Shown: one piece after another, positions 1-64,000 of the stretch | Numbering within the stretch: the stretch's first letter is position 1 | How the letters are laid out: every line of letters starts with the position of its first letter | DNA from: Falsiroseomonas oleicola | GTDB taxonomy: Bacteria; Pseudomonadota; Alphaproteobacteria; Acetobacterales; Acetobacteraceae | Direction of reading: 5' to 3' | DNA length: 64,000 nucleotides | Assembly (NCBI RefSeq): GCF_019029495.1 | Contig: NZ_JAERQM010000007.1 | Coordinates: 228,180-292,179 of the forward strand | Position numbers and translations under genes: made by a program | Notes under the pieces: generated by a model | Databases searched by the model: none | What the model was told of the DNA's origin: nothing | The model's input: the letters and a program-made list of their open reading frames with translations, nothing else

Positions 1-287
1 GGCGTGCGCTGCCGGCCTAGGAATCGGCGCCGAGTTGGTGGAGCTGCCCGACCTGGTGGCGTGCCCTGCCGGCCTCGGGGCCGGTGCTGGGCTGGTGGAG
101 CCGCGCGCCCTGGTGGCGTGCGCTGCCGGCCCGGGGATCGGCGCCGAGTTGGTGGAGCTGCTCGACCTGGTGGCGTGCGCTGCCGGCCTCGGGGCCGGCG
201 CTGGGCTGGTGAAGCTGCGCGCCCTGGTGGGGCGTGCGCTGCCAGCCTTGGGGCGGGCGCCGAGCTGGTGGAGCCGCGCGCCCTGGT
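1..287. repeat. 57-bp tandem repeat (minisatellite), five units
   Basis: Five head-to-tail units start at about 1, 58, 115, 172 and 231, each beginning GGCGTGC or a variant. The period is 57 bp (19 codons), except unit 4, which carries two extra G and is 59 bp. Units alternate between two versions, one with a GGCGCCGAGTTGG core and one with a GGGGCCGGTGCTGG core, so a 114-bp higher-order period is visible. Frame 2 is open across the first four units and would encode 19-residue repeats of the style ACAAGLGxGAxLVExxxLV. The GG insertion breaks that frame. The array may continue left of the window, so it could be the 3' end of a repeat protein or non-coding. Confidence 0.85.
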
Positions 288-647
288 GGAGGGGCTGGCG
301 CTGATCTGGTGGACATTCGCGCGCCCCCCCCGCCACCCCCTCACCCCCCACTCCCGGGAATGTTCGCGCCCTTACCTGTGCGCCTGTGCGCACGGAGACT
401 ATGAAAATTCCGGAGGATTTGCCTTTGTGGCCGAAGCCGGACCCGCCCACCTAGGGCGTGCAGCGGATCGCGTTTCGCAATTGCAGCTCACGCGGGAGCG
501 CGACCATTCAGAGCGCTACCAAACCTAGGGCGACAGGCTGCGACAGGGCGCGGCCCCTCAGCCAGAGAACGACGCCGTGTGGTTGCACCATGGTTGCACT
601 TGAAATGAAGCCGCCAGCTCCGATTGCTCGGAAGCCGGCGGAAAACT
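288..647. other. Gene-poor stretch between minisatellite and tRNA-Ala
   Basis: No protein family is recognisable here. The stretch holds a C-rich tract (about 325-355) and a possible 17-codon ORF at 401-454 (MKIPEDLPLWPKPDPPT) preceded by ACGGAGACT, which is a plausible ribosome binding site. It also has a short direct repeat GGTTGCAC at about 581 and 593. Read on the minus strand, a bulged hairpin at about 611-641 (TCCGA-GCAA-TCGGA core) lies just beyond the tRNA 3' end and could terminate the tRNA transcript, but the T tract is poor. Confidence 0.4.
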
Positions 648-723
648 TGGTGGAGCCATGGGGAGTCGAACCCCAGACCTCTTGAATGCCATTCAAGCGC
701 TCTACCAACTGAGCTATGGCCCC
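648..723 (-). tRNA. tRNA-Ala, anticodon GGC
   Basis: The 76-nt cloverleaf reads on the minus strand. The acceptor GGGGCCA pairs with TGGCTCC and keeps the G3:U70 wobble that is the classic alanine identity element. The D arm is GCTCAGTTGGTAGAGC. The anticodon stem is CTTGA/TCAAG with loop ATGGCAT, giving anticodon GGC (reads GCC). The T arm contains GGTTCGACTCC. The CCA end is encoded. Confidence 0.97.
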
Positions 724-866
724 GCACACAGTCGCGAGGCCGGGCGTATAGCGGCCGGTCGTGGGGTGCGCAAGACACCCTCATGTCGGTTTTGCGCGCC
801 CCCTTTCACGGCGCCCCGGACCCGCATAGGTTCCAGCAGGACGGGCCGGAGGATGGCGACAGGACG

Positions 867-1604
867 ATGGGCAAGATCTACGACGACGCGACATCGGCGC
901 TCGCGGGGCTGCTGCGGGACGACATGACCATCATGTCCGGCGGCTTCGGCCTCGGCGGCATCCCCTCCGTCCTGATCGAGGCGATCCGGGAGAGTGGGGT
1001 GAAGGGCCTCACCGTCATCTCCAACAATGCGGGCGTCGACGATGCCGGGCTCGGCCTGCTGCTGCACACAAGGCAGATCCGCAAGATGATCTCCTCCTAT
1101 GTCGGGGAGAATGCGACCTTCGCGAAGCAGTACCTGGCCGGGGAGCTGGAGATCGAGTTCAACCCGCAGGGCACGCTTGCGGAACGCATCCGCGCCGGCG
1201 GCGCCGGCATCCCGGCCTTCTTCACCAAGACCGGCTACGGCACCGCGGTGGCGGAGGGGAAGGAGACCCGGGAATTCGACGGCAGCCATTACGTGATGGA
1301 GCGCGGCTTGTTCGCCGACCTCGCCATCATCCATGCCTGGATGGGCGACCATGAGGGCAACCTCGTCTATCGGAAGACGGCGCGGAATTTCAATCCCGTG
1401 ATGGCCACCGCGGCGAAGGTCACGGTCGCGCAGGTCGAGCATATCGTGGCGAATGGCCAGATCGACGCCGACCACATCCACACGCCGGGCATCTTCGTGA
1501 AGCGGATGATCGCCCTGCCGCCCGGCTTCGAGAAGCGGATCGAGCAGCGCACCGTGCGCAAGCGCCCCGCGGCCGCCGCCGCCGGCGCCGAATCGCAGGC
1601 CTGA
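867..1604 (+). CDS. scoA: 3-oxoacid CoA-transferase subunit A
   Basis: The 245-residue alpha subunit of a class I CoA-transferase (succinyl-CoA:3-ketoacid type). It pairs with the next gene to move CoA from succinyl-CoA to acetoacetate or a related acid in the cytoplasm, as in ketone-body and butyrate use. The glycine-rich GGFGLGGIP at residues 25-33 and the downstream NNAG and NPQGTLAERIRAGGAGIPAF blocks are typical of the subunit. The reading frame stays open upstream to 624, but that stretch crosses the tRNA gene, so the ATG at 867 is preferred. The beta subunit starts 12 bp after the stop. The exact acyl substrate cannot be read from the sequence. The Ala/Arg-rich C-terminal tail is unremarkable. 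Confidence 0.92.
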   Translation: MGKIYDDATSALAGLLRDDMTIMSGGFGLGGIPSVLIEAIRESGVKGLTVISNNAGVDDAGLGLLLHTRQIRKMISSYVGENATFAKQYLAGELEIEFNPQGTLAERIRAGGAGIPAFFTKTGYGTAVAEGKETREFDGSHYVMERGLFADLAIIHAWMGDHEGNLVYRKTARNFNPVMATAAKVTVAQVEHIVANGQIDADHIHTPGIFVKRMIALPPGFEKRIEQRTVRKRPAAAAAGAESQA

Positions 1605-1616
1605 GGAGAAAAGACG

Positions 1617-2267
1617 ATGCCCTGGACCCGCGACGAAATGGCCGCCCGCGCGGCGCGCGAATTGCAGGACGGATTCTACGTCAATCTCGGCATCGGCATC
1701 CCGACGCTGGTGGCGAACCACGTGCCGCCCGGCATGACGGTGCAGCTTCAGTCGGAGAACGGCATGCTCGGCCTCGGCCCCTTCCCCTATGAGGGGGAGG
1801 AGGATCCGGACCTCATCAATGCCGGCAAGCAGACCATCACGGCCCTGCCCAGCAGCAGCTATTTCGACAGCGCCCAGAGCTTCGGGATGATCCGCGGCGG
1901 GCATATCGACCTGTCGATCCTGGGCGCGCTTCAGGTGGCGCAGAATGGCGACCTGGCGAACTGGATGATCCCCGGCAAGATGGTGAAGGGGATGGGCGGT
2001 GCCATGGACCTGGTGGCGGGCGTCAAGCGGGTGATCGTGCTGATGGAGCACACCGCCGGCGGCAAGCCGAAGCTGCTGAAGGCCTGCAACCTGCCGCTGA
2101 CCGGCCGCCGCGTGGTGGATGTGGTGGTGACGGAGCTCGGCGTCTTCGCCATCGACAAGGCTGGCGACGGCGCGATGCGGCTGTTGGAAATGGCGCCCGG
2201 TGTGACCGAGGCGGAGATCCGGGAGAAGACCGAGGCCGATTACGAGCTCGCGCTGGTCAACGCCTGA
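1617..2267 (+). CDS. scoB: 3-oxoacid CoA-transferase subunit B
   Basis: The 216-residue beta subunit, co-transcribed with the alpha subunit. The SENG motif at residues 46-49 carries the Glu (E47) that forms the covalent glutamyl-CoA thioester in this family. It is followed by the usual GMLG and [12 protein letters not shown] blocks. Full length compared with known ScoB proteins. AAGACG just before the ATG is a weak ribosome binding site, and coupling to scoA translation is likely. ScoAB, AtoDA and PcaIJ types share these motifs; the sequence looks most like the SCOT group, but substrate assignment is an inference. Confidence 0.92.
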
Positions 2268-2307
2268 TGCCGGTGGGCGGGGTGCGAGGCCCCGCCCTGT
2301 TCCCTAT

Positions 2308-2817
2308 CTACTGAAGCTGCGGCTGGCGACCCTGCTGGTAGCGCAGGCGGTCATCCTCCAGGACCCGGCGCAGCCGTTCCAGCTCCTGTTCCCGCTGCGC
2401 CAGGGACCGTTCCCAGTCCCCGCCCGCGGTAGGCGCGCTGGCGCGCGTCGTTGCGGTCATCGGGGCGGCGGGCAGCGGGGCGGTGTCGCGCACCACATTG
2501 CGCCGCACCGGCGCGCGGCGCACGCGGCGGGCCGAGCTCGACCGGCGCGTGGTGGTCGGTGTGGCGACCGGCACGGGCGGTGGCGGCACCCAGTCGAGCA
2601 GCGGAATCGGGCCGCGGGCCTCCGCCGGGGCGACGGTGGCGGATGCGCCGGAGGAGAAGCTGGGCGGCGCCGGCGTGCGCTGCCGGAAGTTCTCGAAATC
2701 GGTGACGGTGGAACTCAGCAGGTCACGGCCAGGGCCGGAATCGTTCCAGTGCTGCGCGGCGGCAGGCTGGATCAGCAACAGGCCCAGAGGCAGAGCGAGA
2801 AGGGCAAAGCGGCGCAT
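2308..2817 (-). CDS. Secreted or periplasmic protein of unknown function
   Basis: 169 residues from the chosen Met. The N-terminus MRRFALLALPLGLLLIQPAAAQ is a clear Sec signal peptide with cleavage expected after AAA (about residue 21). The middle is rich in Pro, Thr, Ala and Arg and looks disordered. The last ~35 residues (WERSLAQREQELERLRRVL onward) form a charged, probably coiled-coil helix. The frame extends upstream to 2907, but the signal peptide fixes the start at 2817. It converges on scoB. No family recognised. Confidence 0.7.
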   Translation of the reverse strand: MRRFALLALPLGLLLIQPAAAQHWNDSGPGRDLLSSTVTDFENFRQRTPAPPSFSSGASATVAPAEARGPIPLLDWVPPPPVPVATPTTTRRSSSARRVRRAPVRRNVVRDTAPLPAAPMTATTRASAPTAGGDWERSLAQREQELERLRRVLEDDRLRYQQGRQPQLQ

Positions 2818-2998
2818 CGGCTGGGGTCCCACATTGGCGGCACAACGGGCGGGTGGCCCGGCCCCGGATTCGTGGACGAAGATGAACGGCCCCGCCGCGT
2901 CGCACAAGCTTTGAAAAACGCGACGTGCCAGAGGTTTGAGTTGCCAGAGGTTTGATCTGCGCTAGGTTTGAGCTGCGAGAGGTTTCAGCGGTGAAGCG

Positions 2999-3424
2999 TC
3001 ACAGCAGGCACAGCGCCTCCAGCTCGCGCCGCAGCGCGGGCGGCAGGGCCTCCAGCCCATCGGCGGCCTGGGCGCCACGTGGCGCGTCCGGCGGCGCTGC
3101 CGCGGAGTCCAGATAACGCCAGCCCTGGAAGGGCTTTTGCGGGCGCGGTTGCAACAGCACCAGTTCCGGATCCAGCACCAGGCCGGCACAGGCGGTGCCA
3201 TCGTCCCAGCGCTCCTCCCGCACCTCCAGGATGCGCTGGCGCACCCGGATCAGGCCGGCGAGAACCCAGTAGAGCGAGCCGCCATCCACAAGCTCCGCCG
3301 CCCGTTTCGGCACCATGCGGGTCTGGTGCCGCAGGGGCGGATCAAGCGCCGCGCGCCGTGTCTGGCCGGCGGCGAGTTCCGCCACCTCCTTCGGCCCGAC
3401 GCAGAGTTTCAGCAGATGCAGCAT
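2999..3424 (-). CDS. DUF1489 family protein
   Basis: 141 residues beginning MLHLLKLCVGPKEVAELAAGQ, the signature start of the alphaproteobacterial DUF1489 family, which has no established function. Further family-like blocks are TRMVPKRAAELVDGGSLYWV and IRVRQRILEV, ending in LVLLQPRPQKPFQGWRYL. The frame is open upstream to 3601, but the extension is low-complexity and overlaps the promoter side of the divergent TAXI gene, so the Met at 3424 is preferred. Likely cytosolic. Confidence 0.85.
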   Translation of the reverse strand: MLHLLKLCVGPKEVAELAAGQTRRAALDPPLRHQTRMVPKRAAELVDGGSLYWVLAGLIRVRQRILEVREERWDDGTACAGLVLDPELVLLQPRPQKPFQGWRYLDSAAAPPDAPRGAQAADGLEALPPALRRELEALCLL

Positions 3425-3552
3425 GCGGGATGGATGTAGCCACCGGCCGAGTCCGCACAAGCCCAAACCGCGCCGCGGCCTATCCAAGCTTGCCCCCGGC
3501 GGCGATCCGGGGATAAACCCGGTGCAACGAAACCGTCCAAGGGAGACAAAGC

Positions 3553-4545
3553 ATGCTTCGCCGGAACCTGCTGGCCGCCACCGTGCTCGGCGCCGCCGCA
3601 CCGACGCTGTTCACCCCCGCCATCGCACAGCCGCGCAACGCCGCCTGGCCGCGGGCGCTGAACATGGGCACCGCCGCACCGGGTGGCACCTATGCGCTGT
3701 ATGGGCCGGCCTGGGGCCAGATCGCCCAGGAAGCCACGGGCGTGCAGATTTCCTACCGCACCACTCAGGGCCCGAACCAGAACATCATCCTGGTGAACCG
3801 CAAGGAAATCGAGCTGGGCATGGCCACCATGGGCGTGGCGCTGCAGGCCTGGAATGGGGTCGGCGCCTGGACCCAGGGCAACCGCTTCCGCGATATCCGC
3901 GCGCTGTTCCCCATGTATGACACGCCCTTCCACGGCATCGCGCTGAAGCGCACCGGCATCACCAAGCATGCCGATCTGGCCGGCAAGAGCGTCGGCGTCG
4001 GCCCGCGTGGCGGCACGCCGGGCACCTACTACCCGCTGCTGTTGCAGGAACTGGGCATCGCCCCCTCGGCCGTGCGCTACGGCTCGGCCTCCGACCTCGT
4101 GGGCCAGATCCAGGACGGGTTGCTGGATTCCTTCCTCTTCGCCTCCGGCGTGCCGGTGCCCGCCTTCAGCGAGATCGAGGTGCAGGCCGAGGTGAATTTC
4201 CTGGACTTCACCCAGGCGGAGATCGCCAAGCTGACGGCGAAGTATCCGGAACTCGCCGCCGGGTCCCTGCCGATGGGCACCTATCGCACGCAGCAGCAGC
4301 CGCTCGGCATCGTCGGGATGTACAACTTCGCCATCGCCCACAAGTCGATCGCCGACGACCTGGCCTATGAGATCACCAAGTCGGTGCTGTCGCAGAATTC
4401 CCGCTTCAAGGCGGCGATCTCCGCGGCGTCGGAGACGGTGGCGGCGAACTGGAACAAGAACACCTTCCTGCCCTTCCACCCCGGCGCCGCGCGCTACCTG
4501 CGCGAGGTCGGCCAGCAGATCCCCGACAATCTGGTGATGGCCTGA
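3553..4545 (+). CDS. TAXI family TRAP transporter solute-binding protein (orphan)
   Basis: 330 residues with a signal peptide (about 1-25, ending TPAIAQ), then the TAXI/NMT1-like periplasmic binding fold. The family start ALNMGTAAPGGTYALYGPAWG is followed by SYRTTQGPNQNIILVNRKEIELGMA and GKSVGVGPRGGTPGTYYPLLL. Such proteins deliver a substrate to a fused TRAP membrane subunit. No DctQM-like gene lies nearby, so this copy is an orphan whose permease must be elsewhere. The adjacent downstream chemoreceptor could be a functional partner, but that is only suggested by position. A strong terminator follows. The ligand is unknown. Confidence 0.9.
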   Translation: MLRRNLLAATVLGAAAPTLFTPAIAQPRNAAWPRALNMGTAAPGGTYALYGPAWGQIAQEATGVQISYRTTQGPNQNIILVNRKEIELGMATMGVALQAWNGVGAWTQGNRFRDIRALFPMYDTPFHGIALKRTGITKHADLAGKSVGVGPRGGTPGTYYPLLLQELGIAPSAVRYGSASDLVGQIQDGLLDSFLFASGVPVPAFSEIEVQAEVNFLDFTQAEIAKLTAKYPELAAGSLPMGTYRTQQQPLGIVGMYNFAIAHKSIADDLAYEITKSVLSQNSRFKAAISAASETVAANWNKNTFLPFHPGAARYLREVGQQIPDNLVMA

Positions 4546-4553
4546 GCGGAAGG

Positions 4554-4590
4554 CCCCCGGCGCAGCGCGATGCGCCGGGGGTCTGTTTCG
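4554..4590 (+). terminator. Rho-independent terminator after the TAXI gene
   Basis: An 11-bp perfect stem CCCCCGGCGCA (4554-4564) / TGCGCCGGGGG (4571-4581) with a 6-nt loop, followed by TCTGTTTCG. The T tract is imperfect. Confidence 0.8.
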
Positions 4591-4594
4591 AATT

Positions 4595-4624
4595 TTGAGA
4601 ACTGTCTTGATTTATTCATATGAT
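4595..4624 (+). promoter_or_regulatory. Putative sigma-70 promoter for the chemoreceptor gene
   Basis: TTGAGA (4595-4600), an 18-bp spacer, then TATGAT (4619-4624), in a local AT-rich patch between the terminator and the chemoreceptor. This would give a leader of about 115 nt. Confidence 0.5.
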
Positions 4625-4747
4625 CCCGTGTACTGGACAAACCTCACGCTTCTGTGAAGGCTTGGGTCGCGCGCCATGGCGCATCTTCACGGGATGGCAA
4701 GGCCCCGGGTGGCAGGTTGACGGCCTCAATGCCGTGGAGCCGGGCCC

Positions 4748-7066
4748 ATGCGTTTTCTCCTGGACTTGTCAGTAAGCCGAAAATTGGCGGCCTCCGCCGC
4801 CCTTGCCTTGTTGATGATCGTCGGGCTCGTGGCGATGACTTGGCGCGAAACCTCCCAGATCATCGCCCAGCAATCCGTCGCGGCGCGGGTGCAGACCGCA
4901 ATGGATGCCATGGACAACGGCATCGAGCGCCTCATGGACGTGGCGGTCATGGAACGCGACCTGCTGCTGACCCATGATGAGGCGGGCCAGGCGCCGGCCT
5001 GGCAGGCGATCGAGAATGCGATCGCCCAGGGTTCGACGGCGGCCCGCGACGCGGCCGCGGGTTCCGGCGATCCACGGCTGATGGAGGGGGCAACGGCCCT
5101 GGCTGATGCGGCCGAGCGCTATCGCGAGGCACTGCGCAAGGTGGCGGAACAGCGCGCGCTGATGGTCGTGGCCCGTGACCGCGAGTTGTTCCCGCTCTCC
5201 GGCGAATATGACTCCCTGTACGAGGCGGTGTCCGCCAGCTTCGGCTTCGACCTGCCCGCCGACCAGCAGGACGACGCCCGTTACCGTCTGCAGACGGTGC
5301 ATAACGCGGTGGGCGAGGTGCGGATCGGCGTGCAGCGGCTGCTGGCGACGGGCGACGAGGCGCAGAACCGCCGCGTGCGGCGTGGCATCGCCCAGGCCCG
5401 GGTGCATAGCCGCGGGTTGCTGTCGGTCGAGGCGCCGGCACGGCTGAAGGAGGATGTGGGCCGCCTGGCCGAGCGCGCCCAGGCCATCGGCCTCGCGGCT
5501 GGCAAGATCCTCGATGCCGGTGAGGAAGTGGCCAAGCTGCGGCGCGATGAGGTGACGCCGGCGCGCGAGGCGCTGGAACAGGCGGCGCACGGCCTTTCCA
5601 GCGCCGGCCTGGCGCTGGCCGGAACCCAGCGCGAACAGGTGCAGCACCGTGCGGAACTTGTGCGCAGCACGGCCATGTGGTCCGGCGTCGCCATCGCCCT
5701 GGTGCTGCTGCTGTCTTCCTTCGCCATGGCGCGCGGCATCGGCGCCCCGATGCGCCGCCTTTCCGCCGTGATGGCCCGCATCGCCGGCGGCCAATCCGAC
5801 ATCGCCGTGCCCGATCGCGGCCGCCGCGACGAGATCGGCGCGATGGCGGAGGCCCTGGAAGGCCTGCGCAGCACCGTGGACCGCGCCTTCTCCCAGGGCC
5901 AGATGATCGAGCAATTGCCGGCGGCGGTGATGAGCGCCGATCCGAAGAACGGCTTCCGCATGACCTATATGAATGCGGAAAGCACCCGCCTGCTGACCCA
6001 GCTCCGCAAGCTGCTGCCCTGCGGGCCGGAGGAGATGATCGGCCAGCCGATCGACATCTTCCACAGGGATGCGGCGCATCAGATGGACATCCTGTCCGAC
6101 CCGGCGCGCCTGCCGCATACCGCCCGCATCAAGCTGGGCAACGAGGTGCTGGAACTGCGGGTCTCCGCCATCCGCGACGCAGCCGGGGCCTATGCCGCCA
6201 CCATGCTGACCTGGACCCTGGCGACCGAGCAGGTGCGCCTGGCCGATACCTTCGAGAGCGAGGTCGGCGCCGTGGTCGCCGCCGTGGCGGAATCGGCCGC
6301 GCGCCTGCAACAGTCGGCGGAGGAACTCTCCGGCACCGCCCAGACCTCCGGGCGCGAAGCCGCCGCGGTGGCCGCGGCCGGTGGCCGGGCGCAGGGCGAT
6401 GTGCAGGCTGTGGCGGCGGCGGCCGAGGAGATGGCCAGCTCCGTCACCGAGATCGCCCGCCAGGTGGGCGAGGCCGCGCAGGTCGCCAGCCGCGCGGTGG
6501 AGGAAGCCCGGGCGACCGACGCCACCGTGCAGGGCCTTTCCGAGGCCGCGGCCCGCATCGGCGACGTGGTCCGCCTGATCGGCGACATCGCCGGCCAGAC
6601 CAACCTCCTGGCCCTGAACGCGACCATCGAGGCGGCGCGGGCCGGCGAGGCCGGGAAGGGCTTCGCCGTGGTCGCCAGCGAGGTGAAGTCGCTGGCCGGC
6701 CAGACCGCCAAGGCGACGGAGGAGATCGCGGCCCAGATCGGCCAGATGCAGCAGGCCACGACCCAGGCGGTGACCGCCATTCGCGGCATCGGCGCCACGG
6801 TCGAGCGCACCAGCGAGATCGCCACGGCCATCGCCGCGGCGGTGGAGGAACAGGGCGCCGCGACGCAGGAGATCGCGCGCAGCGCCTCCCAGGTCGCGGA
6901 TGCCACCCAGACGGTGGCCCAGCGCATCGAGGGTGTGCGCGGCGCGGCGGAAGCGACCGGCGAAGCGGCGGGGACCATGCGCGACGACAGCGGCGCCCTG
7001 GCCGGCCAGGCCCGGCAGTTGCAGGAAAAGACCGACAACTTCCTGCGCGCCGTGCGGGCCATCTGA
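4748..7066 (+). CDS. Methyl-accepting chemotaxis protein with HAMP and PAS-like domains
   Basis: 772-residue transmembrane chemoreceptor. Visible order: N-terminal TM (about 13-31); a long helical periplasmic or sensory part (32-305); second TM (about 309-328, [20 protein letters not shown]); HAMP (about 329-380, with [11 protein letters not shown]); a PAS-like segment (about 386-500, from [14 protein letters not shown]); and the C-terminal signalling bundle with the conserved hairpin tip [20 protein letters not shown] near residue 610. It ends NFLRAVRAI without an NWETF-type CheR/CheB tether. It would relay an unknown signal to CheA through CheW. No che genes are in the window, although flagellar genes lie at its right end. 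Confidence 0.93.
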
Positions 7067-7076
7067 TGGCAGCGGG

Positions 7077-7205
7077 CCGGTCTCTTGACCGGTCCGAGCG
7101 CCCGAATGGGCGCCGCGGCTTATGCCGCGAAGCCAAGGAAACCGGAGGTTTCCGCCCGGCGTCTGAGGGCGGCCCGGAGCGGTTACGCGGAAGGGCCGTT
7201 GGTAT
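7077..7205. repeat. 129-bp multi-hairpin repeat element, copy 1
   Basis: About 95% identical (123/129) to the copy at 52888-53016 and of exactly the same length. It folds into consecutive hairpins: CCGGTC-TCTT-GACCGG, GCGCCC-GAAT-GGGCGC, CGCGGC-TTAT-GCCGCG, GGAAACC-GGA-GGTTTCC, CCGCCC/GGGCGG, and a final CCC/GGG stem enclosing GCG-GTTA-CGC. All six differences between copies fall in loops or unpaired bases. Both copies sit directly after a plus-strand stop codon. The right end of this copy creates TGGTATAAT, a perfect extended -10. I do not recognise a named RNA family. Confidence 0.85.
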
Positions 7206-7239
7206 AATACACCCGCCCCGGCGCTTGCCGGGGCGGGTG
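7203..7239 (+). promoter_or_regulatory. Extended -10 plus strong hairpin ahead of the Asd-like gene
   Basis: TATAAT (7203-7208), preceded by TGG (extended -10), with no good -35 at the correct spacing. It is followed immediately by a perfect 12-bp stem CACCCGCCCCGG (7210-7221) / CCGGGGCGGGTG (7228-7239). Transcripts starting here would carry the hairpin at their 5' end. Alternatively, the hairpin may simply end transcription from the chemoreceptor, although no T tract follows. Confidence 0.45.
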
Positions 7240-7283
7240 CGAAGCGCCTAAGCCGCCCCCACAGCAAGCGCAGGAGCGGCAGG

Positions 7284-8306
7284 ATGGGCTATCGTTTGGC
7301 CGTGGTCGGCGCCACCGGGGCGGTGGGTCGGGAAATCCTCAAGACCCTGGCGGAGCGCCATTTTCCGGTCGATGCCATGGTGGCGCTGACCGCCGGCCGG
7401 TCCCCGGGCAGCCAGGTCTCCTTCGGCGAGGACCAGGTGCTGACGGTGAAGGCGCTGGACAGCTTCGACTTCAAGGGCACCCACCTCGTCTTCTTCGTCG
7501 GCACCACCGGTGTCAGCACCCTGCATGCGCCGCGCGCCGCCGCCGCCGGTTGCCTGGTGATCGATGGCAGCGGCGCCTTCGACATGGAACATGACGTGCC
7601 GCTGGTGGTGCCGGAGGTGAATCCCCAGGCCCTGGCGCGATCCCGCAAGCGGCGGATCATCGCCAATCCGCTGGACGCGATCATTCCGGTGATGATGGCG
7701 TTGAAGCCGTTGCACGACCTGGCGCCGGTCCGCCGCGCGGTGGTCGCCACCTACCAGGCCGTCTCCGGCGCGGGGCGGGAGGCGATGGACGAGCTGTGGT
7801 CGCAGACCCGCGGCGTCTATGTGAACGAGACGCCGCCCTCCGAGCAGTTTCCGAAGCAGATCGCCTTCAACTGCATCCCCCAGGTCGATTCCATCCTGCC
7901 CGATGGCCCGACCCGGGCGGAGGCGGCGATGGCCCTGCAGGCGCGGAAGATCCTGAGCCCGGACCTGGCGCTGGTCGCCACCTGCGTCCGCGTGCCGGTC
8001 TTCATCGGCAACGCCGCCGCCGTGCATGCGGAGTTCGAGGCGGCGATCACGGAGGATCAGGCGCGGGAGGCGCTGCGCGAGGCGCCGGGGATGATCCTGC
8101 TCGATCGGCGGGAGGATGCCGGCTACACCACCCAGGCCGAGATCGGCGGCGAGGATGCGGTCTATGTCAGCCGCCTGCGCCGCGACGGCACCGTGCCGCA
8201 TGGCCTGGCCTTCTGGTGCCTGACCGACAATCTGCGCAAGGGCGCGGCCCTGAACGCGGTGCAGATCGCGGAGGAAGTGGTGGCGCAGGGACTTTTGGGG
8301 GGATAG
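7284..8306 (+). CDS. Aspartate-semialdehyde dehydrogenase-like protein lacking catalytic residues
   Basis: 340 residues, full length for the Asd family. It keeps the NADP-binding GATGAVG (9-15), the ATYQAVSGAG loop (about 154-163) and the DRREDAGY region. Where active enzymes have NPNC(S/T), with the nucleophilic Cys, this protein reads N128-P-L-D131-A. The conserved RVPV..(G/A)H that supplies the acid/base His reads RVPVFIGN, with N243. Both key residues are therefore missing and normal lysine/threonine-pathway activity is unlikely. It resembles USG-1-type Asd paralogues, whose role is poorly known. It lies between the repeat element and sdhC, not in an amino-acid operon. The frame is intact with normal codon use, so it is probably not a decaying gene. 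Confidence 0.85.
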   Translation: MGYRLAVVGATGAVGREILKTLAERHFPVDAMVALTAGRSPGSQVSFGEDQVLTVKALDSFDFKGTHLVFFVGTTGVSTLHAPRAAAAGCLVIDGSGAFDMEHDVPLVVPEVNPQALARSRKRRIIANPLDAIIPVMMALKPLHDLAPVRRAVVATYQAVSGAGREAMDELWSQTRGVYVNETPPSEQFPKQIAFNCIPQVDSILPDGPTRAEAAMALQARKILSPDLALVATCVRVPVFIGNAAAVHAEFEAAITEDQAREALREAPGMILLDRREDAGYTTQAEIGGEDAVYVSRLRRDGTVPHGLAFWCLTDNLRKGAALNAVQIAEEVVAQGLLGG

Positions 8307-8381
8307 CGCCGGGGTGGATGAGGAAATTGTCCTCCGGGGCAGGAAAGTCCCGCTTCGTTCCCCTATTCGCGCCTGCCTGCG

Positions 8382-8410
8382 TTGACGCTATGGCGCGCTG
8401 CACCATAAAA
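8382..8410 (+). promoter_or_regulatory. Putative sigma-70 promoter of the sdhCDAB operon
   Basis: TTGACG (8382-8387), a 17-bp spacer, then ATAAAA (8405-8410), about 60 bp before the sdhC start. Confidence 0.5.
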
Positions 8411-8469
8411 CCCTGTCAACAGTGTGCGGCGCGCCCGGGGCATGGCGCGCCTTGAGGAGCGGGCACCGC

Positions 8470-8910
8470 ATGTCAATCCAGGATGCACGGGAGGCGACCA
8501 TGTTGGGGCGCCGGACGGATGGAACGCCGGTGCGCCGGCCGCTTTCGCCGCATCTGCAGGTCTACGACATGATGCAGATGAGCAGCGCGATCTCCATCAC
8601 CCATCGCGCCACCGGCATCATCTGGACCGGCGGCGCCGCCGTGATGGTCTGGTGGCTGGTCGCCGCCGCCTCCGGCCCCGAGGCCTTCGACAGGGTGCAG
8701 TGGTTCCTGGGCTCCTTCCTCGGCATCATCATGCTGATGGGGCTGACCGCCGCGGCCTGGTTCCACACCCTGTCCGGCCTGCGCCACCTGGTCTGGGATG
8801 CGGGCCATGGCTACGACATCCCGACCATGTACAAGTCCGGCCATGCCGTGCTGATCGGCACCGCGGTGCTGACGGCGCTGACCTGGCTCGCTTTGCTGCT
8901 GTCCTGGTAA
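8470..8910 (+). CDS. sdhC: Succinate dehydrogenase cytochrome b556 subunit
   Basis: 146-residue membrane anchor of complex II. It carries the family motifs RPLSPHLQVY and SSAISITHRATG, three hydrophobic helices, and HTLSGLRHLVWD, whose His residues lie where haem b ligands and the quinone site occur in SdhC. The start at 8470 (MSIQDAREATML) follows GAGGAG at good spacing; an upstream in-frame Met at 8422 lacks a comparable site. It is the first gene of the sdhCDAB operon, with sdhD 11 bp downstream. Confidence 0.94.
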   Translation: MSIQDAREATMLGRRTDGTPVRRPLSPHLQVYDMMQMSSAISITHRATGIIWTGGAAVMVWWLVAAASGPEAFDRVQWFLGSFLGIIMLMGLTAAAWFHTLSGLRHLVWDAGHGYDIPTMYKSGHAVLIGTAVLTALTWLALLLSW

Positions 8911-8921
8911 GGAGCGAGAAG

Positions 8922-9329
8922 ATGGCCAACCCCGCCGGCGAAGCCGCCCGTCCGACCATCCTCCGCACGCCGCTCGGCCGCGTGCGCGGTTCCGGTTCCG
9001 CCAAATCCGGCACGCATCACTGGTGGATGCAGCGCGTCACCTCCATCGCGCTGCTGCCGCTGACCATCTGGTTCATCGTCGCCCTCGCCACCTCCGCCGG
9101 CATGACCCATGCGGAAGCGGTGGCCTGGATCGGCCACCCTTTCAATGCCGTGCTGCTGCTGGCGCTGATCGGCCTGACCTTCCACCACGCCGCCGCCGGC
9201 CTCCAGGTGGTGCTGGAGGACTACGCCAAGCCGGAATGGGTGAAGATCACCAGCGTGCTCGCGGTGAAGGCGGTCTGCACGCTGCTGGCCCTGGCCGCCG
9301 CGCTGGCCGTGATTCGCCTTGCGGTCTGA
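8922..9329 (+). CDS. sdhD: Succinate dehydrogenase hydrophobic membrane anchor subunit
   Basis: 135 residues with three predicted TM helices. It contains SGTHHWWMQRVTSIALLPL and the haem/quinone-side HHAAAGLQVVLEDYAK block seen in alphaproteobacterial SdhD. AGGAGCGAGAAG before the ATG is a good ribosome binding site. It forms the haem b membrane domain with SdhC, anchors SdhAB to the inner membrane and passes electrons to ubiquinone. Confidence 0.93.
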   Translation: MANPAGEAARPTILRTPLGRVRGSGSAKSGTHHWWMQRVTSIALLPLTIWFIVALATSAGMTHAEAVAWIGHPFNAVLLLALIGLTFHHAAAGLQVVLEDYAKPEWVKITSVLAVKAVCTLLALAAALAVIRLAV

Positions 9330-9402
9330 GACCGCGCACCAAACTCGGTAGCACCACGGCGCGGGCCATTTCGCCCCGCCACACGGATGGACGGCAGATC
9401 AG

Positions 9403-11220
9403 ATGAACGCCATCTCCAAGCCCGCGATCGGCGGCGGAGCCTATCGGATCGTTGACCACACCTATGATGTGGTTGTGGTCGGCGCGGGCGGCGCGGGGTT
9501 GCGCGCCACCTTCGGCATGGGGGCCTCCGGCCTCAAGACCGCCTGCATCACCAAGGTCTTCCCGACCCGCAGCCACACCGTGGCGGCCCAGGGCGGCGTC
9601 GGCGCCGCGCTCGGCAATATGGGCGAGGATGACTGGCGCTGGCACATGTACGACACCGTGAAGGGGTCGGACTGGCTGGGCGACCAGGACGCCATCGAAT
9701 ATATGTGCCGCGAGGCGATCCCCGCGATCATCGAGCTGGAGCACTACGGCGTTCCGTTCAGCCGCACCGAGGATGGCAAGATCTACCAGCGCCCCTTCGG
9801 CGGGCACATGCAGGACTACGGCAAGACGCCGGCGATGCGCGCCTGCGCCGCCGCCGACCGCACCGGCCACGCCATCCTGCACACGCTGTACCAGCAGGCG
9901 CTGAAGGCCAATTGCGAGTTCTTCGTCGAATACATCGCGCTCGACCTCATCATGGATGATGAGGGCGTCTGCCGCGGCGTGACCGCCTGGAACCTGGAAG
10001 ACGGCAGCCTGCACCGCTTCCGCGCGCAGAGCGTGGTGATGGCGACCGGCGGCTATGGCCGCGCCTATTTCTCCTGCACCTCCGCCCATACCTGCACCGG
10101 CGACGGCGGCGGCATGATCCTGCGGGCGGGCCTGCCGCTGCAGGACAATGAATTCGTGCAGTTCCACCCGACCGGCATCTACGGCTCCGGCTGCCTGGTG
10201 ACGGAGGGTGCGCGCGGCGAGGGCGGCTACCTGACGAACTCGGAGGGCGAGCGCTTCATGGAGCGCTACGCGCCGACGGCGAAGGACCTTGCGTCGCGCG
10301 ACGTCGTCTCCCGCGCCATGTCGGTGGAAATCCGCGAAGGCCGCGGCGTCGGCCCGCTGAAGGACCATATCCACCTGCACCTGGAACACCTCGGCGGCGA
10401 TCTTCTCCACGAGCGCCTTCCTGGCATCTCGGAGACGGCAAAAATCTTCGCGGGCGTGGATGTGACGAAGGAGCCGATCCCGATGCTGCCGACCGTCCAT
10501 TACAACATGGGCGGCATCCCGACGAACATCCACACGGAAGTCCTGAACCCCACGGCGCAGGACCAGGACCGGGTGGTGCGCGGGCTGATGGCGGTGGGCG
10601 AGGCGGCCTGCGTCTCCGTGCACGGCGCCAACCGCCTCGGCACCAACTCCCTGCTCGATCTGGTCGTGTTCGGCCGGGCCGCGGCGCATCGCGCGGCGGA
10701 GACCATCAAGCCGGGCGCCAGCCAGGCGCCGCTGCCGCCGGGCGCGGGCGAGTCCAGCTGGGCGCGCTTCGACAAGGTGCGCAACGCGAAGGGCTCCTCC
10801 ACCGTCTCCGATGTCCGCCTGCAGATGCAGCGCACGATGCAGGAACATGCGGCGGTGTTCCGCACCAGCGACCTGCTGCGCGAAGGCGTGGCGAAGATGG
10901 GCAAGGTCGCGGCGAGCTATGACGACATCAAGATCGCCGACCGCAGCCTGATCTGGAACAGCGACCTGGTCGAGGCGCTGGAGTTGGACAACCTGATCGG
11001 CAATGCGCTGACCACGATCCACGGCGCCGAGGCGCGCAAGGAAAGCCGCGGCGCGCATGCGCATGAGGATTTCCCGGACCGCGACGATGCCAACTGGATG
11101 AAGCACACCCTCGCCTGGGTGGATGACAAGCGGAACGTCAAGCTGGACTACCGGGACGTGAAGATGCGGACCCTCACCAACGAGGTCCAGGTCTTCCCGC
11201 CCAAGGCCCGCGTGTACTAG
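9403..11220 (+). CDS. sdhA: Succinate dehydrogenase flavoprotein subunit
   Basis: 605 residues, the usual SdhA length. It has the dinucleotide-binding [12 protein letters not shown] (about 24-35) and the covalent FAD attachment motif [10 protein letters not shown] with His58. The HPTGIYGSG and TEGARGEGG catalytic blocks follow, the latter with the proton-transfer Arg, and then a C-terminal helical domain. It oxidises succinate to fumarate in the TCA cycle on the cytoplasmic face and transfers electrons to SdhB. Third gene of sdhCDAB, with sdhB 17 bp downstream. Confidence 0.97.
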
Positions 11221-11237
11221 GAGCCCCGATCAGAGCC

Positions 11238-12020
11238 ATGGCCACCTTCACGCTGCCGAAGAACTCCACGATCTCCAAGGGCAAGCACTTTCCCGCGCCG
11301 GCCGGCGCGACGAAGGTGCGGTCCTTCAAGATCTATCGCTGGGACCCCGATTCCGGCGAGAATCCGCGCACCGATACCTATGACATCGACCTCGACCAGT
11401 GCGGGCCGATGGTTCTCGACGCCCTCATCAAGATCAAGAACGAGGTCGACAGCACGCTGACCTTCCGGCGTTCGTGCCGGGAGGGCATCTGCGGCTCCTG
11501 CTCGATGAACATCGACGGGCTGAACACGCTGGCCTGCCTGAAGCCGATCGAGGATGTGAAGGCGGAGGTCCGCATCCATCCGCTGCCGCATATGCCGGTG
11601 GTGAAGGACCTGGTGCCCGACCTGTCGCAGGTCTACGCCCAGCTTCGCTCCGTCGAGCCCTGGCTGAAGGCCGATACGCCCCCGCCGCCGGATGGCGAGC
11701 GCCTCCAGTCGAAGGAGGAGCGCGCCAAACTCGACGGGCTGTGGGAGTGCATCCTGTGCTTCTGCTGCTCCACCGCCTGCCCCTCCTATTGGTGGAATGG
11801 CGACCGCTATCTCGGCCCGGCCGTGCTGCTCCAGGCCTATCGCTGGATCGCCGACTCGCGCGACGAGCACACCGGTGAGCGGCTGGATGCGCTGGAGGAT
11901 CCCTTCAAGCTCTATCGCTGCCACACCATCATGAACTGCACCCGGACCTGCCCGAAGGGCCTGAACCCGGCGCAGGCCATCGGCGACATCAAGAAGATGC
12001 TGGCCGAACGGGTGGTGTGA
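11238..12020 (+). CDS. sdhB: Succinate dehydrogenase iron-sulfur subunit
   Basis: 260 residues. The N-terminal plant-type ferredoxin domain has [15 protein letters not shown], the [2Fe-2S] ligands with a distal Cys. The C-terminal domain has [12 protein letters not shown] and [17 protein letters not shown] for the [4Fe-4S] and [3Fe-4S] clusters. It is the electron wire from FAD to quinone. Last gene of the sdh operon; the DUF4149 gene follows after 60 bp and may be read through. Confidence 0.97.
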
Positions 12021-12080
12021 CCCGGACGGCCTGGGTGAGGGGGCTTTGCAGCTTCGCAATGCCTCCCACATCCAGCCGGC

Positions 12081-12500
12081 ATGACTGCCCTTCTCCTCAT
12101 CGCGCTGTTCGCCACGGCGCTTCTGTTCGGCGGCATGGCCTTCTTCGCCGCCGTCCTGGCGCCGCTGGTGTTCCGGCTGCTGCCGGCCGAACAGGCCGGG
12201 CATTTCCTGCGCGGGATCTTCCCCCGCTACTACCTCTGGGTGCTTGGCACCTCCGCCGCCGCCTGCGTGGCGTTGTTTCCCCTCTCCAAGCTCGATTCCG
12301 GGATCATGGCGGCGATCGCCGCCCTGACATTCTGGCTGCGCCAGGTGCTGATGCCGCGCATCAATGCCCTGTCCGACCGCGCCAAGGCCGGCGATGCCGA
12401 GGCCGCGCGCGGCTTCGCCTTCACCCACCGCCTGTCCGTAGCCGCGAACCTGCTGCAGCTGGTGGCGGCCGGGGCCGTGCTGGCCGGCTTTCTGACCTGA
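12081..12500 (+). CDS. DUF4149 domain membrane protein
   Basis: 139 residues with four hydrophobic segments. It has the pattern of DUF4149/TMEM205-like proteins: FGGMAFFAAVLAPLVFRLLP near the N-terminus, FLRGIFPRYY, then LRQVLMPRINALSDRA and FTHRLSVAANLLQL. Function unknown, inner membrane. The position after sdhB is a common alphaproteobacterial arrangement, but no mechanistic link is established. Confidence 0.85.
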   Translation: MTALLLIALFATALLFGGMAFFAAVLAPLVFRLLPAEQAGHFLRGIFPRYYLWVLGTSAAACVALFPLSKLDSGIMAAIAALTFWLRQVLMPRINALSDRAKAGDAEAARGFAFTHRLSVAANLLQLVAAGAVLAGFLT

Positions 12501-12638
12501 AGCAGCCGCGCCGCCAGGATCGGTCCCCCGGCGCCGAAATTTCGTAGCAAAGCACCACTTTCCGGCCGCTCTGGGATGGATTACTGCTGCTGCCAGAAGC
12601 GGGACCGTGCCCGCGCGCCCGATCCGGGAGGAAGTTCC

Positions 12639-13727
12639 ATGAACCGCCGTGCCATGCTGGGCGCCGCCGCCGCGGCCGCGCCCCTCGCCCTTGCCACCCC
12701 TGCTCTGGCCCAGGCCAATCCGGAGGTGCGCTGGCGCGCCGCCTCCTCCTTCCCCCGCGTCTTCGATGTGCTCTATGGCACCTTCGAGAAGGTGGCCGCC
12801 CGCGTCGCGCAGCTGACGGAGGGCAAGTTCCGCATCCAGACCTTCCCGGCCGGCGAGATCGTCGGCGGGCTGCAGGTGCTGGATGCCGTGCAGGCCGGCA
12901 CCATCGAGGCCGGCCACACCGCCTCCTACTACTACATCGGCAAGGAGCCGGCCTTCGCGCCCTTCACCGCCATGTGCTTCGGGTTGAACACCCGCCAGAT
13001 GACGTCCTGGTTCCGCTATGGTGGCGGCAATGAACTGGCGGCGGAGCTGTTCCGTGACTACAACATCCACGGCATCACCTGCGGCGATACCGGCGCGCAG
13101 ATGGGTGGCTGGTTCCGCAACGAGATCACCGGCGTCGAGCAGCTTCGCGGCCTGAAGTTCCGCATCACGGGTCTCGCCGGGCAGCTCTTCACCCGCCTCG
13201 GCGCCGCGCCGACGCTGATCGCCCCGGCGGATATCTATCCCTCGCTGGAGCGCGGCGTGATCGATGCGGCGGAATTCGTCGGCCCGCATGACGATGAGCG
13301 TGCCAACTACGTCCGCGTCGCCCGCTACTACTACGCCCCGGGCTTCTGGGAGCCGGGCGCGCGGCTGCACTTCATGTCGAATGCGCGCGCCTGGGCCGCC
13401 CTGCCGGACCAGTACAAGGCGGCGCTGGAAGTGGCCTGCGGCGAGGCGGATGCGGATATGACCGCGCGCTACGACTTCATGAACCCGCAGGCGCTGCGCC
13501 GCCTGGTCGCCGCCGGCGCCCAGCTCCGCTTCTGGCCGCGCCCGGTGCTGGAAGCCGCCTGGAAGGCGAATGAGGAGATGAACGCCGACCTCGCCCGCGG
13601 CAATCCGCGCTTCGCCAAGATCATGGAAAGCTACGGCCGCTTCCGGACGGAGCAGTTCCAGTGGTTCCGCATCGCCGAGAACAGCTACGACAATTTTGCT
13701 TTCTCTGCCGCCCAGACGGTGCGCTGA
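12639..13727 (+). CDS. DctP/TakP-type TRAP transporter solute-binding protein (orphan)
   Basis: 362 residues. A twin-Arg-like or Sec signal peptide (MNRRAMLGAAAAAAPLALA, cleavage near residue 26) is followed by the DctP fold, with VRWRAASSFPRVFDVLYGTF and FPAGEIVGGLQVLDAVQAGT. The FRITGLAGQLFTRLGAAPT stretch and the QMGGWFRNEI segment resemble the TakP (2-oxo-acid) subgroup. GGGAGGAAG precedes the Met at 12639, which is preferred over the upstream Met at 12576. No TRAP membrane subunits are adjacent, so this is a second orphan binding protein, of a different family from the TAXI one at 3.6 kb. The substrate is an inference. Confidence 0.9.
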   Translation: MNRRAMLGAAAAAAPLALATPALAQANPEVRWRAASSFPRVFDVLYGTFEKVAARVAQLTEGKFRIQTFPAGEIVGGLQVLDAVQAGTIEAGHTASYYYIGKEPAFAPFTAMCFGLNTRQMTSWFRYGGGNELAAELFRDYNIHGITCGDTGAQMGGWFRNEITGVEQLRGLKFRITGLAGQLFTRLGAAPTLIAPADIYPSLERGVIDAAEFVGPHDDERANYVRVARYYYAPGFWEPGARLHFMSNARAWAALPDQYKAALEVACGEADADMTARYDFMNPQALRRLVAAGAQLRFWPRPVLEAAWKANEEMNADLARGNPRFAKIMESYGRFRTEQFQWFRIAENSYDNFAFSAAQTVR

Positions 13728-13748
13728 GGGGTAAAATCGCGGCCATCC

Positions 13749-13789
13749 GCAGTGGCGGGCCGCGCTGGCTATGGGCGGCGCGCCACTGC
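13749..13789. other. Large imperfect hairpin between the dctP-like gene and uppP
   Basis: The arms GCAGTGGCG (13749-13757) and CGCCACTGC (13781-13789) pair perfectly, and the stem can be extended inward with GGCCGC/GCGGC. No T tract follows, so it may be a transcript-stabilising hairpin or a weak terminator. Confidence 0.5.
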
Positions 13790-13830
13790 CTGCCCTATAG
13801 CCTGCGCGAACCGACACGGATGACGCGCTG

Positions 13831-14634
13831 ATGGATCTCGGTACGCTGCTGTCTGCCCTGGCCATGGGCGTGGTCGAGGGCGCGACCGAGTTCCTGCCGA
13901 TCTCCTCCACCGGTCACCTGATCCTGCTGGGGGAGATGATCGGCTTCCAGGGCCCGCCCGGCAAAACCTTCGAGATCTGCATCCAGCTCGGCGCCGTTCT
14001 GGCCGTGATCGTGCTGTTCCGCGCCACGCTGTGGCGGCTGGCCACCTTGGCCTGGCGGCCGGGGCCGGAACGCTTCTACGCCCAGAACCTGATCCTGGCC
14101 TTCCTGCCCGCCGCGTTCCTCGGCGCCAGCTTCCACGGCACCATCACACGGCTGCTGTTCAGCCCCTGGGTGGTGTGCTTCGCGCTGATCCTGGGCGGCA
14201 TCGTCATCATCGCCATCGAGCGCTGGCGGCCGGAGCCTTCCATCCATTCGGTCCCGCAGATGGGGCCACTGGCGGCGCTGCTGATCGGCTTCGGCCAGGC
14301 GCTGGCGATGATCCCCGGCACATCCCGCTCCGGCGCCACCATCATCACGGCCTTGCTCGTGGGGGTGGAACGGCGGACGGCGGCGGAGTTCAGCTTCGTG
14401 CTGGCGATCCCGACCATGATCGCCGCCACCGCCTACAGCCTGTACAAGGCGCGGGCGGAGCTGGACATGTCCGATCTGGGCCAGATCGGCATCGGCTTCG
14501 TCACCGCCTTCGTGGTGGCGCTGGTGGTGGTGCGCTGGCTGATGCAGGTGATCTCCCGCATCGGCTTCACGCCCTTCGGCTGGTACCGCATCGCGCTGGG
14601 CACCGCGATGCTGGCCTTCCTGGTCCTGCGCTGA
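13831..14634 (+). CDS. uppP: Undecaprenyl-diphosphatase
   Basis: 267-residue polytopic inner-membrane enzyme (BacA/UppP). It removes one phosphate from undecaprenyl diphosphate, recycling the lipid carrier for peptidoglycan and surface glycans. Both family signatures are present: EGATEFLPISSTGHL (about 16-30) and PGTSRSGATI (about 160-170), which supply the catalytic Glu, Ser and Arg residues. Seven to eight hydrophobic segments. Monocistronic, converging on the response regulator. Confidence 0.95.
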   Translation: MDLGTLLSALAMGVVEGATEFLPISSTGHLILLGEMIGFQGPPGKTFEICIQLGAVLAVIVLFRATLWRLATLAWRPGPERFYAQNLILAFLPAAFLGASFHGTITRLLFSPWVVCFALILGGIVIIAIERWRPEPSIHSVPQMGPLAALLIGFGQALAMIPGTSRSGATIITALLVGVERRTAAEFSFVLAIPTMIAATAYSLYKARAELDMSDLGQIGIGFVTAFVVALVVVRWLMQVISRIGFTPFGWYRIALGTAMLAFLVLR

Positions 14635-14655
14635 CGCGGCTCAGGCCGCCCCGAT

Positions 14656-15375
14656 TCAGGCCGCCTGGGCGCGGCCCGCGGTCGGGTCCAGCCGGTAGCC
14701 GCCACCCTCGGTCACCAGCAGCCGGGCATTGCCGGGATCGGGCTCGATCTTCTGGCGCAGGCGGTAGATATGGGTCTCCAGCGTATGGGTGGTGACCGCG
14801 CTGTTGTAGCCCCAGACCTCGTTCAGCAGGATCTGCCGCCCGACCGGCCGGCCATTGGCGCGGTAGAGATACTTCAGGATGGCGGCTTCCTTCTCCGTCA
14901 GCCGGATCTTCCGGTTGCGCGCCGCATCCAGCAGAAGCTTGGCGGAGGGGCGGAAGGTGTAGGGGCCGACGCTGAAGACCGCGTCCTCGGAATTGTCGAA
15001 CACGCGAAGTTGCGCGCGCAGCCGCGCCATCAGTTCCGAGACGCGGAACGGCTTGGCGATGTAGTCATTGGCGCCCGAATCCAGTCCCCGGATGATGTCC
15101 TGCTCGCCATCGGCGCCGGTCAGCATCAGGATCGGCATGCGCAGCCCCTGCTTGCGCAGCTTCGCGCACAGATCACGCCCGTCGCCATCGGGCAGGCCGA
15201 TGTCGAGCACGATCGCGTCGAACCGCGCATCCTCCGCGCTGAGGTGCGCCAGGGCTTCGGCTGTGGTTCCGGCTTCGGTGGCGGCGAACTCGCCGTCATG
15301 CGCCAGTTGCTCCGCCAGCGTCTGCCGAAGGGCTTCGTCGTCATCCACGACGAGGACGGGGCGAGGACCGGCCAT
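14656..15375 (-). CDS. OmpR/PhoB-family response regulator
   Basis: 239 residues from Met at 15375, chosen because GGGAG lies six bases upstream; a second Met at 15387 is in frame. The N-terminal receiver has acidic DDD (11-13), phospho-acceptor D58 in VLDIGLPDGDG, a TGA switch residue and the KPF lysine. The C-terminal winged helix shows LTEKEAAILKYLYRANG and VTTHTLETHIYRLRQKIEPD. It is a DNA-binding output regulator. No cognate kinase is adjacent; the hybrid kinase at 54-57 kb is a distant and unproven candidate. Confidence 0.92.
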   Translation of the reverse strand: MAGPRPVLVVDDDEALRQTLAEQLAHDGEFAATEAGTTAEALAHLSAEDARFDAIVLDIGLPDGDGRDLCAKLRKQGLRMPILMLTGADGEQDIIRGLDSGANDYIAKPFRVSELMARLRAQLRVFDNSEDAVFSVGPYTFRPSAKLLLDAARNRKIRLTEKEAAILKYLYRANGRPVGRQILLNEVWGYNSAVTTHTLETHIYRLRQKIEPDPGNARLLVTEGGGYRLDPTAGRAQAA

Positions 15376-15667
15376 GGTAGCTCCCATATCTGTGAGGCAC
15401 CGTCACAACGGAGCCGAGGCGGATCGGTTTCATCGGCCGGTGCCGCTGCCGTGAAGATAGATGGCGGAACGGACCGACCCCGACAAGCGATTTTGCCGAG
15501 GGTCATCGCTGCCAGCAACCCTCGCAGTGCCGCGGTGACGATTTGCAATGCCGCCGCGGGTTCTGCCGGGCGATCCGGTTTTTCTTGTGGCGGCCCCCCC
15601 TTTCAAACGCCTTTGGCGCGCCACATTCGGCTTCGTCAATGGCAGCCTACGGAACGCCAGAACCAGA

Positions 15668-16864
15668 ATGAGCAACATGGCCCCCCTCGCTTCGAAGCGC
15701 CCCGCCGGCGCGGATGATGCCGCTCTGCCGGACCTTCGGGTGCAGGCCTTGCGGTCCGTGCACCGCGCCGCCAGCGAGTTGCGGCGCGGCACACCTGTTC
15801 TGCTGACCGGTCCGGAAGGTGCGCTGGTGGTCGCGGCGGCCGAGGTCGTCTCGGCGCGCAGCCTGTTGGAATTGCAGGAGGTGGCGCGCGCCACGCCGGT
15901 GCTGCTGCTGGCGCCGGTCCGGGCGGCGGCGGTCCTGCAGCGGCCCGTGCCGCAGGGCCTCGGCGCGCCCGCCATTGGCACCGGCGCGGCGGAGATGGGA
16001 GCGGTCGCACTGCGCCTGCCGCCTGCCCTGCTCGACCCGGCCGCCTTGAAATCCCTGGCCGATCCGACCGCGGAGCGACTGCTGCCGGAACAGCCGGAGC
16101 GCGCGGCCATGCCGCCATGCGCCCTTCCGGCCATTGCCCTGGCGAAGCTGGCCCGCCTGCTGCCGGCCCTGGTGGTGGCGCCGGCGACGGAGGCCGTTGC
16201 GCGGCGTCTTGGCCTGCTGTCCGTCGCCGCGGCCGATGTGCTCGACTACCCGGTGGCCGCCGCCACCAGCCTGACCCGGGTCGCGGAGGCCCGCGTCCCG
16301 CTGGAGGATGCGCCGGAGGCGCGGATCATCGCCTTCCGCGCCGCCGATGGCGGGATCGAGCATCTGGCCATCCTGGTGGACAGCACCGTGCCGGAACCCG
16401 GCCTGGTGCCGCTGGTGCGGGTGCATTCGGAATGCTTCACCGGCGACCTGCTGGGCAGCCTGCGCTGCGACTGCGGCCCGCAGTTGCGCGGCGCGATCAA
16501 GCGTATGGCCGCCGACCCGGCTGGCGGCGTGCTGCTGTATCTGGCGCAGGAAGGACGTGGCATCGGCCTGGTCAACAAGCTGCGGGCCTATGCCCTGCAG
16601 GATCAGGGGCTCGATACGCTCGATGCCAACCGGGCGCTGGGCTATGGCGCGGATGAGCGGAATTTCTGGGTGGCGGCCGAAATGCTGCGCGCCGTGGGCG
16701 TGGGGCGGGTGCGGCTGCTGACCAACAATCCGGACAAGATCGCCGGCCTCACCGCCTGCGGCATCGAGGTGGAGGGCCGGGAGGCCCATCAATTCGACGC
16801 GAACGGTGTGAATGACGGCTATCTGGAGACCAAGGCCCGCCGCTTCGGCCATCTGCTGACCTGA
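15668..16864 (+). CDS. ribA: GTP cyclohydrolase II with extra N-terminal domain
   Basis: 398 residues. The C-terminal ~200 residues are a complete GTP cyclohydrolase II: zinc-binding CFTGDLLGSLRCDCG, the QEGRGIGL catalytic loop, DANRALGYGADERNF and LLTNNPDKIAGL. It opens GTP to start riboflavin synthesis. The N-terminal ~190 residues sit where RibB occurs in bifunctional RibBA proteins but lack a recognisable RibB active site (no DDxxRENE-type acidic motif). They are Ala/Leu-rich and look like a degenerate or unrelated domain. Start at 15668 (MSNMAPLASK); the upstream in-frame extension to 15548 is atypical. Activity should be cyclohydrolase only. Confidence 0.9.
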   Translation: MSNMAPLASKRPAGADDAALPDLRVQALRSVHRAASELRRGTPVLLTGPEGALVVAAAEVVSARSLLELQEVARATPVLLLAPVRAAAVLQRPVPQGLGAPAIGTGAAEMGAVALRLPPALLDPAALKSLADPTAERLLPEQPERAAMPPCALPAIALAKLARLLPALVVAPATEAVARRLGLLSVAAADVLDYPVAAATSLTRVAEARVPLEDAPEARIIAFRAADGGIEHLAILVDSTVPEPGLVPLVRVHSECFTGDLLGSLRCDCGPQLRGAIKRMAADPAGGVLLYLAQEGRGIGLVNKLRAYALQDQGLDTLDANRALGYGADERNFWVAAEMLRAVGVGRVRLLTNNPDKIAGLTACGIEVEGREAHQFDANGVNDGYLETKARRFGHLLT

Positions 16865-16950
16865 CCTCGGGCGCGGCACGGTGCTTGCGGCACGGTGCTT
16901 GCTGGGCTTCGCGTGAACCTGCTTCGCGCGACCTCGAAGGATCGGCCGCC

Positions 16951-17313
16951 ATGACCGTCACCCCCCTCGCCACCTCGCCGCCCACCACGCGATCCGCCGC
17001 CGCCCGCCCTGCGGCCGAGCAGGATATCCTGCCCCGCCTGGGGCCCGATGAACATGTCCCGGTGCCCAGCACGCTGAGCTTCCAGGAGATGCTCAATGCC
17101 CTGAACCCCCTGCAGCATCTGCCCGTGGTCGGCACGATCTACCGGGCCGTGACGGGGGAACAGGTCAATCCAGCCCTGCGCGTGCTGGGCGCGGGCGTCC
17201 TGGGTGGGCCCATCGGCATGCTCTCCACCGCGGTCTTCGCGGCGCTGGAGGAATTCACCGCCGCCAATCGCAGCCCCGCCCAGGGCGCTACGGAGACCTC
17301 TCGCATTGGATGA
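16951..17313 (+). CDS. Small hypothetical protein coupled to the L,D-transpeptidase-like gene
   Basis: 120 residues starting MTVTPLATSPPTTRS. The N-terminal third is Pro/Thr/Ala-rich. The rest contains SFQEMLNALNPLQHLPVVGTIYRAVTGEQVNPALRVLGAG, reminiscent of small alphaproteobacterial proteins of unknown function, and a hydrophobic GVLGGPIGMLSTAVFAALEEF segment. Its stop overlaps the proposed TTG start of the next gene, implying translational coupling. The upstream gap has a 14-bp tandem duplication, GCGGCACGGTGCTT twice. Confidence 0.7.
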   Translation: MTVTPLATSPPTTRSAAARPAAEQDILPRLGPDEHVPVPSTLSFQEMLNALNPLQHLPVVGTIYRAVTGEQVNPALRVLGAGVLGGPIGMLSTAVFAALEEFTAANRSPAQGATETSRIG

Positions 17314-17812
17314 CGCCGGCTGGGCCGTGGTGACGCCGGAAGGCCATTTCCGGTTCGAGGGACAGACGCTGCGCTGCGCGCTCGGCAAGGGCGGCGTGGT
17401 GCCGGCCACCCGCAAGCAGGAAGGCGATGGCGCGACGCCGGCGGCGCGGCTGCCCCTGCGCCGCGTGCTCTACCGCGCCGATCGTGGCCCGGCGCCGGCC
17501 TGCGCCGTGGCGGTGGAGCCGCTGGACCCGGCCGATGGCTGGTGCGACGACGCCGCCGACCGCGCCTATAACCGCCCGGTGCGCCTGCCCTTCAGTGGGC
17601 GGCATGAGGTGCTGTGGCGCGACGATGCGGTCTATGACGTGATCGGCGTGCTGGGCTGGAATGACGAGCCGGTGGAGCGCGGCCGCGGCAGCGCCATCTT
17701 CCTGCATCTCGCCCGCCCGGATTTTTCCCCGACCGAGGGCTGTGTCGCGCTGGAGGGGCGGGACCTGCGGGCCGTGCTGGCGCGCGGCCTGCGGGGAATC
17801 GCGGTCCTGTAG
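17306..17812 (+). CDS. L,D-transpeptidase (YkuD)-like protein
   Basis: 168 residues from TTG at 17306, which has GGAG ten bases upstream and overlaps the preceding stop. Nearby GTG codons at 17327 and 17330 are alternatives. The C-terminal half has the YkuD active-site pattern, AIFLHLARPDFSPTEGCVAL, with His and the SxGC-like TEGC cysteine; the middle has the GKGGV and RPVRLPF blocks. No signal peptide is evident at this start, unusual for a periplasmic cross-linking enzyme. It belongs to the short proteobacterial YkuD-domain group, so its role in peptidoglycan remodelling is inferred. Confidence 0.8.
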   Translation: MDDAGWAVVTPEGHFRFEGQTLRCALGKGGVVPATRKQEGDGATPAARLPLRRVLYRADRGPAPACAVAVEPLDPADGWCDDAADRAYNRPVRLPFSGRHEVLWRDDAVYDVIGVLGWNDEPVERGRGSAIFLHLARPDFSPTEGCVALEGRDLRAVLARGLRGIAVL

Positions 17813-17898
17813 CGCCCCCTGCTCGCGGACAGGTGAAGATCGCCGCTGCGACCCCCGGCCATCCCAGACTTTGTCATCGGGATGGGGCAGGGGGTGGC

Positions 17899-18519
17899 AT
17901 GGTGCGGTTTGGGGTGATGGGCGTGAGCCTCGCGGCCCTGCTCGGTGCGGCTGCGCCGGCGGCGGCCATGACTACCAGGGACCGCGATTGGTTCGTCACG
18001 GCCTATCGCGGCCAATGGATGTCGCCCCGCGGCTTGATCGGCGGCGATTTCGACGTGCAGGACGCGCATTTCACCTCGCTGGCGGTCAGCCATGTGCTGC
18101 TGCCGGAACTGCGCCTGGATCTGCCGCTGCTGGGCCGGCTTCTGGATGGCGGGTCTCTGGAGCTGGAGGGCCAGCTCGGCCTGCATGCCGGCCTGCAACA
18201 TCACACGGAGGCGACGCTCGCCTTGGCCTGGCGTTCGCCGGACCTGTCGCTGCCCGGTCCGATGCGGCTGAATCTGGCGGTGGCGGAAGGTGTCTCCTAC
18301 GCCCTGGCGCGCCCGGCGCATGAGGGGGCGGTGAATGGGCTGCGCCGGCGCAAATTCTTGAACTACCTGGCCTTCGAGGCAGAATTCACCCATGCCGCCC
18401 TGCCCGATCTCGCCCTGGTGCCGCGGCTGCACCATCGCTCCGGCATCTTCGGCGTCATCGCCCCGCAGCGGAGCGGGTCGGATTTCATCGGTCTCGGGCT
18501 GCGGATGACTTTGCGCTGA
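17899..18519 (+). CDS. PagL-like outer-membrane acyloxyacyl hydrolase family protein
   Basis: 206 residues with a signal peptide (MVRFGVMGVSLAALLGAAAPAAA). Alternating hydrophobic beta-strand patterns follow, and the chain ends in an aromatic-poor C-terminal strand GLGLRMTLR. The segment VPRLHHRSGIFGVI resembles the H-x-S active site of lipid A 3-O-deacylase PagL, and SDFIGLGLR matches the family C-terminus. I do not see a convincing third (Glu) residue of the triad, so deacylase activity is uncertain. Its 3' end overlaps the convergent DUF3422 gene by 35 bp. Confidence 0.7.
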   Translation: MVRFGVMGVSLAALLGAAAPAAAMTTRDRDWFVTAYRGQWMSPRGLIGGDFDVQDAHFTSLAVSHVLLPELRLDLPLLGRLLDGGSLELEGQLGLHAGLQHHTEATLALAWRSPDLSLPGPMRLNLAVAEGVSYALARPAHEGAVNGLRRRKFLNYLAFEAEFTHAALPDLALVPRLHHRSGIFGVIAPQRSGSDFIGLGLRMTLR

Positions 18520-19822
18520 ACGGTGCCGCCCCGCCGCGGCGCCGCCGGCGCATCCGCAGCCAGACCAAAGCCGCCACCACGGGCACCAGCACGGCCAGCG
18601 CCAGCTCCACCTGCACGCTGCCGATCGGCCAGGGCAACGGCTTCAGGGCATAGGCCGCCAGCGACAGCACGTAATAGCTGATGCCGGCCACCGACAGCCC
18701 CTCCACCGTCTCCTGCAACCGGAGCTGGGCATGGCCGGTCTCCGCCATGGCGGCGAGCAGCTTCTGGGTCTGCGCCTCCTGCGCCACGGCGACGCGGGCG
18801 CGCAGCAGGTCCACCGCCCGGCCGCAGCGCACCGACAGGCTGGCGATCCGCGTCCCGGTGGCGGCGACCGTGGCCAGGGCGGGGTCCAGCCGGCGTTCCA
18901 GGTATTCGGCCAGCGTCGGCAGCCCGGCGAGCCTTTCCTCCCGCAATCCCTGCAGCCGCTGCCCGACCAAGGCGTGATAGGCGAGGGAGGCCGAGAAGCG
19001 ATCCGCCGTGGCGGCGGCCAGTTGCTCGATGCCGGTGGCGAGTTCGCTGAGTTCCTCCAGCGCCTCCCGCTCCGCCTGCAATTCATGCAGGCCGGAGAGG
19101 CGGGCGGTCTGCGCTGCCAGGCGTTCAGAGGCGCGGCCCAGCTCGGCGGAGGCGGCGCGGGCCGGGGGCAGGGCCAGCAAGGCGAGCAGCCGGTAGGTCT
19201 CGATCTCCCACAACGCCTGGGCCAGGCGGCCCGCCAGCGCCGGGGTCAGGCCGTGGTCCTGGAGCAGGATGCGGCTGAAGCCGTCCGGCCCGGCGCGGAA
19301 ATCCGTCCAGGCGGTGGCGGCCCCGCCGGCCAGGGCGGCGCCTGCCAGATTGTCCTCGGTGAAGCAGCCGGGGGGCGGCGCCTCCGGCGCCGCATCGCCG
19401 CGCAGCACGGCGATATGGGCGGCAACCAGGGTGTGGCCGGGCAGGGCGGCCAGCCAGTCGGTCGGCACGGCGGCGATGGCGGTCGTGGCGAAGGGATCCT
19501 CCGCCTCCGCCTCGAAGACCGGGCGTTCGAAGACTGGGCGCAGGAAGGTCCAGCCGTCGAATTCGGTGTGGCGCTCATAGCGCAGGCGGAAGGCGCCGAA
19601 ATCCGCGAGCACGAAATCGGCCCCCACGGCGGGCGGGGTGACGCCATAGCGCCGGCAGAGCAGCGCGAGATGGGCGATGGCCGCGCCCCGATCCCCGCCC
19701 GGCGCCCCCACCATGGCAAGCCGGCTGATCGCCACGGGCGTGGCGAGTGGCAGGGCTGGGCGGGCATGCAATTCGCCTGTCAGCAGGTCGCGTTGCGGAT
19801 GGGGGGGGAGGTGCTGGATCAT
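18485..19822 (-). CDS. DUF3422 family membrane-anchored protein
   Basis: 445 residues from MIQHLPPHPQRDLLTGELHARP, a characteristic DUF3422 start; the in-frame extension to 20002 is rejected. Features: an RYERHTEFDGWTFLRP block (about 80-100), a long helical region with probable coiled coil (about 235-370), and one or two TM helices near the C-terminus (about 385-430) ending in a basic cluster RMRRRRRG. Likely inner membrane with a large cytoplasmic part. Function unknown. Divergent from dnaK, with 260 bp between them. Confidence 0.87.
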   Translation of the reverse strand: MIQHLPPHPQRDLLTGELHARPALPLATPVAISRLAMVGAPGGDRGAAIAHLALLCRRYGVTPPAVGADFVLADFGAFRLRYERHTEFDGWTFLRPVFERPVFEAEAEDPFATTAIAAVPTDWLAALPGHTLVAAHIAVLRGDAAPEAPPPGCFTEDNLAGAALAGGAATAWTDFRAGPDGFSRILLQDHGLTPALAGRLAQALWEIETYRLLALLALPPARAASAELGRASERLAAQTARLSGLHELQAEREALEELSELATGIEQLAAATADRFSASLAYHALVGQRLQGLREERLAGLPTLAEYLERRLDPALATVAATGTRIASLSVRCGRAVDLLRARVAVAQEAQTQKLLAAMAETGHAQLRLQETVEGLSVAGISYYVLSLAAYALKPLPWPIGSVQVELALAVLVPVVAALVWLRMRRRRRGGAAPFSAKSSAARDR

Positions 19823-19907
19823 GTCGCTGGCGCATCCTACCGCAAAGCCCGCCCGATGCCTCGGGCAAAAAGCCGAGTCTTTCCAGGGCGCGGATCGCCC
19901 TCGGGTC

Positions 19908-19936
19908 TTGTCCACCCCGCTCCGCCTGAATACATG
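19908..19936 (+). promoter_or_regulatory. Possible promoter upstream of dnaK
   Basis: TTGTCC (19908-19913), a 17-bp spacer, then TACATG (19931-19936), about 145 bp before the dnaK ATG. No CIRCE inverted repeat (TTAGCACTC-N9-GAGTGCTAA) is present. A heat-shock sigma factor site could not be assigned with confidence. Confidence 0.3.
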
Positions 19937-20082
19937 ACGGTTGCGCGGAATTCCGGGGCGTCCCCGGTCTGGCCGCAATACCACCCAACCCGCATCCGTC
20001 ACGGATCAGGGGGCGGGTGCGGTGCCGAAGGGTCGTTCGATCCATGGGCCGCCCCCGTCCGCCGCATAGGAGATAGACTCGG

Positions 20083-22011
<1,929 letters not shown>

Positions 22012-22043
22012 CGCCAGGTCTTCTTCGGATCTGATTGAGCGGC

Positions 22044-22071
22044 GCGCCCGGCTTCGCAAGAAGCCGGGCGC
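22044..22071 (+). terminator. Strong hairpin between dnaK and dnaJ
   Basis: A perfect 12-bp stem GCGCCCGGCTTC (22044-22055) / GAAGCCGGGCGC (22060-22071) with loop GCAA (GNRA tetraloop) and no T tract. It probably lowers dnaJ expression relative to dnaK or protects the dnaK mRNA 3' end, rather than acting as a full terminator. Confidence 0.6.
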
Positions 22072-22112
22072 TGCCATGTTGACCACGCCGCCCCGCGAGG
22101 ACCCACGGGATC

Positions 22113-23267
22113 ATGGCCAAGCGCGACTATTACGAAGTTCTGGGCGTCGCCCGGGATGCGAGCGAGGAGGACCTGAAGAAGGCCTACCGCAAGCTCGCCA
22201 TGCAGCATCATCCGGATCGCAACAAGGGCGATGCGGGCTCGGAGGCCAAGTTCAAGGAGGCCAACGAGGCCTACGACATCCTGAAGGACGCCGAGAAGCG
22301 CGCCGCCTATGACCGCTTCGGCCACGCCGCCTTCGAACAGGGCGGCGGTGGCGGCGGCGGGGGCGCCGGCATGGGCGGCAACCCCTTCGGCGGCGCCTTC
22401 GAGGATATCTTCGAGGAGATGTTCGGCGGCCTGGGCCGGGGCCGGGGCGGCGCGCGTGCCGCCGCCGGCCGTGGCAGCGACCTGCGCCACCAGGTGGAGG
22501 TCTCGCTGGAGGAGGCCTATGCGGGGGTGAAGAAGACCATCCGCGTGCCCTCATCGGTCGTCTGCGAGGCCTGCAAGGGCACCGGCAGCGAAGGGCCGGC
22601 GGCGCAGGCCGCGCAGACCTGCCCGACCTGCAACGGCGCTGGCAAGGTGCGGGCGCAGCAGGGCTTCTTCCTGATCGAGCGCACCTGCCCCACCTGTTCC
22701 GGCAGCGGGCGGATCATCAAGAACCCCTGCAAGGTCTGCGCCGGCCAGGGCCGGGTGCAGCGCGACCGCACCCTGGCCGTGACCATCCCGGCGGGCGTCG
22801 AGGACGGCACGCGCATCCGCCTGTCCGGCGAGGGGGAGGCCGGGCTGCGCGGTGCGCCCTCCGGCGACCTCTATGTCGATGTGGCAGTGCGCCAGCACGC
22901 CATCTTCCAGCGCGATGGCGCCAACATCTTCGTTCGCGTCCCGCTGCGGATGACCCAGGCGGCCCTGGGCGGCGGGGTGGAGGTGCCGGTGATCGATGGC
23001 GGCCGCGCGCGCGTCACCATCCCGGCCGGCACGCAGACCGGCGACCAGTTCCGCCTGCGCGGCAAGGGCTTTTCCGTCCTCCGCTCCGCCGCGCGGGGCG
23101 ACATGTATGTGCAGGTGGCGGTGGAAACGCCGCAGAACCTCTCGAAGAAGCAGCAGGAACTGCTGGCCGAGTTCGAGGCCGAGAGCGAGAAGACCGGCCG
23201 TTCCAACCCGGAAACGGAGGGCTTCTTCGCCAAGGTGAAGGAGTTCTGGGACGGGCTGGGCCGCTAG
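22113..23267 (+). CDS. dnaJ: Chaperone protein DnaJ (Hsp40)
   Basis: 384 residues. The J domain has the HPD motif ([15 protein letters not shown]). Next are a Gly-rich G/F region (about 75-110) and four CxxCxGxG-type zinc repeats: [31 protein letters not shown] and [10 protein letters not shown]. The C-terminal substrate-binding domains follow. It stimulates DnaK ATPase and delivers clients. Co-transcribed with dnaK, with an intergenic hairpin that may tune the ratio. Confidence 0.98.
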
Positions 23268-23513
23268 GAGCCTGTCCGCCCCAATCGCTGCGAGGTGCCG
23301 CGAATGGGGCGGGCAGGGCGCCAAAAGCGGCGCCGCGGCAACAGTCCCGGTTTTTTTGATCCCCGCCAGGAACCCGGGCAGGTGCGCGCCGTTTGTCCTG
23401 CAACCCATCGCAAGTCCCCCCCTGCGATCGGCCAGAGGCAGGCGGCGGCGCGTTACCCCCCCCAAGGTCCCATCCGCGCGGCCGCCTGCCCCCCTCCTTC
23501 AATCTTGACCTTG

Positions 23514-23544
23514 ACCCGATGCTGCGCGCAGCGTCCGGGTTTTT
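23514..23544 (+). terminator. Rho-independent terminator between dnaJ and dapB
   Basis: ACCCG (23514-23518) pairs with CGGGT, enclosing an inner GCTGC/GCAGC stem, and is followed by TTTTT (to 23544). It ends 16 bp before the dapB ATG and would separate dapB from dnaKJ. The preceding 240 bp have a run of seven T (23351-23357) without a good stem, and no gene. Confidence 0.6.
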
Positions 23545-23559
23545 CGCGTGGGGGGCGGT

Positions 23560-24336
23560 ATGATCCGAATCGGCATTGCCGGCATGGCCGGGCGCATGGG
23601 CAGCCTGCTGGTGGGGGAAGTTGCCCAGGCCGGTGCCAGCCTCGCGGGTGGTACACTCCGCCCGGGCAGCACCCGCGCGGCACCCCTGGGCCTTTCCATC
23701 CTGCCCGATGCCGATGCGCTGTTCGCCGCCAGTGACGTGGTGATCGACTTCACCCACGCCGATGAGGCGGTGCCCCATGCCACCTGCGCGCTGCGCCACG
23801 GAAAGCCGCTGGTGCTCGGTTCCTCCGGCCTCTCGCCGGCACAGGAACGGGCGGTGACGGAGGCCGCCGCGCGCGTTCCGATCCTGCATGCCGCGAATTT
23901 CGCGCCCGGCGTCAATCTGGTGCTGGCCCTGGCCGAGAAGCTGGCCGCCGCCCTGCCGCCCGAGAGCTACGATGCCGAGATCGTCGAGATGCATCATCGC
24001 CAGAAGGTGGATGCCCCCTCCGGCACCGCGCTGGCCATGGGCCGCGCGGTGGCGAAGGGCCGGGGCACGACGCTGGAAGCGGCTGGCATGGAAAGTGGGC
24101 GGGATGGCCATACAGGGGCGCGCGCCACCGGCGCCATCGGCTTCGCCGCGCTGCGTGGCGGCCAGGTGGTGGGCGAGCATACGCTGATCTTCGCCGCCGG
24201 CACCGAGCAGATCGCCATCACCCATCGCAGTTTCGACCGTCGCGCCTATGCCTCCGGCGCCATCCGGGCGGCGTTGTGGCTGCACGGGCGGGCGCCGGGG
24301 CTCTATTCGATGATGGATGTGCTGGGGATGCGCTGA
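23560..24336 (+). CDS. dapB: 4-hydroxy-tetrahydrodipicolinate reductase
   Basis: 258 residues. N-terminal NAD(P)-binding GIAGMAGRMG, then VVIDFTHADEAV, SSGLSPAQ and NFAPGVNLVLAL. The catalytic HHRQKVDAPSGTAL block contains the His and Lys of the active site. It reduces the DapA product in lysine and meso-diaminopimelate synthesis, feeding peptidoglycan. The ATG at 23560 follows GGGGGCGG; a GTG at 23548 would add four residues. Confidence 0.96.
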   Translation: MIRIGIAGMAGRMGSLLVGEVAQAGASLAGGTLRPGSTRAAPLGLSILPDADALFAASDVVIDFTHADEAVPHATCALRHGKPLVLGSSGLSPAQERAVTEAAARVPILHAANFAPGVNLVLALAEKLAAALPPESYDAEIVEMHHRQKVDAPSGTALAMGRAVAKGRGTTLEAAGMESGRDGHTGARATGAIGFAALRGGQVVGEHTLIFAAGTEQIAITHRSFDRRAYASGAIRAALWLHGRAPGLYSMMDVLGMR

Positions 24337-24362
24337 AGGCGGGACGCCAGTAACCGTCTGCC

Positions 24363-24391
24363 TTGACCCCGCCACACCGCACTGCAATACG
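24363..24391 (+). promoter_or_regulatory. Putative promoter upstream of metK
   Basis: TTGACC (24363-24368), a 17-bp spacer, then AATACG (24386-24391). The leader to the metK ATG is about 75 nt and contains a short CCCGGA/CCGGG hairpin. I could not fit it to a known SAM riboswitch class. Confidence 0.4.
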
Positions 24392-24471
24392 GCCCTATCC
24401 CGGATCCGCCGGGTCGAACGAGCCAGGCCGGGGCGAACCGGCCCTCACGCGACAAGAGGCCGAACCACGCC

Positions 24472-25659
24472 ATGCGCGACAAGGGCGAATACCTTTTCAC
24501 GTCTGAAAGCGTCTCCGAAGGCCACCCGGACAAGGTGGCGGACCGCATTTCGGATACCGTTCTCGACGCCTATCTCTCGGCCGACCCCTATGCCCGCGTG
24601 GCCTGCGAGACGCTGGTCACCACCAACCGCGTGGTGCTGGCCGGTGAAACGCGCGGCCCCGGCAGCGTCACCCCCGACCTGCTGATGCATCTGACGCGCA
24701 TGGCGATCCGCGACATCGGCTATGAGCAGGACGGCTTCCACTGGCAGAACGCCAACATCGAATGCCACCTGCATGCCCAGTCCGCGCATATCGCGCAGGG
24801 CGTGGATGCGGCCGGCAACAAGGATGAGGGCGCCGGCGACCAGGGCATCATGTTCGGCTATGCCTGCACCGAGACGCCGGAACTGATGCCGGCGCCGCTG
24901 TACTACGCCCATCTGATCCTGCGCCGCATCGCCGAGATGCGCCGCGCCGGTGACGTGGCCGTGGCAGGGCTGCTGCCGGACGCCAAGTCCCAGGTGACGC
25001 TGAAGTATGTCGACGGCAAGCCGGTGGGTGCCACCAGCGTCGTCGTCTCGACCCAGCACGAGGAACGCCTCGACCAGGCCGAGATCAAGCGGATGATCCG
25101 CCCGATCATCGAGAGCAGCCTGCCCAAGGGCTGGATGTGCCCGGACAACGAGCTGTATGTGAACCCGACCGGCACCTTCGTCATCGGCGGCCCCGATGGT
25201 GACTGCGGCCTGACCGGGCGCAAGATCATCGTCGACACCTATGGCGGCGCGGCCCCGCATGGCGGCGGCGCCTTCAGCGGCAAGGACCCGACCAAGGTCG
25301 ACCGTTCGGCCGCCTATGCGGCGCGCTACGTCGCGAAGAACGTCGTCGCCTCCGGCCTCGCGGAGAAGTGCACGATCCAGGTGAGCTACGCGATCGGCGT
25401 CTCCAAGCCGCTGTCGGTCTATTTCGACCTGCATGGCACGGGCAAGGATGTGGACGAGGTGAAGCTGGCCAAGGTGATGGACGGGCTGATGAACCTGTCC
25501 CCGCGCGGGATCCGGGAGCATCTGCATCTGAACCGCCCGATCTATGCGGTGACCAGCGCCTACGGCCATTTCGGCCGCACGCCGGATGCCGAGAAGGGCA
25601 CCTTCACCTGGGAAAAGACGGACCTCGCCGACGAGATCCGCCGCGCCTTCAACCGGTAA
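24472..25659 (+). CDS. metK: S-adenosylmethionine synthetase
   Basis: 395 residues. The N-terminal [12 protein letters not shown] has the ATP-binding His and Asp. The [12 protein letters not shown] loop follows, then [20 protein letters not shown] with the metal and substrate ligands and [19 protein letters not shown]. It makes SAM from methionine and ATP. Together with ahcY at 47.6 kb it covers synthesis and SAH removal in the methyl cycle. Three hairpins follow, the last a probable terminator. Confidence 0.98.
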
Positions 25660-25666
25660 CTTTCGG

Positions 25667-25769
25667 CCGGCCCGCGCTTTGGCGTGGGCCGGTCCTGCCT
25701 GCCCCGTCCGCGCCTTGGCGCGGCCGGTCTTGTCTGTTGGGCGGCGGGCGCAGGCCCGTCGCCCCTTTT
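25667..25769 (+). terminator. Three successive hairpins after metK, the last a terminator
   Basis: Hairpin 1: CCGGCCC (25667-25673) with GGGCCGG (25686-25692). Hairpin 2: CCGCGC (25708-25713) with GCGCGG (25718-25723). Hairpin 3: GGGCGGCGGG (25739-25748) with CCCGTCGCCC (25755-25764, one G:U pair), followed by CTTTTC. Hairpin 3 has intrinsic-terminator form and ends 14 bp before trmB. Confidence 0.65.
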
Positions 25770-25783
25770 CGTTTGAGGCCCCG

Positions 25784-26497
25784 ATGACCGCAGACCGTCC
25801 GCCATTGGCCGAGGGCGTGCCCGACCGGCTCTATGGCCGCCAGCGCGGCCACAAGCTGCGGCCGCGCCAGCAATTGCTGCTGGACGCCACCTTGCCGCGG
25901 CTGCGCTTGCTGCCCGAGATGGCCAGCGACCCCCTGGCCGCCTTCGGCATGCCGGGTGCGAAACTGTGGCTGGAGGTGGGGTTCGGGGGCGGCGAGCATG
26001 CGCTCGAGCAGCATCGGGCGCATCCGGATGTGGCCTACATCGCCTCGGAGGTCTTTGAGAACGGGCTGTGTTCCCTGCTGACCCGGCTGGTGCCGGATGG
26101 CGAGGAGGCGACCGGGCCGTTGCCGCCCAGCCTGAAGCTGTGGCCGCAGGATGCGCGCCACCTGCTGGGCCTGCTGCCGGAGGGCGCGCTGGACCGCCTG
26201 ATGCTGATGTTCCCCGACCCCTGGCCCAAATCCCGGCACTCCAAGCGCCGCTTCGTGCATCCCGAGATGCTGCCGCTGGTCGCCCGCGTGCTGCGCCCGG
26301 GCGGCGAATGGCGCATCGCCAGCGACGACCCGACCTACCAGGCCTGGGTGACGGAGGTTTTTGCCGACCAGTCCCTGTTCACCCAGGCGGAGCGCCACGA
26401 CGCGGAACGGCCGGCGGGCTGGCCTGGCACGCGGTATGAGGCGAAGGCGCGGCGCGAGGGTCGGCAGCCGATCTGGTGGATTTTCCAGAGGGTCTGA
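25784..26497 (+). CDS. trmB: tRNA (guanine-N7-)-methyltransferase
   Basis: 237 residues from MTADRPPLAEGVPDRLYGRQRGHKLRPRQ. SAM-binding EVGFGGGEHA is followed by SEVFENGL and the family signature LMLMFPDPWPKSRHSKRRFV. It makes m7G46 in tRNA. The in-frame upstream extension covers the metK terminator and is rejected. The last codons read GRQPIWWIFQRV. A near copy of this end (GRAPPIWWIFRRNPQK) occurs 1.87 kb downstream in an open frame, so the present C-terminus may have been replaced by an insertion event. Confidence 0.95.
   Translation: MTADRPPLAEGVPDRLYGRQRGHKLRPRQQLLLDATLPRLRLLPEMASDPLAAFGMPGAKLWLEVGFGGGEHALEQHRAHPDVAYIASEVFENGLCSLLTRLVPDGEEATGPLPPSLKLWPQDARHLLGLLPEGALDRLMLMFPDPWPKSRHSKRRFVHPEMLPLVARVLRPGGEWRIASDDPTYQAWVTEVFADQSLFTQAERHDAERPAGWPGTRYEAKARREGRQPIWWIFQRV
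26471..26486 (+). repeat. Left direct repeat (trmB 3' end) flanking the DUF4261/Imm11 insert
   Basis: ATCTGGTGGATTTTCC inside the trmB coding sequence. It matches 28339-28354 at 15 of 16 positions. Confidence 0.7.
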
Positions 26498-26733
26498 GCA
26501 GCGCGGCGATTGCCATTGGCCCACGTTCACCGCTCGCTTCTGCAAGCTGCGACGGGGCGCCGGCCTAGGATCTTTGGCTGCTTGAGGAGAGCTGCCGCTC
26601 CACGAGCATGGCTGCCGGCGGGTCAGTCCATGGCGGGGTGTCGACGCCGCCGTAGCGCTGCCCCATGATGTCGAATGTTCCGTATAAGCACCGTCTGATG
26701 TCGGCGCCTGATGGGCAAGAAGATCGACGACGC

Positions 26734-28314
26734 ATGTTCCGCATCCACGCCGTAGTGATCTTGTCCGAGCCAACAGCCAGCCTCCCGGCGGGGCGGATCA
26801 CGTCTTCTTTCCGCAATGGCCGACCAGCCAGGCTTGCTCCAGGCACGCGGAAATCTGGCAATCCCCTCGTCCTTCTATACATGAATATCCCATACACGAT
26901 CCTTCGTGTGGACCACCCGGTGCCCGACAGCGTCATCGAGGCCGCTGCCGCGCAAGCCAGTTGGTGGCCGGAGGCGGGTAAGGCCACCCGACGGCACGCC
27001 GCGCACCTCATCATCGCCCCCGTCGAGCCCACCGATGAGAGCCCCCGTGGAGACGGCTTTACCGTCGCCTTCACGCTGACCGAGATCGCCGCGGCCGTGG
27101 TTGCCGCGATGCCGAGCGCAATCGCCGTCTACTGGCCGACCTCCGGCGTCCTTCAGCCCGCGGCAAGGGCGGCGGATTTTGTAGGAGCCTTGGCCTACAA
27201 TAGGCTTTGGCTACACCCGCACCTGTTCGGCGGACCCGGACAGGCGTTTGGGATCGTATTGCGCGGGCTGGATGCTCTTATCGGGCATGATCTGGTGGTA
27301 GAGCCAACCAATGTCGTGCCACCGGAAGACCTGCATTGGCGGGCGATGCACGTTGCAGACCGTCTGATGCGGCAGATACCGACCTTGCGGGATGGAGATA
27401 TCGTGGGGTTCAGCGAGACGGAGCGCGGCCGGGTCCGGCTGGGCGCCTGGCCCGGCATGCCTGGACTGGTCTATCGCCTGACGATGGAGGTGGATGAGGC
27501 CAAGCCAACCGCGACGACTGCAACCGCCTCGACCAACCCGGGCGTCGCGTACCGAGCAGAGCGGGCCGCAGCCGATGCACGCCATGCCGGCACGGCGATG
27601 CGGCGCTATTCCAAAATGCTCGTCTCGCTTTCTTCAACCTGCTTGCGCGGCGACAAGCCGGCGCTGACCTACCCGGCTCGCGCCAACCCGGCGCATCCGC
27701 CGTTGAGTGGTGATTTTGGAGAGGCCGGATGGGGCGGCGGGCGGGGCTGGGACAGGCTGCGCACACCAGAGGCCATGGGTACGCCCATCCGCTTTCAGTC
27801 CCGCGCGCGTAGGGCGGAGCAGATAGGCGATGTCATAGGGTCCACATTCCTTGGGACCATGGTGATCGTCTCCAACAAGGCCGCGGCGTTGATGCGGGAA
27901 TTCGAGCCTGAGGGCGTCGATACCCATCCCGTTGAAATCACGCTCGCGACGGGAGAGGTGGTGCTGGAAGGCAGCTTCCACCTGTTCGAGGCCACGCGCG
28001 ACATCCCGGCCGTGGACCTCGAGGTCAGCGGCTGGCGTTGGATATCTGGCTGGCAAGGCGTCCTCCGCCTGGAATGGACCAAGCCCGACGGGAACGATGT
28101 GCCCCGCTATCTTCTCCGGGACGAGGTGCTGCCCGACAGCACGCATTTGTTCCGTGACCGCCGCTTGCCCGGCGGCGGTCCGATCTGGGTTTCGAATGCA
28201 TTGCGGGAGGCAATGGTTGCGCAAGGCATCACCGGCCCCGGCTTCGCCTGGGGCGATCGCGGCTGGCACACGATGTCATTGGAGCCGCAGCGCAAACGGG
28301 GGAAGGAGGCGTGA
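26734..28314 (+). CDS. DUF4261 domain protein fused to Imm11/DUF1629-like domain
   Basis: 526 residues from Met at 26734; an alternative Met at 26698 adds 12. N-terminal part (about 1-250) resembles DUF4261: MFRIHAVVILSEP, WWPEAGKATRRHAAHLIIAP, AIAVYWPTSGVLQP. C-terminal part (about 365-520) resembles DUF1629/Imm11: GTMVIVSNKAAALMREFEPEGVDTHPVEI, then THLFRDRRLPGGGPIWVSNALREA with the closing GITGPGFAW. The linker (about 270-360) is Ala/Thr/Gly-rich. Imm11-type proteins are immunity partners of polymorphic toxins; a DUF4261 fusion is unusual to my knowledge. No toxin is adjacent. GC is visibly below neighbouring genes, and it sits between trmB end repeats, suggesting transfer. Family calls are by eye. 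Confidence 0.7.
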   Translation: MFRIHAVVILSEPTASLPAGRITSSFRNGRPARLAPGTRKSGNPLVLLYMNIPYTILRVDHPVPDSVIEAAAAQASWWPEAGKATRRHAAHLIIAPVEPTDESPRGDGFTVAFTLTEIAAAVVAAMPSAIAVYWPTSGVLQPAARAADFVGALAYNRLWLHPHLFGGPGQAFGIVLRGLDALIGHDLVVEPTNVVPPEDLHWRAMHVADRLMRQIPTLRDGDIVGFSETERGRVRLGAWPGMPGLVYRLTMEVDEAKPTATTATASTNPGVAYRAERAAADARHAGTAMRRYSKMLVSLSSTCLRGDKPALTYPARANPAHPPLSGDFGEAGWGGGRGWDRLRTPEAMGTPIRFQSRARRAEQIGDVIGSTFLGTMVIVSNKAAALMREFEPEGVDTHPVEITLATGEVVLEGSFHLFEATRDIPAVDLEVSGWRWISGWQGVLRLEWTKPDGNDVPRYLLRDEVLPDSTHLFRDRRLPGGGPIWVSNALREAMVAQGITGPGFAWGDRGWHTMSLEPQRKRGKEA

Positions 28315-28338
28315 CGTTCCCCAGGCCGCGCGCCACCC

Positions 28339-28374
28339 ATCTGGTGGATCTTCCGCCGCAATCCACAAAAATAG
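28339..28374 (+). pseudogene. Displaced trmB 3'-end remnant (right direct repeat)
   Basis: ATCTGGTGGATCTTCC (28339-28354) repeats trmB 26471-26486. Read in the same frame as the preceding stop codon, the surrounding codons give GRAPPIWWIFRRNPQK and a TAG at 28372-28374, a plausible original TrmB C-terminus. It lies right after the DUF4261/Imm11 gene. Confidence 0.6.
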
Positions 28375-28439
28375 ATGAGGGGTACGGGGAGAATACCTTC
28401 TCCCCGGCCTTGCCCCCGTCTTGGCTGGCCTGACTCCGC

Positions 28440-28468
28440 TTGCAGCCACCCAGGCCGGCGGCTATATG
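28440..28468 (+). promoter_or_regulatory. Sigma-70 promoter of the rimP-nusA-infB operon
   Basis: TTGCAG (28440-28445), a 17-bp spacer, then TATATG (28463-28468), one of the best -35/-10 pairs in the window. Expected start near 28475, about 100 nt before rimP. Confidence 0.65.
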
Positions 28469-28502
28469 AGAACCACGAGATCGCTTTCCGACCTGTCCGG
28501 GA

Positions 28503-28530
28503 GGTGGCCCCTAACCGGGCCGCCTTTTTT
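28503..28530 (+). terminator. Intrinsic terminator or attenuator in the rimP leader
   Basis: GGTGGCCC (28503-28510) pairs with GGGCCGCC (28517-28524) through one G:U, then six T (28525-28530). It lies about 30-55 nt after the predicted start and before rimP, so it would release a ~55-nt RNA or attenuate the operon. NusA, encoded second in the operon, is a factor known to act at such sites, so feedback is plausible. Confidence 0.7.
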
Positions 28531-28577
28531 GTTGGCCGCTCCCCGGCCCCCGGGCTCGTCGGCCTGGAACCGACCCA

Positions 28578-29222
28578 ATGGACGACGACCAACCCCATCA
28601 CGAGGGCCTTGAGGCCCGCATCGCCACGGCGATCCTGCCCACGCTGGGCCAGCTCGGCTATGAGCTGGTGCGCGTGCAGGTCAGCGGCAAGGAACGGCCG
28701 GTGGTGCAGATCATGGCCGACCGGGCCGATGAGGCGACGTTCCGGGTCGAGGATTGCGAGATCATCAGCCACGCCGTCGGCGCCGTGCTGGATGTCGAGG
28801 ACCCGATTCGCAGCGAATGGTCGCTGGAGGTCTCCTCCGCCGGCATCGACCGGCCGCTGACCCGGGCGAAGGACTGGAACCGCTATGCCGGCCAGCTCGC
28901 CAGCGTCGATCTCCAGGTGCCGCAGGACAATCGCCGGCGGCTGCGCGGCATCGTGCTCGGCGCCGATGCCAATGAGGCCCGCCTCCGGCTGGAGGATGGC
29001 ACGGAGGTGGTGGTGCCGCGGGGCAATATCCGCCGTGCCAAGCTGGTGCTGACCGATGCGCTGATCGAGCACAGCGCGGCGCTCGCCGCCGTCGCCGATG
29101 CCCGCCGCGCGGCGCTGGAGCCGCCGGTTCTGGAAGATGATTCCGCTGAAGTGCCGGAGGTGGAGGAGGAGGAAGCCCCGCCCGCCCCGCCCCGGCGCCG
29201 CTCAACCCCGAAGAGGAACTGA
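28578..29222 (+). CDS. rimP: Ribosome maturation factor RimP
   Basis: 214 residues. The N-terminal domain has the family pattern [23 protein letters not shown] and the [15 protein letters not shown] segment, then [18 protein letters not shown], diagnostic for RimP. The C-terminal SH3-like part is followed by an extra acidic and Pro-rich tail (about 175-214, [17 protein letters not shown]) longer than in many homologues. It acts in 30S subunit maturation. First gene of the operon; nusA starts 4 bp after its stop. Confidence 0.95.
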
Positions 29223-29226
29223 CGCC

Positions 29227-30954
<1,728 letters not shown>

Positions 30955-31826
30955 CGCGCCCGCACAGCCGCCCGCGCCCGACATCGCGACCCTGCTGCGG
31001 CCCTTGCCGGCCGCGCCGCTGGATGAGGCGGACGGGGCCGAGGATGCGGTGGAGGAGCCGGAGACCGGCCCGCTGCGCCGCTGCATGGTGACGCGGGAGC
31101 GGTTGCCGAAGGAAGTGATGCTGCGTTTCGTGCTGTCGCCGGCGCGTGAAGTGGTCCCCGACCTCAGCGCAAGGCTGCCCGGCCGGGGAATGTGGTTGAG
31201 CGCCCGGGCCGATGTGTTAGAACGTGCCGCAACCCGTGGGGCCTTCGCAAAGGCCGCGCGTGGTGCGGTGCACGTGCCCCCCGACCTTCGCGCGCGAATC
31301 GAGACCGGCCTGCAGGGGCGGGTCCGCGATCTTGTCGGTCTGGCGCGGCGTGCCGGTCAGGCGGTGAGCGGGTGGCAGGCAGCCCTCGAATGGCTGCAGA
31401 AGGGGCGCGTGGCGCTGCTGGTCCAGGCTTCGGACGGCAGCGCGGCGGAAAGGGCCCGTCTGGTGGGGCTCCGGCAGGTGCCAGCGGTAACCCCGCTGAC
31501 CGGCGCGGAGCTTGGGGCGCTGTTCGGGCGCGACCAGGCGGTGCATGTTGCGGTGGCGCCAGGGAAACTGGCGCTGGCGATCGCGGCGGAAGCCGCACGG
31601 CTCGCGGGCGTCGCCGCCGCAGCCGGGAGCAAGGGCAGGGCGCCAGCAGGGGGAGTTCCTCCGGCGCTGCCCTAGGCGGACCGCCCCCCGGCGGCGACCG
31701 GGGATGGATGCTTGGTCTTGGCCAAGGGTCCTTTGATCGCTGTGCTCCACGGTTACGGGGTGCGGTTACGACTTCACCCGCGTTCGCGCGGCAGCACAGG
31801 GTGTCGCGTTTAATGCGCGGCTGGAC

Positions 31827-34800
31827 ATGACGGACGAAAGATCAGGTTCGGATCGGCGGATGAGCGACCAGAACGACCAGGATGCGGCCAAGGGCCGGCT
31901 TTCCCTCCGACCGGGGGGGCGCCTGGAACTGGGCAAGACGGTGGATGCTGGCAGTGTGCGCCAGTCCTTCAGTCATGGCCGCAGCAAGGTGGTGCAGGTC
32001 GAGGTCCTGAAGAAGCGTGCGCCCGCCCCCGCGGCGGCGACACCGACACCGGCCAAGCCCGGTGTGGCAGGCCCCGGCGCGCCGCGCGCCGCTGGTGCGC
32101 CCCGCCCCGCGGGCGCCACCTTGCGGCCCCAGGTCTCCGGCCCGGCGGGCAAGCCGCCTGCCGCGGCGGGACGGCCGCTGACCCAGGCCGAACTCGCCAC
32201 CCGCCAGCGGGTGCTCGAGGAGCAGCGCCGCGCCGAGGCGCAGCGCCAGCGGGATGAGCGCGAGCGCCAGGCGCTTCAGCTCCGCTCCGCCGCCGAGGAA
32301 GCCGCGCGCCGCGCCGAGGATGAGCGCCGTGAGGCCGAGGAGGCCGCGGAAGCCGCCGCCGAGGCCGCGCGCCGCGCCGCCGAGGAAGCCCGGCACGCGC
32401 CGAAGGCCGAACCGCCGGCCGTGGAGGCTGAGGAGTCGGCGGCCATCGAGGCCGCGGAGCCCGCGCCGCCCGCCGCGCCCGTCACGGCGCAGCCTGCCGC
32501 CCCGCCGGTGCGGGCCGAGGCGCCCGCGCCGCAGCGCCGCCCGGATGCGCCCCGCGCCGCCGAGCCGGCGCGGCCGGCCGGTCGGCCGGGCATGCCCGTG
32601 CTGCCGCGTCCGATGGCGCAGCCGCTGCGCAGCGGCCGCCCCGGGCCGGTGCCGACCGCGCTCACCCCGCGTCGCGCCGCCCCGCCGCCCGCCGCCGCGC
32701 CCCAGGGTGCCGCCGGTGGTCCGCCGGGCGCCGTGGCCAGCGCCAAGCCGGCCGCCGCGCCGGCCAGCGATACGCCTGCCGCCAAGCTGACGCTGAAGGC
32801 CCGCACGCCTTCCGCCGAGGATGAGGAGGCGCCGCGCGGCGTCGTGCGCCGCCCGGGCATGCCCGGCCCGGCCGGTGCCGTGAAGAAGGCGGTCATGCCG
32901 CCGGTCAAGAAGTCGCTGGTGCCGGGTGGCGATCGTCGCCGCGACGGCCGCATCGACGTCTCCGCCGCGATCGAGGGCGAGGATGAGCGCACGCGCTCCA
33001 TCGCCTCCGTCCGCCGTGCCCGCGAACGTGAGCGCCGGCAGCAGGAGCTGCAGCGCCTGCGTTCGGGCGCCGAGAAGGTGGTGCGCGACGTGGTGGTGCC
33101 GGAAGCCATCACCGTGCAGGAACTGGCGAACCGCATGGCCGCGCGTGGCGGCGAAGTGGTGAAGGCCCTGTTCCGCATGGGCGTCATGGCCACCCTGACC
33201 CAGTCCATCGACGCCGATACGGCGGAGCTGGTGGTGCAGGAATTCGGCCACCGCATCCGCCGCGTGGCGGAAGGCGACGTGGAAATCGGCCTGGAGGGCG
33301 AGGTGGATGTCGATACCGACATGCTGCCGCGTCCGCCGGTCGTGACCATCATGGGCCATGTCGACCACGGCAAGACCAGCCTGCTGGATGCGCTGCGCAA
33401 GGCCGATGTGGCAGCGCGGGAAGCCGGTGGCATCACCCAGCATATCGGCGCCTATCAGGTGACGCTGCCCGATGGGCAGAAGGTCACCTTCATCGACACG
33501 CCGGGCCACTCCGCCTTCACCGCCATGCGCGCCCGTGGCGCCAGCGTGACGGATATGGTGGTGCTGGTGGTGGCGGCCGATGACGGCGTCATGCCGCAGA
33601 CGATCGAGGCGATCAGCCATGCGAAGGCGGCCAATGTGCCGATCATCGTGGCGATCAACAAGATCGACAAGGAAGGCGTGCGGCCGGAGCGCGTGAAGCA
33701 GGAACTGCTGCAGCACGAGATCGTGGTCGAGAGCCTGGGCGGCGAGACGCAGGAGATCGAGGTCTCCGCGACCAAGAAGCTCAACCTCGACAAGCTGCTG
33801 GAAGGCATCGCGCTCCAGGCCGAAATCCTCGACCTGCGCGCCAATCCGAACCGTGCGGCCGAGGGCACCGTCATCGAAAGCCGGCTGGACCGCGGGCGTG
33901 GCCCGGTGGCCACCGTGCTGGTGCAGAAGGGCACGCTGAAGACCGGCGACATCGTCGTGGCCGGCGCCGAGTGGGGCAAGGTTCGCGCCATGCTCGACGA
34001 CAAGGGCCGCCAGGTGAAGGAAGCCGGCCCGTCCCTGCCGGTCGAGCTGCTTGGCCTGTCCGGCGTTCCCACCGCGGGCGAGAATTTCGTCGCGGTGAAG
34101 GACGAAACGCAGGCGCGCGAAATCTCGGAGTTCCGGACCCGGAAACTGCGGGAGAAGCAGGTGGCGGCGGTTTCCGCCGGCCGCGGCAGCCTGGTCGACA
34201 TGCTGGCCCGCATCCAGGCGGGCGCGCAGAAGGAAGTGGCCGTCGTCGTCAAGGCGGACGTGCAGGGCTCGGCGGAAGCGATTTCCGTCACGCTCGGCAA
34301 GCTCGGCAATGACGAGGTGCGGGTGCGCATGCTGCATTCGGCGGTCGGCCAGATCACCGAAAGCGACATCCAGCTCGCCAAGGCGTCCAACGCCGTCATC
34401 GTCGCCTTCAACGTCCGCGCTACGACCCAGGCGCGCGACCTGGCGACGCGGGACGGCGTGGAAATCCGCTACTACTCCATCATCTATGAGGTGGCGGACG
34501 ACATCGAGGACCTGGTGCGCGGCAAGCTGGCGCCGGTGCAGCGTGAGAAGTTCCTGGGTTACGCCCAGATCCTCCAGGTGTTCGAGGTCAAGCGCATCGG
34601 CAATGTGGCGGGCTGCCGCGTGACCGAGGGTGTCGTGAAGCGGGGCTGTGGCGTGCGCCTGCTGCGCGACGGCACCGTCATCCACCAGGGCGAACTTTCC
34701 ACGCTTCGTCGCTTCAAGGACGATGTGAAGGAAGTGACCAACGGCTACGAATGCGGCATGTCCTTCGTGAACTACAACGACATCCGCGTCGGCGACCAGA

Positions 34801-34841
34801 TCGAGTGCTACGAGACCGAGACGGTCGCCGGCACGCTCTGA
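31827..34841 (+). CDS. infB: Translation initiation factor IF-2
   Basis: 1004 residues; a second Met at 31860 ([12 protein letters not shown]) may be the true start. The N-terminus has the alphaproteobacterial [16 protein letters not shown] and [17 protein letters not shown] segment. A long Ala/Pro/Arg/Glu-rich region (about 70-400) with a charged helix follows. The GTPase domain has [12 protein letters not shown] (G1), DTPGHSAFT (G3) and NKIDK (G4), and domains II-IV complete it. It places initiator tRNA on the 30S P site. Preceded by a 150-bp gap after the YlxR gene and followed by a terminator. Confidence 0.97.
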
Positions 34842-34862
34842 CGCTCCACTGGCCGCAGATGG

Positions 34863-34891
34863 GGGGCGCGGCCGACAGGCCGCGCCCCTTT
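34863..34891 (+). terminator. Rho-independent terminator after infB
   Basis: A perfect 11-bp stem GGGGCGCGGCC (34863-34873) / GGCCGCGCCCC (34878-34888) with loop GACA, then TTTCT. Confidence 0.8.
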
Positions 34892-34900
34892 CTCGTTAAA

Positions 34901-34944
34901 GCGTGATGACTTGAGGTGGACACACCGAAAAGTCTGAATCACGC
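34901..34944. repeat. Palindromic intergenic element in the rbfA leader
   Basis: The outer arms GCGTGAT (34901-34907) and ATCACGC (34938-34944) pair. Inside them GACTT pairs with AAGTC and GGTG with CACC, giving one long bulged hairpin. AAAGCGTGATGA...GAATCACGC resembles dispersed alphaproteobacterial palindromes as I remember them. Only one copy occurs in this window. Confidence 0.55.
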
Positions 34945-34964
34945 GATCCAAGGAACTGCCCGAC

Positions 34965-35504
34965 ATGGCCCGCAAGACCCGCGATGCCGCGGATGCCCCG
35001 CGGCGCGACAAGAAACCCGCGCTGCCTCGCGCCACCAAGTCCGCCCCCCGCAAGGGCGGCGCGGAGGGGCCGAGCCAGCGCCAACTGCGCGTGGCGGAGG
35101 AAATCCGCCACGCTTTGTCCGCCATCTTCGCGCGGGAGGAGTTTCGCGACCCCGACCTGTTCGATCTGAAGGTGACGGTGACGGAGGTGCGCGCCTCCCC
35201 CGACCTCCAGCACATGACCGCCTTCGTCAGCGGGCTGGGACGCGACCTGTCGCCGGCGCAGCTCGCCGGCCTCAAGCGCATCCAGCCCTTCCTGCGCAGC
35301 CAGGTGGCCAAGGCCGTGCGGCTGCGCACGGCGCCGGAGCTGCATTTCCAACCCGACACCGCGCTCGAATACGCCATGCATATCAGCAAGGTGATGCAGC
35401 AACCCGTGGTCCAGCAGGATCTGGCGAAGCCCGCGGAACCGACCCCTGCCGAACCGACCCCCGCGGGGACCGCGCAAGCCACCAAGGACTCCGAAGAACC
35501 GTGA
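34965..35504 (+). CDS. rbfA: Ribosome-binding factor A
   Basis: 179 residues. A basic, disordered N-terminal leader of about 38 residues (MARKTRDAADAPRRDKKPAL...) is followed by the KH-like RbfA fold, with QRQLRVAEEIRHALSAIF, VTVTEVRASPDLQHMTAFVS and LRTAPELHFQPDTALEYA. It ends in a Pro/Thr/Ala tail with PAEPTPAEPTPA repeats. It binds 30S precursors at the 16S 5' helix. Its stop overlaps the truB GTG start. Confidence 0.95.
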   Translation: MARKTRDAADAPRRDKKPALPRATKSAPRKGGAEGPSQRQLRVAEEIRHALSAIFAREEFRDPDLFDLKVTVTEVRASPDLQHMTAFVSGLGRDLSPAQLAGLKRIQPFLRSQVAKAVRLRTAPELHFQPDTALEYAMHISKVMQQPVVQQDLAKPAEPTPAEPTPAGTAQATKDSEEP

Positions 35505-36487
35505 ACCAGCCCAACCGCCACCGCCATCGTTCCAAGAAGCCCAAGGGCCGCGAACTGGATGGCTGGCTGATCGTCGACAAGCCCTCCGGCATCGGCTCCA
35601 CCGATGTGGTGAACAAGGTGAAGCGCGCCTTCGATGCGCAGAAGGCGGGGCATGGCGGCACGCTGGACCCGCTGGCGACCGGCCTGCTGCCGGTGGCCTT
35701 CGGCGCCGCGACCAAGACCGTCCCCTATGTGATGGACGGCACCAAGACCTATCATTTCACGCTGAAATTCGGCGAGGCGCGGGACACCGACGATGCCGAT
35801 GGCCAGGTCGTGGCCACCAGCGATGTCCGCCCGACCGATGCCGAGATCGAGGCCGTGCTGCCCGGCTTCCGCGGCGACATCATGCAGGTGCCGCCGGCCT
35901 ATTCCGCCATCAAGATCGGCGGGGAGCGGGCCTATGACCTGGCGCGTGAGGGCCAGGTCTTCGAGATCGCCGCCCGCCCGGCGCGGATCGACCGCTTCGA
36001 CCTGATCAGCCGCCCGGATGCGGACACCGCCATCTTCCACGTCGAATCCGGCAAGGGCGTCTATATGCGCAGCCTGGCGCGGGACGTGGCGAAGGCGGTG
36101 GGCTCGGTCGGCCATATCACAGCCCTGCGTCGCCTGCGGGTCGGGCCTTTCCGGGAGGAACATGCGATTCCCCTGGACTCGCTGCTCGTAACCGGCGATA
36201 CGCCTCCCCCTTCCCCGGACCTCCTGCTTCCGGTGACGACCGCGCTGGCCGACATCCCGGCACTGGCCGTCACGGCAGAGGAGGCCGCACGCCTTCATCA
36301 GGGCCAGGCGATCAGCCTTGTGGACCTGATGGGGCGCGTTCCCCGTGAAGCCGATCCCGAAGGGGGCCTGCTGCGCGCGATGGCGGGGGAGCGTCTGCTC
36401 GGCCTGTGCCGGCTGGAGAATGGTTGGATGCAGCCCGAAAGGCTGATCCAGCTCGATTCCGGGCAACTGACCGCGGACGTGGCTTAA
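35501..36487 (+). CDS. truB: tRNA pseudouridine(55) synthase TruB
   Basis: 328 residues from a GTG in a GTGA overlap with the rbfA stop, so translation is probably coupled. GWLIVDKPSGIGSTDVVNKVK is followed by the catalytic GHGGTLDPLATGLLP with Asp56. Next come KTYHFTLKFGEARDTDDADG, PPAYSAIKIGGERAYDLAR and SLARDVAKAVGSVGHITALRR. The C-terminal region is a PUA-like tail. It makes pseudouridine in the T loop of tRNAs. rpsO follows after 21 bp. Confidence 0.96.
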   Translation: MNQPNRHRHRSKKPKGRELDGWLIVDKPSGIGSTDVVNKVKRAFDAQKAGHGGTLDPLATGLLPVAFGAATKTVPYVMDGTKTYHFTLKFGEARDTDDADGQVVATSDVRPTDAEIEAVLPGFRGDIMQVPPAYSAIKIGGERAYDLAREGQVFEIAARPARIDRFDLISRPDADTAIFHVESGKGVYMRSLARDVAKAVGSVGHITALRRLRVGPFREEHAIPLDSLLVTGDTPPPSPDLLLPVTTALADIPALAVTAEEAARLHQGQAISLVDLMGRVPREADPEGGLLRAMAGERLLGLCRLENGWMQPERLIQLDSGQLTADVA

Positions 36488-36508
36488 CCCCGATCCGGAG
36501 GATAGATG

Positions 36509-36847
36509 ATGTCGACGACGACCGAGACCACCGAGCCCGCCGCCGCGCCGGCCGCCAAGCCCGCGCCCAAGATCATCGCGGCGACGGACAATGCGGCGCG
36601 CGCCGCGATCATCAAGGAATACGCCACGAAGCCGGGCGATACGGGCAGCCCGGAGGTTCAGGTCGCCCTGATCTCCGCCCGCGTCACCATGCTGACGGAA
36701 CACCTGAAGGCCCACCCGAAGGATTTCCACAGCCGGCGTGGCCTGCTGGTGCTGGTTGGCCAGCGCCGCGGCCTGCTGGACTATGTGAAGCGCAAGGACC
36801 AGAAGCGCTACGAGACCCTGATCGGGCGCCTCGGCCTGCGCCGCTGA
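36509..36847 (+). CDS. rpsO: 30S ribosomal protein S15
   Basis: 112 residues from the second of two adjacent ATGs, better spaced (7 nt) from GGAGG at 36497-36501 than the ATG at 36506. The core [23 protein letters not shown] through LIGRLGLRR is a complete S15. The first ~24 residues ([20 protein letters not shown]) are an Ala/Pro/Lys extension not found in the usual 89-residue protein. It binds the 16S central domain. Followed by a strong terminator. Confidence 0.97.
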
Positions 36848-36873
36848 TCTTTCGCGAGATCGCGCCTGCGAAA

Positions 36874-36903
36874 GGGCCAGGGAGGAAACTCCCTGGCCCT
36901 TTT
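36874..36903 (+). terminator. Rho-independent terminator after rpsO
   Basis: A perfect 11-bp stem GGGCCAGGGAG (36874-36884) / CTCCCTGGCCC (36889-36899) with a GAAA tetraloop, followed by TTTTCG. This is the cleanest terminator in the window. Confidence 0.92.
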
Positions 36904-36975
36904 CGTTTGCGGGCCGAACCGCCGCCCGGGGCGCGGCGTTGGACGGGCTGACCCTCGCCAACGGAGGCGCCCGCC

Positions 36976-37326
36976 ATGCGACACTGGCAAGGCTTGCCTG
37001 GGCTGATCCGCTTTCTGCTGGTTCAGATGCTGGTGGGCTTCGGCCTTGCCGGCCTGGCCGTGCTGGGCCTTCTGGTCGCCGACCCGGGCGATGCGCGGGC
37101 GCTGCTGCTGCGCGCGGCCGGGCATTGGTGGCCGGTGGTGCTGCTCTGGGGCTTTCTGGGCTCGACCTTCACCGCCGTGCAGATCGGCGTGGCCATCGCC
37201 CTGATGGCGGAGGCACCGCCCAGGCCACCGCCGCGCGGCCGGGGGATACCAAACCTCTGGGTTGCCGGACCGCTCAGCGCTTACGCACCCGCGTGGTCCA
37301 GATGTGCCAGACGTAGGTCGCGATGA
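36976..37326 (+). CDS. Small two-helix membrane protein, unknown function
   Basis: 116 residues with two hydrophobic helices (about 10-33, FLLVQMLVGFGLAGLAVLGLLV, and about 50-75, WWPVVLLWGFLGSTFTAVQIG). The cytosolic-looking Pro/Arg tail reads over the 3' end of the convergent dedA gene (53-bp overlap), so the last ~18 residues are dubious. The first ~80 residues look like a genuine inner-membrane protein. No family assigned. Confidence 0.6.
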   Translation: MRHWQGLPGLIRFLLVQMLVGFGLAGLAVLGLLVADPGDARALLLRAAGHWWPVVLLWGFLGSTFTAVQIGVAIALMAEAPPRPPPRGRGIPNLWVAGPLSAYAPAWSRCARRRSR

Positions 37327-37876
37327 AGCCGCCGACGACGACATAGGCCAGCGGTTCCAGCCAGCCCTCGATCTGGTCGTAGCGGTCTTCCATGAAATAG
37401 CCGGCCAAGGTCAGGAAGGTGATCCAGACGGCGCTGCCCAGCGCGGTCCACAGGTAGAACACCGCGCGCGGAATGCGGATCAGCCCGGCGGGGATCGAGA
37501 TGACGGTGCGGATGCCCGGCAGCAGCCGGCCGAAGGACAAAGCGAAGGGGCCGTATTTTTCGAGCGTCGCTTCCGCCTTGCGCAGATCCTCCTCGCCGAC
37601 CGCGAACCAGCGGCCGTAACGGCCGACCAGGGGGCGGATGCGGTCGGCGCCGATGGCGCGGGACAGCTCGTACCAGAAAACATTGCCCAGCAGCGTGCCC
37701 ACCACCCCGGCGATCAGCGCCAGGGTCAGGGACATCTGCCCGCGCGCGGCGACGAAGCCGGCCAGCGGCATGATGACCTCCGACGGGATGGGCGGGAACA
37801 GGTTCTCAAGGAACATCAGCGCCAGCACGCCCGGCCAGCCGCCGGCGGCGACCACGCCCGTCACCCATTCGATCAT
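37274..37876 (-). CDS. DedA family inner-membrane protein
   Basis: 200 residues with the DedA/SNARE-associated signature: MFLENLFPPIPSEVIMPLAGF near the N-terminus, GNVFWYELSRAIGADRI, and the FGRLLPGIRTVISIPAGL motif with the conserved Arg residues. Four to five hydrophobic segments. Members act as polyprenyl-phosphate or phospholipid transporters in several bacteria. Its ATG overlaps the stop of the upstream glycosyltransferase (ATGA), which itself uses a lipid-linked sugar donor, so a shared lipid-carrier role is plausible. Confidence 0.92.
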   Translation of the reverse strand: MIEWVTGVVAAGGWPGVLALMFLENLFPPIPSEVIMPLAGFVAARGQMSLTLALIAGVVGTLLGNVFWYELSRAIGADRIRPLVGRYGRWFAVGEEDLRKAEATLEKYGPFALSFGRLLPGIRTVISIPAGLIRIPRAVFYLWTALGSAVWITFLTLAGYFMEDRYDQIEGWLEPLAYVVVGGFIATYVWHIWTTRVRKR

Positions 37877-39552
37877 GGCTCAATCCCGTACAGCGTGATC
37901 GCGACCCTGCGGCCGCGGGAATAGTTGAAGCCGGCCACCATGCCCAGCTCGCGCAGGGGCAGGCCGCGCGTGGTGGCCTCGGCGCGGAAGGGGGTTTCCT
38001 GGCGGTCGGCGATGGCCACCACCCGCCCCGCCTCATCGGCCAGGAACGCCGCCGCCGCCGCGCCGTCGCGCAGCAGCCGGATGTCGCCGCCGAGCGCAAA
38101 CAGCAGAGAGGGTTCGTGATAGCCGACCACGCCGAAGCGCGCATCCGGCAGGCCCGGCGCCCTGTCCCGCACCAGCGCGGCGAGGCGGGGGGAAATCCAC
38201 GGCGCCTCCAGCCGCGGCAGCACGGCGCCCAGCGCCACCGCCTGCAAGGGCACCGCCAGCAGCACGGCGAGCAGTGCGGCGCGGGCCGGCGCGCCTTCCC
38301 GCAGCATGCGCAGCAGGCCCCAGGCGAAGATCGCCGCCGCCGGCAGGCCGAGCAGCGCCAGCGCGTCGACGTGCCCATCCGCCAGCACCGGCAGCAGGGC
38401 GGAGGCGATGCCGAGCCCGGCGGCCGTCAGCACCGCGCCGAAGCTGGAAAGCCAGGCCAGCCAGCGCGGCGGCGCCTGGCGCAGCGGGTCCAGCGCCCAG
38501 GCGGCGGCCAGCAGCATCAGCGCCGGATAGGTCGGCATGGCGTAGTGCGGCAGCTTGGTGGTCACCGCCTCGAACATCAGCCAGACCGGCACGGCCCAGG
38601 CGAGGAGGAAGCGCGTGCCGGGTTGCAGGCGGTCCGCCCAGGCGCCGGGGGCGGCGCGCAGCACCAGGAAGGCGGCGGGGAAGGCGGCGATGCCGAAGCT
38701 CAGCAGGTAGTAGCCGGGCGGTCCCCAGTGGTTCTCATCGGCGCCGCCCACCTTGCTCAGCATGTCGCCGCCGAGTGCCTCGGTCAGGAAACGGCCCTCG
38801 GTGGCGATGGTCACGGCGATGAACCAGGGGGCGGCGGCCAGCACCATCAGCGGCACGCCCCAGCCCGGGCGCAGCGCGCGCAGCCAGGGGGCGCCGGTCT
38901 TCCAGCCCCGGTCGGCGGCGAACAGCGTGAGGCCCGCCAGCAGCGGCACCAGCGGCCCGATCGGCCCCTTCAGCAGCACCGACGCCCCGAGCACCAGCCA
39001 GAAGGTGGCGGCCGCCCCGGCGCCAAAGCCTGCCGGCGCCACATAGGCGCGCCCCATCAACCCCATGGCCACCACGATGGCGCCGAGCAGCGCCGCATCG
39101 GTCTTGGCGATATGGGTTTCGACACCGAGCACGAAGCAGCCCGCCAGCATGGCCGCGCCGAGGAAGGCGGCACGCCGCCCGACCAGCGCCCGGCCGAAAT
39201 GCGCCGTGGCCAGCACCGCCAGCAAGGCACCGGCCAGGGAGGGAATGCGATAGGCCCAGATGTCGCCGCGATCGCCGAGCCGGAAGGCCTCCACCACCCG
39301 CACCGATCCGGCCTGGAGCCAGTGGATGCCGGCGGGTTTCTTGTTGCGCTCGACCTCGCCGAAGCGGATGCGGACCAGGTCGCCGGTCTCGACCATCTGG
39401 CGGCTGGCCTGGGCGAAACGGCTTTCGTCGCGGTCGCCGGCCGGCAAGGCGAAGAAGCCCGGCAGCCAGAGCAGCAGGCACAGCAAGGCCAGCCAGGGAA
39501 GCGGACGCCGCGTCTCCGGCAGCCGGTCGAGGAAATCGCGGAGCGCCTGCAT
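37873..39552 (-). CDS. ArnT-like (GT83) membrane glycosyltransferase
   Basis: 559 residues from MQALRDFLDRLPETRR at 39552; the upstream frame to 40026 is antisense to rsmB and rejected. The N-terminal TM is followed by the PMT/ArnT signature LPAGDRDESRFAQASRQM, with the acidic periplasmic motif, and NKKPAGIHWLQAG. About ten to twelve TM segments lie through residue 430, with HWGPPGYYLL and TKLPHYAMPTYPALMLL blocks, then a soluble C-terminal domain. It transfers a sugar from polyprenyl phosphate to lipid A or another acceptor in the periplasm; the substrate is unknown. Co-transcribed with dedA. Confidence 0.9.
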   Translation of the reverse strand: MQALRDFLDRLPETRRPLPWLALLCLLLWLPGFFALPAGDRDESRFAQASRQMVETGDLVRIRFGEVERNKKPAGIHWLQAGSVRVVEAFRLGDRGDIWAYRIPSLAGALLAVLATAHFGRALVGRRAAFLGAAMLAGCFVLGVETHIAKTDAALLGAIVVAMGLMGRAYVAPAGFGAGAAATFWLVLGASVLLKGPIGPLVPLLAGLTLFAADRGWKTGAPWLRALRPGWGVPLMVLAAAPWFIAVTIATEGRFLTEALGGDMLSKVGGADENHWGPPGYYLLSFGIAAFPAAFLVLRAAPGAWADRLQPGTRFLLAWAVPVWLMFEAVTTKLPHYAMPTYPALMLLAAAWALDPLRQAPPRWLAWLSSFGAVLTAAGLGIASALLPVLADGHVDALALLGLPAAAIFAWGLLRMLREGAPARAALLAVLLAVPLQAVALGAVLPRLEAPWISPRLAALVRDRAPGLPDARFGVVGYHEPSLLFALGGDIRLLRDGAAAAAFLADEAGRVVAIADRQETPFRAEATTRGLPLRELGMVAGFNYSRGRRVAITLYGIEP

Positions 39553-39601
39553 GCGCGTGGCCCTAGCATGTGGCGCGGCGGGCGGCCATAAACCCGGCCA
39601 C

Positions 39602-40927
39602 ATGCCCCCTGCAAATCCCTCCGATCCGGCCACGAAGCGGGTCACCGCCAAGCCCCCGAACGCCCGCGCCCATCGTGGCGCGCCGCCGCCCGGCACGCGC
39701 TCCGCCGCGCTGCTGCTGCTGGCCGCCGTCTTCGACCGCCGCCGGCCGTTGGAGGAGGCGCTGGACCAGCTTCCTGCGGCGCTGGAGCCGCGCGACCGCG
39801 CCGCCGCGCATCGGCTGGCCGCCGCCGTGCTGCGCCATGCCGGAAGCCTCGACGCCGTGCTGGAGCCGCATCTGCGGCGGGAGCCGCCGCCGGTGGTGCG
39901 CGCCGCGCTGCGGATGGGGGCGGCGGAGCTTCTGGTGCTCGGCACGCCGGCCCATGCGGCGGTGGCGGCGACCGTCGCCGTGGTGCCGCGCCCCTTCGCC
40001 GGCCTCGTGAACGCCGTCCTGCGCAAGGTCGCAACCGAGGGGGCGGAGATCTACGAAAGCCTGGACCGGGAGAGGCTGGACACGCCGCCCTGGCTCTGGT
40101 CCGCCTGGCACGCCGCCTATGGCGCGGCCGGCGTGCGCGCCATCGCCAGGGCGCATCAATCGGCCGCGCCGCTCGACCTGACCCTGGCCCCCGGCGCCGC
40201 ACCGCCCGAAGGCGCGGTGGAGCTGCCGACCGGGTCCTGGCGCCTGCCCGCCGGCACCCGCGTGACCGACCTGCCCGGACTGGCCGAGGGCGCCTTCTGG
40301 GTGCAGGACGCCGCCGCCGCCCTGCCGGCGCGGCTGCTGGCCGTGAAGCCCGGGGAGCGTGTGGCCGATCTCTGCGCCGCGCCGGGCGGCAAGACCGCGC
40401 AGCTCGCCACGGCGGGCGGCATCGTCACGGCGGTGGAGCGCGACCCGAAGCGCGCCGCCCGGCTGCGCGAGAACCTCGCCCGGCTGAAGCTGTCGGTGAC
40501 GGTGGAGGAAGCCGACGCCGCGCATTGGATGCCGACCGAGGCCGGCTTCGACGCTGTGCTGCTGGACGCGCCCTGCTCCGCCACGGGCATCATTCGCCGG
40601 CACCCCGACATCCCGCATCTGAAGCGGCCGAAGGACATCGCCCCGCTGGTGGAGGCACAGGCGCGGCTGCTGGCCCAGGCGGCGAAGCTGCTGCGGCCCG
40701 GCGGGCGGCTGGTGCTGGCCACCTGTTCCCTGCAGCCGGAGGAGGGGGAGGCGCATGTCGCCCGCGCCGCCGCGCTCGGCCTGCTGCCCGACCCGATCGC
40801 GCCGACCGAGTTGCCGGGGCTGCGCACCGCCCTGATCCGCGGCGGCACCATGCGCACGCGCCCCGACATGTGGGCCGAACAGGGCGGCATCGACGGCTTC
40901 TTCGCGGCGCGCTTCCGGAAGGCGTGA
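39602..40927 (+). CDS. rsmB: 16S rRNA (cytosine(967)-C5)-methyltransferase
   Basis: 441 residues. The N-terminal NusB-like helical domain (about 30-150) is followed by the Rossmann methyltransferase. Motif I is VADLCAAPGGKTAQLA; motif IV is LLDAPCSATGIIRRHPD, with the product-release Cys; motif VI is LVLATCSLQPEEGE, with the nucleophilic Cys. It makes m5C967 in 16S rRNA. Start at ATG 39602, divergent from the ArnT-like gene (50 bp). Confidence 0.93.
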   Translation: MPPANPSDPATKRVTAKPPNARAHRGAPPPGTRSAALLLLAAVFDRRRPLEEALDQLPAALEPRDRAAAHRLAAAVLRHAGSLDAVLEPHLRREPPPVVRAALRMGAAELLVLGTPAHAAVAATVAVVPRPFAGLVNAVLRKVATEGAEIYESLDRERLDTPPWLWSAWHAAYGAAGVRAIARAHQSAAPLDLTLAPGAAPPEGAVELPTGSWRLPAGTRVTDLPGLAEGAFWVQDAAAALPARLLAVKPGERVADLCAAPGGKTAQLATAGGIVTAVERDPKRAARLRENLARLKLSVTVEEADAAHWMPTEAGFDAVLLDAPCSATGIIRRHPDIPHLKRPKDIAPLVEAQARLLAQAAKLLRPGGRLVLATCSLQPEEGEAHVARAAALGLLPDPIAPTELPGLRTALIRGGTMRTRPDMWAEQGGIDGFFAARFRKA

Positions 40928-40986
40928 GGGAAGGGTTTTTCGCCAGCGCCGCCCCTGCCTTGGCGGCGGAGAGGATTGTGCTAGAC

Positions 40987-41004
40987 ATTCCGTATAATCG
41001 GGAT
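40987..41004. promoter_or_regulatory. -10 box inside an inverted repeat ahead of the Lrp gene
   Basis: ATTCCG-TATAAT-CGGGAT: a perfect TATAAT at 40993-40998 flanked by near-complementary arms (5 of 6). It lies 10 bp upstream of the regulator start, consistent with an autoregulatory site covering the promoter. No good -35 is at 17 bp. Confidence 0.45.
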
Positions 41005-41013
41005 GTCCTCACC

Positions 41014-41481
41014 ATGGCTGTGGCTGAACTCGACCGTATCGATCGCGAAATCCTGCGCCTCATCATGCGGGATTCCGCCCGCTCCCTCGCCGAGATCGCG
41101 CAGGAGGTGGGGCTGACCCCGACCCCCTGCTGGAAGCGCATCCGGCGGATGGAGGAGGCGGGCGTTATCACCGGCCGGGTCGCCCTGGTGGATCCGGCGC
41201 TGGTCGGCCTGCCCATTTCGGTCTTCGTGGCGGTGGAGACCGGCGACCATTCCGGCGAGTGGATCGCCCGCTTCGCCGAGGCCGTGGCCAGCCTGCCGGA
41301 GATCGTGGAGTGTTGGCGGCTGGGCGGCGACGTCGATTATCTGCTGCGCGTCGTGGTGCCGGACATGGCGGGCTACGACGCCTTCTACCGCCGCTTCGTC
41401 GCCGCCGTGCCGTCGCTGCGCAAGGTCACCGGGCGTTTCGCCATGGAACGGGTGAAGAGCACCACCGCCCTGCCGATTTGA
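41014..41481 (+). CDS. Lrp/AsnC family transcriptional regulator
   Basis: 155 residues. The N-terminal winged HTH (AELDRIDREILRLIMRDSAR, EIAQEVGLTPTPCWKRIRRME) is followed by the RAM/ligand-binding domain with VDPALVGLPISVFVAVE, EIVECWRLGGDVDYLLRV and VTGRFAMERVKSTTALPI. Members sense amino acids or related metabolites as octamers. The longer frame upstream is antisense or out of frame with rsmB and rejected. The target is probably itself, given the upstream palindrome; no amino-acid gene is adjacent. Confidence 0.92.
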   Translation: MAVAELDRIDREILRLIMRDSARSLAEIAQEVGLTPTPCWKRIRRMEEAGVITGRVALVDPALVGLPISVFVAVETGDHSGEWIARFAEAVASLPEIVECWRLGGDVDYLLRVVVPDMAGYDAFYRRFVAAVPSLRKVTGRFAMERVKSTTALPI

Positions 41482-41545
41482 TCAAATATGCCGATGACAT
41501 GGAAGTTGATTGCCCTTCATCGGGCAACGGTCCAATGCCGCAGGG

Positions 41546-42640
41546 ATGTCATTTTCAAAGCGTGAGAAGAATCCGCCCGCGGTCCAGCTTCCCGCGCTGA
41601 CGTCCCTGCGATTTCTGGCTGCAACCGCGGTGGTTCTGTTTCATGTGCCTTATGTATTACCGGCCTCCGTCGGACTGGTTCCGCTGTCCGAGGGCGCGCT
41701 CGGGGTCAGTTTCTTCTTCGTGCTCTCCGGCTTCATCCTGCGCCACGCCCATGCGCCGGAGGGCTTTCGCCCGCTGACCTTCTACCGGCGGCGGGCGGCG
41801 CGGGTGCTGCCATTGCACTACGCCACGCTGATCCTCTGGACCTGGCTGTTCTTCGCGAGCTGGGGCAACAGCCTGGGCGAGAAGGTGAACAGCGGTGTCG
41901 CCAATCTCCTGGTGATCCATGCCCTGTTCAGCGGCCCGCTCTACACCCTGGGCTACAATGCGGTGTCCTGGAGCATCTCGGTCGAGCTGGTCTTCTACGC
42001 ACTGTTTCCGCTGCTGCTGGTGGGCGGGCGGGCCATAGGGGTCTTCGCGGCCTGCGCCCTGGCGGTCCTGCTGCTGCCCGATGCGGCGGCGGCGGGGCTG
42101 GAAAGGGCCTTTCCGGGATCTTTCCATTTCCACCCGCTGGGGCGGTTGCTGGAATTCACCGTCGGCATGGCGCTGCACGCTGTCTGGCGGCACTGGCGGC
42201 CGGGGGAGCGGGTGGCCACCATCACGCAGATCGGCGCCATCCTGCTGCTGCTGGCCCTGGTTCCGGCCAGCGCGGCCATGCCGCCGCATCTGCGCAACCT
42301 GCTGCTGCTGGCGCCCTTCGGCCTTCTGATCCTGGGCTTCGCCTGGGACGGCCCGCTGACCCGGCTGCTGTCCCGGCCCCTGCCGGTGCTGCTGGGGGAG
42401 GCCTCCTTCGCCCTGTACATGACGCATCACATGCTGTTCCGGCTGATCGACCCGCTGCTGGCGGGGCTGGGCGCCGCCATCGCCCTGCCGCTGGCGGTGC
42501 TCGCGGCCGTGCTTCTGTCGGTCGCGGTCTTCCTGTTGTTCGAACGGCCGGTGCGGGCGCTGCTGAATCGGCCCTCCGCAGGCCGCCATTCGCATGTCGT
42601 GGTCGCAACCCCTGTTCCCCAGGGGGGCGGTGGCGGCTAG
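41546..42640 (+). CDS. Acyltransferase-3 family membrane protein
   Basis: 364 residues from MSFSKREKNPPAVQ; an ATG at 41510 would add 12. The signature LPALTSLRFLAATAVVLFHV is followed by FFFVLSGFILRHAH with the catalytic-type His and Arg. About ten TM helices lie between 20 and 345. SWSISVELVFYALFPLL and LGEASFALYMTHHMLF are also typical. It O-acylates exopolysaccharide, LPS or similar extracytoplasmic glycans. Just upstream of rpe and the heparinase-like/GT4 genes, it fits an envelope glycan set. The substrate is unknown. Confidence 0.88.
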   Translation: MSFSKREKNPPAVQLPALTSLRFLAATAVVLFHVPYVLPASVGLVPLSEGALGVSFFFVLSGFILRHAHAPEGFRPLTFYRRRAARVLPLHYATLILWTWLFFASWGNSLGEKVNSGVANLLVIHALFSGPLYTLGYNAVSWSISVELVFYALFPLLLVGGRAIGVFAACALAVLLLPDAAAAGLERAFPGSFHFHPLGRLLEFTVGMALHAVWRHWRPGERVATITQIGAILLLLALVPASAAMPPHLRNLLLLAPFGLLILGFAWDGPLTRLLSRPLPVLLGEASFALYMTHHMLFRLIDPLLAGLGAAIALPLAVLAAVLLSVAVFLLFERPVRALLNRPSAGRHSHVVVATPVPQGGGGG

Positions 42641-42652
42641 AACCGCGGGGAC

Positions 42653-43321
42653 ATGTCCGAACAGATCCGCATCGCCCCGTCCCTGCTCGCCGCCGATTTC
42701 ACACGGCTCGGCCAGGAAGTCGCCGCCATCGAGGCCGCCGGGGCCGACTGGCTCCATCTCGACATCATGGATGGGCATTTCGTGCCCAACATTTCCTTCG
42801 GCCCGGCCCTGGTGAAGGCGCTGCGGCCGAAGTCGAAGCTGTTCTTCGACGTGCATCTGATGATCGCCCCGGCCGATCCCTACCTGGCCGCCTTCGCCGA
42901 GGCCGGCGCCGAGCTCATCAGCCTGCATCCCGAGGCCGGGCCGCATCTGCACCGCTCGCTCCAGACCATCCGCGCGCTGGGCAAGCAGGCCGGCGTGGTG
43001 CTCAACCCCGGCACGCCGCTGGAGGTTGTGGCCCCGGTGCTCGATCTCTGCGACCTGGTGCTGGTCATGTCGGTCAATCCCGGCTTCGGCGGGCAGTCCT
43101 TCATCCGCAGCCAATTGGCCAGGATCGCCGCGCTGCGGGCGATGATCGATGCCAGCGGCCGGCGCATCGCGCTTCAGGTGGATGGCGGCGTCACCGCCGC
43201 CACGGCGCCGGATTGCCTGGCGGCCGGGGCGGATGTGCTGGTGGCCGGCACCGCCGTGTTCGGCGCCACGGATTATGCGGCGGCCATCGCCGCGCTGCGG
43301 GGCGGGGGGGCGCGCGCATGA
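42653..43321 (+). CDS. rpe: Ribulose-phosphate 3-epimerase
   Basis: 222 residues. It has [19 protein letters not shown], the metal and catalytic [46 protein letters not shown] and [12 protein letters not shown]. It interconverts ribulose-5-P and xylulose-5-P in the pentose phosphate/Calvin pathway. The stop overlaps the ATG of the heparinase-like gene (ATGA). Confidence 0.96.
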
Positions 43322-45000
43322 TCGAGGGGGTCCTGCGCGGCGCACGCCGCATCCTCGCCAACCTCAAGCCGATCAAGGTGCCGGACGGGCCGGCACGCTC
43401 CTTCCGCGACCTCTGGCCCGGCGATGCGGCGCGCGGCGCGCGGCTGCTGCGCGGCGAGTTCGAGGCCTTCGGCACCACGCGCCCGCTGCGCGCGCCGGAG
43501 GGGGATGCGGCGCCCACCCGCACGGACTGGACCCCGGCCCAGCCCGGCGGCAGCCAGGCCTGGTATGCCGCCGCGCATGGCTTCGCCTGGCTTCGCGACC
43601 TGCGCGCCCTGGGCACCGACGCCGCCCGGCTGCGCGGCCGGGCGCTGGCCGCCGACTGGCTGGCGCATGGCGCGCATGACCCGCTGGCGGAGGCGCCGGA
43701 AGTCGCCGGGGCGCGGATTTCCGCCTGGCTCGGCCATTGGGACTTCCTGGCCGCGACGGCCGAGGACGGCTTTCGCCGGCAATTGATGCAGCGCCTGGCG
43801 CAGGATGCCCGCGGCGTGGTGGCCGGCCTGCCGGCGGAGGCCGCGCATCGCGGCGCGCTGGTGGCGCTGAAGGGCGGCATGGCCGGCGCCGTGGCGCTGG
43901 AGGAGGAAACCTGGCTCGCCCGCTGCGTGCGCTTCCTGCCGCAGGAGCTGGAACGGCAGTTCCGCCCCGATGGCGGCCATGTGGAACGCAGCCCGGGCGT
44001 GCAGCTCGCCGCGCTCCAGGACCTGATCGAGATCCGCAACCTGCTGCATGGCGCGGGGGTGGAGGCGCCGCCGCAGCTCGCCGCGACGCTGGACCGCGTG
44101 GCGCCGGCGCTGCGCATGCTGCGCCATGCCGATGGCGGACTCGCGCTGTTCAACGGCACGCGGGACGAGCCGGCCTCCTTCATCGACCTGGTGCTGACCC
44201 AGGGCCAGTCGCGCGGCCGCGCGCCCATGCAGTTGCCGGAGACGGGCTTTCACCGGCTTGCCGCCAGCCGGACCCTGGTGCTGATGGATTGCGGCGCGCC
44301 GCCGGCCGCGCGGCGCGATGCCGCGCCCGGTGGCCTGCCCCGCGGCGCCGACCGCAACGCCCATGCCGGCACCCTGGCCTTCGAGATGTCGGTGGGCCGG
44401 GAACGGCTGATCGTCAATTGCGGCGCCGCCCCGGCGGCCGAGGGCGAATGGCGCGATGCCATGCGCGCCACCGCGGCCCATTCCACCCTGGTGCTGGCCG
44501 ATACCAACTCCTCCGAACTCCGACCCGAGGGGTTGGGGCGTCGGGTGGAGGGGGTGACGACCGATCGCTTCGAGGAGGACGGCAAGCTCTGGCTGGATGC
44601 GACCCATGATGGCTGGGTGAAGCAGTTCGGCCTGCGCCATCGCCGCCGCCTGTTCCTGTCCGAATCCGGCGACAGCCTGATCGGGGAGGATCTGCTGGAG
44701 ACCACCCGCGAAGCGGCGCTGCCCGGCTGCACCCTGCGCTTCCACCTGCATCCTTCCGTGACTGCCAGCCTCCAGCAGGATGAGCAGGGGGCGCTGCTGC
44801 GCCTGCCGTCCGGCGCCGGCTGGCGGCTGCGCGCCGGGCGGGATGTGCGGGTGGCGATCGAGGAAAGCATCTATCTGGGCGGCGAGCCGCGCCGCAGCCA
44901 GCAGGTGGCGCTGCATGTCGAAGCCGGGGTGGACACGGTGAACTGGGCGCTGTCGCGCATCGGCCAGCCGGCGCCCACGACAGAGCCCCAGCCGGGGTGA
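43318..45000 (+). CDS. Heparinase II/III family protein
   Basis: 560 residues. The N-terminal all-alpha toroid-like region (about 60-330) contains [24 protein letters not shown]. The C-terminal beta-rich heparinase II/III-like domain has [41 protein letters not shown] and [21 protein letters not shown]. Alphaproteobacterial members often lie near rsmB, rpe or purH and are thought to be polysaccharide lyases or remodelling enzymes. No signal peptide is obvious. Overlaps the rpe stop, so coupled. Substrate unknown. Confidence 0.88.
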
Positions 45001-45022
45001 TCGCCGGCCCGCCCGCCGCCGC

Positions 45023-46150
45023 ATGAAGATTCTCGAAGTCACCAATGTGGACTTCGCGATGCGCCACTTCCTGCTGCCGCTGATGCGCGGCCTGCGGGCA
45101 AGGGGGCATGAGGTGGTGGGCGCCTGTGCCGAAGGCCCCTTGCTGGAAGCGCCGCGCGCCGAGGGCTTCCGCATTGAGCCCATCGCCATGTCGCGCAGCC
45201 TGCACCCGCTGCGCCAGGCCCGTGCCCTGGCCCAGCTCGTGGCGCTGATGCGGGCCGAAAGACCCGACATGGTGCATGCCCATATGCCGATCAGCGGGCT
45301 GCTGGCGCGCACGGCGGCGCGCATCACCGGGGTGCCGCGCATCGCCTATACCTGCCACGGCTTCCTGTTCAACCAGCCCGGCCCCGCCTGGCGCGGCCGC
45401 CTGGCGCTGACCCTGGAACGCGCCGCCGGGCGCATCACCGACACCTATCTGACGGTCAGCGAGGAGGAGGCGGCGGATGCGAAGCGCCTGCGCATCCATC
45501 CGCGCCCCGTCGCCGTGCTGAATGGCCGCGACCCTGGCCGTTTCGCCCATGATCCAGCGGCCCGCACCCGGCTGCGTGCCGAACTCGGGGCCGGGGAGGG
45601 GGATTGCGTGGTGATCGCCATCTCCCGCCTCGTTCGCCACAAGGGATTTTGCGAGTTGCTGGCGGCCATGGCCGACACGCCGCCGAATTGCGTGCTCTGG
45701 GTCGCGGGCGAAAGGCTGGCCAGCGACCACGGCGAGGATCTGGAACCACATTTCGAGCGCGCCGCCACCACGCTCGGCCGGCGCCTCGTCCGCCTCGGCT
45801 ATCGGGAGGATGTGCCGGCGCTGCTCTCGGCGGCCGATGTCTTCACGCTACCCTCCCATTTCGAGGGCCTGCCGATGTCGATCATCGAGGCGATGCTGGC
45901 CGGGCTGCCGGTGGTGGCCACCGATATCCGCGGCCCGCGCGAACAGGTGGTGCCGGAGGAAACCGGGCTGCTGGTGCCGCCGATGCAGGTCCAGCCCCTG
46001 GCCGCGGCCCTGTCCCGCCTGGCCGGAAGTGCTGCGCTGCGGCGCTCGATGGGTGTGGCCGGCCGGGCGCGGGCCTTGATGCGCTTCGATGAGGCGAAGG
46101 TGCTGCGGCGGACCATCGCGCTATTGGAATCGCCCCCGGTTTTATCCTGA
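45023..46150 (+). CDS. Glycosyltransferase family 4 protein
   Basis: 375 residues, GT-B fold. The N-terminal domain has MRHFLLPLMRGLRARGHEVVGAC and VHAHMPISGLLARTAARITG. The C-terminal domain has VIAISRLVRHKGFCELLAAM, FTLPSHFEGLPMSIIEAMLAGLPVVATD with the E(x7)E donor-binding motif, and ETGLLVPP. It transfers a nucleotide-activated sugar in the cytoplasm, probably in cell-envelope or exopolysaccharide synthesis. It follows the heparinase-like gene by 22 bp. Confidence 0.92.
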   Translation: MKILEVTNVDFAMRHFLLPLMRGLRARGHEVVGACAEGPLLEAPRAEGFRIEPIAMSRSLHPLRQARALAQLVALMRAERPDMVHAHMPISGLLARTAARITGVPRIAYTCHGFLFNQPGPAWRGRLALTLERAAGRITDTYLTVSEEEAADAKRLRIHPRPVAVLNGRDPGRFAHDPAARTRLRAELGAGEGDCVVIAISRLVRHKGFCELLAAMADTPPNCVLWVAGERLASDHGEDLEPHFERAATTLGRRLVRLGYREDVPALLSAADVFTLPSHFEGLPMSIIEAMLAGLPVVATDIRGPREQVVPEETGLLVPPMQVQPLAAALSRLAGSAALRRSMGVAGRARALMRFDEAKVLRRTIALLESPPVLS

Positions 46151-46199
46151 ACTTCAAACACTTCCGGGCGTTGAGGCGGCGTCTCCGGAGTATCAAGAC

Positions 46200-47063
46200 A
46201 TGTCGCAGGCCATTGCCGTCTCCACCGATAAAGTGCCTTCCCGCGTTTCCTGGGGCGCCATCCTTGCCGGCGGCCTCGTCGCCGTCGCGGTGGGCGCCAT
46301 GTTCAACATCCTCGGCGTCGCCATCGGCGCCAGCACCATCGACCCGCTGGTGGTCGGCGAGACGCCGGAAGCGGGCAGCTTCGGCGTGGCCGGCGCCATC
46401 TGGCTGCTGGTGGCCAATCTTCTGGGCCTGGCCTGCGGCGGCTATGTCGCGGCGCGGCTGTCCGGCACGGCCGATGACACGGACGGCGTGCTGCACGGCC
46501 TGTCCGTCTGGGCCATCGCCTTCCTGGTCTCCGCGGTGCTGCTCGGCAATGTCGTCTCCGGCGCCGCGCGCGGCGTGGGCGGGCTGATGCAGGGCGCGAC
46601 GGAGGCCGTGACCTCCGCCGCCGTCGATGCGGTTCCGGAGATCAGCGATCCGGAGGCGCTGGTGGAGCGTCTCCAGGCCAGCCTTCAGGGCGGCGGTGAT
46701 CCGGCGAACCTGACCGAGGACCAGCGGCGCGCGGAGATGGCCCGGCTGATCGGTGAGCGCGCCCGCGCGGGCAACTTCCCGCCCGCGGCACGTGAGCGTC
46801 TGGCGGCGCTGGCCGCGGCCGAGTTCGAGATCACGGCGGAGGAAGCCAACCAGCGCATCACCGCGCTGGAGGCCGAGGCGACCCGGGTGGCCCAGGCGGC
46901 GGAGACGGAGGCACGGCAGGCTGCCGATGCCGCGGCGCGCGCCGCTTCCATCGGGGCCTTCTGGCTGTTCGCCACCCTGCTGCTGGGTGCGGCGGCCTCC
47001 GTGCTCGGTGCCAAGGCCGGCACGCGGAAGACGCTTCTGCTGGCGCGCCGCTACGCGGCCTGA
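46200..47063 (+). CDS. Four-helix membrane protein with charged coiled segment
   Basis: 287 residues from MSQAIAVSTDKVPSRVSWGAILAGGLVAV, with CGGAG ten to fifteen bases upstream. Three hydrophobic segments (about 18-40, 65-90 and 105-130) come first. A soluble Glu/Ala/Gln-rich helical part (about 150-260, with repeats like EARQAADAAARAA) and a final TM (about 258-280) follow. The N-terminal SWGAILAGxxVAxA pattern is shared by alphaproteobacterial membrane proteins often annotated PhnA-like. Function unknown. Confidence 0.75.
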   Translation: MSQAIAVSTDKVPSRVSWGAILAGGLVAVAVGAMFNILGVAIGASTIDPLVVGETPEAGSFGVAGAIWLLVANLLGLACGGYVAARLSGTADDTDGVLHGLSVWAIAFLVSAVLLGNVVSGAARGVGGLMQGATEAVTSAAVDAVPEISDPEALVERLQASLQGGGDPANLTEDQRRAEMARLIGERARAGNFPPAARERLAALAAAEFEITAEEANQRITALEAEATRVAQAAETEARQAADAAARAASIGAFWLFATLLLGAAASVLGAKAGTRKTLLLARRYAA

Positions 47064-47130
47064 ACAGGGGTTCGCGGCGTCATCGCATGGCGATGGCGCC
47101 GCAGTCTTCCTGGGCAGGCGCGATCAGGGT

Positions 47131-47454
47131 TTAGGCCCGCGCGCGCCCACCGATACGGCGGATGCCGCCGCTGGCGAAGATCAGCAGGACACCGATGGCG
47201 ATCAGCGCGGCGCTCCACAGCAGCGTCGCGGTCAGGCTCTCGCCGGCCAGGCGCGGTCCCACATCGACCAGCACCCCCAGCACCAGGGCCATCAGCAGGC
47301 CGAACACCCCCAGCGTCAGCGCGATCAGCCCGAACCCATCGGCGATGGACCCGATCAGCGCGGCGGCGGGCGACCGCGTGCTGCTGGCATTCTCCTGCAC
47401 CGTCCTGGCGAACAGATAGATGAACAGCACCGCGATGACGATCCAGACCCACAT
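47131..47454 (-). CDS. Small membrane protein, unknown function
   Basis: 107 residues with three hydrophobic segments: MWVWIVIAVLFIYLFA at the N-terminus, GLIALTLGVFGLLMALVLGVLVDV, and LLWSAALIAIGVLLIFASGG. A short basic tail (IRRIGGRARA) follows. Between the convergent membrane protein gene and the ahcY terminator. No family recognised. Confidence 0.6.
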   Translation of the reverse strand: MWVWIVIAVLFIYLFARTVQENASSTRSPAAALIGSIADGFGLIALTLGVFGLLMALVLGVLVDVGPRLAGESLTATLLWSAALIAIGVLLIFASGGIRRIGGRARA

Positions 47455-47553
47455 GCCGCTCTACCCCTGACCGATACCGCATCATGCGGTTGCCGCGCAT
47501 TTGCGGCCAGGGCAGGCGGGCGTGCAAGGGCTTTGCGGTGTGCCCGCAAAAGC

Positions 47554-47589
47554 AAAATCCGCCAGGGCCTGCGCCCTGACGGATTTTTT
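47554..47589 (-). terminator. Bidirectional terminator downstream of ahcY
   Basis: AAATCCGCCAGGGC (47555-47568) and GCCCTGACGGATTT (47573-47586) pair at 13 of 14 positions around loop CTGC, with T6 on the plus strand and AAAA (TTTT on minus) on the other side. It serves ahcY on the minus strand. Confidence 0.85.
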
Positions 47590-47626
47590 GGGACTGTGGC
47601 GGCGCCGTGCGGCGCCGCCGTCGTCC

Positions 47627-49036
47627 TCAGTAGCGGTACTGCTCGCCCTTGAAGGGACCCTGCGCCGGCACGCCGATATAGCCGGCCTGCTGGGCGGAGA
47701 GCTTGGTCAGCTTGGCGCCGACCTTGGCCAGGTGCAGCGCGGCGACCTTCTCGTCCAGGTGCTTCGGCAGCACATAGACCTTCTTCTCGTACTTGCCCGG
47801 ATTCGCCCAGAGCTCGATCTGCGCCAGCGTCTGGTTGGTGAAGGAGGCGGACATGACGAAGGAGGGGTGGCCCGTGGCATTGCCCAGGTTCACCAGCCGG
47901 CCCTCGGACAGCAGGATGATGCGCTTGCCGTCGGGGAACTCGATCTCATCGACCTGCGGCTTCACATTGTCCCACTTGTAGTTCTTCAGCGCGGCGACCT
48001 GAATTTCGCTGTCGAAGTGGCCGATGTTGCAGACGATGGCGCGGTGCTTCATGGCGCGCATGTGGTCGGCGGTGATGACGTCCACATTGCCGGTCGCGGT
48101 GACGAAGATGTCGGCCATCGGCGCGGCATCGTCCATCGTGACGACCTGGTAGCCTTCCATCGCCGCCTGCAGCGCGCAGATCGGATCGACTTCGGAGACC
48201 ATGACGCGGCAGCCGGCATTGCGCAGGCTGGCGGCCGAACCCTTGCCCACGTCGCCGAAGCCCGCGACCATCGCGACCTTGCCGGCCATCATCACGTCGG
48301 TGCCACGGCGGATCGCGTCCACCAGGGATTCGCGGCAGCCATACAGGTTGTCGAACTTCGACTTGGTGACGCTGTCATTCACGTTGATCGCCGGGAACAG
48401 CAGCTTGCCTTCCTTGGCCATCACATACAGGCGGTGCACGCCGGTGGTGGTCTCCTCGGAGACGCCGACGATGGACTTCGCCAGCTCGGCGAACCAGCCG
48501 GGCTTCGTCTTCACCAGCTTCTTGATGAGGGCGTAGAAGACTTCCTCTTCCTCATTGGTCGGCTTCTCGAGGAAGGCGACGTCGCCCTGCTCGGCGCGCA
48601 GGCCGTAATGCACCAGCAGCGTCATGTCGCCGCCGTCATCGAGCAGCACGTTCGGCGTGCCGCCATCGCCCCACTCCAGTGTCTTCTGCACGTAGTCCCA
48701 GTATTCCGGCAGCGTCTCGCCCTTGATGGCGAAGACCGGCGTGCCGGCGGCGGCGATGGCGGCCGCGGCGTGGTCCTGGGTGGAGAAGATGTTGCAGGAG
48801 GACCAGCGGACATCGGCGCCGAGATGCTTCAGCGTCTCGATCAGCACCGCGGTCTGGATAGTCATGTGCAGGCAGCCGGCGACGCGGGCGCCCTTCAGCG
48901 GCTGGGCCTCGCCGTATTCGGCGCGCACGGCCATCAGGCCGGGCATCTCATCCTCGGCCATGTTGATTTCCTTGCGGCCCCAGGCTGCGAGGGAAAGGTC
49001 CTTGACGATGAAGTCCTGGCCGGCGGCGTCGGGCAT
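47627..49036 (-). CDS. ahcY: Adenosylhomocysteinase
   Basis: 469 residues from [17 protein letters not shown]; the upstream in-frame extension to 49147 is rejected. It has [30 protein letters not shown], the bacterial-type insertion ([18 protein letters not shown]), [24 protein letters not shown]-binding [10 protein letters not shown], the NIGHFDSEI block, and the C-terminal KGEQYRY that closes the neighbouring subunit's cofactor site. It hydrolyses S-adenosylhomocysteine to adenosine and homocysteine in the methyl cycle. A perfect palindrome 126 bp upstream is a likely operator. Confidence 0.97.
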
Positions 49037-49161
49037 GGGGAATCCTCTGATATTCGGCCTGGGGAAGAAACAAGATTGATTCGTCCCGGCCGCGCTTGCG
49101 GTCGTGATCTGGCCCGGCGTCTTAGCACCGGCATCTCCACCAGCCAAGATATTCGCATATC

Positions 49162-49179
49162 TATAAAGATATCTTTATA
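49162..49179. promoter_or_regulatory. 18-bp perfect palindrome upstream of ahcY (SahR-like operator candidate)
   Basis: TATAAAGATATCTTTATA is fully self-complementary and embedded in an AT-rich island (about 49149-49184) within a ~70% GC genome. It lies between the opgH stop and the ahcY start. Its form, and its place ahead of an SAH-recycling gene, match what is known of ArsR-family SahR operators, but the regulator is not in the window. Confidence 0.6.
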
Positions 49180-49205
49180 TATCCAGGTAGCGGCAAAAAA
49201 CTTGG

Positions 49206-50918
49206 CTATGCCGGTCGCGGGGTGGCGGCGATGTCCGCCGAGGCAGCCGCCAGCTCCTCCGGCACCGCCGCGATGCCCCTGCCGCGCAGCCAGGCGGAGA
49301 GGCGCGGATCGGCGGTGGCCACACATAGCGGCACGGCCAGGATCATCCCGGCCGTGAAGGGCAGCGCCAGCAGCAGCGCGGGCCAGGAGACCAGCGCGAA
49401 GCAGGCCGTCAGCAGCAGGCCCGTCACCGTATGCGGCCAGAGCAGCCGGGTGGCGTCGCGCCAGGACACGCCCCGGTCGGCCCGGTTCTGCGGCAGCCAG
49501 CCCGGCCGGGCGCCGAAGGGCAGCCGGGCCAGGAAGATCGCCTTGTTCAGGTTGGACAGGGGTTCGAACAACTGGGTGAACAGCAGTTCGGCCAGCGCCC
49601 CGCGGGCGAAGGCGGCGCGGCCGCCATGGCGGGCGGCGGCCTCGCCTTGGATCAGCACCTGCGCATAGCCCGCCAGCTTCGGCGCGAAGTAGCATAGCCA
49701 GTGCGCCAGGATGGCCAGGGCCAGCGCCCCCATCGGCGTGCCGGCGCCGCCGCCGGTCAGCCCATTCGCCGCCGCCAGCAGCAGGGCCAGCACGTAGAGC
49801 GGCGCGCCCAGGAACAGCAGGATCGCCTGCACCAGTTGCAGCCGCCCCAGCCAGGTCATCCCCGGCAGACGGAACAGCCAGAAATACTGCATGTTGCCTG
49901 CGCCCCAGCGTTCGTCGCGGCGCAGGAATTCCGGCAGGGCAGGGGGGTTGGCTTCCTGGCTGCCATCCTCTGCCGGCAGGCAGCGCACCGCCCAGCCGGC
50001 GGATTGCAGCCGCACCGATTCCACCATGTCGTGGCTCAGGATGCGGCTGCCATCGGGCAGCGCCTCCAGCTTCGCGTGATCCCGGAAGGGGGCGACCCGC
50101 AAAATGGCGTTGTGGCCCCAATAGGGGCCGGCATCCATCTGCCACCAGGCCTGGCCGGTCGCCCAGGCGCGCATGCCGGCGCGCATGCCGAACTGGAACA
50201 GCCGGGGAAAGGCGGCGGTGGCGGGCCGCCCGACGATGAGCTGCTGCACGATGCCGAGCCTGGGATCGGCCTCCATCACCGCGACCAGGCGCAGGATCGC
50301 CGCCGGGGTCATGACGCTGTCGGCGTCCAGCGTCACGAAGAATGCCTCCTCCGTCAGGTGATGGTCCAGCGCCTCCATCACATTGCCGGCCTTGTAGCCG
50401 GTGTTGTCGGCGCGGCGGCGGTAGCGGGCATTGGGGTGCGCGGCGAGGAAGGCCCGGATCGCCGCCTCCTCCGCCGCCACCGCCGCCGGGTCCTGGGTGT
50501 CGGAGAGCAGCCACAGGCGGAATCGGTCGCCGGCGCCGGCCTGTTCCAGGCCCTGCAGCAGCGTGGCGAGCGGCGGCAGCACGGCCTCCATCGGCTCGTT
50601 CCGCAGGCAGACCAGCAGGGCGGTCAGGGCCTTGGGGGGGCCGGGGCGCGCCTGGGCCAGGGCCGGCAGCACGGCGGCGGGCGGGTCGGCGGCGCGCAGC
50701 AGGATCACCAGCCCGACCAGGGAATTGGCCGCTGACAGCGCCGCCCAGGGCGTCGTCAGGACAACACAGGCCAGGATCGCCCATTCCAGCGCGCCGATGC
50801 CCCCGGGCGCCAGCGCCCGCCACAGCAACACCAGCAGCAATGCGGCCAGCGCCGCCACCAGCAGGGCGAAAAGGGACCGGCGGAGGACCGGCGATTCAGG
50901 GGACGATTCATGGGTCAC
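49206..50918 (-). CDS. opgH: Glucans biosynthesis glucosyltransferase H
   Basis: 570 residues. Two N-terminal TMs are followed by a GT2 domain: FRLWLLSDTQDP, RRRADNTGYKAGNVMEAL, the catalytic TLDADSVM, GPYWGHNAI, and EDGSQEANPPALPEFLRRDERW (base and QxxRW-like element). Several C-terminal TMs complete it. It polymerises glucose for osmoregulated periplasmic glucans at the inner membrane. Shorter than the E. coli protein (847 aa), as in many alphaproteobacteria. No opgG is adjacent, which is unusual because the two normally form an operon. Confidence 0.92.
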   Translation of the reverse strand: MTHESSPESPVLRRSLFALLVAALAALLLVLLWRALAPGGIGALEWAILACVVLTTPWAALSAANSLVGLVILLRAADPPAAVLPALAQARPGPPKALTALLVCLRNEPMEAVLPPLATLLQGLEQAGAGDRFRLWLLSDTQDPAAVAAEEAAIRAFLAAHPNARYRRRADNTGYKAGNVMEALDHHLTEEAFFVTLDADSVMTPAAILRLVAVMEADPRLGIVQQLIVGRPATAAFPRLFQFGMRAGMRAWATGQAWWQMDAGPYWGHNAILRVAPFRDHAKLEALPDGSRILSHDMVESVRLQSAGWAVRCLPAEDGSQEANPPALPEFLRRDERWGAGNMQYFWLFRLPGMTWLGRLQLVQAILLFLGAPLYVLALLLAAANGLTGGGAGTPMGALALAILAHWLCYFAPKLAGYAQVLIQGEAAARHGGRAAFARGALAELLFTQLFEPLSNLNKAIFLARLPFGARPGWLPQNRADRGVSWRDATRLLWPHTVTGLLLTACFALVSWPALLLALPFTAGMILAVPLCVATADPRLSAWLRGRGIAAVPEELAAASADIAATPRPA

Positions 50919-50949
50919 CCGCCCCCCATGACGCCCGAAGATGGCGCGC

Positions 50950-51723
50950 TTACGGCGAGAGCGGCACGCCCGCCTGCGCCAGCCACAGCGCCGCCACCGA
51001 AACGCCAGTCCAGCCCATCGCCACCAGCCCCACCGGCCAGGCCCCGGCGCGGGTCAGCAGCCAGAATCCGGGCACCGCCTGCATGGCGTGGATGGCGAGG
51101 AAATGCGCCACCCGCAGGTCGCCGCCATCGCGCGACCAGAAGAACGGCGGAAAGCCCGGCATGCCGCTGCCGCCGACCAGCGGGCTGCCGGCGTTGCCCA
51201 TGGCAAAGCCGGTGACGCCGCCCAGCACCCCGGCCACCAACAGTCCCAGCCCGACCGCCAGCCGCCAGGGCCGCGGCTGCGCCGCATCGCCGCGGGCCAG
51301 CACCAGCAGCCCGAGCAGCCCGGCCAACGCCACCAGCACCGTGGCGCCGATCCCCATCAGCGTGAACATGACCTGCCCGAGCGGATCGCCAGCAAAATGG
51401 CTCGGCAGGCCGGCGGCGGCGCGGAAGCTGATCCAGCCCTGTTCGAACAGGGCGGCCGCCAGCGTCCCCCACAGCACCAGCCCGGCCAGCGCACCCCGCC
51501 GCGCCGCGGGCGCCAGCACCCCCCATGCCCAGGCCAGGGTCCAGAACCAGGGGATGAAGGAGGCGGCGAATTTCGCCGGCTTGGTCCAGACGGAGACGCC
51601 GTAGATCTGCCGGGAGTCCACCGCCATGGCGGCCAGGCTGAGCAGCAGGCAGCCCAGCGCCACCCAGCCGGCCCAGGCCAGCGCCCGCTGCCGCCGGTGC
51701 AGCTCCGCGACAAGGGCGCTCAT
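50950..51723 (-). CDS. Polytopic membrane protein, unknown function
   Basis: 257 residues from MSALVAELHRRQRALAWAGW. Seven or so hydrophobic helices with conserved-looking VDSRQIYGVSVWTKPAKFAAS, PSHFAGDPLGQVMFTLMG and RVAHFLAIHAMQAVPGFWLL. The pattern of His and Trp near helix ends suggests a quinone- or haem-like membrane family, but I cannot name it. The start overlaps the stop of the ABA4-like gene (ATGA), so the two form an operon. Confidence 0.8.
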   Translation of the reverse strand: MSALVAELHRRQRALAWAGWVALGCLLLSLAAMAVDSRQIYGVSVWTKPAKFAASFIPWFWTLAWAWGVLAPAARRGALAGLVLWGTLAAALFEQGWISFRAAAGLPSHFAGDPLGQVMFTLMGIGATVLVALAGLLGLLVLARGDAAQPRPWRLAVGLGLLVAGVLGGVTGFAMGNAGSPLVGGSGMPGFPPFFWSRDGGDLRVAHFLAIHAMQAVPGFWLLTRAGAWPVGLVAMGWTGVSVAALWLAQAGVPLSP

Positions 51724-52142
51724 CGCCGCACCGCCCCCAAGGCGGCGCGCATCCCGAGAAACAGCAGCAGCCCGGCCGGCCCGGCCAGGAAGGTGGGCGG
51801 CAGGCAGAGGCGGACCAGCCAGGGGTTCATCCCCTCCGCCGCGCCACGCCGGCAGATCCAGGCGCCGAGAAACAGGTCGAAGGCCAGGTAATGCACCCAG
51901 CCGGCCAGCAACAGGCCCGGCGTGCGGAACAGCGCCGCCACCTCCGCCAGCGATCCGAAGCCGCCCTCCGCCCCGCCCCAATGCGAGGCCAGCAGCACGC
52001 TATAGAGCGCGGCCAGCAGCGCCGGGATGGCAAGGCCGGCGACAAGCCAGTTCGCCCAGCGTCGTCGCGGCGCCACCAGCAAAGCGAGCCAGCCGGCTAT
52101 GGCGAGGCTGCCGGCGGCGGAGAAGATGGCTTCGAGCGTCAT
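51720..52142 (-). CDS. ABA4-like (DUF4281) membrane protein
   Basis: 140 residues with four TM helices. The family pattern is clear: MTLEAIFSAAGSLAIAGWLAL at the start, GGFGSLAEVAALFRTPGLLLAGWVHYLAFDLFLGAWI in the middle, and PWLVRLCLPPTFLAGPAGLLLF near the end. Plant ABA4 acts in neoxanthin synthesis; bacterial members have no assigned role. First gene of a two-gene operon divergent from the TetR gene, with paired operators between. Confidence 0.88.
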   Translation of the reverse strand: MTLEAIFSAAGSLAIAGWLALLVAPRRRWANWLVAGLAIPALLAALYSVLLASHWGGAEGGFGSLAEVAALFRTPGLLLAGWVHYLAFDLFLGAWICRRGAAEGMNPWLVRLCLPPTFLAGPAGLLLFLGMRAALGAVRR

Positions 52143-52158
52143 GGCGCGACCTCAAACT

Positions 52159-52200
52159 TGACGATGGTCAGTTTCTCGCAAGTCGATCTGACCATTGTCA
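52159..52200. promoter_or_regulatory. Twin TetR-type operators between the ABA4-like operon and the TetR gene
   Basis: Two dyads of the form TGAC-N4-GTCA, at 52159-52170 (TGACGATGGTCA) and 52189-52200 (TGACCATTGTCA), spaced 30 bp start to start (about three helical turns). Together they also form a larger imperfect inverted repeat (AACTTGAC... / ...GTCAAGTT, 16 of 17 positions). Confidence 0.7.
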
Positions 52201-52230
52201 AGTTCATTCGCGCGGCGCAGACTTACGCCC

Positions 52231-52863
52231 ATGTCCGTCACCCCGAAGACCCGTGGCCGCCACCATCACGGCGACCTGCGTCGCGCCCTGCTGGATGCGG
52301 TGGCGGAGATCGTCCAGGAATCGGGGCCGGAGGCGGTCTCCCTGCGCGAATGCGCCCGCCGCGCCGGCGTCTCCCATTCCGCCGCCACGCCCCATTTCGG
52401 CGACAAGCGCGGGTTGATGACGGCCTTCGCCACGGAGAAATCGCTGCGCCTGCGCGCCGCGATGGAGGACGCGCTGGCCGCCCTGCCGCCCGGGGCCAGC
52501 CCGGCCGAGCGCCTGGCGGCCACCGGGCGCGGCTACATGGCCTTCGCGCGCCAGAACCCCGCGCATTTCCGGCTGATGTTCCGCACCGACCTGATCGACC
52601 CCGAGGACCCGGCCTGGTCCGAGGCCGCGCGCCGCGCGCGGGAACCGCTGGACGCGGCGATGCAGGCGGTCGCGCCGGCCGCCGACGCCCGCGCCCTGCG
52701 CGCGCGCATCGCTTTGGCCTGGGCCGGGGTGCATGGCTTCTGCACCCTGCGGGCGGAGGCCCCGCGCAGCGACCTCTGGCATCCCGAACCGCGCGGCGCG
52801 GAGGTGGAGGCCGATCTGCTCGCCTTGCTCGTCGCCGCCTGCCTGCCACCGGGTCCGGGGTGA
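52231..52863 (+). CDS. TetR/AcrR family transcriptional regulator
   Basis: 210 residues from MSVTPKTRGRHHHGDLRRALLDAV; the upstream Met at 52195 lies in the operator region. HTH at about 30-60 (SLRECARRAGVSHSAATPHFGDKRGL). The C-terminal ligand domain has GRGYMAFARQNPAHFRLMFRTDL, typical of the TetR_C_33/WHG-type group. Divergent from the ABA4-like operon and followed directly by repeat copy 2. It probably represses itself and the membrane pair; the effector is unknown. Confidence 0.92.
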   Translation: MSVTPKTRGRHHHGDLRRALLDAVAEIVQESGPEAVSLRECARRAGVSHSAATPHFGDKRGLMTAFATEKSLRLRAAMEDALAALPPGASPAERLAATGRGYMAFARQNPAHFRLMFRTDLIDPEDPAWSEAARRAREPLDAAMQAVAPAADARALRARIALAWAGVHGFCTLRAEAPRSDLWHPEPRGAEVEADLLALLVAACLPPGPG

Positions 52864-52887
52864 GAACGGCCGGCTGATATCGGCGGA

Positions 52888-53016
52888 CCGGTCTCTTGAC
52901 CGGTCCGAGCGCCCGAACGGGCGCCGCGGCTTATGCCGCGAAGCCAAGGAAACCGTAGGTTTCCGCCCGGCGTTTGAGGGCGGCCCGGAGCGGTCACGCG
53001 ATAGGGCCGTTGGTAT
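52888..53016. repeat. 129-bp multi-hairpin repeat element, copy 2
   Basis: Same orientation and length as 7077-7205, with six substitutions. The stems CCGGTC/GACCGG, GCGCCC/GGGCGC, CGCGGC/GCCGCG, GGAAACC/GGTTTCC and CCGCCC/GGGCGG are all unchanged. It starts 24 bp after the TetR stop. Its right end supplies the stop codon and last ~7 codons of the convergent MerR gene. Confidence 0.85.
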
Positions 53017-54004
53017 GAGCCGCCTCCGGCCGCCGGGCCACCACCCCCTCGGTCCGCGCCCGCACCTCCGGCGGGGCGAGGCAGGTCGCCACGGACTCAT
53101 GGCCCGGGGTGCCGGGGAAGGCCAAAACCTCGCGCGGCGGGCTGTGATTGGCGGGGCAGAGCAGGAGGGCCTCGCCTGGCCCCACCGCCTCCAGATCCAG
53201 CATGGCGCTCGATCGGGTCATCAGGAACAGCGGCCGCTCGGCCCGTGCGGTGCGGCGCAGATGCGCGGCCAGCGCCATCTGCGTCGCCTCGTCCAGCCCC
53301 TGTTCCACCATGTCGACGACCAGCGTGGCGGGTGCCTCCAGCGCCGCCAGCAGGGCGCGGAGCGCGGGCGAATCGCTGGCGCCCTCCTCGACCAGCCAGG
53401 CGAGGGCCGCCGCGATCCGCGCGGGATCAGCCTCCGCCACCCGCCGGTCGAGTCCCAGGAAGACCGCGCCGGGCACGGCCTCCGCCAGTCGCATCGCCAG
53501 CCTTGTCTTGCCGCTGCCCAGCGGGCCGATGATCCAGGTCAGCGGCCGGGCGGCGGGCCATTCGAAGGCCTCGCCGCCCCAGGGCCAGGGCAGGTCGAAG
53601 CGGATCGGCGGGGCCTGGGGCGCCAGCAGCGCCGCCACCTTGCCCGCACTCGGCACCCGCCCCTGGGCCAGCTCCGCCCGCAGCGCGCCGAGCCGGCCCA
53701 CCGATTCGGCCAGCACGCCGATCCGCGCCTCCACCACCCGCTGATGCGCCGCCAGCGCCGGTTCCAGCCCGGCCGGATCGCCGCCCAGCACGCGCGCCAC
53801 CTGCGCGAGACTCAGGCCGAGGCCGCGCAGCGCCACCACCTCCACCGCGCGGGCCATCTCGGCGGGGCCATAGGCGCGCCAGCCGGCGGCGGAACGTGCC
53901 GGCCGGATCAGCCCGCGCTGCTCATACAGCCGCAGCGCCTTGGCGGAGACACCCAGCCGGCGCGCGGCCTCGGCGGGGTTGAGAAAGCGGTCGGACGGAC
54001 TCAT
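52994..54004 (-). CDS. MerR-type HTH regulator fused to a P-loop ATPase domain
   Basis: 336 residues. N-terminal MerR winged helix (about 8-75: LNPAEAARRLGVSAKALRLYEQRGLIRP, GWRAYGPAEMARAVEVVALRGLGLSL), then a helical linker (about 80-125). The ATPase domain has Walker A IIGPLGSGKTRLAMRL (about 158-173) and a Walker-B-like ATLVVDMVEQGLD (about 225-240), then RTARAERPLFLMTRS. MerR proteins normally end in a short effector domain, so an NTPase output is atypical. Its last residues (TNGPIA) and stop codon lie inside repeat copy 2. Effector and target unknown. Confidence 0.87.
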   Translation of the reverse strand: MSPSDRFLNPAEAARRLGVSAKALRLYEQRGLIRPARSAAGWRAYGPAEMARAVEVVALRGLGLSLAQVARVLGGDPAGLEPALAAHQRVVEARIGVLAESVGRLGALRAELAQGRVPSAGKVAALLAPQAPPIRFDLPWPWGGEAFEWPAARPLTWIIGPLGSGKTRLAMRLAEAVPGAVFLGLDRRVAEADPARIAAALAWLVEEGASDSPALRALLAALEAPATLVVDMVEQGLDEATQMALAAHLRRTARAERPLFLMTRSSAMLDLEAVGPGEALLLCPANHSPPREVLAFPGTPGHESVATCLAPPEVRARTEGVVARRPEAAHTNGPIA

Positions 54005-54060
54005 GCGGCACCTTCAAGCAATGGACCGCCCACCTTATCCAGGCGGCCCCTTGGGCCGGG

Positions 54061-57000
54061 TCAAGCCCCATCCGCCCGCGCCAGGATCGCCGCCAGCGCC
54101 CGGCCGAGCTGCACCTGCGTATAGGGCTTGGCCAGCCGCGGCGGACCCTCCCCCTCTGCCCAGGGGCCGGCATGGCCGGTGGCGAGGATCACCGGCAGGC
54201 CGGGCCTTTCCCGCGCCAGGCGGGCGGCCAGCGCCGCCCCGGTCATGCCGGGCATGGCGTGGTCCGTCACCATCACGCGCGGCGCAATCCCTTCCGCCAG
54301 CAGCGCCAGCGCCGCATCGGCCGAATCGGCGGTGCGCACCTCATAGCCCAGGTCGGACAGCAGCGCGGCGGAGCTTTCCAGCACCATCGGCTCGTCATCC
54401 ACCAGCAGCACCAGCCCGCTGCCACGCGGCGCCTCCACCTCCGCCCCCGCATCGGCGGCGCGCGGCGCCTCGGTGGAGACCGGCAGCCACAGTGTCGCCG
54501 TGGTGCCCTGGCGGGTGACGCTGTCGATCTGCAGCGCGCCGCCGGATTGCAGGGCCAGCCCATGCACCATGGACAGGCCGAGTCCCGTGCCCTGCCCGGG
54601 CCCCTTGGTGGAGAAGAAGGGCTCCACCGCCCGCGCCAGGGTGGCGGCATCCATGCCGTGGCCGGTATCGCGGACGGCGATGCGGAGATAGGCGCCGGGC
54701 GCCAGTGCCGCCGGCGCCTCCCCCCCGCCCGGGACCGTCCGCGCATCCAGCCGCACCGCGATCCGCCCGCCCTCCGGCATCGCGTCCCGCGCATTCACCA
54801 CCAGGTTCATCAGCGCCAGTTCCAGGGCATGCGGATCGACCAGCGCCGGCGGCAGGCCGGGCGGCGCGGCAACCTCGATCCGCACCTGCGGCCCGGCGGA
54901 GCGGCCCAGCAGATCGCCAAGCCCGGCCAGGAGCTGGCCGAGATCCACCGCCTGGGGCTTCAGGTCCTGCCGCCGGGCGAAGGCCAGCAGCCGCTGGGTG
55001 AGCTGCGCGCCGCGTTCCGCCCCCAGCGCCGCGGCGTCCAGGTGGCGCAGCAGTTGCGGCGAGGCGGCCTCCCCCATGCGTTTCCGGGCCAGCGCCAGAT
55101 TGCCCAGCACGGTCATCAGCAGGTTGTTGAAGTCATGCGCCACGCCGCCGGTCAGCCGGCCCAGCACCTCCATCTTCTGCGCCTCCAGCAGCTGCGCCTG
55201 GGCGGCCTTCAGGGGGGAGACATCGCGCGCCTCCGGCACCAGGAGGGAGACGATGCCATCCTCGTCCCGCACCGGCTTCACCGAGAAGTCGATCGCCAAA
55301 GCGGCGCCATCCGGGCGGCGCATCGCCAGTTCGCGGCGGACGAAATGGCCGGCCGCGGCCTGGGTGACGGCGTCGCGCACGGCGGCGCGAATGCCGGCCT
55401 CCTCCGGCCACCAGGGGGCGTCCCAATAGGGCCGGCCGATCACCTGGTCCGCCCGCACATCGGCCAGCCGCAGCATGGCGTCATTCGCCTCCAGCAGCGT
55501 GCCGTCGGGGGAGAGCAGGCCGATGAACTGGAAGGTGGCATCGAAGATGCCGCGGAAGCGTGCCTCCCCTTCCCGCAGCCGGGCATTGGCATCGGCCAGG
55601 GCGCCGGTGCGCTCCGCCACGCGGCGCTCCAGCGTGGCATTCGCCTCCGCCAGCGCCTCCGCCTTCTGCCGCCGGTCGGTGACATCGAGGGCGATGCCGA
55701 GCATCCGGCGCGGCTGGCCATCGACCCCGCGCCGCACCTCCGCCCGCACCGCGATCCACCGTTCCGGCTTGGGCGTGGCCCGTGCGGGGGCGCGTGCGGG
55801 GGGCCGTGCGGGGGCCAGTCGGAATTCGGCCTCCAGCGGCACCTCGCCCCGCACCGCCGCGGTCAGGGCCGCGGCCAGGCCCAGCCGGTCCTCCGCCAGC
55901 ACGCCCCGCAGCGCGGCGCGCGCGGTGATGCGGCGGCGGGTGCGCAGGCCCCATTCGCCGAACACATCTCCGATCAGGGCCAGCCGGCCCTCCCGCAGGT
56001 CCCAGTCCCACAGCCCGATCCGCCCGGCCTGTTCGGCCAGCCGCAGCCGCGCCTCCCCCTCCTGCACCGAGGCGAGCAGTCCCTCCCGCTCCTCCAGCGC
56101 ATCGGCCAGGGCGGCGCCGCGGGCTTCGGCTGCCTGCCGCGCCGTGCGTTCGCGGCGCAGCGCATGGCGCGCGACCAGGGCACAGAGCAGGGCGATACTG
56201 ACCGCGCCCAGGAAGAACAGGCCATTGCGCCACAGGCGCTGATGGAAGGGCGCGAGCACCGCCGCGCGATCCAGCGCGACGGAGGCGACCAGCGGCATGT
56301 CGGGCGCGGCACGCCAGGCGAGCAGCCGGGGCGCGCCGGTCTGGTCCACCACCTCCCGCCTCCCGGCCGGGCCGGGCAGTGGCGCGCCGCCGGGATGCGT
56401 GGCGCCGATGGCCGAAAGCGGCCAGCGCATCATCATCGTGCCATCCGCGCGGTCGATCTGGAACAGGGCGGAGGGTGCGGGTGGCGGCAGGCCATCCAGG
56501 CGAATCATGTCCTCCGCCGCCACCGCCGCCAGCACGGCGCCCCGGAAGCCGCCATCCGGTCCGCGCAGAGGCTGCCCCCAGGCGACATGCCAGCCCTCCA
56601 CCGGCGCGCCCTGCATCAGGCCGGACAGATGGCTTTCGGCGCCATCGCGCAGCGGCGCGAAATAGGGCTGGCCAGCCAGGCTCAGGCCGATGGCGTGGCC
56701 GCCGGGCGCGCTGGTGGCCACCAGCCTGCCCTGCGCATCCGTGATCCAGATCGCCCGCAACTCCGGCGCCCTGGCCGCCAGTTCCGCCAGCATGCCCCCC
56801 GCCGGGCCGCGCAGGGCCGCGAGGTCGCGCCCCTCCGCGAGCGGGGTGACGGAGGTGGCGCCCAGTTCGGCGATGCGCAGCAGCCGGTTGGCCTGGCGCG
56901 CCAGCAGCAGCGCGGTGCTGTCGGCTTCCGCCCAGCCCTGCTCCAGGGTCCCCCGGTGGTCGGCCAGGCTGGACGCCAGGAAAAGCCAGGCGGCGGCCAG

Positions 57001-57078
57001 CGTGAAGACGGCGGGGCTGAGCGCCCACCACAGCCCCATGCGCCCCTTACGCGCCACCCGATGTCCCGCGCCCGCCAT
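54061..57078 (-). CDS. Hybrid sensor histidine kinase/response regulator
   Basis: 1005 residues from Met at 57078 (AAAGG six bases upstream); Met at 57108 is an alternative. Order: TM1 (about 8-30); a Cache-like extracytoplasmic sensor (30-275; ELRAIWITDAQGRLVATS, GQPYFAPLRDG); TM2 (about 278-298); coiled linker; two PAS domains (about 335-460 and 490-610). Then HisKA (LGRLTGGVAHDFNNLLMTV, phospho-His), HATPase_c (NLVVNARDAMPEGG; DTGHGMD; GTGLGLSMVHG) and a C-terminal receiver (LVLLVDDEPMVLE; Asp in MVTDHAMPGMTG). Inner membrane. No partner regulator is adjacent. The second linker has a short repeat of PARAPARA. Confidence 0.95.
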   Translation of the reverse strand: MAGAGHRVARKGRMGLWWALSPAVFTLAAAWLFLASSLADHRGTLEQGWAEADSTALLLARQANRLLRIAELGATSVTPLAEGRDLAALRGPAGGMLAELAARAPELRAIWITDAQGRLVATSAPGGHAIGLSLAGQPYFAPLRDGAESHLSGLMQGAPVEGWHVAWGQPLRGPDGGFRGAVLAAVAAEDMIRLDGLPPPAPSALFQIDRADGTMMMRWPLSAIGATHPGGAPLPGPAGRREVVDQTGAPRLLAWRAAPDMPLVASVALDRAAVLAPFHQRLWRNGLFFLGAVSIALLCALVARHALRRERTARQAAEARGAALADALEEREGLLASVQEGEARLRLAEQAGRIGLWDWDLREGRLALIGDVFGEWGLRTRRRITARAALRGVLAEDRLGLAAALTAAVRGEVPLEAEFRLAPARPPARAPARATPKPERWIAVRAEVRRGVDGQPRRMLGIALDVTDRRQKAEALAEANATLERRVAERTGALADANARLREGEARFRGIFDATFQFIGLLSPDGTLLEANDAMLRLADVRADQVIGRPYWDAPWWPEEAGIRAAVRDAVTQAAAGHFVRRELAMRRPDGAALAIDFSVKPVRDEDGIVSLLVPEARDVSPLKAAQAQLLEAQKMEVLGRLTGGVAHDFNNLLMTVLGNLALARKRMGEAASPQLLRHLDAAALGAERGAQLTQRLLAFARRQDLKPQAVDLGQLLAGLGDLLGRSAGPQVRIEVAAPPGLPPALVDPHALELALMNLVVNARDAMPEGGRIAVRLDARTVPGGGEAPAALAPGAYLRIAVRDTGHGMDAATLARAVEPFFSTKGPGQGTGLGLSMVHGLALQSGGALQIDSVTRQGTTATLWLPVSTEAPRAADAGAEVEAPRGSGLVLLVDDEPMVLESSAALLSDLGYEVRTADSADAALALLAEGIAPRVMVTDHAMPGMTGAALAARLARERPGLPVILATGHAGPWAEGEGPPRLAKPYTQVQLGRALAAILARADGA

Positions 57079-57382
57079 AACAGCCTTTCGTCCAACCCTT
57101 CGCAGCATCGCATGCCGCGGCTATCCTGCGCCCGCCTACCCGTCCGGTCCGGCGCGCGGCCGCACGGGGAACCATATGGGGAACCATCCACCCGGCCCGG
57201 CGTCGGACACAGGGCTCCGCAAGGCAGTCTAGCGGAGACAGGGTGAAAAGTGTCCTGCGCCTGCGTTTCGTGGTGCTTCGCCCCGCACGCTTCGGGCAGG
57301 CCAGTCATCGGCCATACACCACCGGCCACGTCGGCGCCGGCAACGAGGGCGGCCAGCCCCGCGGAATACGAGGACGACAGGC
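57079..57382. other. Divergent intergenic region between the hybrid kinase and pgi
   Basis: About 300 bp without a credible gene. It contains a 10-bp direct repeat GGGGAACCAT at 57166-57175 and 57178-57187 (12-bp period), which could be a regulator site for either gene. No convincing promoter pair was found. GAGGACGACAGGC before the pgi ATG is its ribosome binding site. Confidence 0.4.
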
Positions 57383-59011
57383 ATGACAGACTCCAAAGCA
57401 GCGGCCTGGGATGTGGTGGCGGGCCTGGCCCGGCGGCAGGATGCGGCGGCGATCCGCCCGCTGCTGGACTCCGACCCGGGGCGCGCCGCGCGCTTCGGCT
57501 TCCGCGCCGCCGGCCTGCTGCTCGACCTGTCCCGCACCTCCCTGACCGAGCCTGTCCTGGCGGCGCTGCTCGCCCTGGCCGAGGCCAGCGGCGTGACACG
57601 CTTCCGCGACGCCATGGCGGCCGGGGAGAAGGTGAACACCACCGAGGGCCGCGCCGCCCTGCACATGGCCCTGCGCGCCCCGGCCGGCGGCTTCCACACC
57701 GGCGGGCAGGATGCCTCCGCCGTCGTGCGCGGCACGCTGGATGCCATGGCAGGCTTCGTGCGCGGCGTGCATGAAGGAAGCATCCGCGGCGCAGGGGGCG
57801 ACCGCTTCACCGATGTGGTGAATATCGGCATCGGCGGCTCCGACCTCGGCCCGGCCATGGTGACCCGGGCGCTGTGGCGCCACGGCATGCCGATGCGGGC
57901 GCACTACCTGGCCAATGTGGACGCCCATGCCTGGGAGGCACTGCGCCCCACGCTCGACCCGCGCCGCACTTTGGTGCTGGTGGCGTCGAAGACCTTCACG
58001 ACGCAGGAGACGATGACCAACGCGCATCTGGTGCGCGGCTGGCTGGTGCAGGGGCTGGGCGAGGCGGCGGCGGCGCGGCACCTGGCGGCACTGTCCACCA
58101 ACCTGCCGGCGACCGCCGCCTTCGGCATCGCGCCGGAACGCGTCTTCGGCTTCGAGGAATGGGTCGGCGGGCGGTTCAGCCTGTGGTCGGCGGTGGGGCT
58201 TTCCATCGCGCTCGCCTGCGGCATCGAGGCCTTCGCCGGTCTGCTGGCCGGCGCCCGGGCGATGGACGACCATTTCCTGGCCGCCCCGCCGGAGGCGAAC
58301 CTGCCGCTGTTGCTGGCCGCGACCGAGGTCTGGCACGTCAACTTCCTGGGCTACCCGGCCCGCGCCGTGCTCCCCTATGACGAGCGCCTGTCACGCTTCG
58401 CCGCGCATCTCCAGCAGGTTGAGATGGAAAGCCTGGGCAAGCGGGTGACGCTGGACGGGCAGCCGGTGGCGCATGCCACGGGGCCGGTGGTGTTCGGCGA
58501 GCCGGGCACCAATGCGCAGCATTCCTTCCTCCAGCTCATCCACCAGGGCAGCACCCCGGTGCCGGTGGATTTCGTGCTGGTGGCACGCCCCGACCACGCC
58601 CATGCCGGCAGCCACCGAATCCTGCTGGCCAATGCCCTGGCCCAGGCGGAGGCGCTGGCGCTCGGGCGGACGGAGGCGGAGGCGCGGGCCGAGATGGCGC
58701 GTGGCGGGATGGATCAGGCCGCGATCGACCGGCTGGCGCCGCACCGGACCTTCCCGGGCAACCGCCCCAGCACCTCCATCCTGCTGCCGGCGCTGACACC
58801 GGCCAGCCTCGGCGCGCTGGTCGCCCTGTATGAGCACAAGGTGGCCTGCCTCGGCGCCTTCTGGGGCATCAACCCCTTCGACCAATGGGGGGTGGAGCTG
58901 GGCAAGCAGCTGGCCGGCGGCATCCTGCCCGCCCTGGCCGGCGACACCCCCGCCAGCGACGCCGCGACCGCCGCCATGGTGGCGGAAATCCGGCGCCTTC
59001 AGGCGGGGTAG
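57383..59011 (+). CDS. pgi: Glucose-6-phosphate isomerase
   Basis: 542 residues. It has GEKVNTTEGRAALHMALRAP, VNIGIGGSDLGPAMV, the LVLVASKTFTTQETMTNA phosphate-binding loop, FEEWVGGRFSLWSAVG (catalytic Glu region) and TNAQHSFLQLIHQG with the catalytic His. The C-terminal ALVALYEHKVACLGAFWGINPFDQWGVELGK is the second PGI signature. It interconverts glucose-6-P and fructose-6-P. It converges on flgD with only 4 bp between stops. Confidence 0.97.
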   Translation: MTDSKAAAWDVVAGLARRQDAAAIRPLLDSDPGRAARFGFRAAGLLLDLSRTSLTEPVLAALLALAEASGVTRFRDAMAAGEKVNTTEGRAALHMALRAPAGGFHTGGQDASAVVRGTLDAMAGFVRGVHEGSIRGAGGDRFTDVVNIGIGGSDLGPAMVTRALWRHGMPMRAHYLANVDAHAWEALRPTLDPRRTLVLVASKTFTTQETMTNAHLVRGWLVQGLGEAAAARHLAALSTNLPATAAFGIAPERVFGFEEWVGGRFSLWSAVGLSIALACGIEAFAGLLAGARAMDDHFLAAPPEANLPLLLAATEVWHVNFLGYPARAVLPYDERLSRFAAHLQQVEMESLGKRVTLDGQPVAHATGPVVFGEPGTNAQHSFLQLIHQGSTPVPVDFVLVARPDHAHAGSHRILLANALAQAEALALGRTEAEARAEMARGGMDQAAIDRLAPHRTFPGNRPSTSILLPALTPASLGALVALYEHKVACLGAFWGINPFDQWGVELGKQLAGGILPALAGDTPASDAATAAMVAEIRRLQAG

Positions 59012-59015
59012 CAGG

Positions 59016-59678
59016 TCAGATGCCGCCGCTGAGGTTGCGCAAGGCGTCATAGCCGACATTCAGGCCGCCCATGCGGAGCGTGACCACGCCCTGGTCGCGC
59101 ACCGCGCCGGTGACCAGGCCGTTGACGGTGAAGCCCATGATCTCCGGCACGCCGTCCGGCGTGCGGCCACTGACCGTGACGCGGTAGGTGCCATCGGGCT
59201 GCTGCACGCCACGGCTGTTGGTGCCATCCCACTGCCAGGTGCTGGCACCGGTACCCAGCGTGACGTCGCTGCTGCGCACCAGGATGCCACTGGCATCGCG
59301 GATTTCGATGCGGGCGATGGTGGAGGTGCCGGCGGCGGGCAGGTTGACCTCGGCCAGGCCGGATTGCAGCGGCAGGCGGTCCGTCTCAACCGCCACGCGC
59401 CGGCCGACCAGGGCCGCGGCCTCGCCGAGCTGGCTGGCCTGCTGAAGCGCCAGAAGCTGCTGGAGGGTGCTGTTGGTGTTGATCTGCTGCTCGACGGTGG
59501 AGAACTGCACGAGCTGCTCGGTCAGCTTGTCCGCATCCATCGGCGAGGTCGGGTCCTGGTTCTGCAGCTGCGTGGTCAGCAGCTTCAGGAAGGTGTCGAG
59601 ATCGCCCGAGAACCGGCTGGCGGAACTGGCCGCGGAGCCGACGGCGCTGCTGGTGGCTGAGTTGATGGAACCGCTCAT
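59016..59678 (-). CDS. flgD: Flagellar hook assembly (hook-capping) protein FlgD
   Basis: 220 residues. The N-terminal export and capping part has FLKLLTTQLQNQDPTSPMDADKLTEQLVQFSTVEQQINTN, the FlgD signature. The C-terminal Tudor/FnIII-like part has TWQWDGTNSRGVQQPDGTYRVTV. It is exported by the flagellar type III system to cap the growing hook while FlgE subunits add. It lies 15 bp after fliK on the same strand, so it is co-transcribed. Confidence 0.96.
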   Translation of the reverse strand: MSGSINSATSSAVGSAASSASRFSGDLDTFLKLLTTQLQNQDPTSPMDADKLTEQLVQFSTVEQQINTNSTLQQLLALQQASQLGEAAALVGRRVAVETDRLPLQSGLAEVNLPAAGTSTIARIEIRDASGILVRSSDVTLGTGASTWQWDGTNSRGVQQPDGTYRVTVSGRTPDGVPEIMGFTVNGLVTGAVRDQGVVTLRMGGLNVGYDALRNLSGGI

Positions 59679-59693
59679 GGTCTGGATGCTCCG

Positions 59694-61967
59694 TCAGACG
59701 GCAAGGTCGATGAGGCCGCGATGCGCCGAGGCTCGGCGCGCCGGCAAGGCGTGGACAGGGTCCTGAACCGCGGAGGTGGCGGCACGGCCCTGAGAAGCCT
59801 GGCGGGAGCCAGGCTCGGACTGGCCCTGCTGGGCACCGCCCTGGTTCGGGTTACCCTGGCTGAGGCTGAAGGACAGGGTCGGCGCGCGGCTGCCGAAGCC
59901 GGCATCGGCCAGCGCCCGCTCCAGCTCCCGCGAATCGCGTTGCAGCAGCGCCAGGGTTTCGGGGCGTTCCGCCATCACGCGGATGGCGGCCTCGCCCTGG
60001 CTGCGGTCGATCGCGACCTCCACCCGACCCAGATCGACCGGGTCGAGCGTCATGCGCAGGCTGGAATCCGGGCCGAGCGCCAGCGCCACGGCAAAGGGCG
60101 CCACCTGGCGCGCCGGCCAGGCGACATTGGCGGTGGCCGCGCGGAACGGCGCCGGGATGCGCGCGGGGGGTTCCACGGGCGGTGCCATGGGCGGGCTGGC
60201 CGGCGGTGGTGTGGCCAGGGGAAGGCTGGGGGAGGCCTCGGCCCGCGGCATGGCGGCCTCGCTCGTCAGGAATGTCTCGCGCGTCAGGGCGCGGCTGGCT
60301 TCGGCCGGCGTGGCGGATGCGGCAGGCCAGGTTGGGGCAGCCTCGCCAACGGTGGCCTCGGCGGCCGCCATGCCGGCGGGGGCAGCGGGAGCCTTCTCCG
60401 CCACGGGCGGTGGCGCGGTCGGCTCGGCGGCCGGGATCGTGGCGGCCTGTGGCGCGGCTGACGCCGCCTCGCGCGGCGCGGTCGGCAAGGTGACGGCCGC
60501 GTTGGCCGGCGGGACGACGGCGGCGGCAACCGGCGCGGCGGCGGGCGCCGGCGCCGCCGGGGGCGCAGCAGGGGCGGCCGTCGCGTCACCTAGTGCCGCG
60601 GCGGATGCTGGGGTCGAAGCCAAGTCGGCTGCCGGCCGCGCTGCGGCGACTGGCAGGGCGGCGGGCGGCAGGCCAGCCGCGGCCGTGGGCGGCGAAGCCG
60701 GGGACGGATCGGCGGGCCAGGACGTCGCGGGCAACCCGGGCGCGGCGGCCGGCACCACGGCGGGCGGTGCTGGCAGCGCGGCGGCGACCAGGCCGCGGCC
60801 CTCCGCCGCCAGCGGGGCTGTCGGTACGATGGCTGCCTCGGGGGTTGCCCCGGGGGCCGCGACGGGGGGCGGTGCCGCAGGCGTCGCCGCTCTCGCCGTA
60901 GCGGCGGCCATTCCAGCCGCCGGCAGGACCGGGGAGGTGGTGGAGGATGTGACGGAGGAGACGACGGCTGTCACCTGCATCTCGGAGGCGCCCGGCTCCG
61001 GCAGGGTCGGGGCGGTGCGTGACGCGGCGCGAGGGGCCGTCGGCATGGCCTGCGCCGTCCCCACGGGCTCGGTCGTTGCCAGCCCATCCGTCGCCCGGCT
61101 GGGCATCACGGAGTCGGCCCCCGCTGCCGGCGGGGTTGGCCCAGCCGAGGTTGACCCAGTCGAGGTTGGCACGTTCGAGGCTGGCGCCGGGCTGGCGATG
61201 GGCGCGCCGTTCGGCAGGCCTGGAGGTGCCGCCACATCCGCGGTCGTGCCGGTGGCGCCTGTCATGCTGGGCATGTCTGCGGCGACCGTCCCATCGGCCG
61301 GTGCCTCCGGAACAGCCGGCGAGAGCTGAGCGCCGAGGGGCGCCACCGGCACCCTGGCATCCCCCCTGGCGACGGGCATTGCCGGCGACGCGACAGCGGC
61401 CTGAACCTGCGCCGGCCCGGCTAAGGGTGCCTGCTGGGACGCGGACGGGGAGGCGGCGAGAGGGTTTGTCGGATCAGCGCTGGCGCGGTCCGGCGCGGGC
61501 GGCTGGCCGGGGACCGGCGGCGTTGCTGTCCCCGATGCGATCAGGGCGGCGTCCTGCATCCAGGCCGGGGCTTCGGCGACCGGGGCTTCGTCGATCGGCG
61601 CCTCTCCGGCCGTGGTCGCGGCCTCCGGCGCGTCAGTGGCCGCTTCCGGCACCGCCATCCCGACCAGTCCAGGGGCCGGGGGCAGGGGCGGCGGGATGTC
61701 GGTGGATGCGGTCCGCATTGCCGCCTTGGGTGATGCGGCCTGGGCTTCCGCCGGCCTGTCGTCGCCCGACGGCATGGCGCCCGTCAGCAACGGATCACCC
61801 GCCTCGTCCGACGGAGTCGCGCCATCGCCCGCCTGGCCACGGCCATCGATCTGCGCGGCGACCCGCACCGCCTGGCCCAACACCGACGCGAAGCCACGCG
61901 GGGCCTGCGCCGCGCCGCGCATGGCGGCGGGGCCGGGGCTGGCGGGGGCGGCGGGCTGGATCTCCAT
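59694..61967 (-). CDS. fliK: Flagellar hook-length control protein FliK
   Basis: 757 residues from MEIQPAAPASPGPAAMRG; the frame extends to 62057 but runs through the sigma-54 promoter. Residues 1-600 are very Ala/Pro/Thr-rich and probably unfolded, as expected of the molecular ruler. The C-terminal Flg_hook domain (about 640-735) has FAVALALGPDSSLRMTLDP, VDLGRVEVAIDRSQGEAAIRVMAE and RELERALADAGF. It sets hook length and switches FlhB export specificity. It is long for FliK (often ~400 aa); the extra length is in the low-complexity part. Confidence 0.9.
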   Translation of the reverse strand: MEIQPAAPASPGPAAMRGAAQAPRGFASVLGQAVRVAAQIDGRGQAGDGATPSDEAGDPLLTGAMPSGDDRPAEAQAASPKAAMRTASTDIPPPLPPAPGLVGMAVPEAATDAPEAATTAGEAPIDEAPVAEAPAWMQDAALIASGTATPPVPGQPPAPDRASADPTNPLAASPSASQQAPLAGPAQVQAAVASPAMPVARGDARVPVAPLGAQLSPAVPEAPADGTVAADMPSMTGATGTTADVAAPPGLPNGAPIASPAPASNVPTSTGSTSAGPTPPAAGADSVMPSRATDGLATTEPVGTAQAMPTAPRAASRTAPTLPEPGASEMQVTAVVSSVTSSTTSPVLPAAGMAAATARAATPAAPPPVAAPGATPEAAIVPTAPLAAEGRGLVAAALPAPPAVVPAAAPGLPATSWPADPSPASPPTAAAGLPPAALPVAAARPAADLASTPASAAALGDATAAPAAPPAAPAPAAAPVAAAVVPPANAAVTLPTAPREAASAAPQAATIPAAEPTAPPPVAEKAPAAPAGMAAAEATVGEAAPTWPAASATPAEASRALTRETFLTSEAAMPRAEASPSLPLATPPPASPPMAPPVEPPARIPAPFRAATANVAWPARQVAPFAVALALGPDSSLRMTLDPVDLGRVEVAIDRSQGEAAIRVMAERPETLALLQRDSRELERALADAGFGSRAPTLSFSLSQGNPNQGGAQQGQSEPGSRQASQGRAATSAVQDPVHALPARRASAHRGLIDLAV

Positions 61968-62022
61968 GGACGGGCTCTGGCTCCTGCAAGGGCGGCCACC
62001 CCGGGGCGGCCAGCCGACCATG

Positions 62023-62038
62023 GGCAACCGCCATGCCA
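62023..62038 (-). promoter_or_regulatory. Sigma-54 promoter for fliK-flgD
   Basis: Reads TGGCAT-GGCGG-TTGCC on the minus strand, a near-consensus -24/-12 element (GG and GC at correct spacing). It is about 55 bp upstream of the fliK start and almost identical to the divergent flgE promoter, including the same GGCGG spacer. Confidence 0.8.
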
Positions 62039-62056
62039 GGGCCTTGCACCCCCGCA

Positions 62057-62115
62057 CCCGGCAATCCGCGTCCCACGCCCGGCAGTATCTGCCGCCACCC
62101 GGCAGCGAACGCCGG
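62057..62115. promoter_or_regulatory. Three phased CCCGGCA repeats between divergent sigma-54 promoters (enhancer candidate)
   Basis: CCCGGCA occurs at 62057, 62078 and 62098, with 21 and 20 bp spacing (two helical turns). The second lies in the dyad CGGCAG-TAT-CTGCCG (62080-62094) and the third in CCGGC-N7-GCCGG (62099-62115). This is the expected layout for a bacterial enhancer-binding protein of the FlbD/FleQ kind. Confidence 0.6.
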
Positions 62116-62134
62116 CATCAGCCGCCTTCCGCCC

Positions 62135-62150
62135 TGGCACGGCGGTTGCG
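62135..62150 (+). promoter_or_regulatory. Sigma-54 promoter for flgE-flgK
   Basis: TGGCAC-GGCGG-TTGCG fits the -24/-12 consensus TGGCAC-N5-TTGCW except at the last base. It is about 48 bp upstream of the flgE ATG. Confidence 0.85.
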
Positions 62151-62197
62151 TTGAGCCCCGCGACCAACCTTCCCGCCCCTCTCCGGAGACACTATCG

Positions 62198-63565
62198 ATG
62201 TCGTTGCTCGGCTCGATGAATACCGCGATCAGCGGCCTCACCGCCCAGGCCCGGGCGCTCGGCCATGTCTCGGACAACGTCGCCAACAGCCAGACTGTCG
62301 GCTTCAAGCGCGTGGATACGGATTTCACGAGCTGGCTCACCCGCTCCAACAGCCGGCTGCACATGCCCGGGTCGGTGGAGGCGCGGCCGGACTACACCAA
62401 TACGGTGCAGGGCACGGTCTCCCAGAGTGAGAACCCGCTCTCGCTCGCCATTGCCGGCCAGGGCTTCTTCTCCGTCGCGCAGGCCCGCGGCGGCCAGGGC
62501 GCCAATGTCATCTTCGACGATCGCCAGTTCTACACCCGCGCCGGCGACTTCTCGATGGATCGCGACGGCTACATGGTGAACTCCTCCGGCTACTACCTGG
62601 AGGGCTGGCGTATCCAGCAGAATGGGGAGCCGGACCGCACGGCCCTGGCGCCGATCCGGATCAGCGAGCTGGTCTACAACCCGCAGCCCACCAGCGCGAT
62701 CACCCTGGCCGCCAACCTGCCGGCGAATGTCGATGCCGTGGCCGCCGTGCCCGGCGCCGCGCCCTGGGCGCCAGCCGAGAATCCCGTCAGCAGCGTGATC
62801 CAGATCTTCGACGGGCTGGGCAACCAGCAGCAGGTGACACTCGACTGGTGGCGCCTGGATGCCGACACCTGGCGCCTGCGCATCACGCCGGAGAATGACA
62901 CGTTGGCCCCGGCCGACGGCATCTTCGCCGATATCGACTTCGGCGGGCAGATCTCCGCCGGCCCGCCCCCCGTGAATGCGCCGCCCGGCACCATCTCCTC
63001 CATCACGCCGCTGAGCAGCACCACGGGACCTGCCTTGGCACCGACCGCGCTGGGCGATATCGCCTCGCTCGGCTTCCAGGTGGACTATGGCTACGGCCCG
63101 CAGGATGTCAGCATCGGCCTGGGCGGCTTCGGCATCGCCACCGGCCTGACCAGCTTCGGCGGCACCGAATACAGCGTGCGCGACCTGAGCCAGGACGGCG
63201 TGCCGCTCGGCTCCTATTCCGGCGTCACGGTGCGGGAGAATGGCGACGTCGCGGTGAACTACGACAACGGCCAGACCCGCGTCGTCGCCCGCGTGCCGAT
63301 CGTCGCCTTCAACGATCCCGACAAACTCCAGCGCCTGGACGGCCAGGCCTTCATGCGCACGGTGGAAAGCGGCGAGGCGCGCGTGACGGATGTGGCGACC
63401 AATGGCGTCGGCAAGCTGGTCACCGGCTCCGTCGAGCGATCGAATGTCGATATCGCGGCCGAATTCTCCAAGCTGATCCTGGCCCAGCGCGCCTATACCT
63501 CCAACACCCGCATCGTGACTGCCAGCGACGAGATGCTGCAGGACACGATCAACATGAAGCGCTAG
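62198..63565 (+). CDS. flgE: Flagellar hook protein FlgE
   Basis: 455 residues from MSLLGSMNTAISGLTAQARALG, with CGGAG upstream. The N-terminal rod-type D0 helix has HVSDNVANSQTVGFKRVDTDF. The central domains include NPLSLAIAGQGFFSV and the FLG_bbr-like VIQIFDGLGNQQQVTLDWW. The C-terminal D0 helix has VERSNVDIAAEFSKLILAQRAY and TSNTRIVTASDEMLQDTINMKR. It polymerises into the flexible hook. First gene downstream of the plus-strand sigma-54 promoter, with flgK 32 bp after. Confidence 0.96.
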   Translation: MSLLGSMNTAISGLTAQARALGHVSDNVANSQTVGFKRVDTDFTSWLTRSNSRLHMPGSVEARPDYTNTVQGTVSQSENPLSLAIAGQGFFSVAQARGGQGANVIFDDRQFYTRAGDFSMDRDGYMVNSSGYYLEGWRIQQNGEPDRTALAPIRISELVYNPQPTSAITLAANLPANVDAVAAVPGAAPWAPAENPVSSVIQIFDGLGNQQQVTLDWWRLDADTWRLRITPENDTLAPADGIFADIDFGGQISAGPPPVNAPPGTISSITPLSSTTGPALAPTALGDIASLGFQVDYGYGPQDVSIGLGGFGIATGLTSFGGTEYSVRDLSQDGVPLGSYSGVTVRENGDVAVNYDNGQTRVVARVPIVAFNDPDKLQRLDGQAFMRTVESGEARVTDVATNGVGKLVTGSVERSNVDIAAEFSKLILAQRAYTSNTRIVTASDEMLQDTINMKR

Positions 63566-63597
63566 GCGATGCCGCGCGGCAGCCGGGCTGACCGGCC

Positions 63598-64000
63598 ATG
63601 ACGCTCGACCTCGCGCTCTCGGTCGCCACCAGTGGCCTGCGCCTGCTCGACCGCCAGATGGCGCGGGCGGCGGATGACATCGCCAATGCCGGCACCGCCG
63701 GCCACACCCGGAAAATCCTGGAAGGCAATGCGCTGACCGTGGCCGGCAACGGCCAGGGCGTGCGTGCCAATATCGTCACCCGGGACGTCGACCTCGCGGT
63801 GCAGGCGGCGCAGCAGCGCGCTGGCGGCGATGCGGCGGCGGCGGGGCTGCGGGTGCGACTGCTGGGCGGCATCGAGGCGGCGCATGGTTCGCCGGAGGCC
63901 GGCGACAGCCTCGGCGGGCTGATCTCCGACCTCCAGTCCAGCTTCATCGAGTTGCGCGAAGCGCCGGCCGACCCCGTGCGCCGCAGCGCCGTGGTGACGG
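63598..64000 (+). CDS. flgK: Flagellar hook-associated protein FlgK (partial, runs off window)
   Basis: 134 codons are visible from MTLDLALSVATSGLRLLD. The D0 segment ADDIANAGTAGHTRKIL corresponds to the usual NxANxxTxGYxR motif, with His-Thr in place of Tyr-Thr. VRANIVTRDVDLAVQAAQQ and GDSLGGLISDLQSSFIELREAPADPVRR then match FlgK/HAP1 spacing. It joins hook and filament. Co-transcribed with flgE. The 3' end is beyond the window. Confidence 0.88.
   Translation, partial: MTLDLALSVATSGLRLLDRQMARAADDIANAGTAGHTRKILEGNALTVAGNGQGVRANIVTRDVDLAVQAAQQRAGGDAAAAGLRVRLLGGIEAAHGSPEAGDSLGGLISDLQSSFIELREAPADPVRRSAVVT

Follow-up and report, generated by a model that had tools for sequence, protein, structure and literature searches.

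A hairpin-carrying, MITE-like repeat in Falsiroseomonas oleicola and its probable mobilisation by IS630-type transposases

IS630 elements are known for a 2-bp TA target duplication. For IS1031-type IS5 elements, the duplication is 3 bp and has the sequence TNA. The passages on RUP in PMC3049150 describe a 107 bp non-coding repeat of Streptococcus pneumoniae whose terminal inverted repeats resemble the ends of IS630-Spn1. Movement of RUP in trans was proposed and its density peaks 50–150 bp from genes. The passages of the same article on BOX, from the same organism, describe a modular repeat whose copies overlap the very 3' ends of genes and supply the stop codon of 36 CDSs. The GTAG and CGTC REPs are intergenic palindromes of 20–40 bp. 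In the portions of PMC3733652 that deal with them, GTAG families are tied to Y1 transposases and the ends of GTAG REPs frequently contribute a TAG stop codon. The main text of a 2024 review of prokaryote MITEs contains neither 'IS630' nor 'stop codon' (PMC10969869).

Here, we describe a repeat that occurs twice in a 64,000-nucleotide stretch of the Falsiroseomonas oleicola genome (hereafter 'the window'). No published description of the element was found in the open-access literature searched, which included passages of PMC12306157 and PMC10969869. An initial annotation, made from the DNA letters, had offered three readings: an mRNA 3'-end element, a structured RNA or a mobile REP-like unit. 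Mobility was the right choice, in the form of a MITE-like unit with inverted ends, a 3-bp target duplication and IS630-type ends. We consider it very likely that both are copies of a non-autonomous, MITE-like unit that is probably mobilised by IS630-type transposases, inserts at TNA and carries hairpins as a DNA-level cargo. We favour this reading because of the element ends, the TNA duplication, empty sites in relatives, an inverted copy in one of them and an IS630-family insertion sequence (IS) with the same ends.

Extent and fold of the two window copies

The copies were initially placed at positions 7077–7205 and 52888–53016. Both are present, each of 129 nt, with six mismatches between them. 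These boundaries proved too narrow: the real elements span 7067–7204 and 52878–53015 and are 138 bp each. All six differences between the copies occupy unpaired positions of the predicted fold. Because 35% of the fold is unpaired, the chance of this is ~0.0018. The claim that no stem base changes is accurate for the window pair but fails family-wide, where stems often change, in compensating pairs. The plus strand folds strongly in both copies (−73.4 kcal/mol; z scores of −3.4 and −4.3) and the minus strand of both gives −65.8 kcal/mol (z of about −3.6). There is no third good copy in the window; the next score with covariance model R1 is 20.1 bits, compared with 98.5 and 95.0. Both copies had also been said to lie immediately after a stop codon. 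For copy 1 this is exact. Copy 2, instead, begins 14 bp past the stop of a TetR-like gene (52861–52863), at a TGA that is not the stop of that gene. The features are as follows.

7064–7066, plus strand: left 3-bp target duplication of copy 1 (TGA), which is the chemoreceptor stop codon
7067–7075, plus strand: 5' terminal inverted repeat of copy 1, TGGCAGCGG (family consensus TACCARCGG)
7067–7204, plus strand: entire element, copy 1, 138 bp; the orthologous site is empty in most relatives
7077–7092, plus strand: hairpin P1, CCGGTC TCTT GACCGG, from the fold; sequence variable in other copies
7094–7169, plus strand: conserved core of copy 1 (P2, P3, AAGCCAAG, P4 and P5), from covariance model R1 (98.5 bits)
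7098–7113, plus strand: hairpin P2, GCGCCC GAAT GGGCGC, from the fold and the covariation alignment
7114–7129, plus strand: hairpin P3, CGCGGC TTAT GCCGCG, from the fold and the covariation alignment
7137–7153, plus strand: hairpin P4, GGAAACC GGA GGTTTCC; the stem is free and the loop mostly GGA or GGA(T/G/C)
7154–7170, plus strand: hairpin P5, GCCC GGCGTCTGA GGGC, from the fold and the covariation alignment
7171–7197, plus strand: hairpin P6, GGCCC...GGGCC, from the fold; another hairpin stands here in some copies
7196–7204, plus strand: 3' terminal inverted repeat of copy 1, CCGTTGGTA
7205–7207, plus strand: right target duplication of copy 1, TAA, one transition away from TGA
52875–52877, plus strand: left target duplication of copy 2, TGA
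52878–53015, plus strand: entire element, copy 2, 138 bp, with 5' end TATCGGCGG and 3' end CCGTTGGTA
52905–52980, plus strand: conserved core of copy 2, from covariance model R1 (95.0 bits)
53016–53018, plus strand: right target duplication of copy 2, TGA

A minus-strand MerR-like ORF (52994–54004) runs into the right end of copy 2 (52994–53015), which would give the ORF its last residues and its stop codon. At the left edge of the window (1–289) is a minisatellite-like array of five tandem 57–59 bp units.

Ends, landing sites and the candidate mover

Aligned copies have the common ends TACCARCGG and CCGYTGGTA, which lie outside the coordinates of the initial annotation. We compared the 3-bp flanks of 36 copies with both ends, taken from the host genome, the genus and, for two copies, G029 (another genus of the same family). 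The flanks were identical in 12 of these, a set with some poor end matches (e.g. L015, L035, L041, L170), against 5.4 when right flanks were permuted among copies (p 0.001). TNA was found on both sides of 20 of the 36 copies. Flanks were identical in 12 of the 20, and 7 of the remaining 8 differ by one transition. In the window, the flanks are TGA/TAA for copy 1 and TGA/TGA for copy 2. A broader set comprised 162 cores from further loci, 20 of them with both ends. Identical flanks were present in 11 of these 20 (shuffles 4.3, p 0.0002), one of the 11 being TTG/TTG; the sole host-genome copy among the 20, L306, is outside the 11. For the 162 cores as a whole, TACCR was found upstream of 39 (22.8 in shuffles) and YGGTA downstream of 44 (20.6 in shuffles). 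With terminal inverted repeats and a target-site duplication, the element has the form of a MITE. It is also short (138 bp), multi-copy and non-coding, with no transposase gene inside.

Small relatives of the element ends were seen too. A tiny palindrome at L204 (1501–1537), with TCA/TGA flanks, joins two element ends in a back-to-back arrangement (TACCAACGGTCGATGAAATCGACCGTTGGTA); it is a minimal relative that lacks a core altogether. Similar end-to-end palindromes adjoin the L011, L022 and L038 copies.

The site of copy 1, between the chemoreceptor gene and asd, could be read in 13 of 14 same-genus relatives (G004 has no orthologue). For 11 of the 13, there is a stop codon and no element (G001, G002, G003, G005, G006, G008, G009, G010, G011, G013 and G014). 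In G012, the site is occupied by an element that contains nested hairpins (CTGTAA[element]TAGCCCG); the corresponding sequence of G005 is CTGTAGCCCG. In G007, a degenerate copy with TGA/TGA flanks lies in the inverted orientation at the same stop codon. At a second site, the stop codon of an aldolase gene, the host genome reads TGA[element]TAA. The element is missing from all 14 relatives here (57 bases past the stop codon), and in G002 and G007, which are 94% identical in the aldolase gene, the TGA is bare. Neither empty site, asd or aldolase, has any extra TA. As comparisons between species, these empty orthologous sites are evidence of insertion. Taken with the identity of the flanks, the two sites suggest that the junction is TNA followed by TACC.

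Stop codons are frequent landing sites. Among 33 copies no longer than 200 bp for which both ends were located (again with two G029 copies and some poor end matches), 22 abut a gene's own stop codon. The element starts right after the stop of the upstream gene in 14 cases and ends at the stop of an opposite-strand gene in 8. The genes were called with a codon-usage finder, which missed some, for example beside L004 and L014. In the window, stop codons make up 38 of 250 non-coding TNA sites, so that ~5 of 33 would be expected (binomial 3e-11). The stop codons TAA and TGA, and their complements TTA and TCA, fit TNA. Hence, the duplication preserves the stop codon. The excess at stop codons beyond TNA may reflect a target preference or the loss of harmful insertions.

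The host genome contains one 1170-bp element (G000:C2:4433-5602) that reads TGA-TACCAACGGCAT...ATGCCGTCGGTA-TGA and has an interrupted transposase frame. A piece of this frame matches Pfam HTH_29 and HTH_32; the IS630 model NF033545 is below cut-off. In a related IS of G010, the second piece matches NF033545 above cut-off and also DDE_3. The host IS and the MITE have ~9–10 terminal bases in common and no more. A sister species, G003, has a multi-copy related IS with ends TACCAGCGCCC...GAGGGCGTTGGTA. All 20 fetched flanks of this IS are TNA (8 left and 12 right); the frequency of TNA in the window is 2%. The ends of the G003 IS fall at contig breaks and, hence, the left and right flanks of one insertion cannot be paired.

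Ends in common with an IS that encodes an apparent IS630-family transposase mark the element as putatively IS630-derived. It behaves like an IS630 MITE yet departs from the TA rule: in place of a 2-bp TA duplication, the flanks read TNA-TACC...GGTA-TNA. Because the ends and the target are held in common, as for RUP and IS630-Spn1 (RUP passages of PMC3049150), the element is probably mobilised in trans by IS630-type transposases. Other candidates were set aside. The TNA target of IS1031 made IS5-type DUF4096 transposases candidates as well; none of the three host hits is bracketed by TACC...GGTA ends. Two IS630 genes of G010 (L237 and L249) have no TACC...GGTA end pair either.

Some core units lack TACC ends. 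They were seen in Sphingomonadales, where an A-rich stretch often comes next, and in the host genome, where some are tandem. Therefore, IS630 ends cannot account for every copy. Core-only units of the host were seen between close genes (L387, L389, L396, L399, L405, L407 and L409). Some of them form tandem pairs. In most units P1 differs (GCGGCCGGC...GCCGGCC), and TACC ends are absent.

REP or BIME-type repeats moved by a RAYT (Y1) transposase share with the element a high copy number, an intergenic location and the capacity to form hairpins. However, a search for PF01797 (Y1) found none in the host genome, the control being positive in 5 of 14 genomes. The element also has inverted ends and a target duplication and, at 138 bp, is far longer than a single 20–40 bp palindrome. 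Furthermore, CGTC REPs are reported missing in Acetobacteraceae, in the portion of PMC3733652 that covers them. We consider a REP origin most improbable, and the REP-like label of the initial annotation to be wrong.

The dispersed family and its hairpin core

The host genome has at least 45 BLAST matches to the window copy (40 of 131 candidates were scored). An exact pattern for the P4–P5 half-core occurs at 58 places in the host genome and the reversed control pattern at none. Matches were found in all 14 other genomes of the genus, in 2 of 20 from the family's other genera and in 2 of 24 from the rest of the class. A scan of named genomes for the core pattern returned at least 118 stretches. 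Among the 80 matches listed of these, all titles that name a group are alphaproteobacterial, one giving only 'Proteobacteria'. The groups among the matches listed include Falsiroseomonas, Neoroseomonas, Roseococcus, Nitrospirillum, Azospirillum, Magnetospirillum, Telmatospirillum, Erythrobacteraceae, Sphingomonas and Micavibrio. In a class-wide draw with strict filters, model R1 matched in 15 of 192 genomes and 14 of 168 genera, host included. The element had no match in a plasmid collection. The exact core pattern was seen in 27 stretches of IMG/VR viral contigs (L356–L382); hence, prophages or adjacent host DNA may harbour the element. The further copies that the initial annotation proposed to look for, in the host genome and its relatives, are thus numerous.

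The P2–P5 architecture is conserved among copies. We identified 144 distinct core copies, of which 126 have at least five contiguous P4 pairs; the P4 stems of these 126 take 45 different sequences. In the host genome, 53 of 58 P4 stems are fully Watson–Crick and these 53 have 15 different sequences. An alignment (A1) of 39 of 40 listed rows, with L196 left out, has 95.1% of cells paired and a covariation score of 0.420. The controls gave at most 0.055 when partners were slid and 0.099 in shuffles. Two-sided change, one of five measures in the test, was found for 11 pairs and was not clearly higher than in shuffles (9.5; 71/500). The rows were picked for pairing of P2 and P3 and, therefore, only the covariation of P4 is unselected. 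The core has covarying base pairs, as a structured RNA would, and the initial expectation of such pairs was borne out. Rfam has no match to the element at gathering or relaxed thresholds, nor any for the element in 17 related loci; the initial annotation likewise did not recognise a named family.

The loops of P4 vary little. Among 196 counted, GGAT occurs 76 times, GGA 75, GGAG 12, GGAC 11 and GGAA once; the closing pair is C-G in 188 of 196. Nested 30-bp palindromes (GTCRYGCC...GGCRYGAC) occur in some copies, ahead of AAGCC and within the loop of P5. Perfect or near-perfect examples at these two core places were seen in L014, L018, L027, L028, L207 and L224. The last hairpin is swapped for another in L016, L017 and L026.

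An alternative is that the core is a structured RNA in the 3' UTR (a stabiliser, terminator or sRNA), with spread by mobile ends secondary. The strong covariation and the location adjoining gene ends would fit this, as would the plus-strand free energy, which is better than that of the minus strand. The unpaired AAGCCAAG and the P5 loop are invariant, though this constancy is largely forced by the search patterns, which fix their own letters. Orientation argues against such an RNA: of 100 named-locus copies, 34 are tandem against transcription, 27 tandem with it, 26 convergent, 5 divergent and 8 undecided. For the host genome (n=30), 17 copies are convergent, 8 with, 3 against and 2 divergent; in this small sample, 8 with versus 3 against hints at an orientation preference. 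Wobble pairs, a weak test, are few. The 1277 pair cells of P4 contain 12 G-T and 5 A-C; for P3 the counts are 3 and 5 and for P2, which is partly misregistered, 2 and 20. Thus, neither orientation nor G-U asymmetry singles out one functional strand.

The P4 loops bear on the same choice. RNA GNRA loops end in A, an ending that P4 shuns (GGAA in 1 of 196). DNA tetraloops of the form GNAB, where B is C, G or T, are reported to be stable (the passage of PMC8373063 that cites Nakano 2002). In the region of copy 1, no T-run follows the hairpin, which rules out an intrinsic terminator role for this copy. A Shine–Dalgarno role for the GAGGG of P5 at tandem sites was dropped because orientation is balanced. 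The balanced orientation, the lack of a clear G-T excess over A-C and the GNAB-type loops lead us to favour DNA. We have moderate confidence that the hairpin core is a structure at the DNA level and not a 3'-UTR RNA. With no Rfam match either, we regard the RNA account as unlikely. The structured-RNA or mRNA 3'-end reading of the initial annotation is therefore unsupported as the main explanation.

A DNA-level structure need not be under selection. The paired stem changes might arise by template switching during replication, with the hairpins a passive cargo. Such switching is reported to generate stems and to mend them (PMC8794818). The stems are perfect with few intermediates, as the host P4 stems illustrate, which fits such a process. 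Conversely, the P4 loops are near-constant over many genera though the stems vary, which suggests a constraint beyond matching of the arms; the constant linkers mostly follow from the search pattern itself. Since template switching can make and mend stems, the hairpins may be either selected or merely copied. We rate unselected template switching as possible, though below even chances.

The near-constant C-GGA-G and C-GGA(T/G/C)-G loops, the freely varying stems and the nested palindromes are the basis of a further, tentative suggestion. The hairpins could be a class-wide alphaproteobacterial cargo, under selection to fold as cruciform or single-stranded DNA and carried inside IS630-type ends, with safe landing on stop codons built in by TNA. 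If so, copies without IS630-type ends would imply a second mode of spread.

A model for spread and comparison with described repeats

We propose that an IS630-family transposase, acting in trans, would recognise TACCARCGG...CCGYTGGTA and excise or copy the element. Insertion would occur at a TNA trinucleotide, which would be duplicated. Landing on a stop codon would duplicate the stop and leave the gene product unchanged. Duplication of stop codons, together with the purging of harmful insertions, could then leave most located copies on stop codons. The cargo is a chain of small hairpins, common across Alphaproteobacteria, in which paired changes keep the palindromes intact. The most likely reason is that the chain functions, or is copied, in the form of folded DNA, and a strand-specific RNA role is less likely.

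Duplicating the stop codon landed on would be a simple way for a mobile element to fill a compact genome with its genes unbroken. The family also provides hundreds of natural hairpins whose loops hardly vary and whose stems are free, a collection that might allow selection for DNA folding to be distinguished from template switching during replication. It further calls for caution: paired stem changes in intergenic repeats do not, on their own, prove a functional RNA.

The element resembles several described systems in part. A TNA target and a 3-bp duplication are in common with IS1031-type IS5 elements. Unlike these, the IS with the ends of the present element belongs to the IS630 family by HMM. 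The GTAG and CGTC REPs are likewise palindromic and intergenic and, for GTAG REPs, the ends can likewise contribute to stop codons; they differ in being single short palindromes, with GTAG families tied to Y1 transposases, none of which was found in the host genome. BOX is likewise modular and placed at the extreme 3' ends of genes. The present element differs in that its stop codon is copied by target duplication, a distinction drawn from the description of BOX. RUP is a further parallel: it is also a short non-coding repeat, its terminal inverted repeats resemble those of an IS630-family IS, and its movement in trans has been proposed. Whereas RUP density peaks some way from genes, 22 of 33 copies of the present element abut a stop codon. 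Also unlike RUP, the present element has a 3-bp TNA duplication and a body that is a chain of covarying hairpins.
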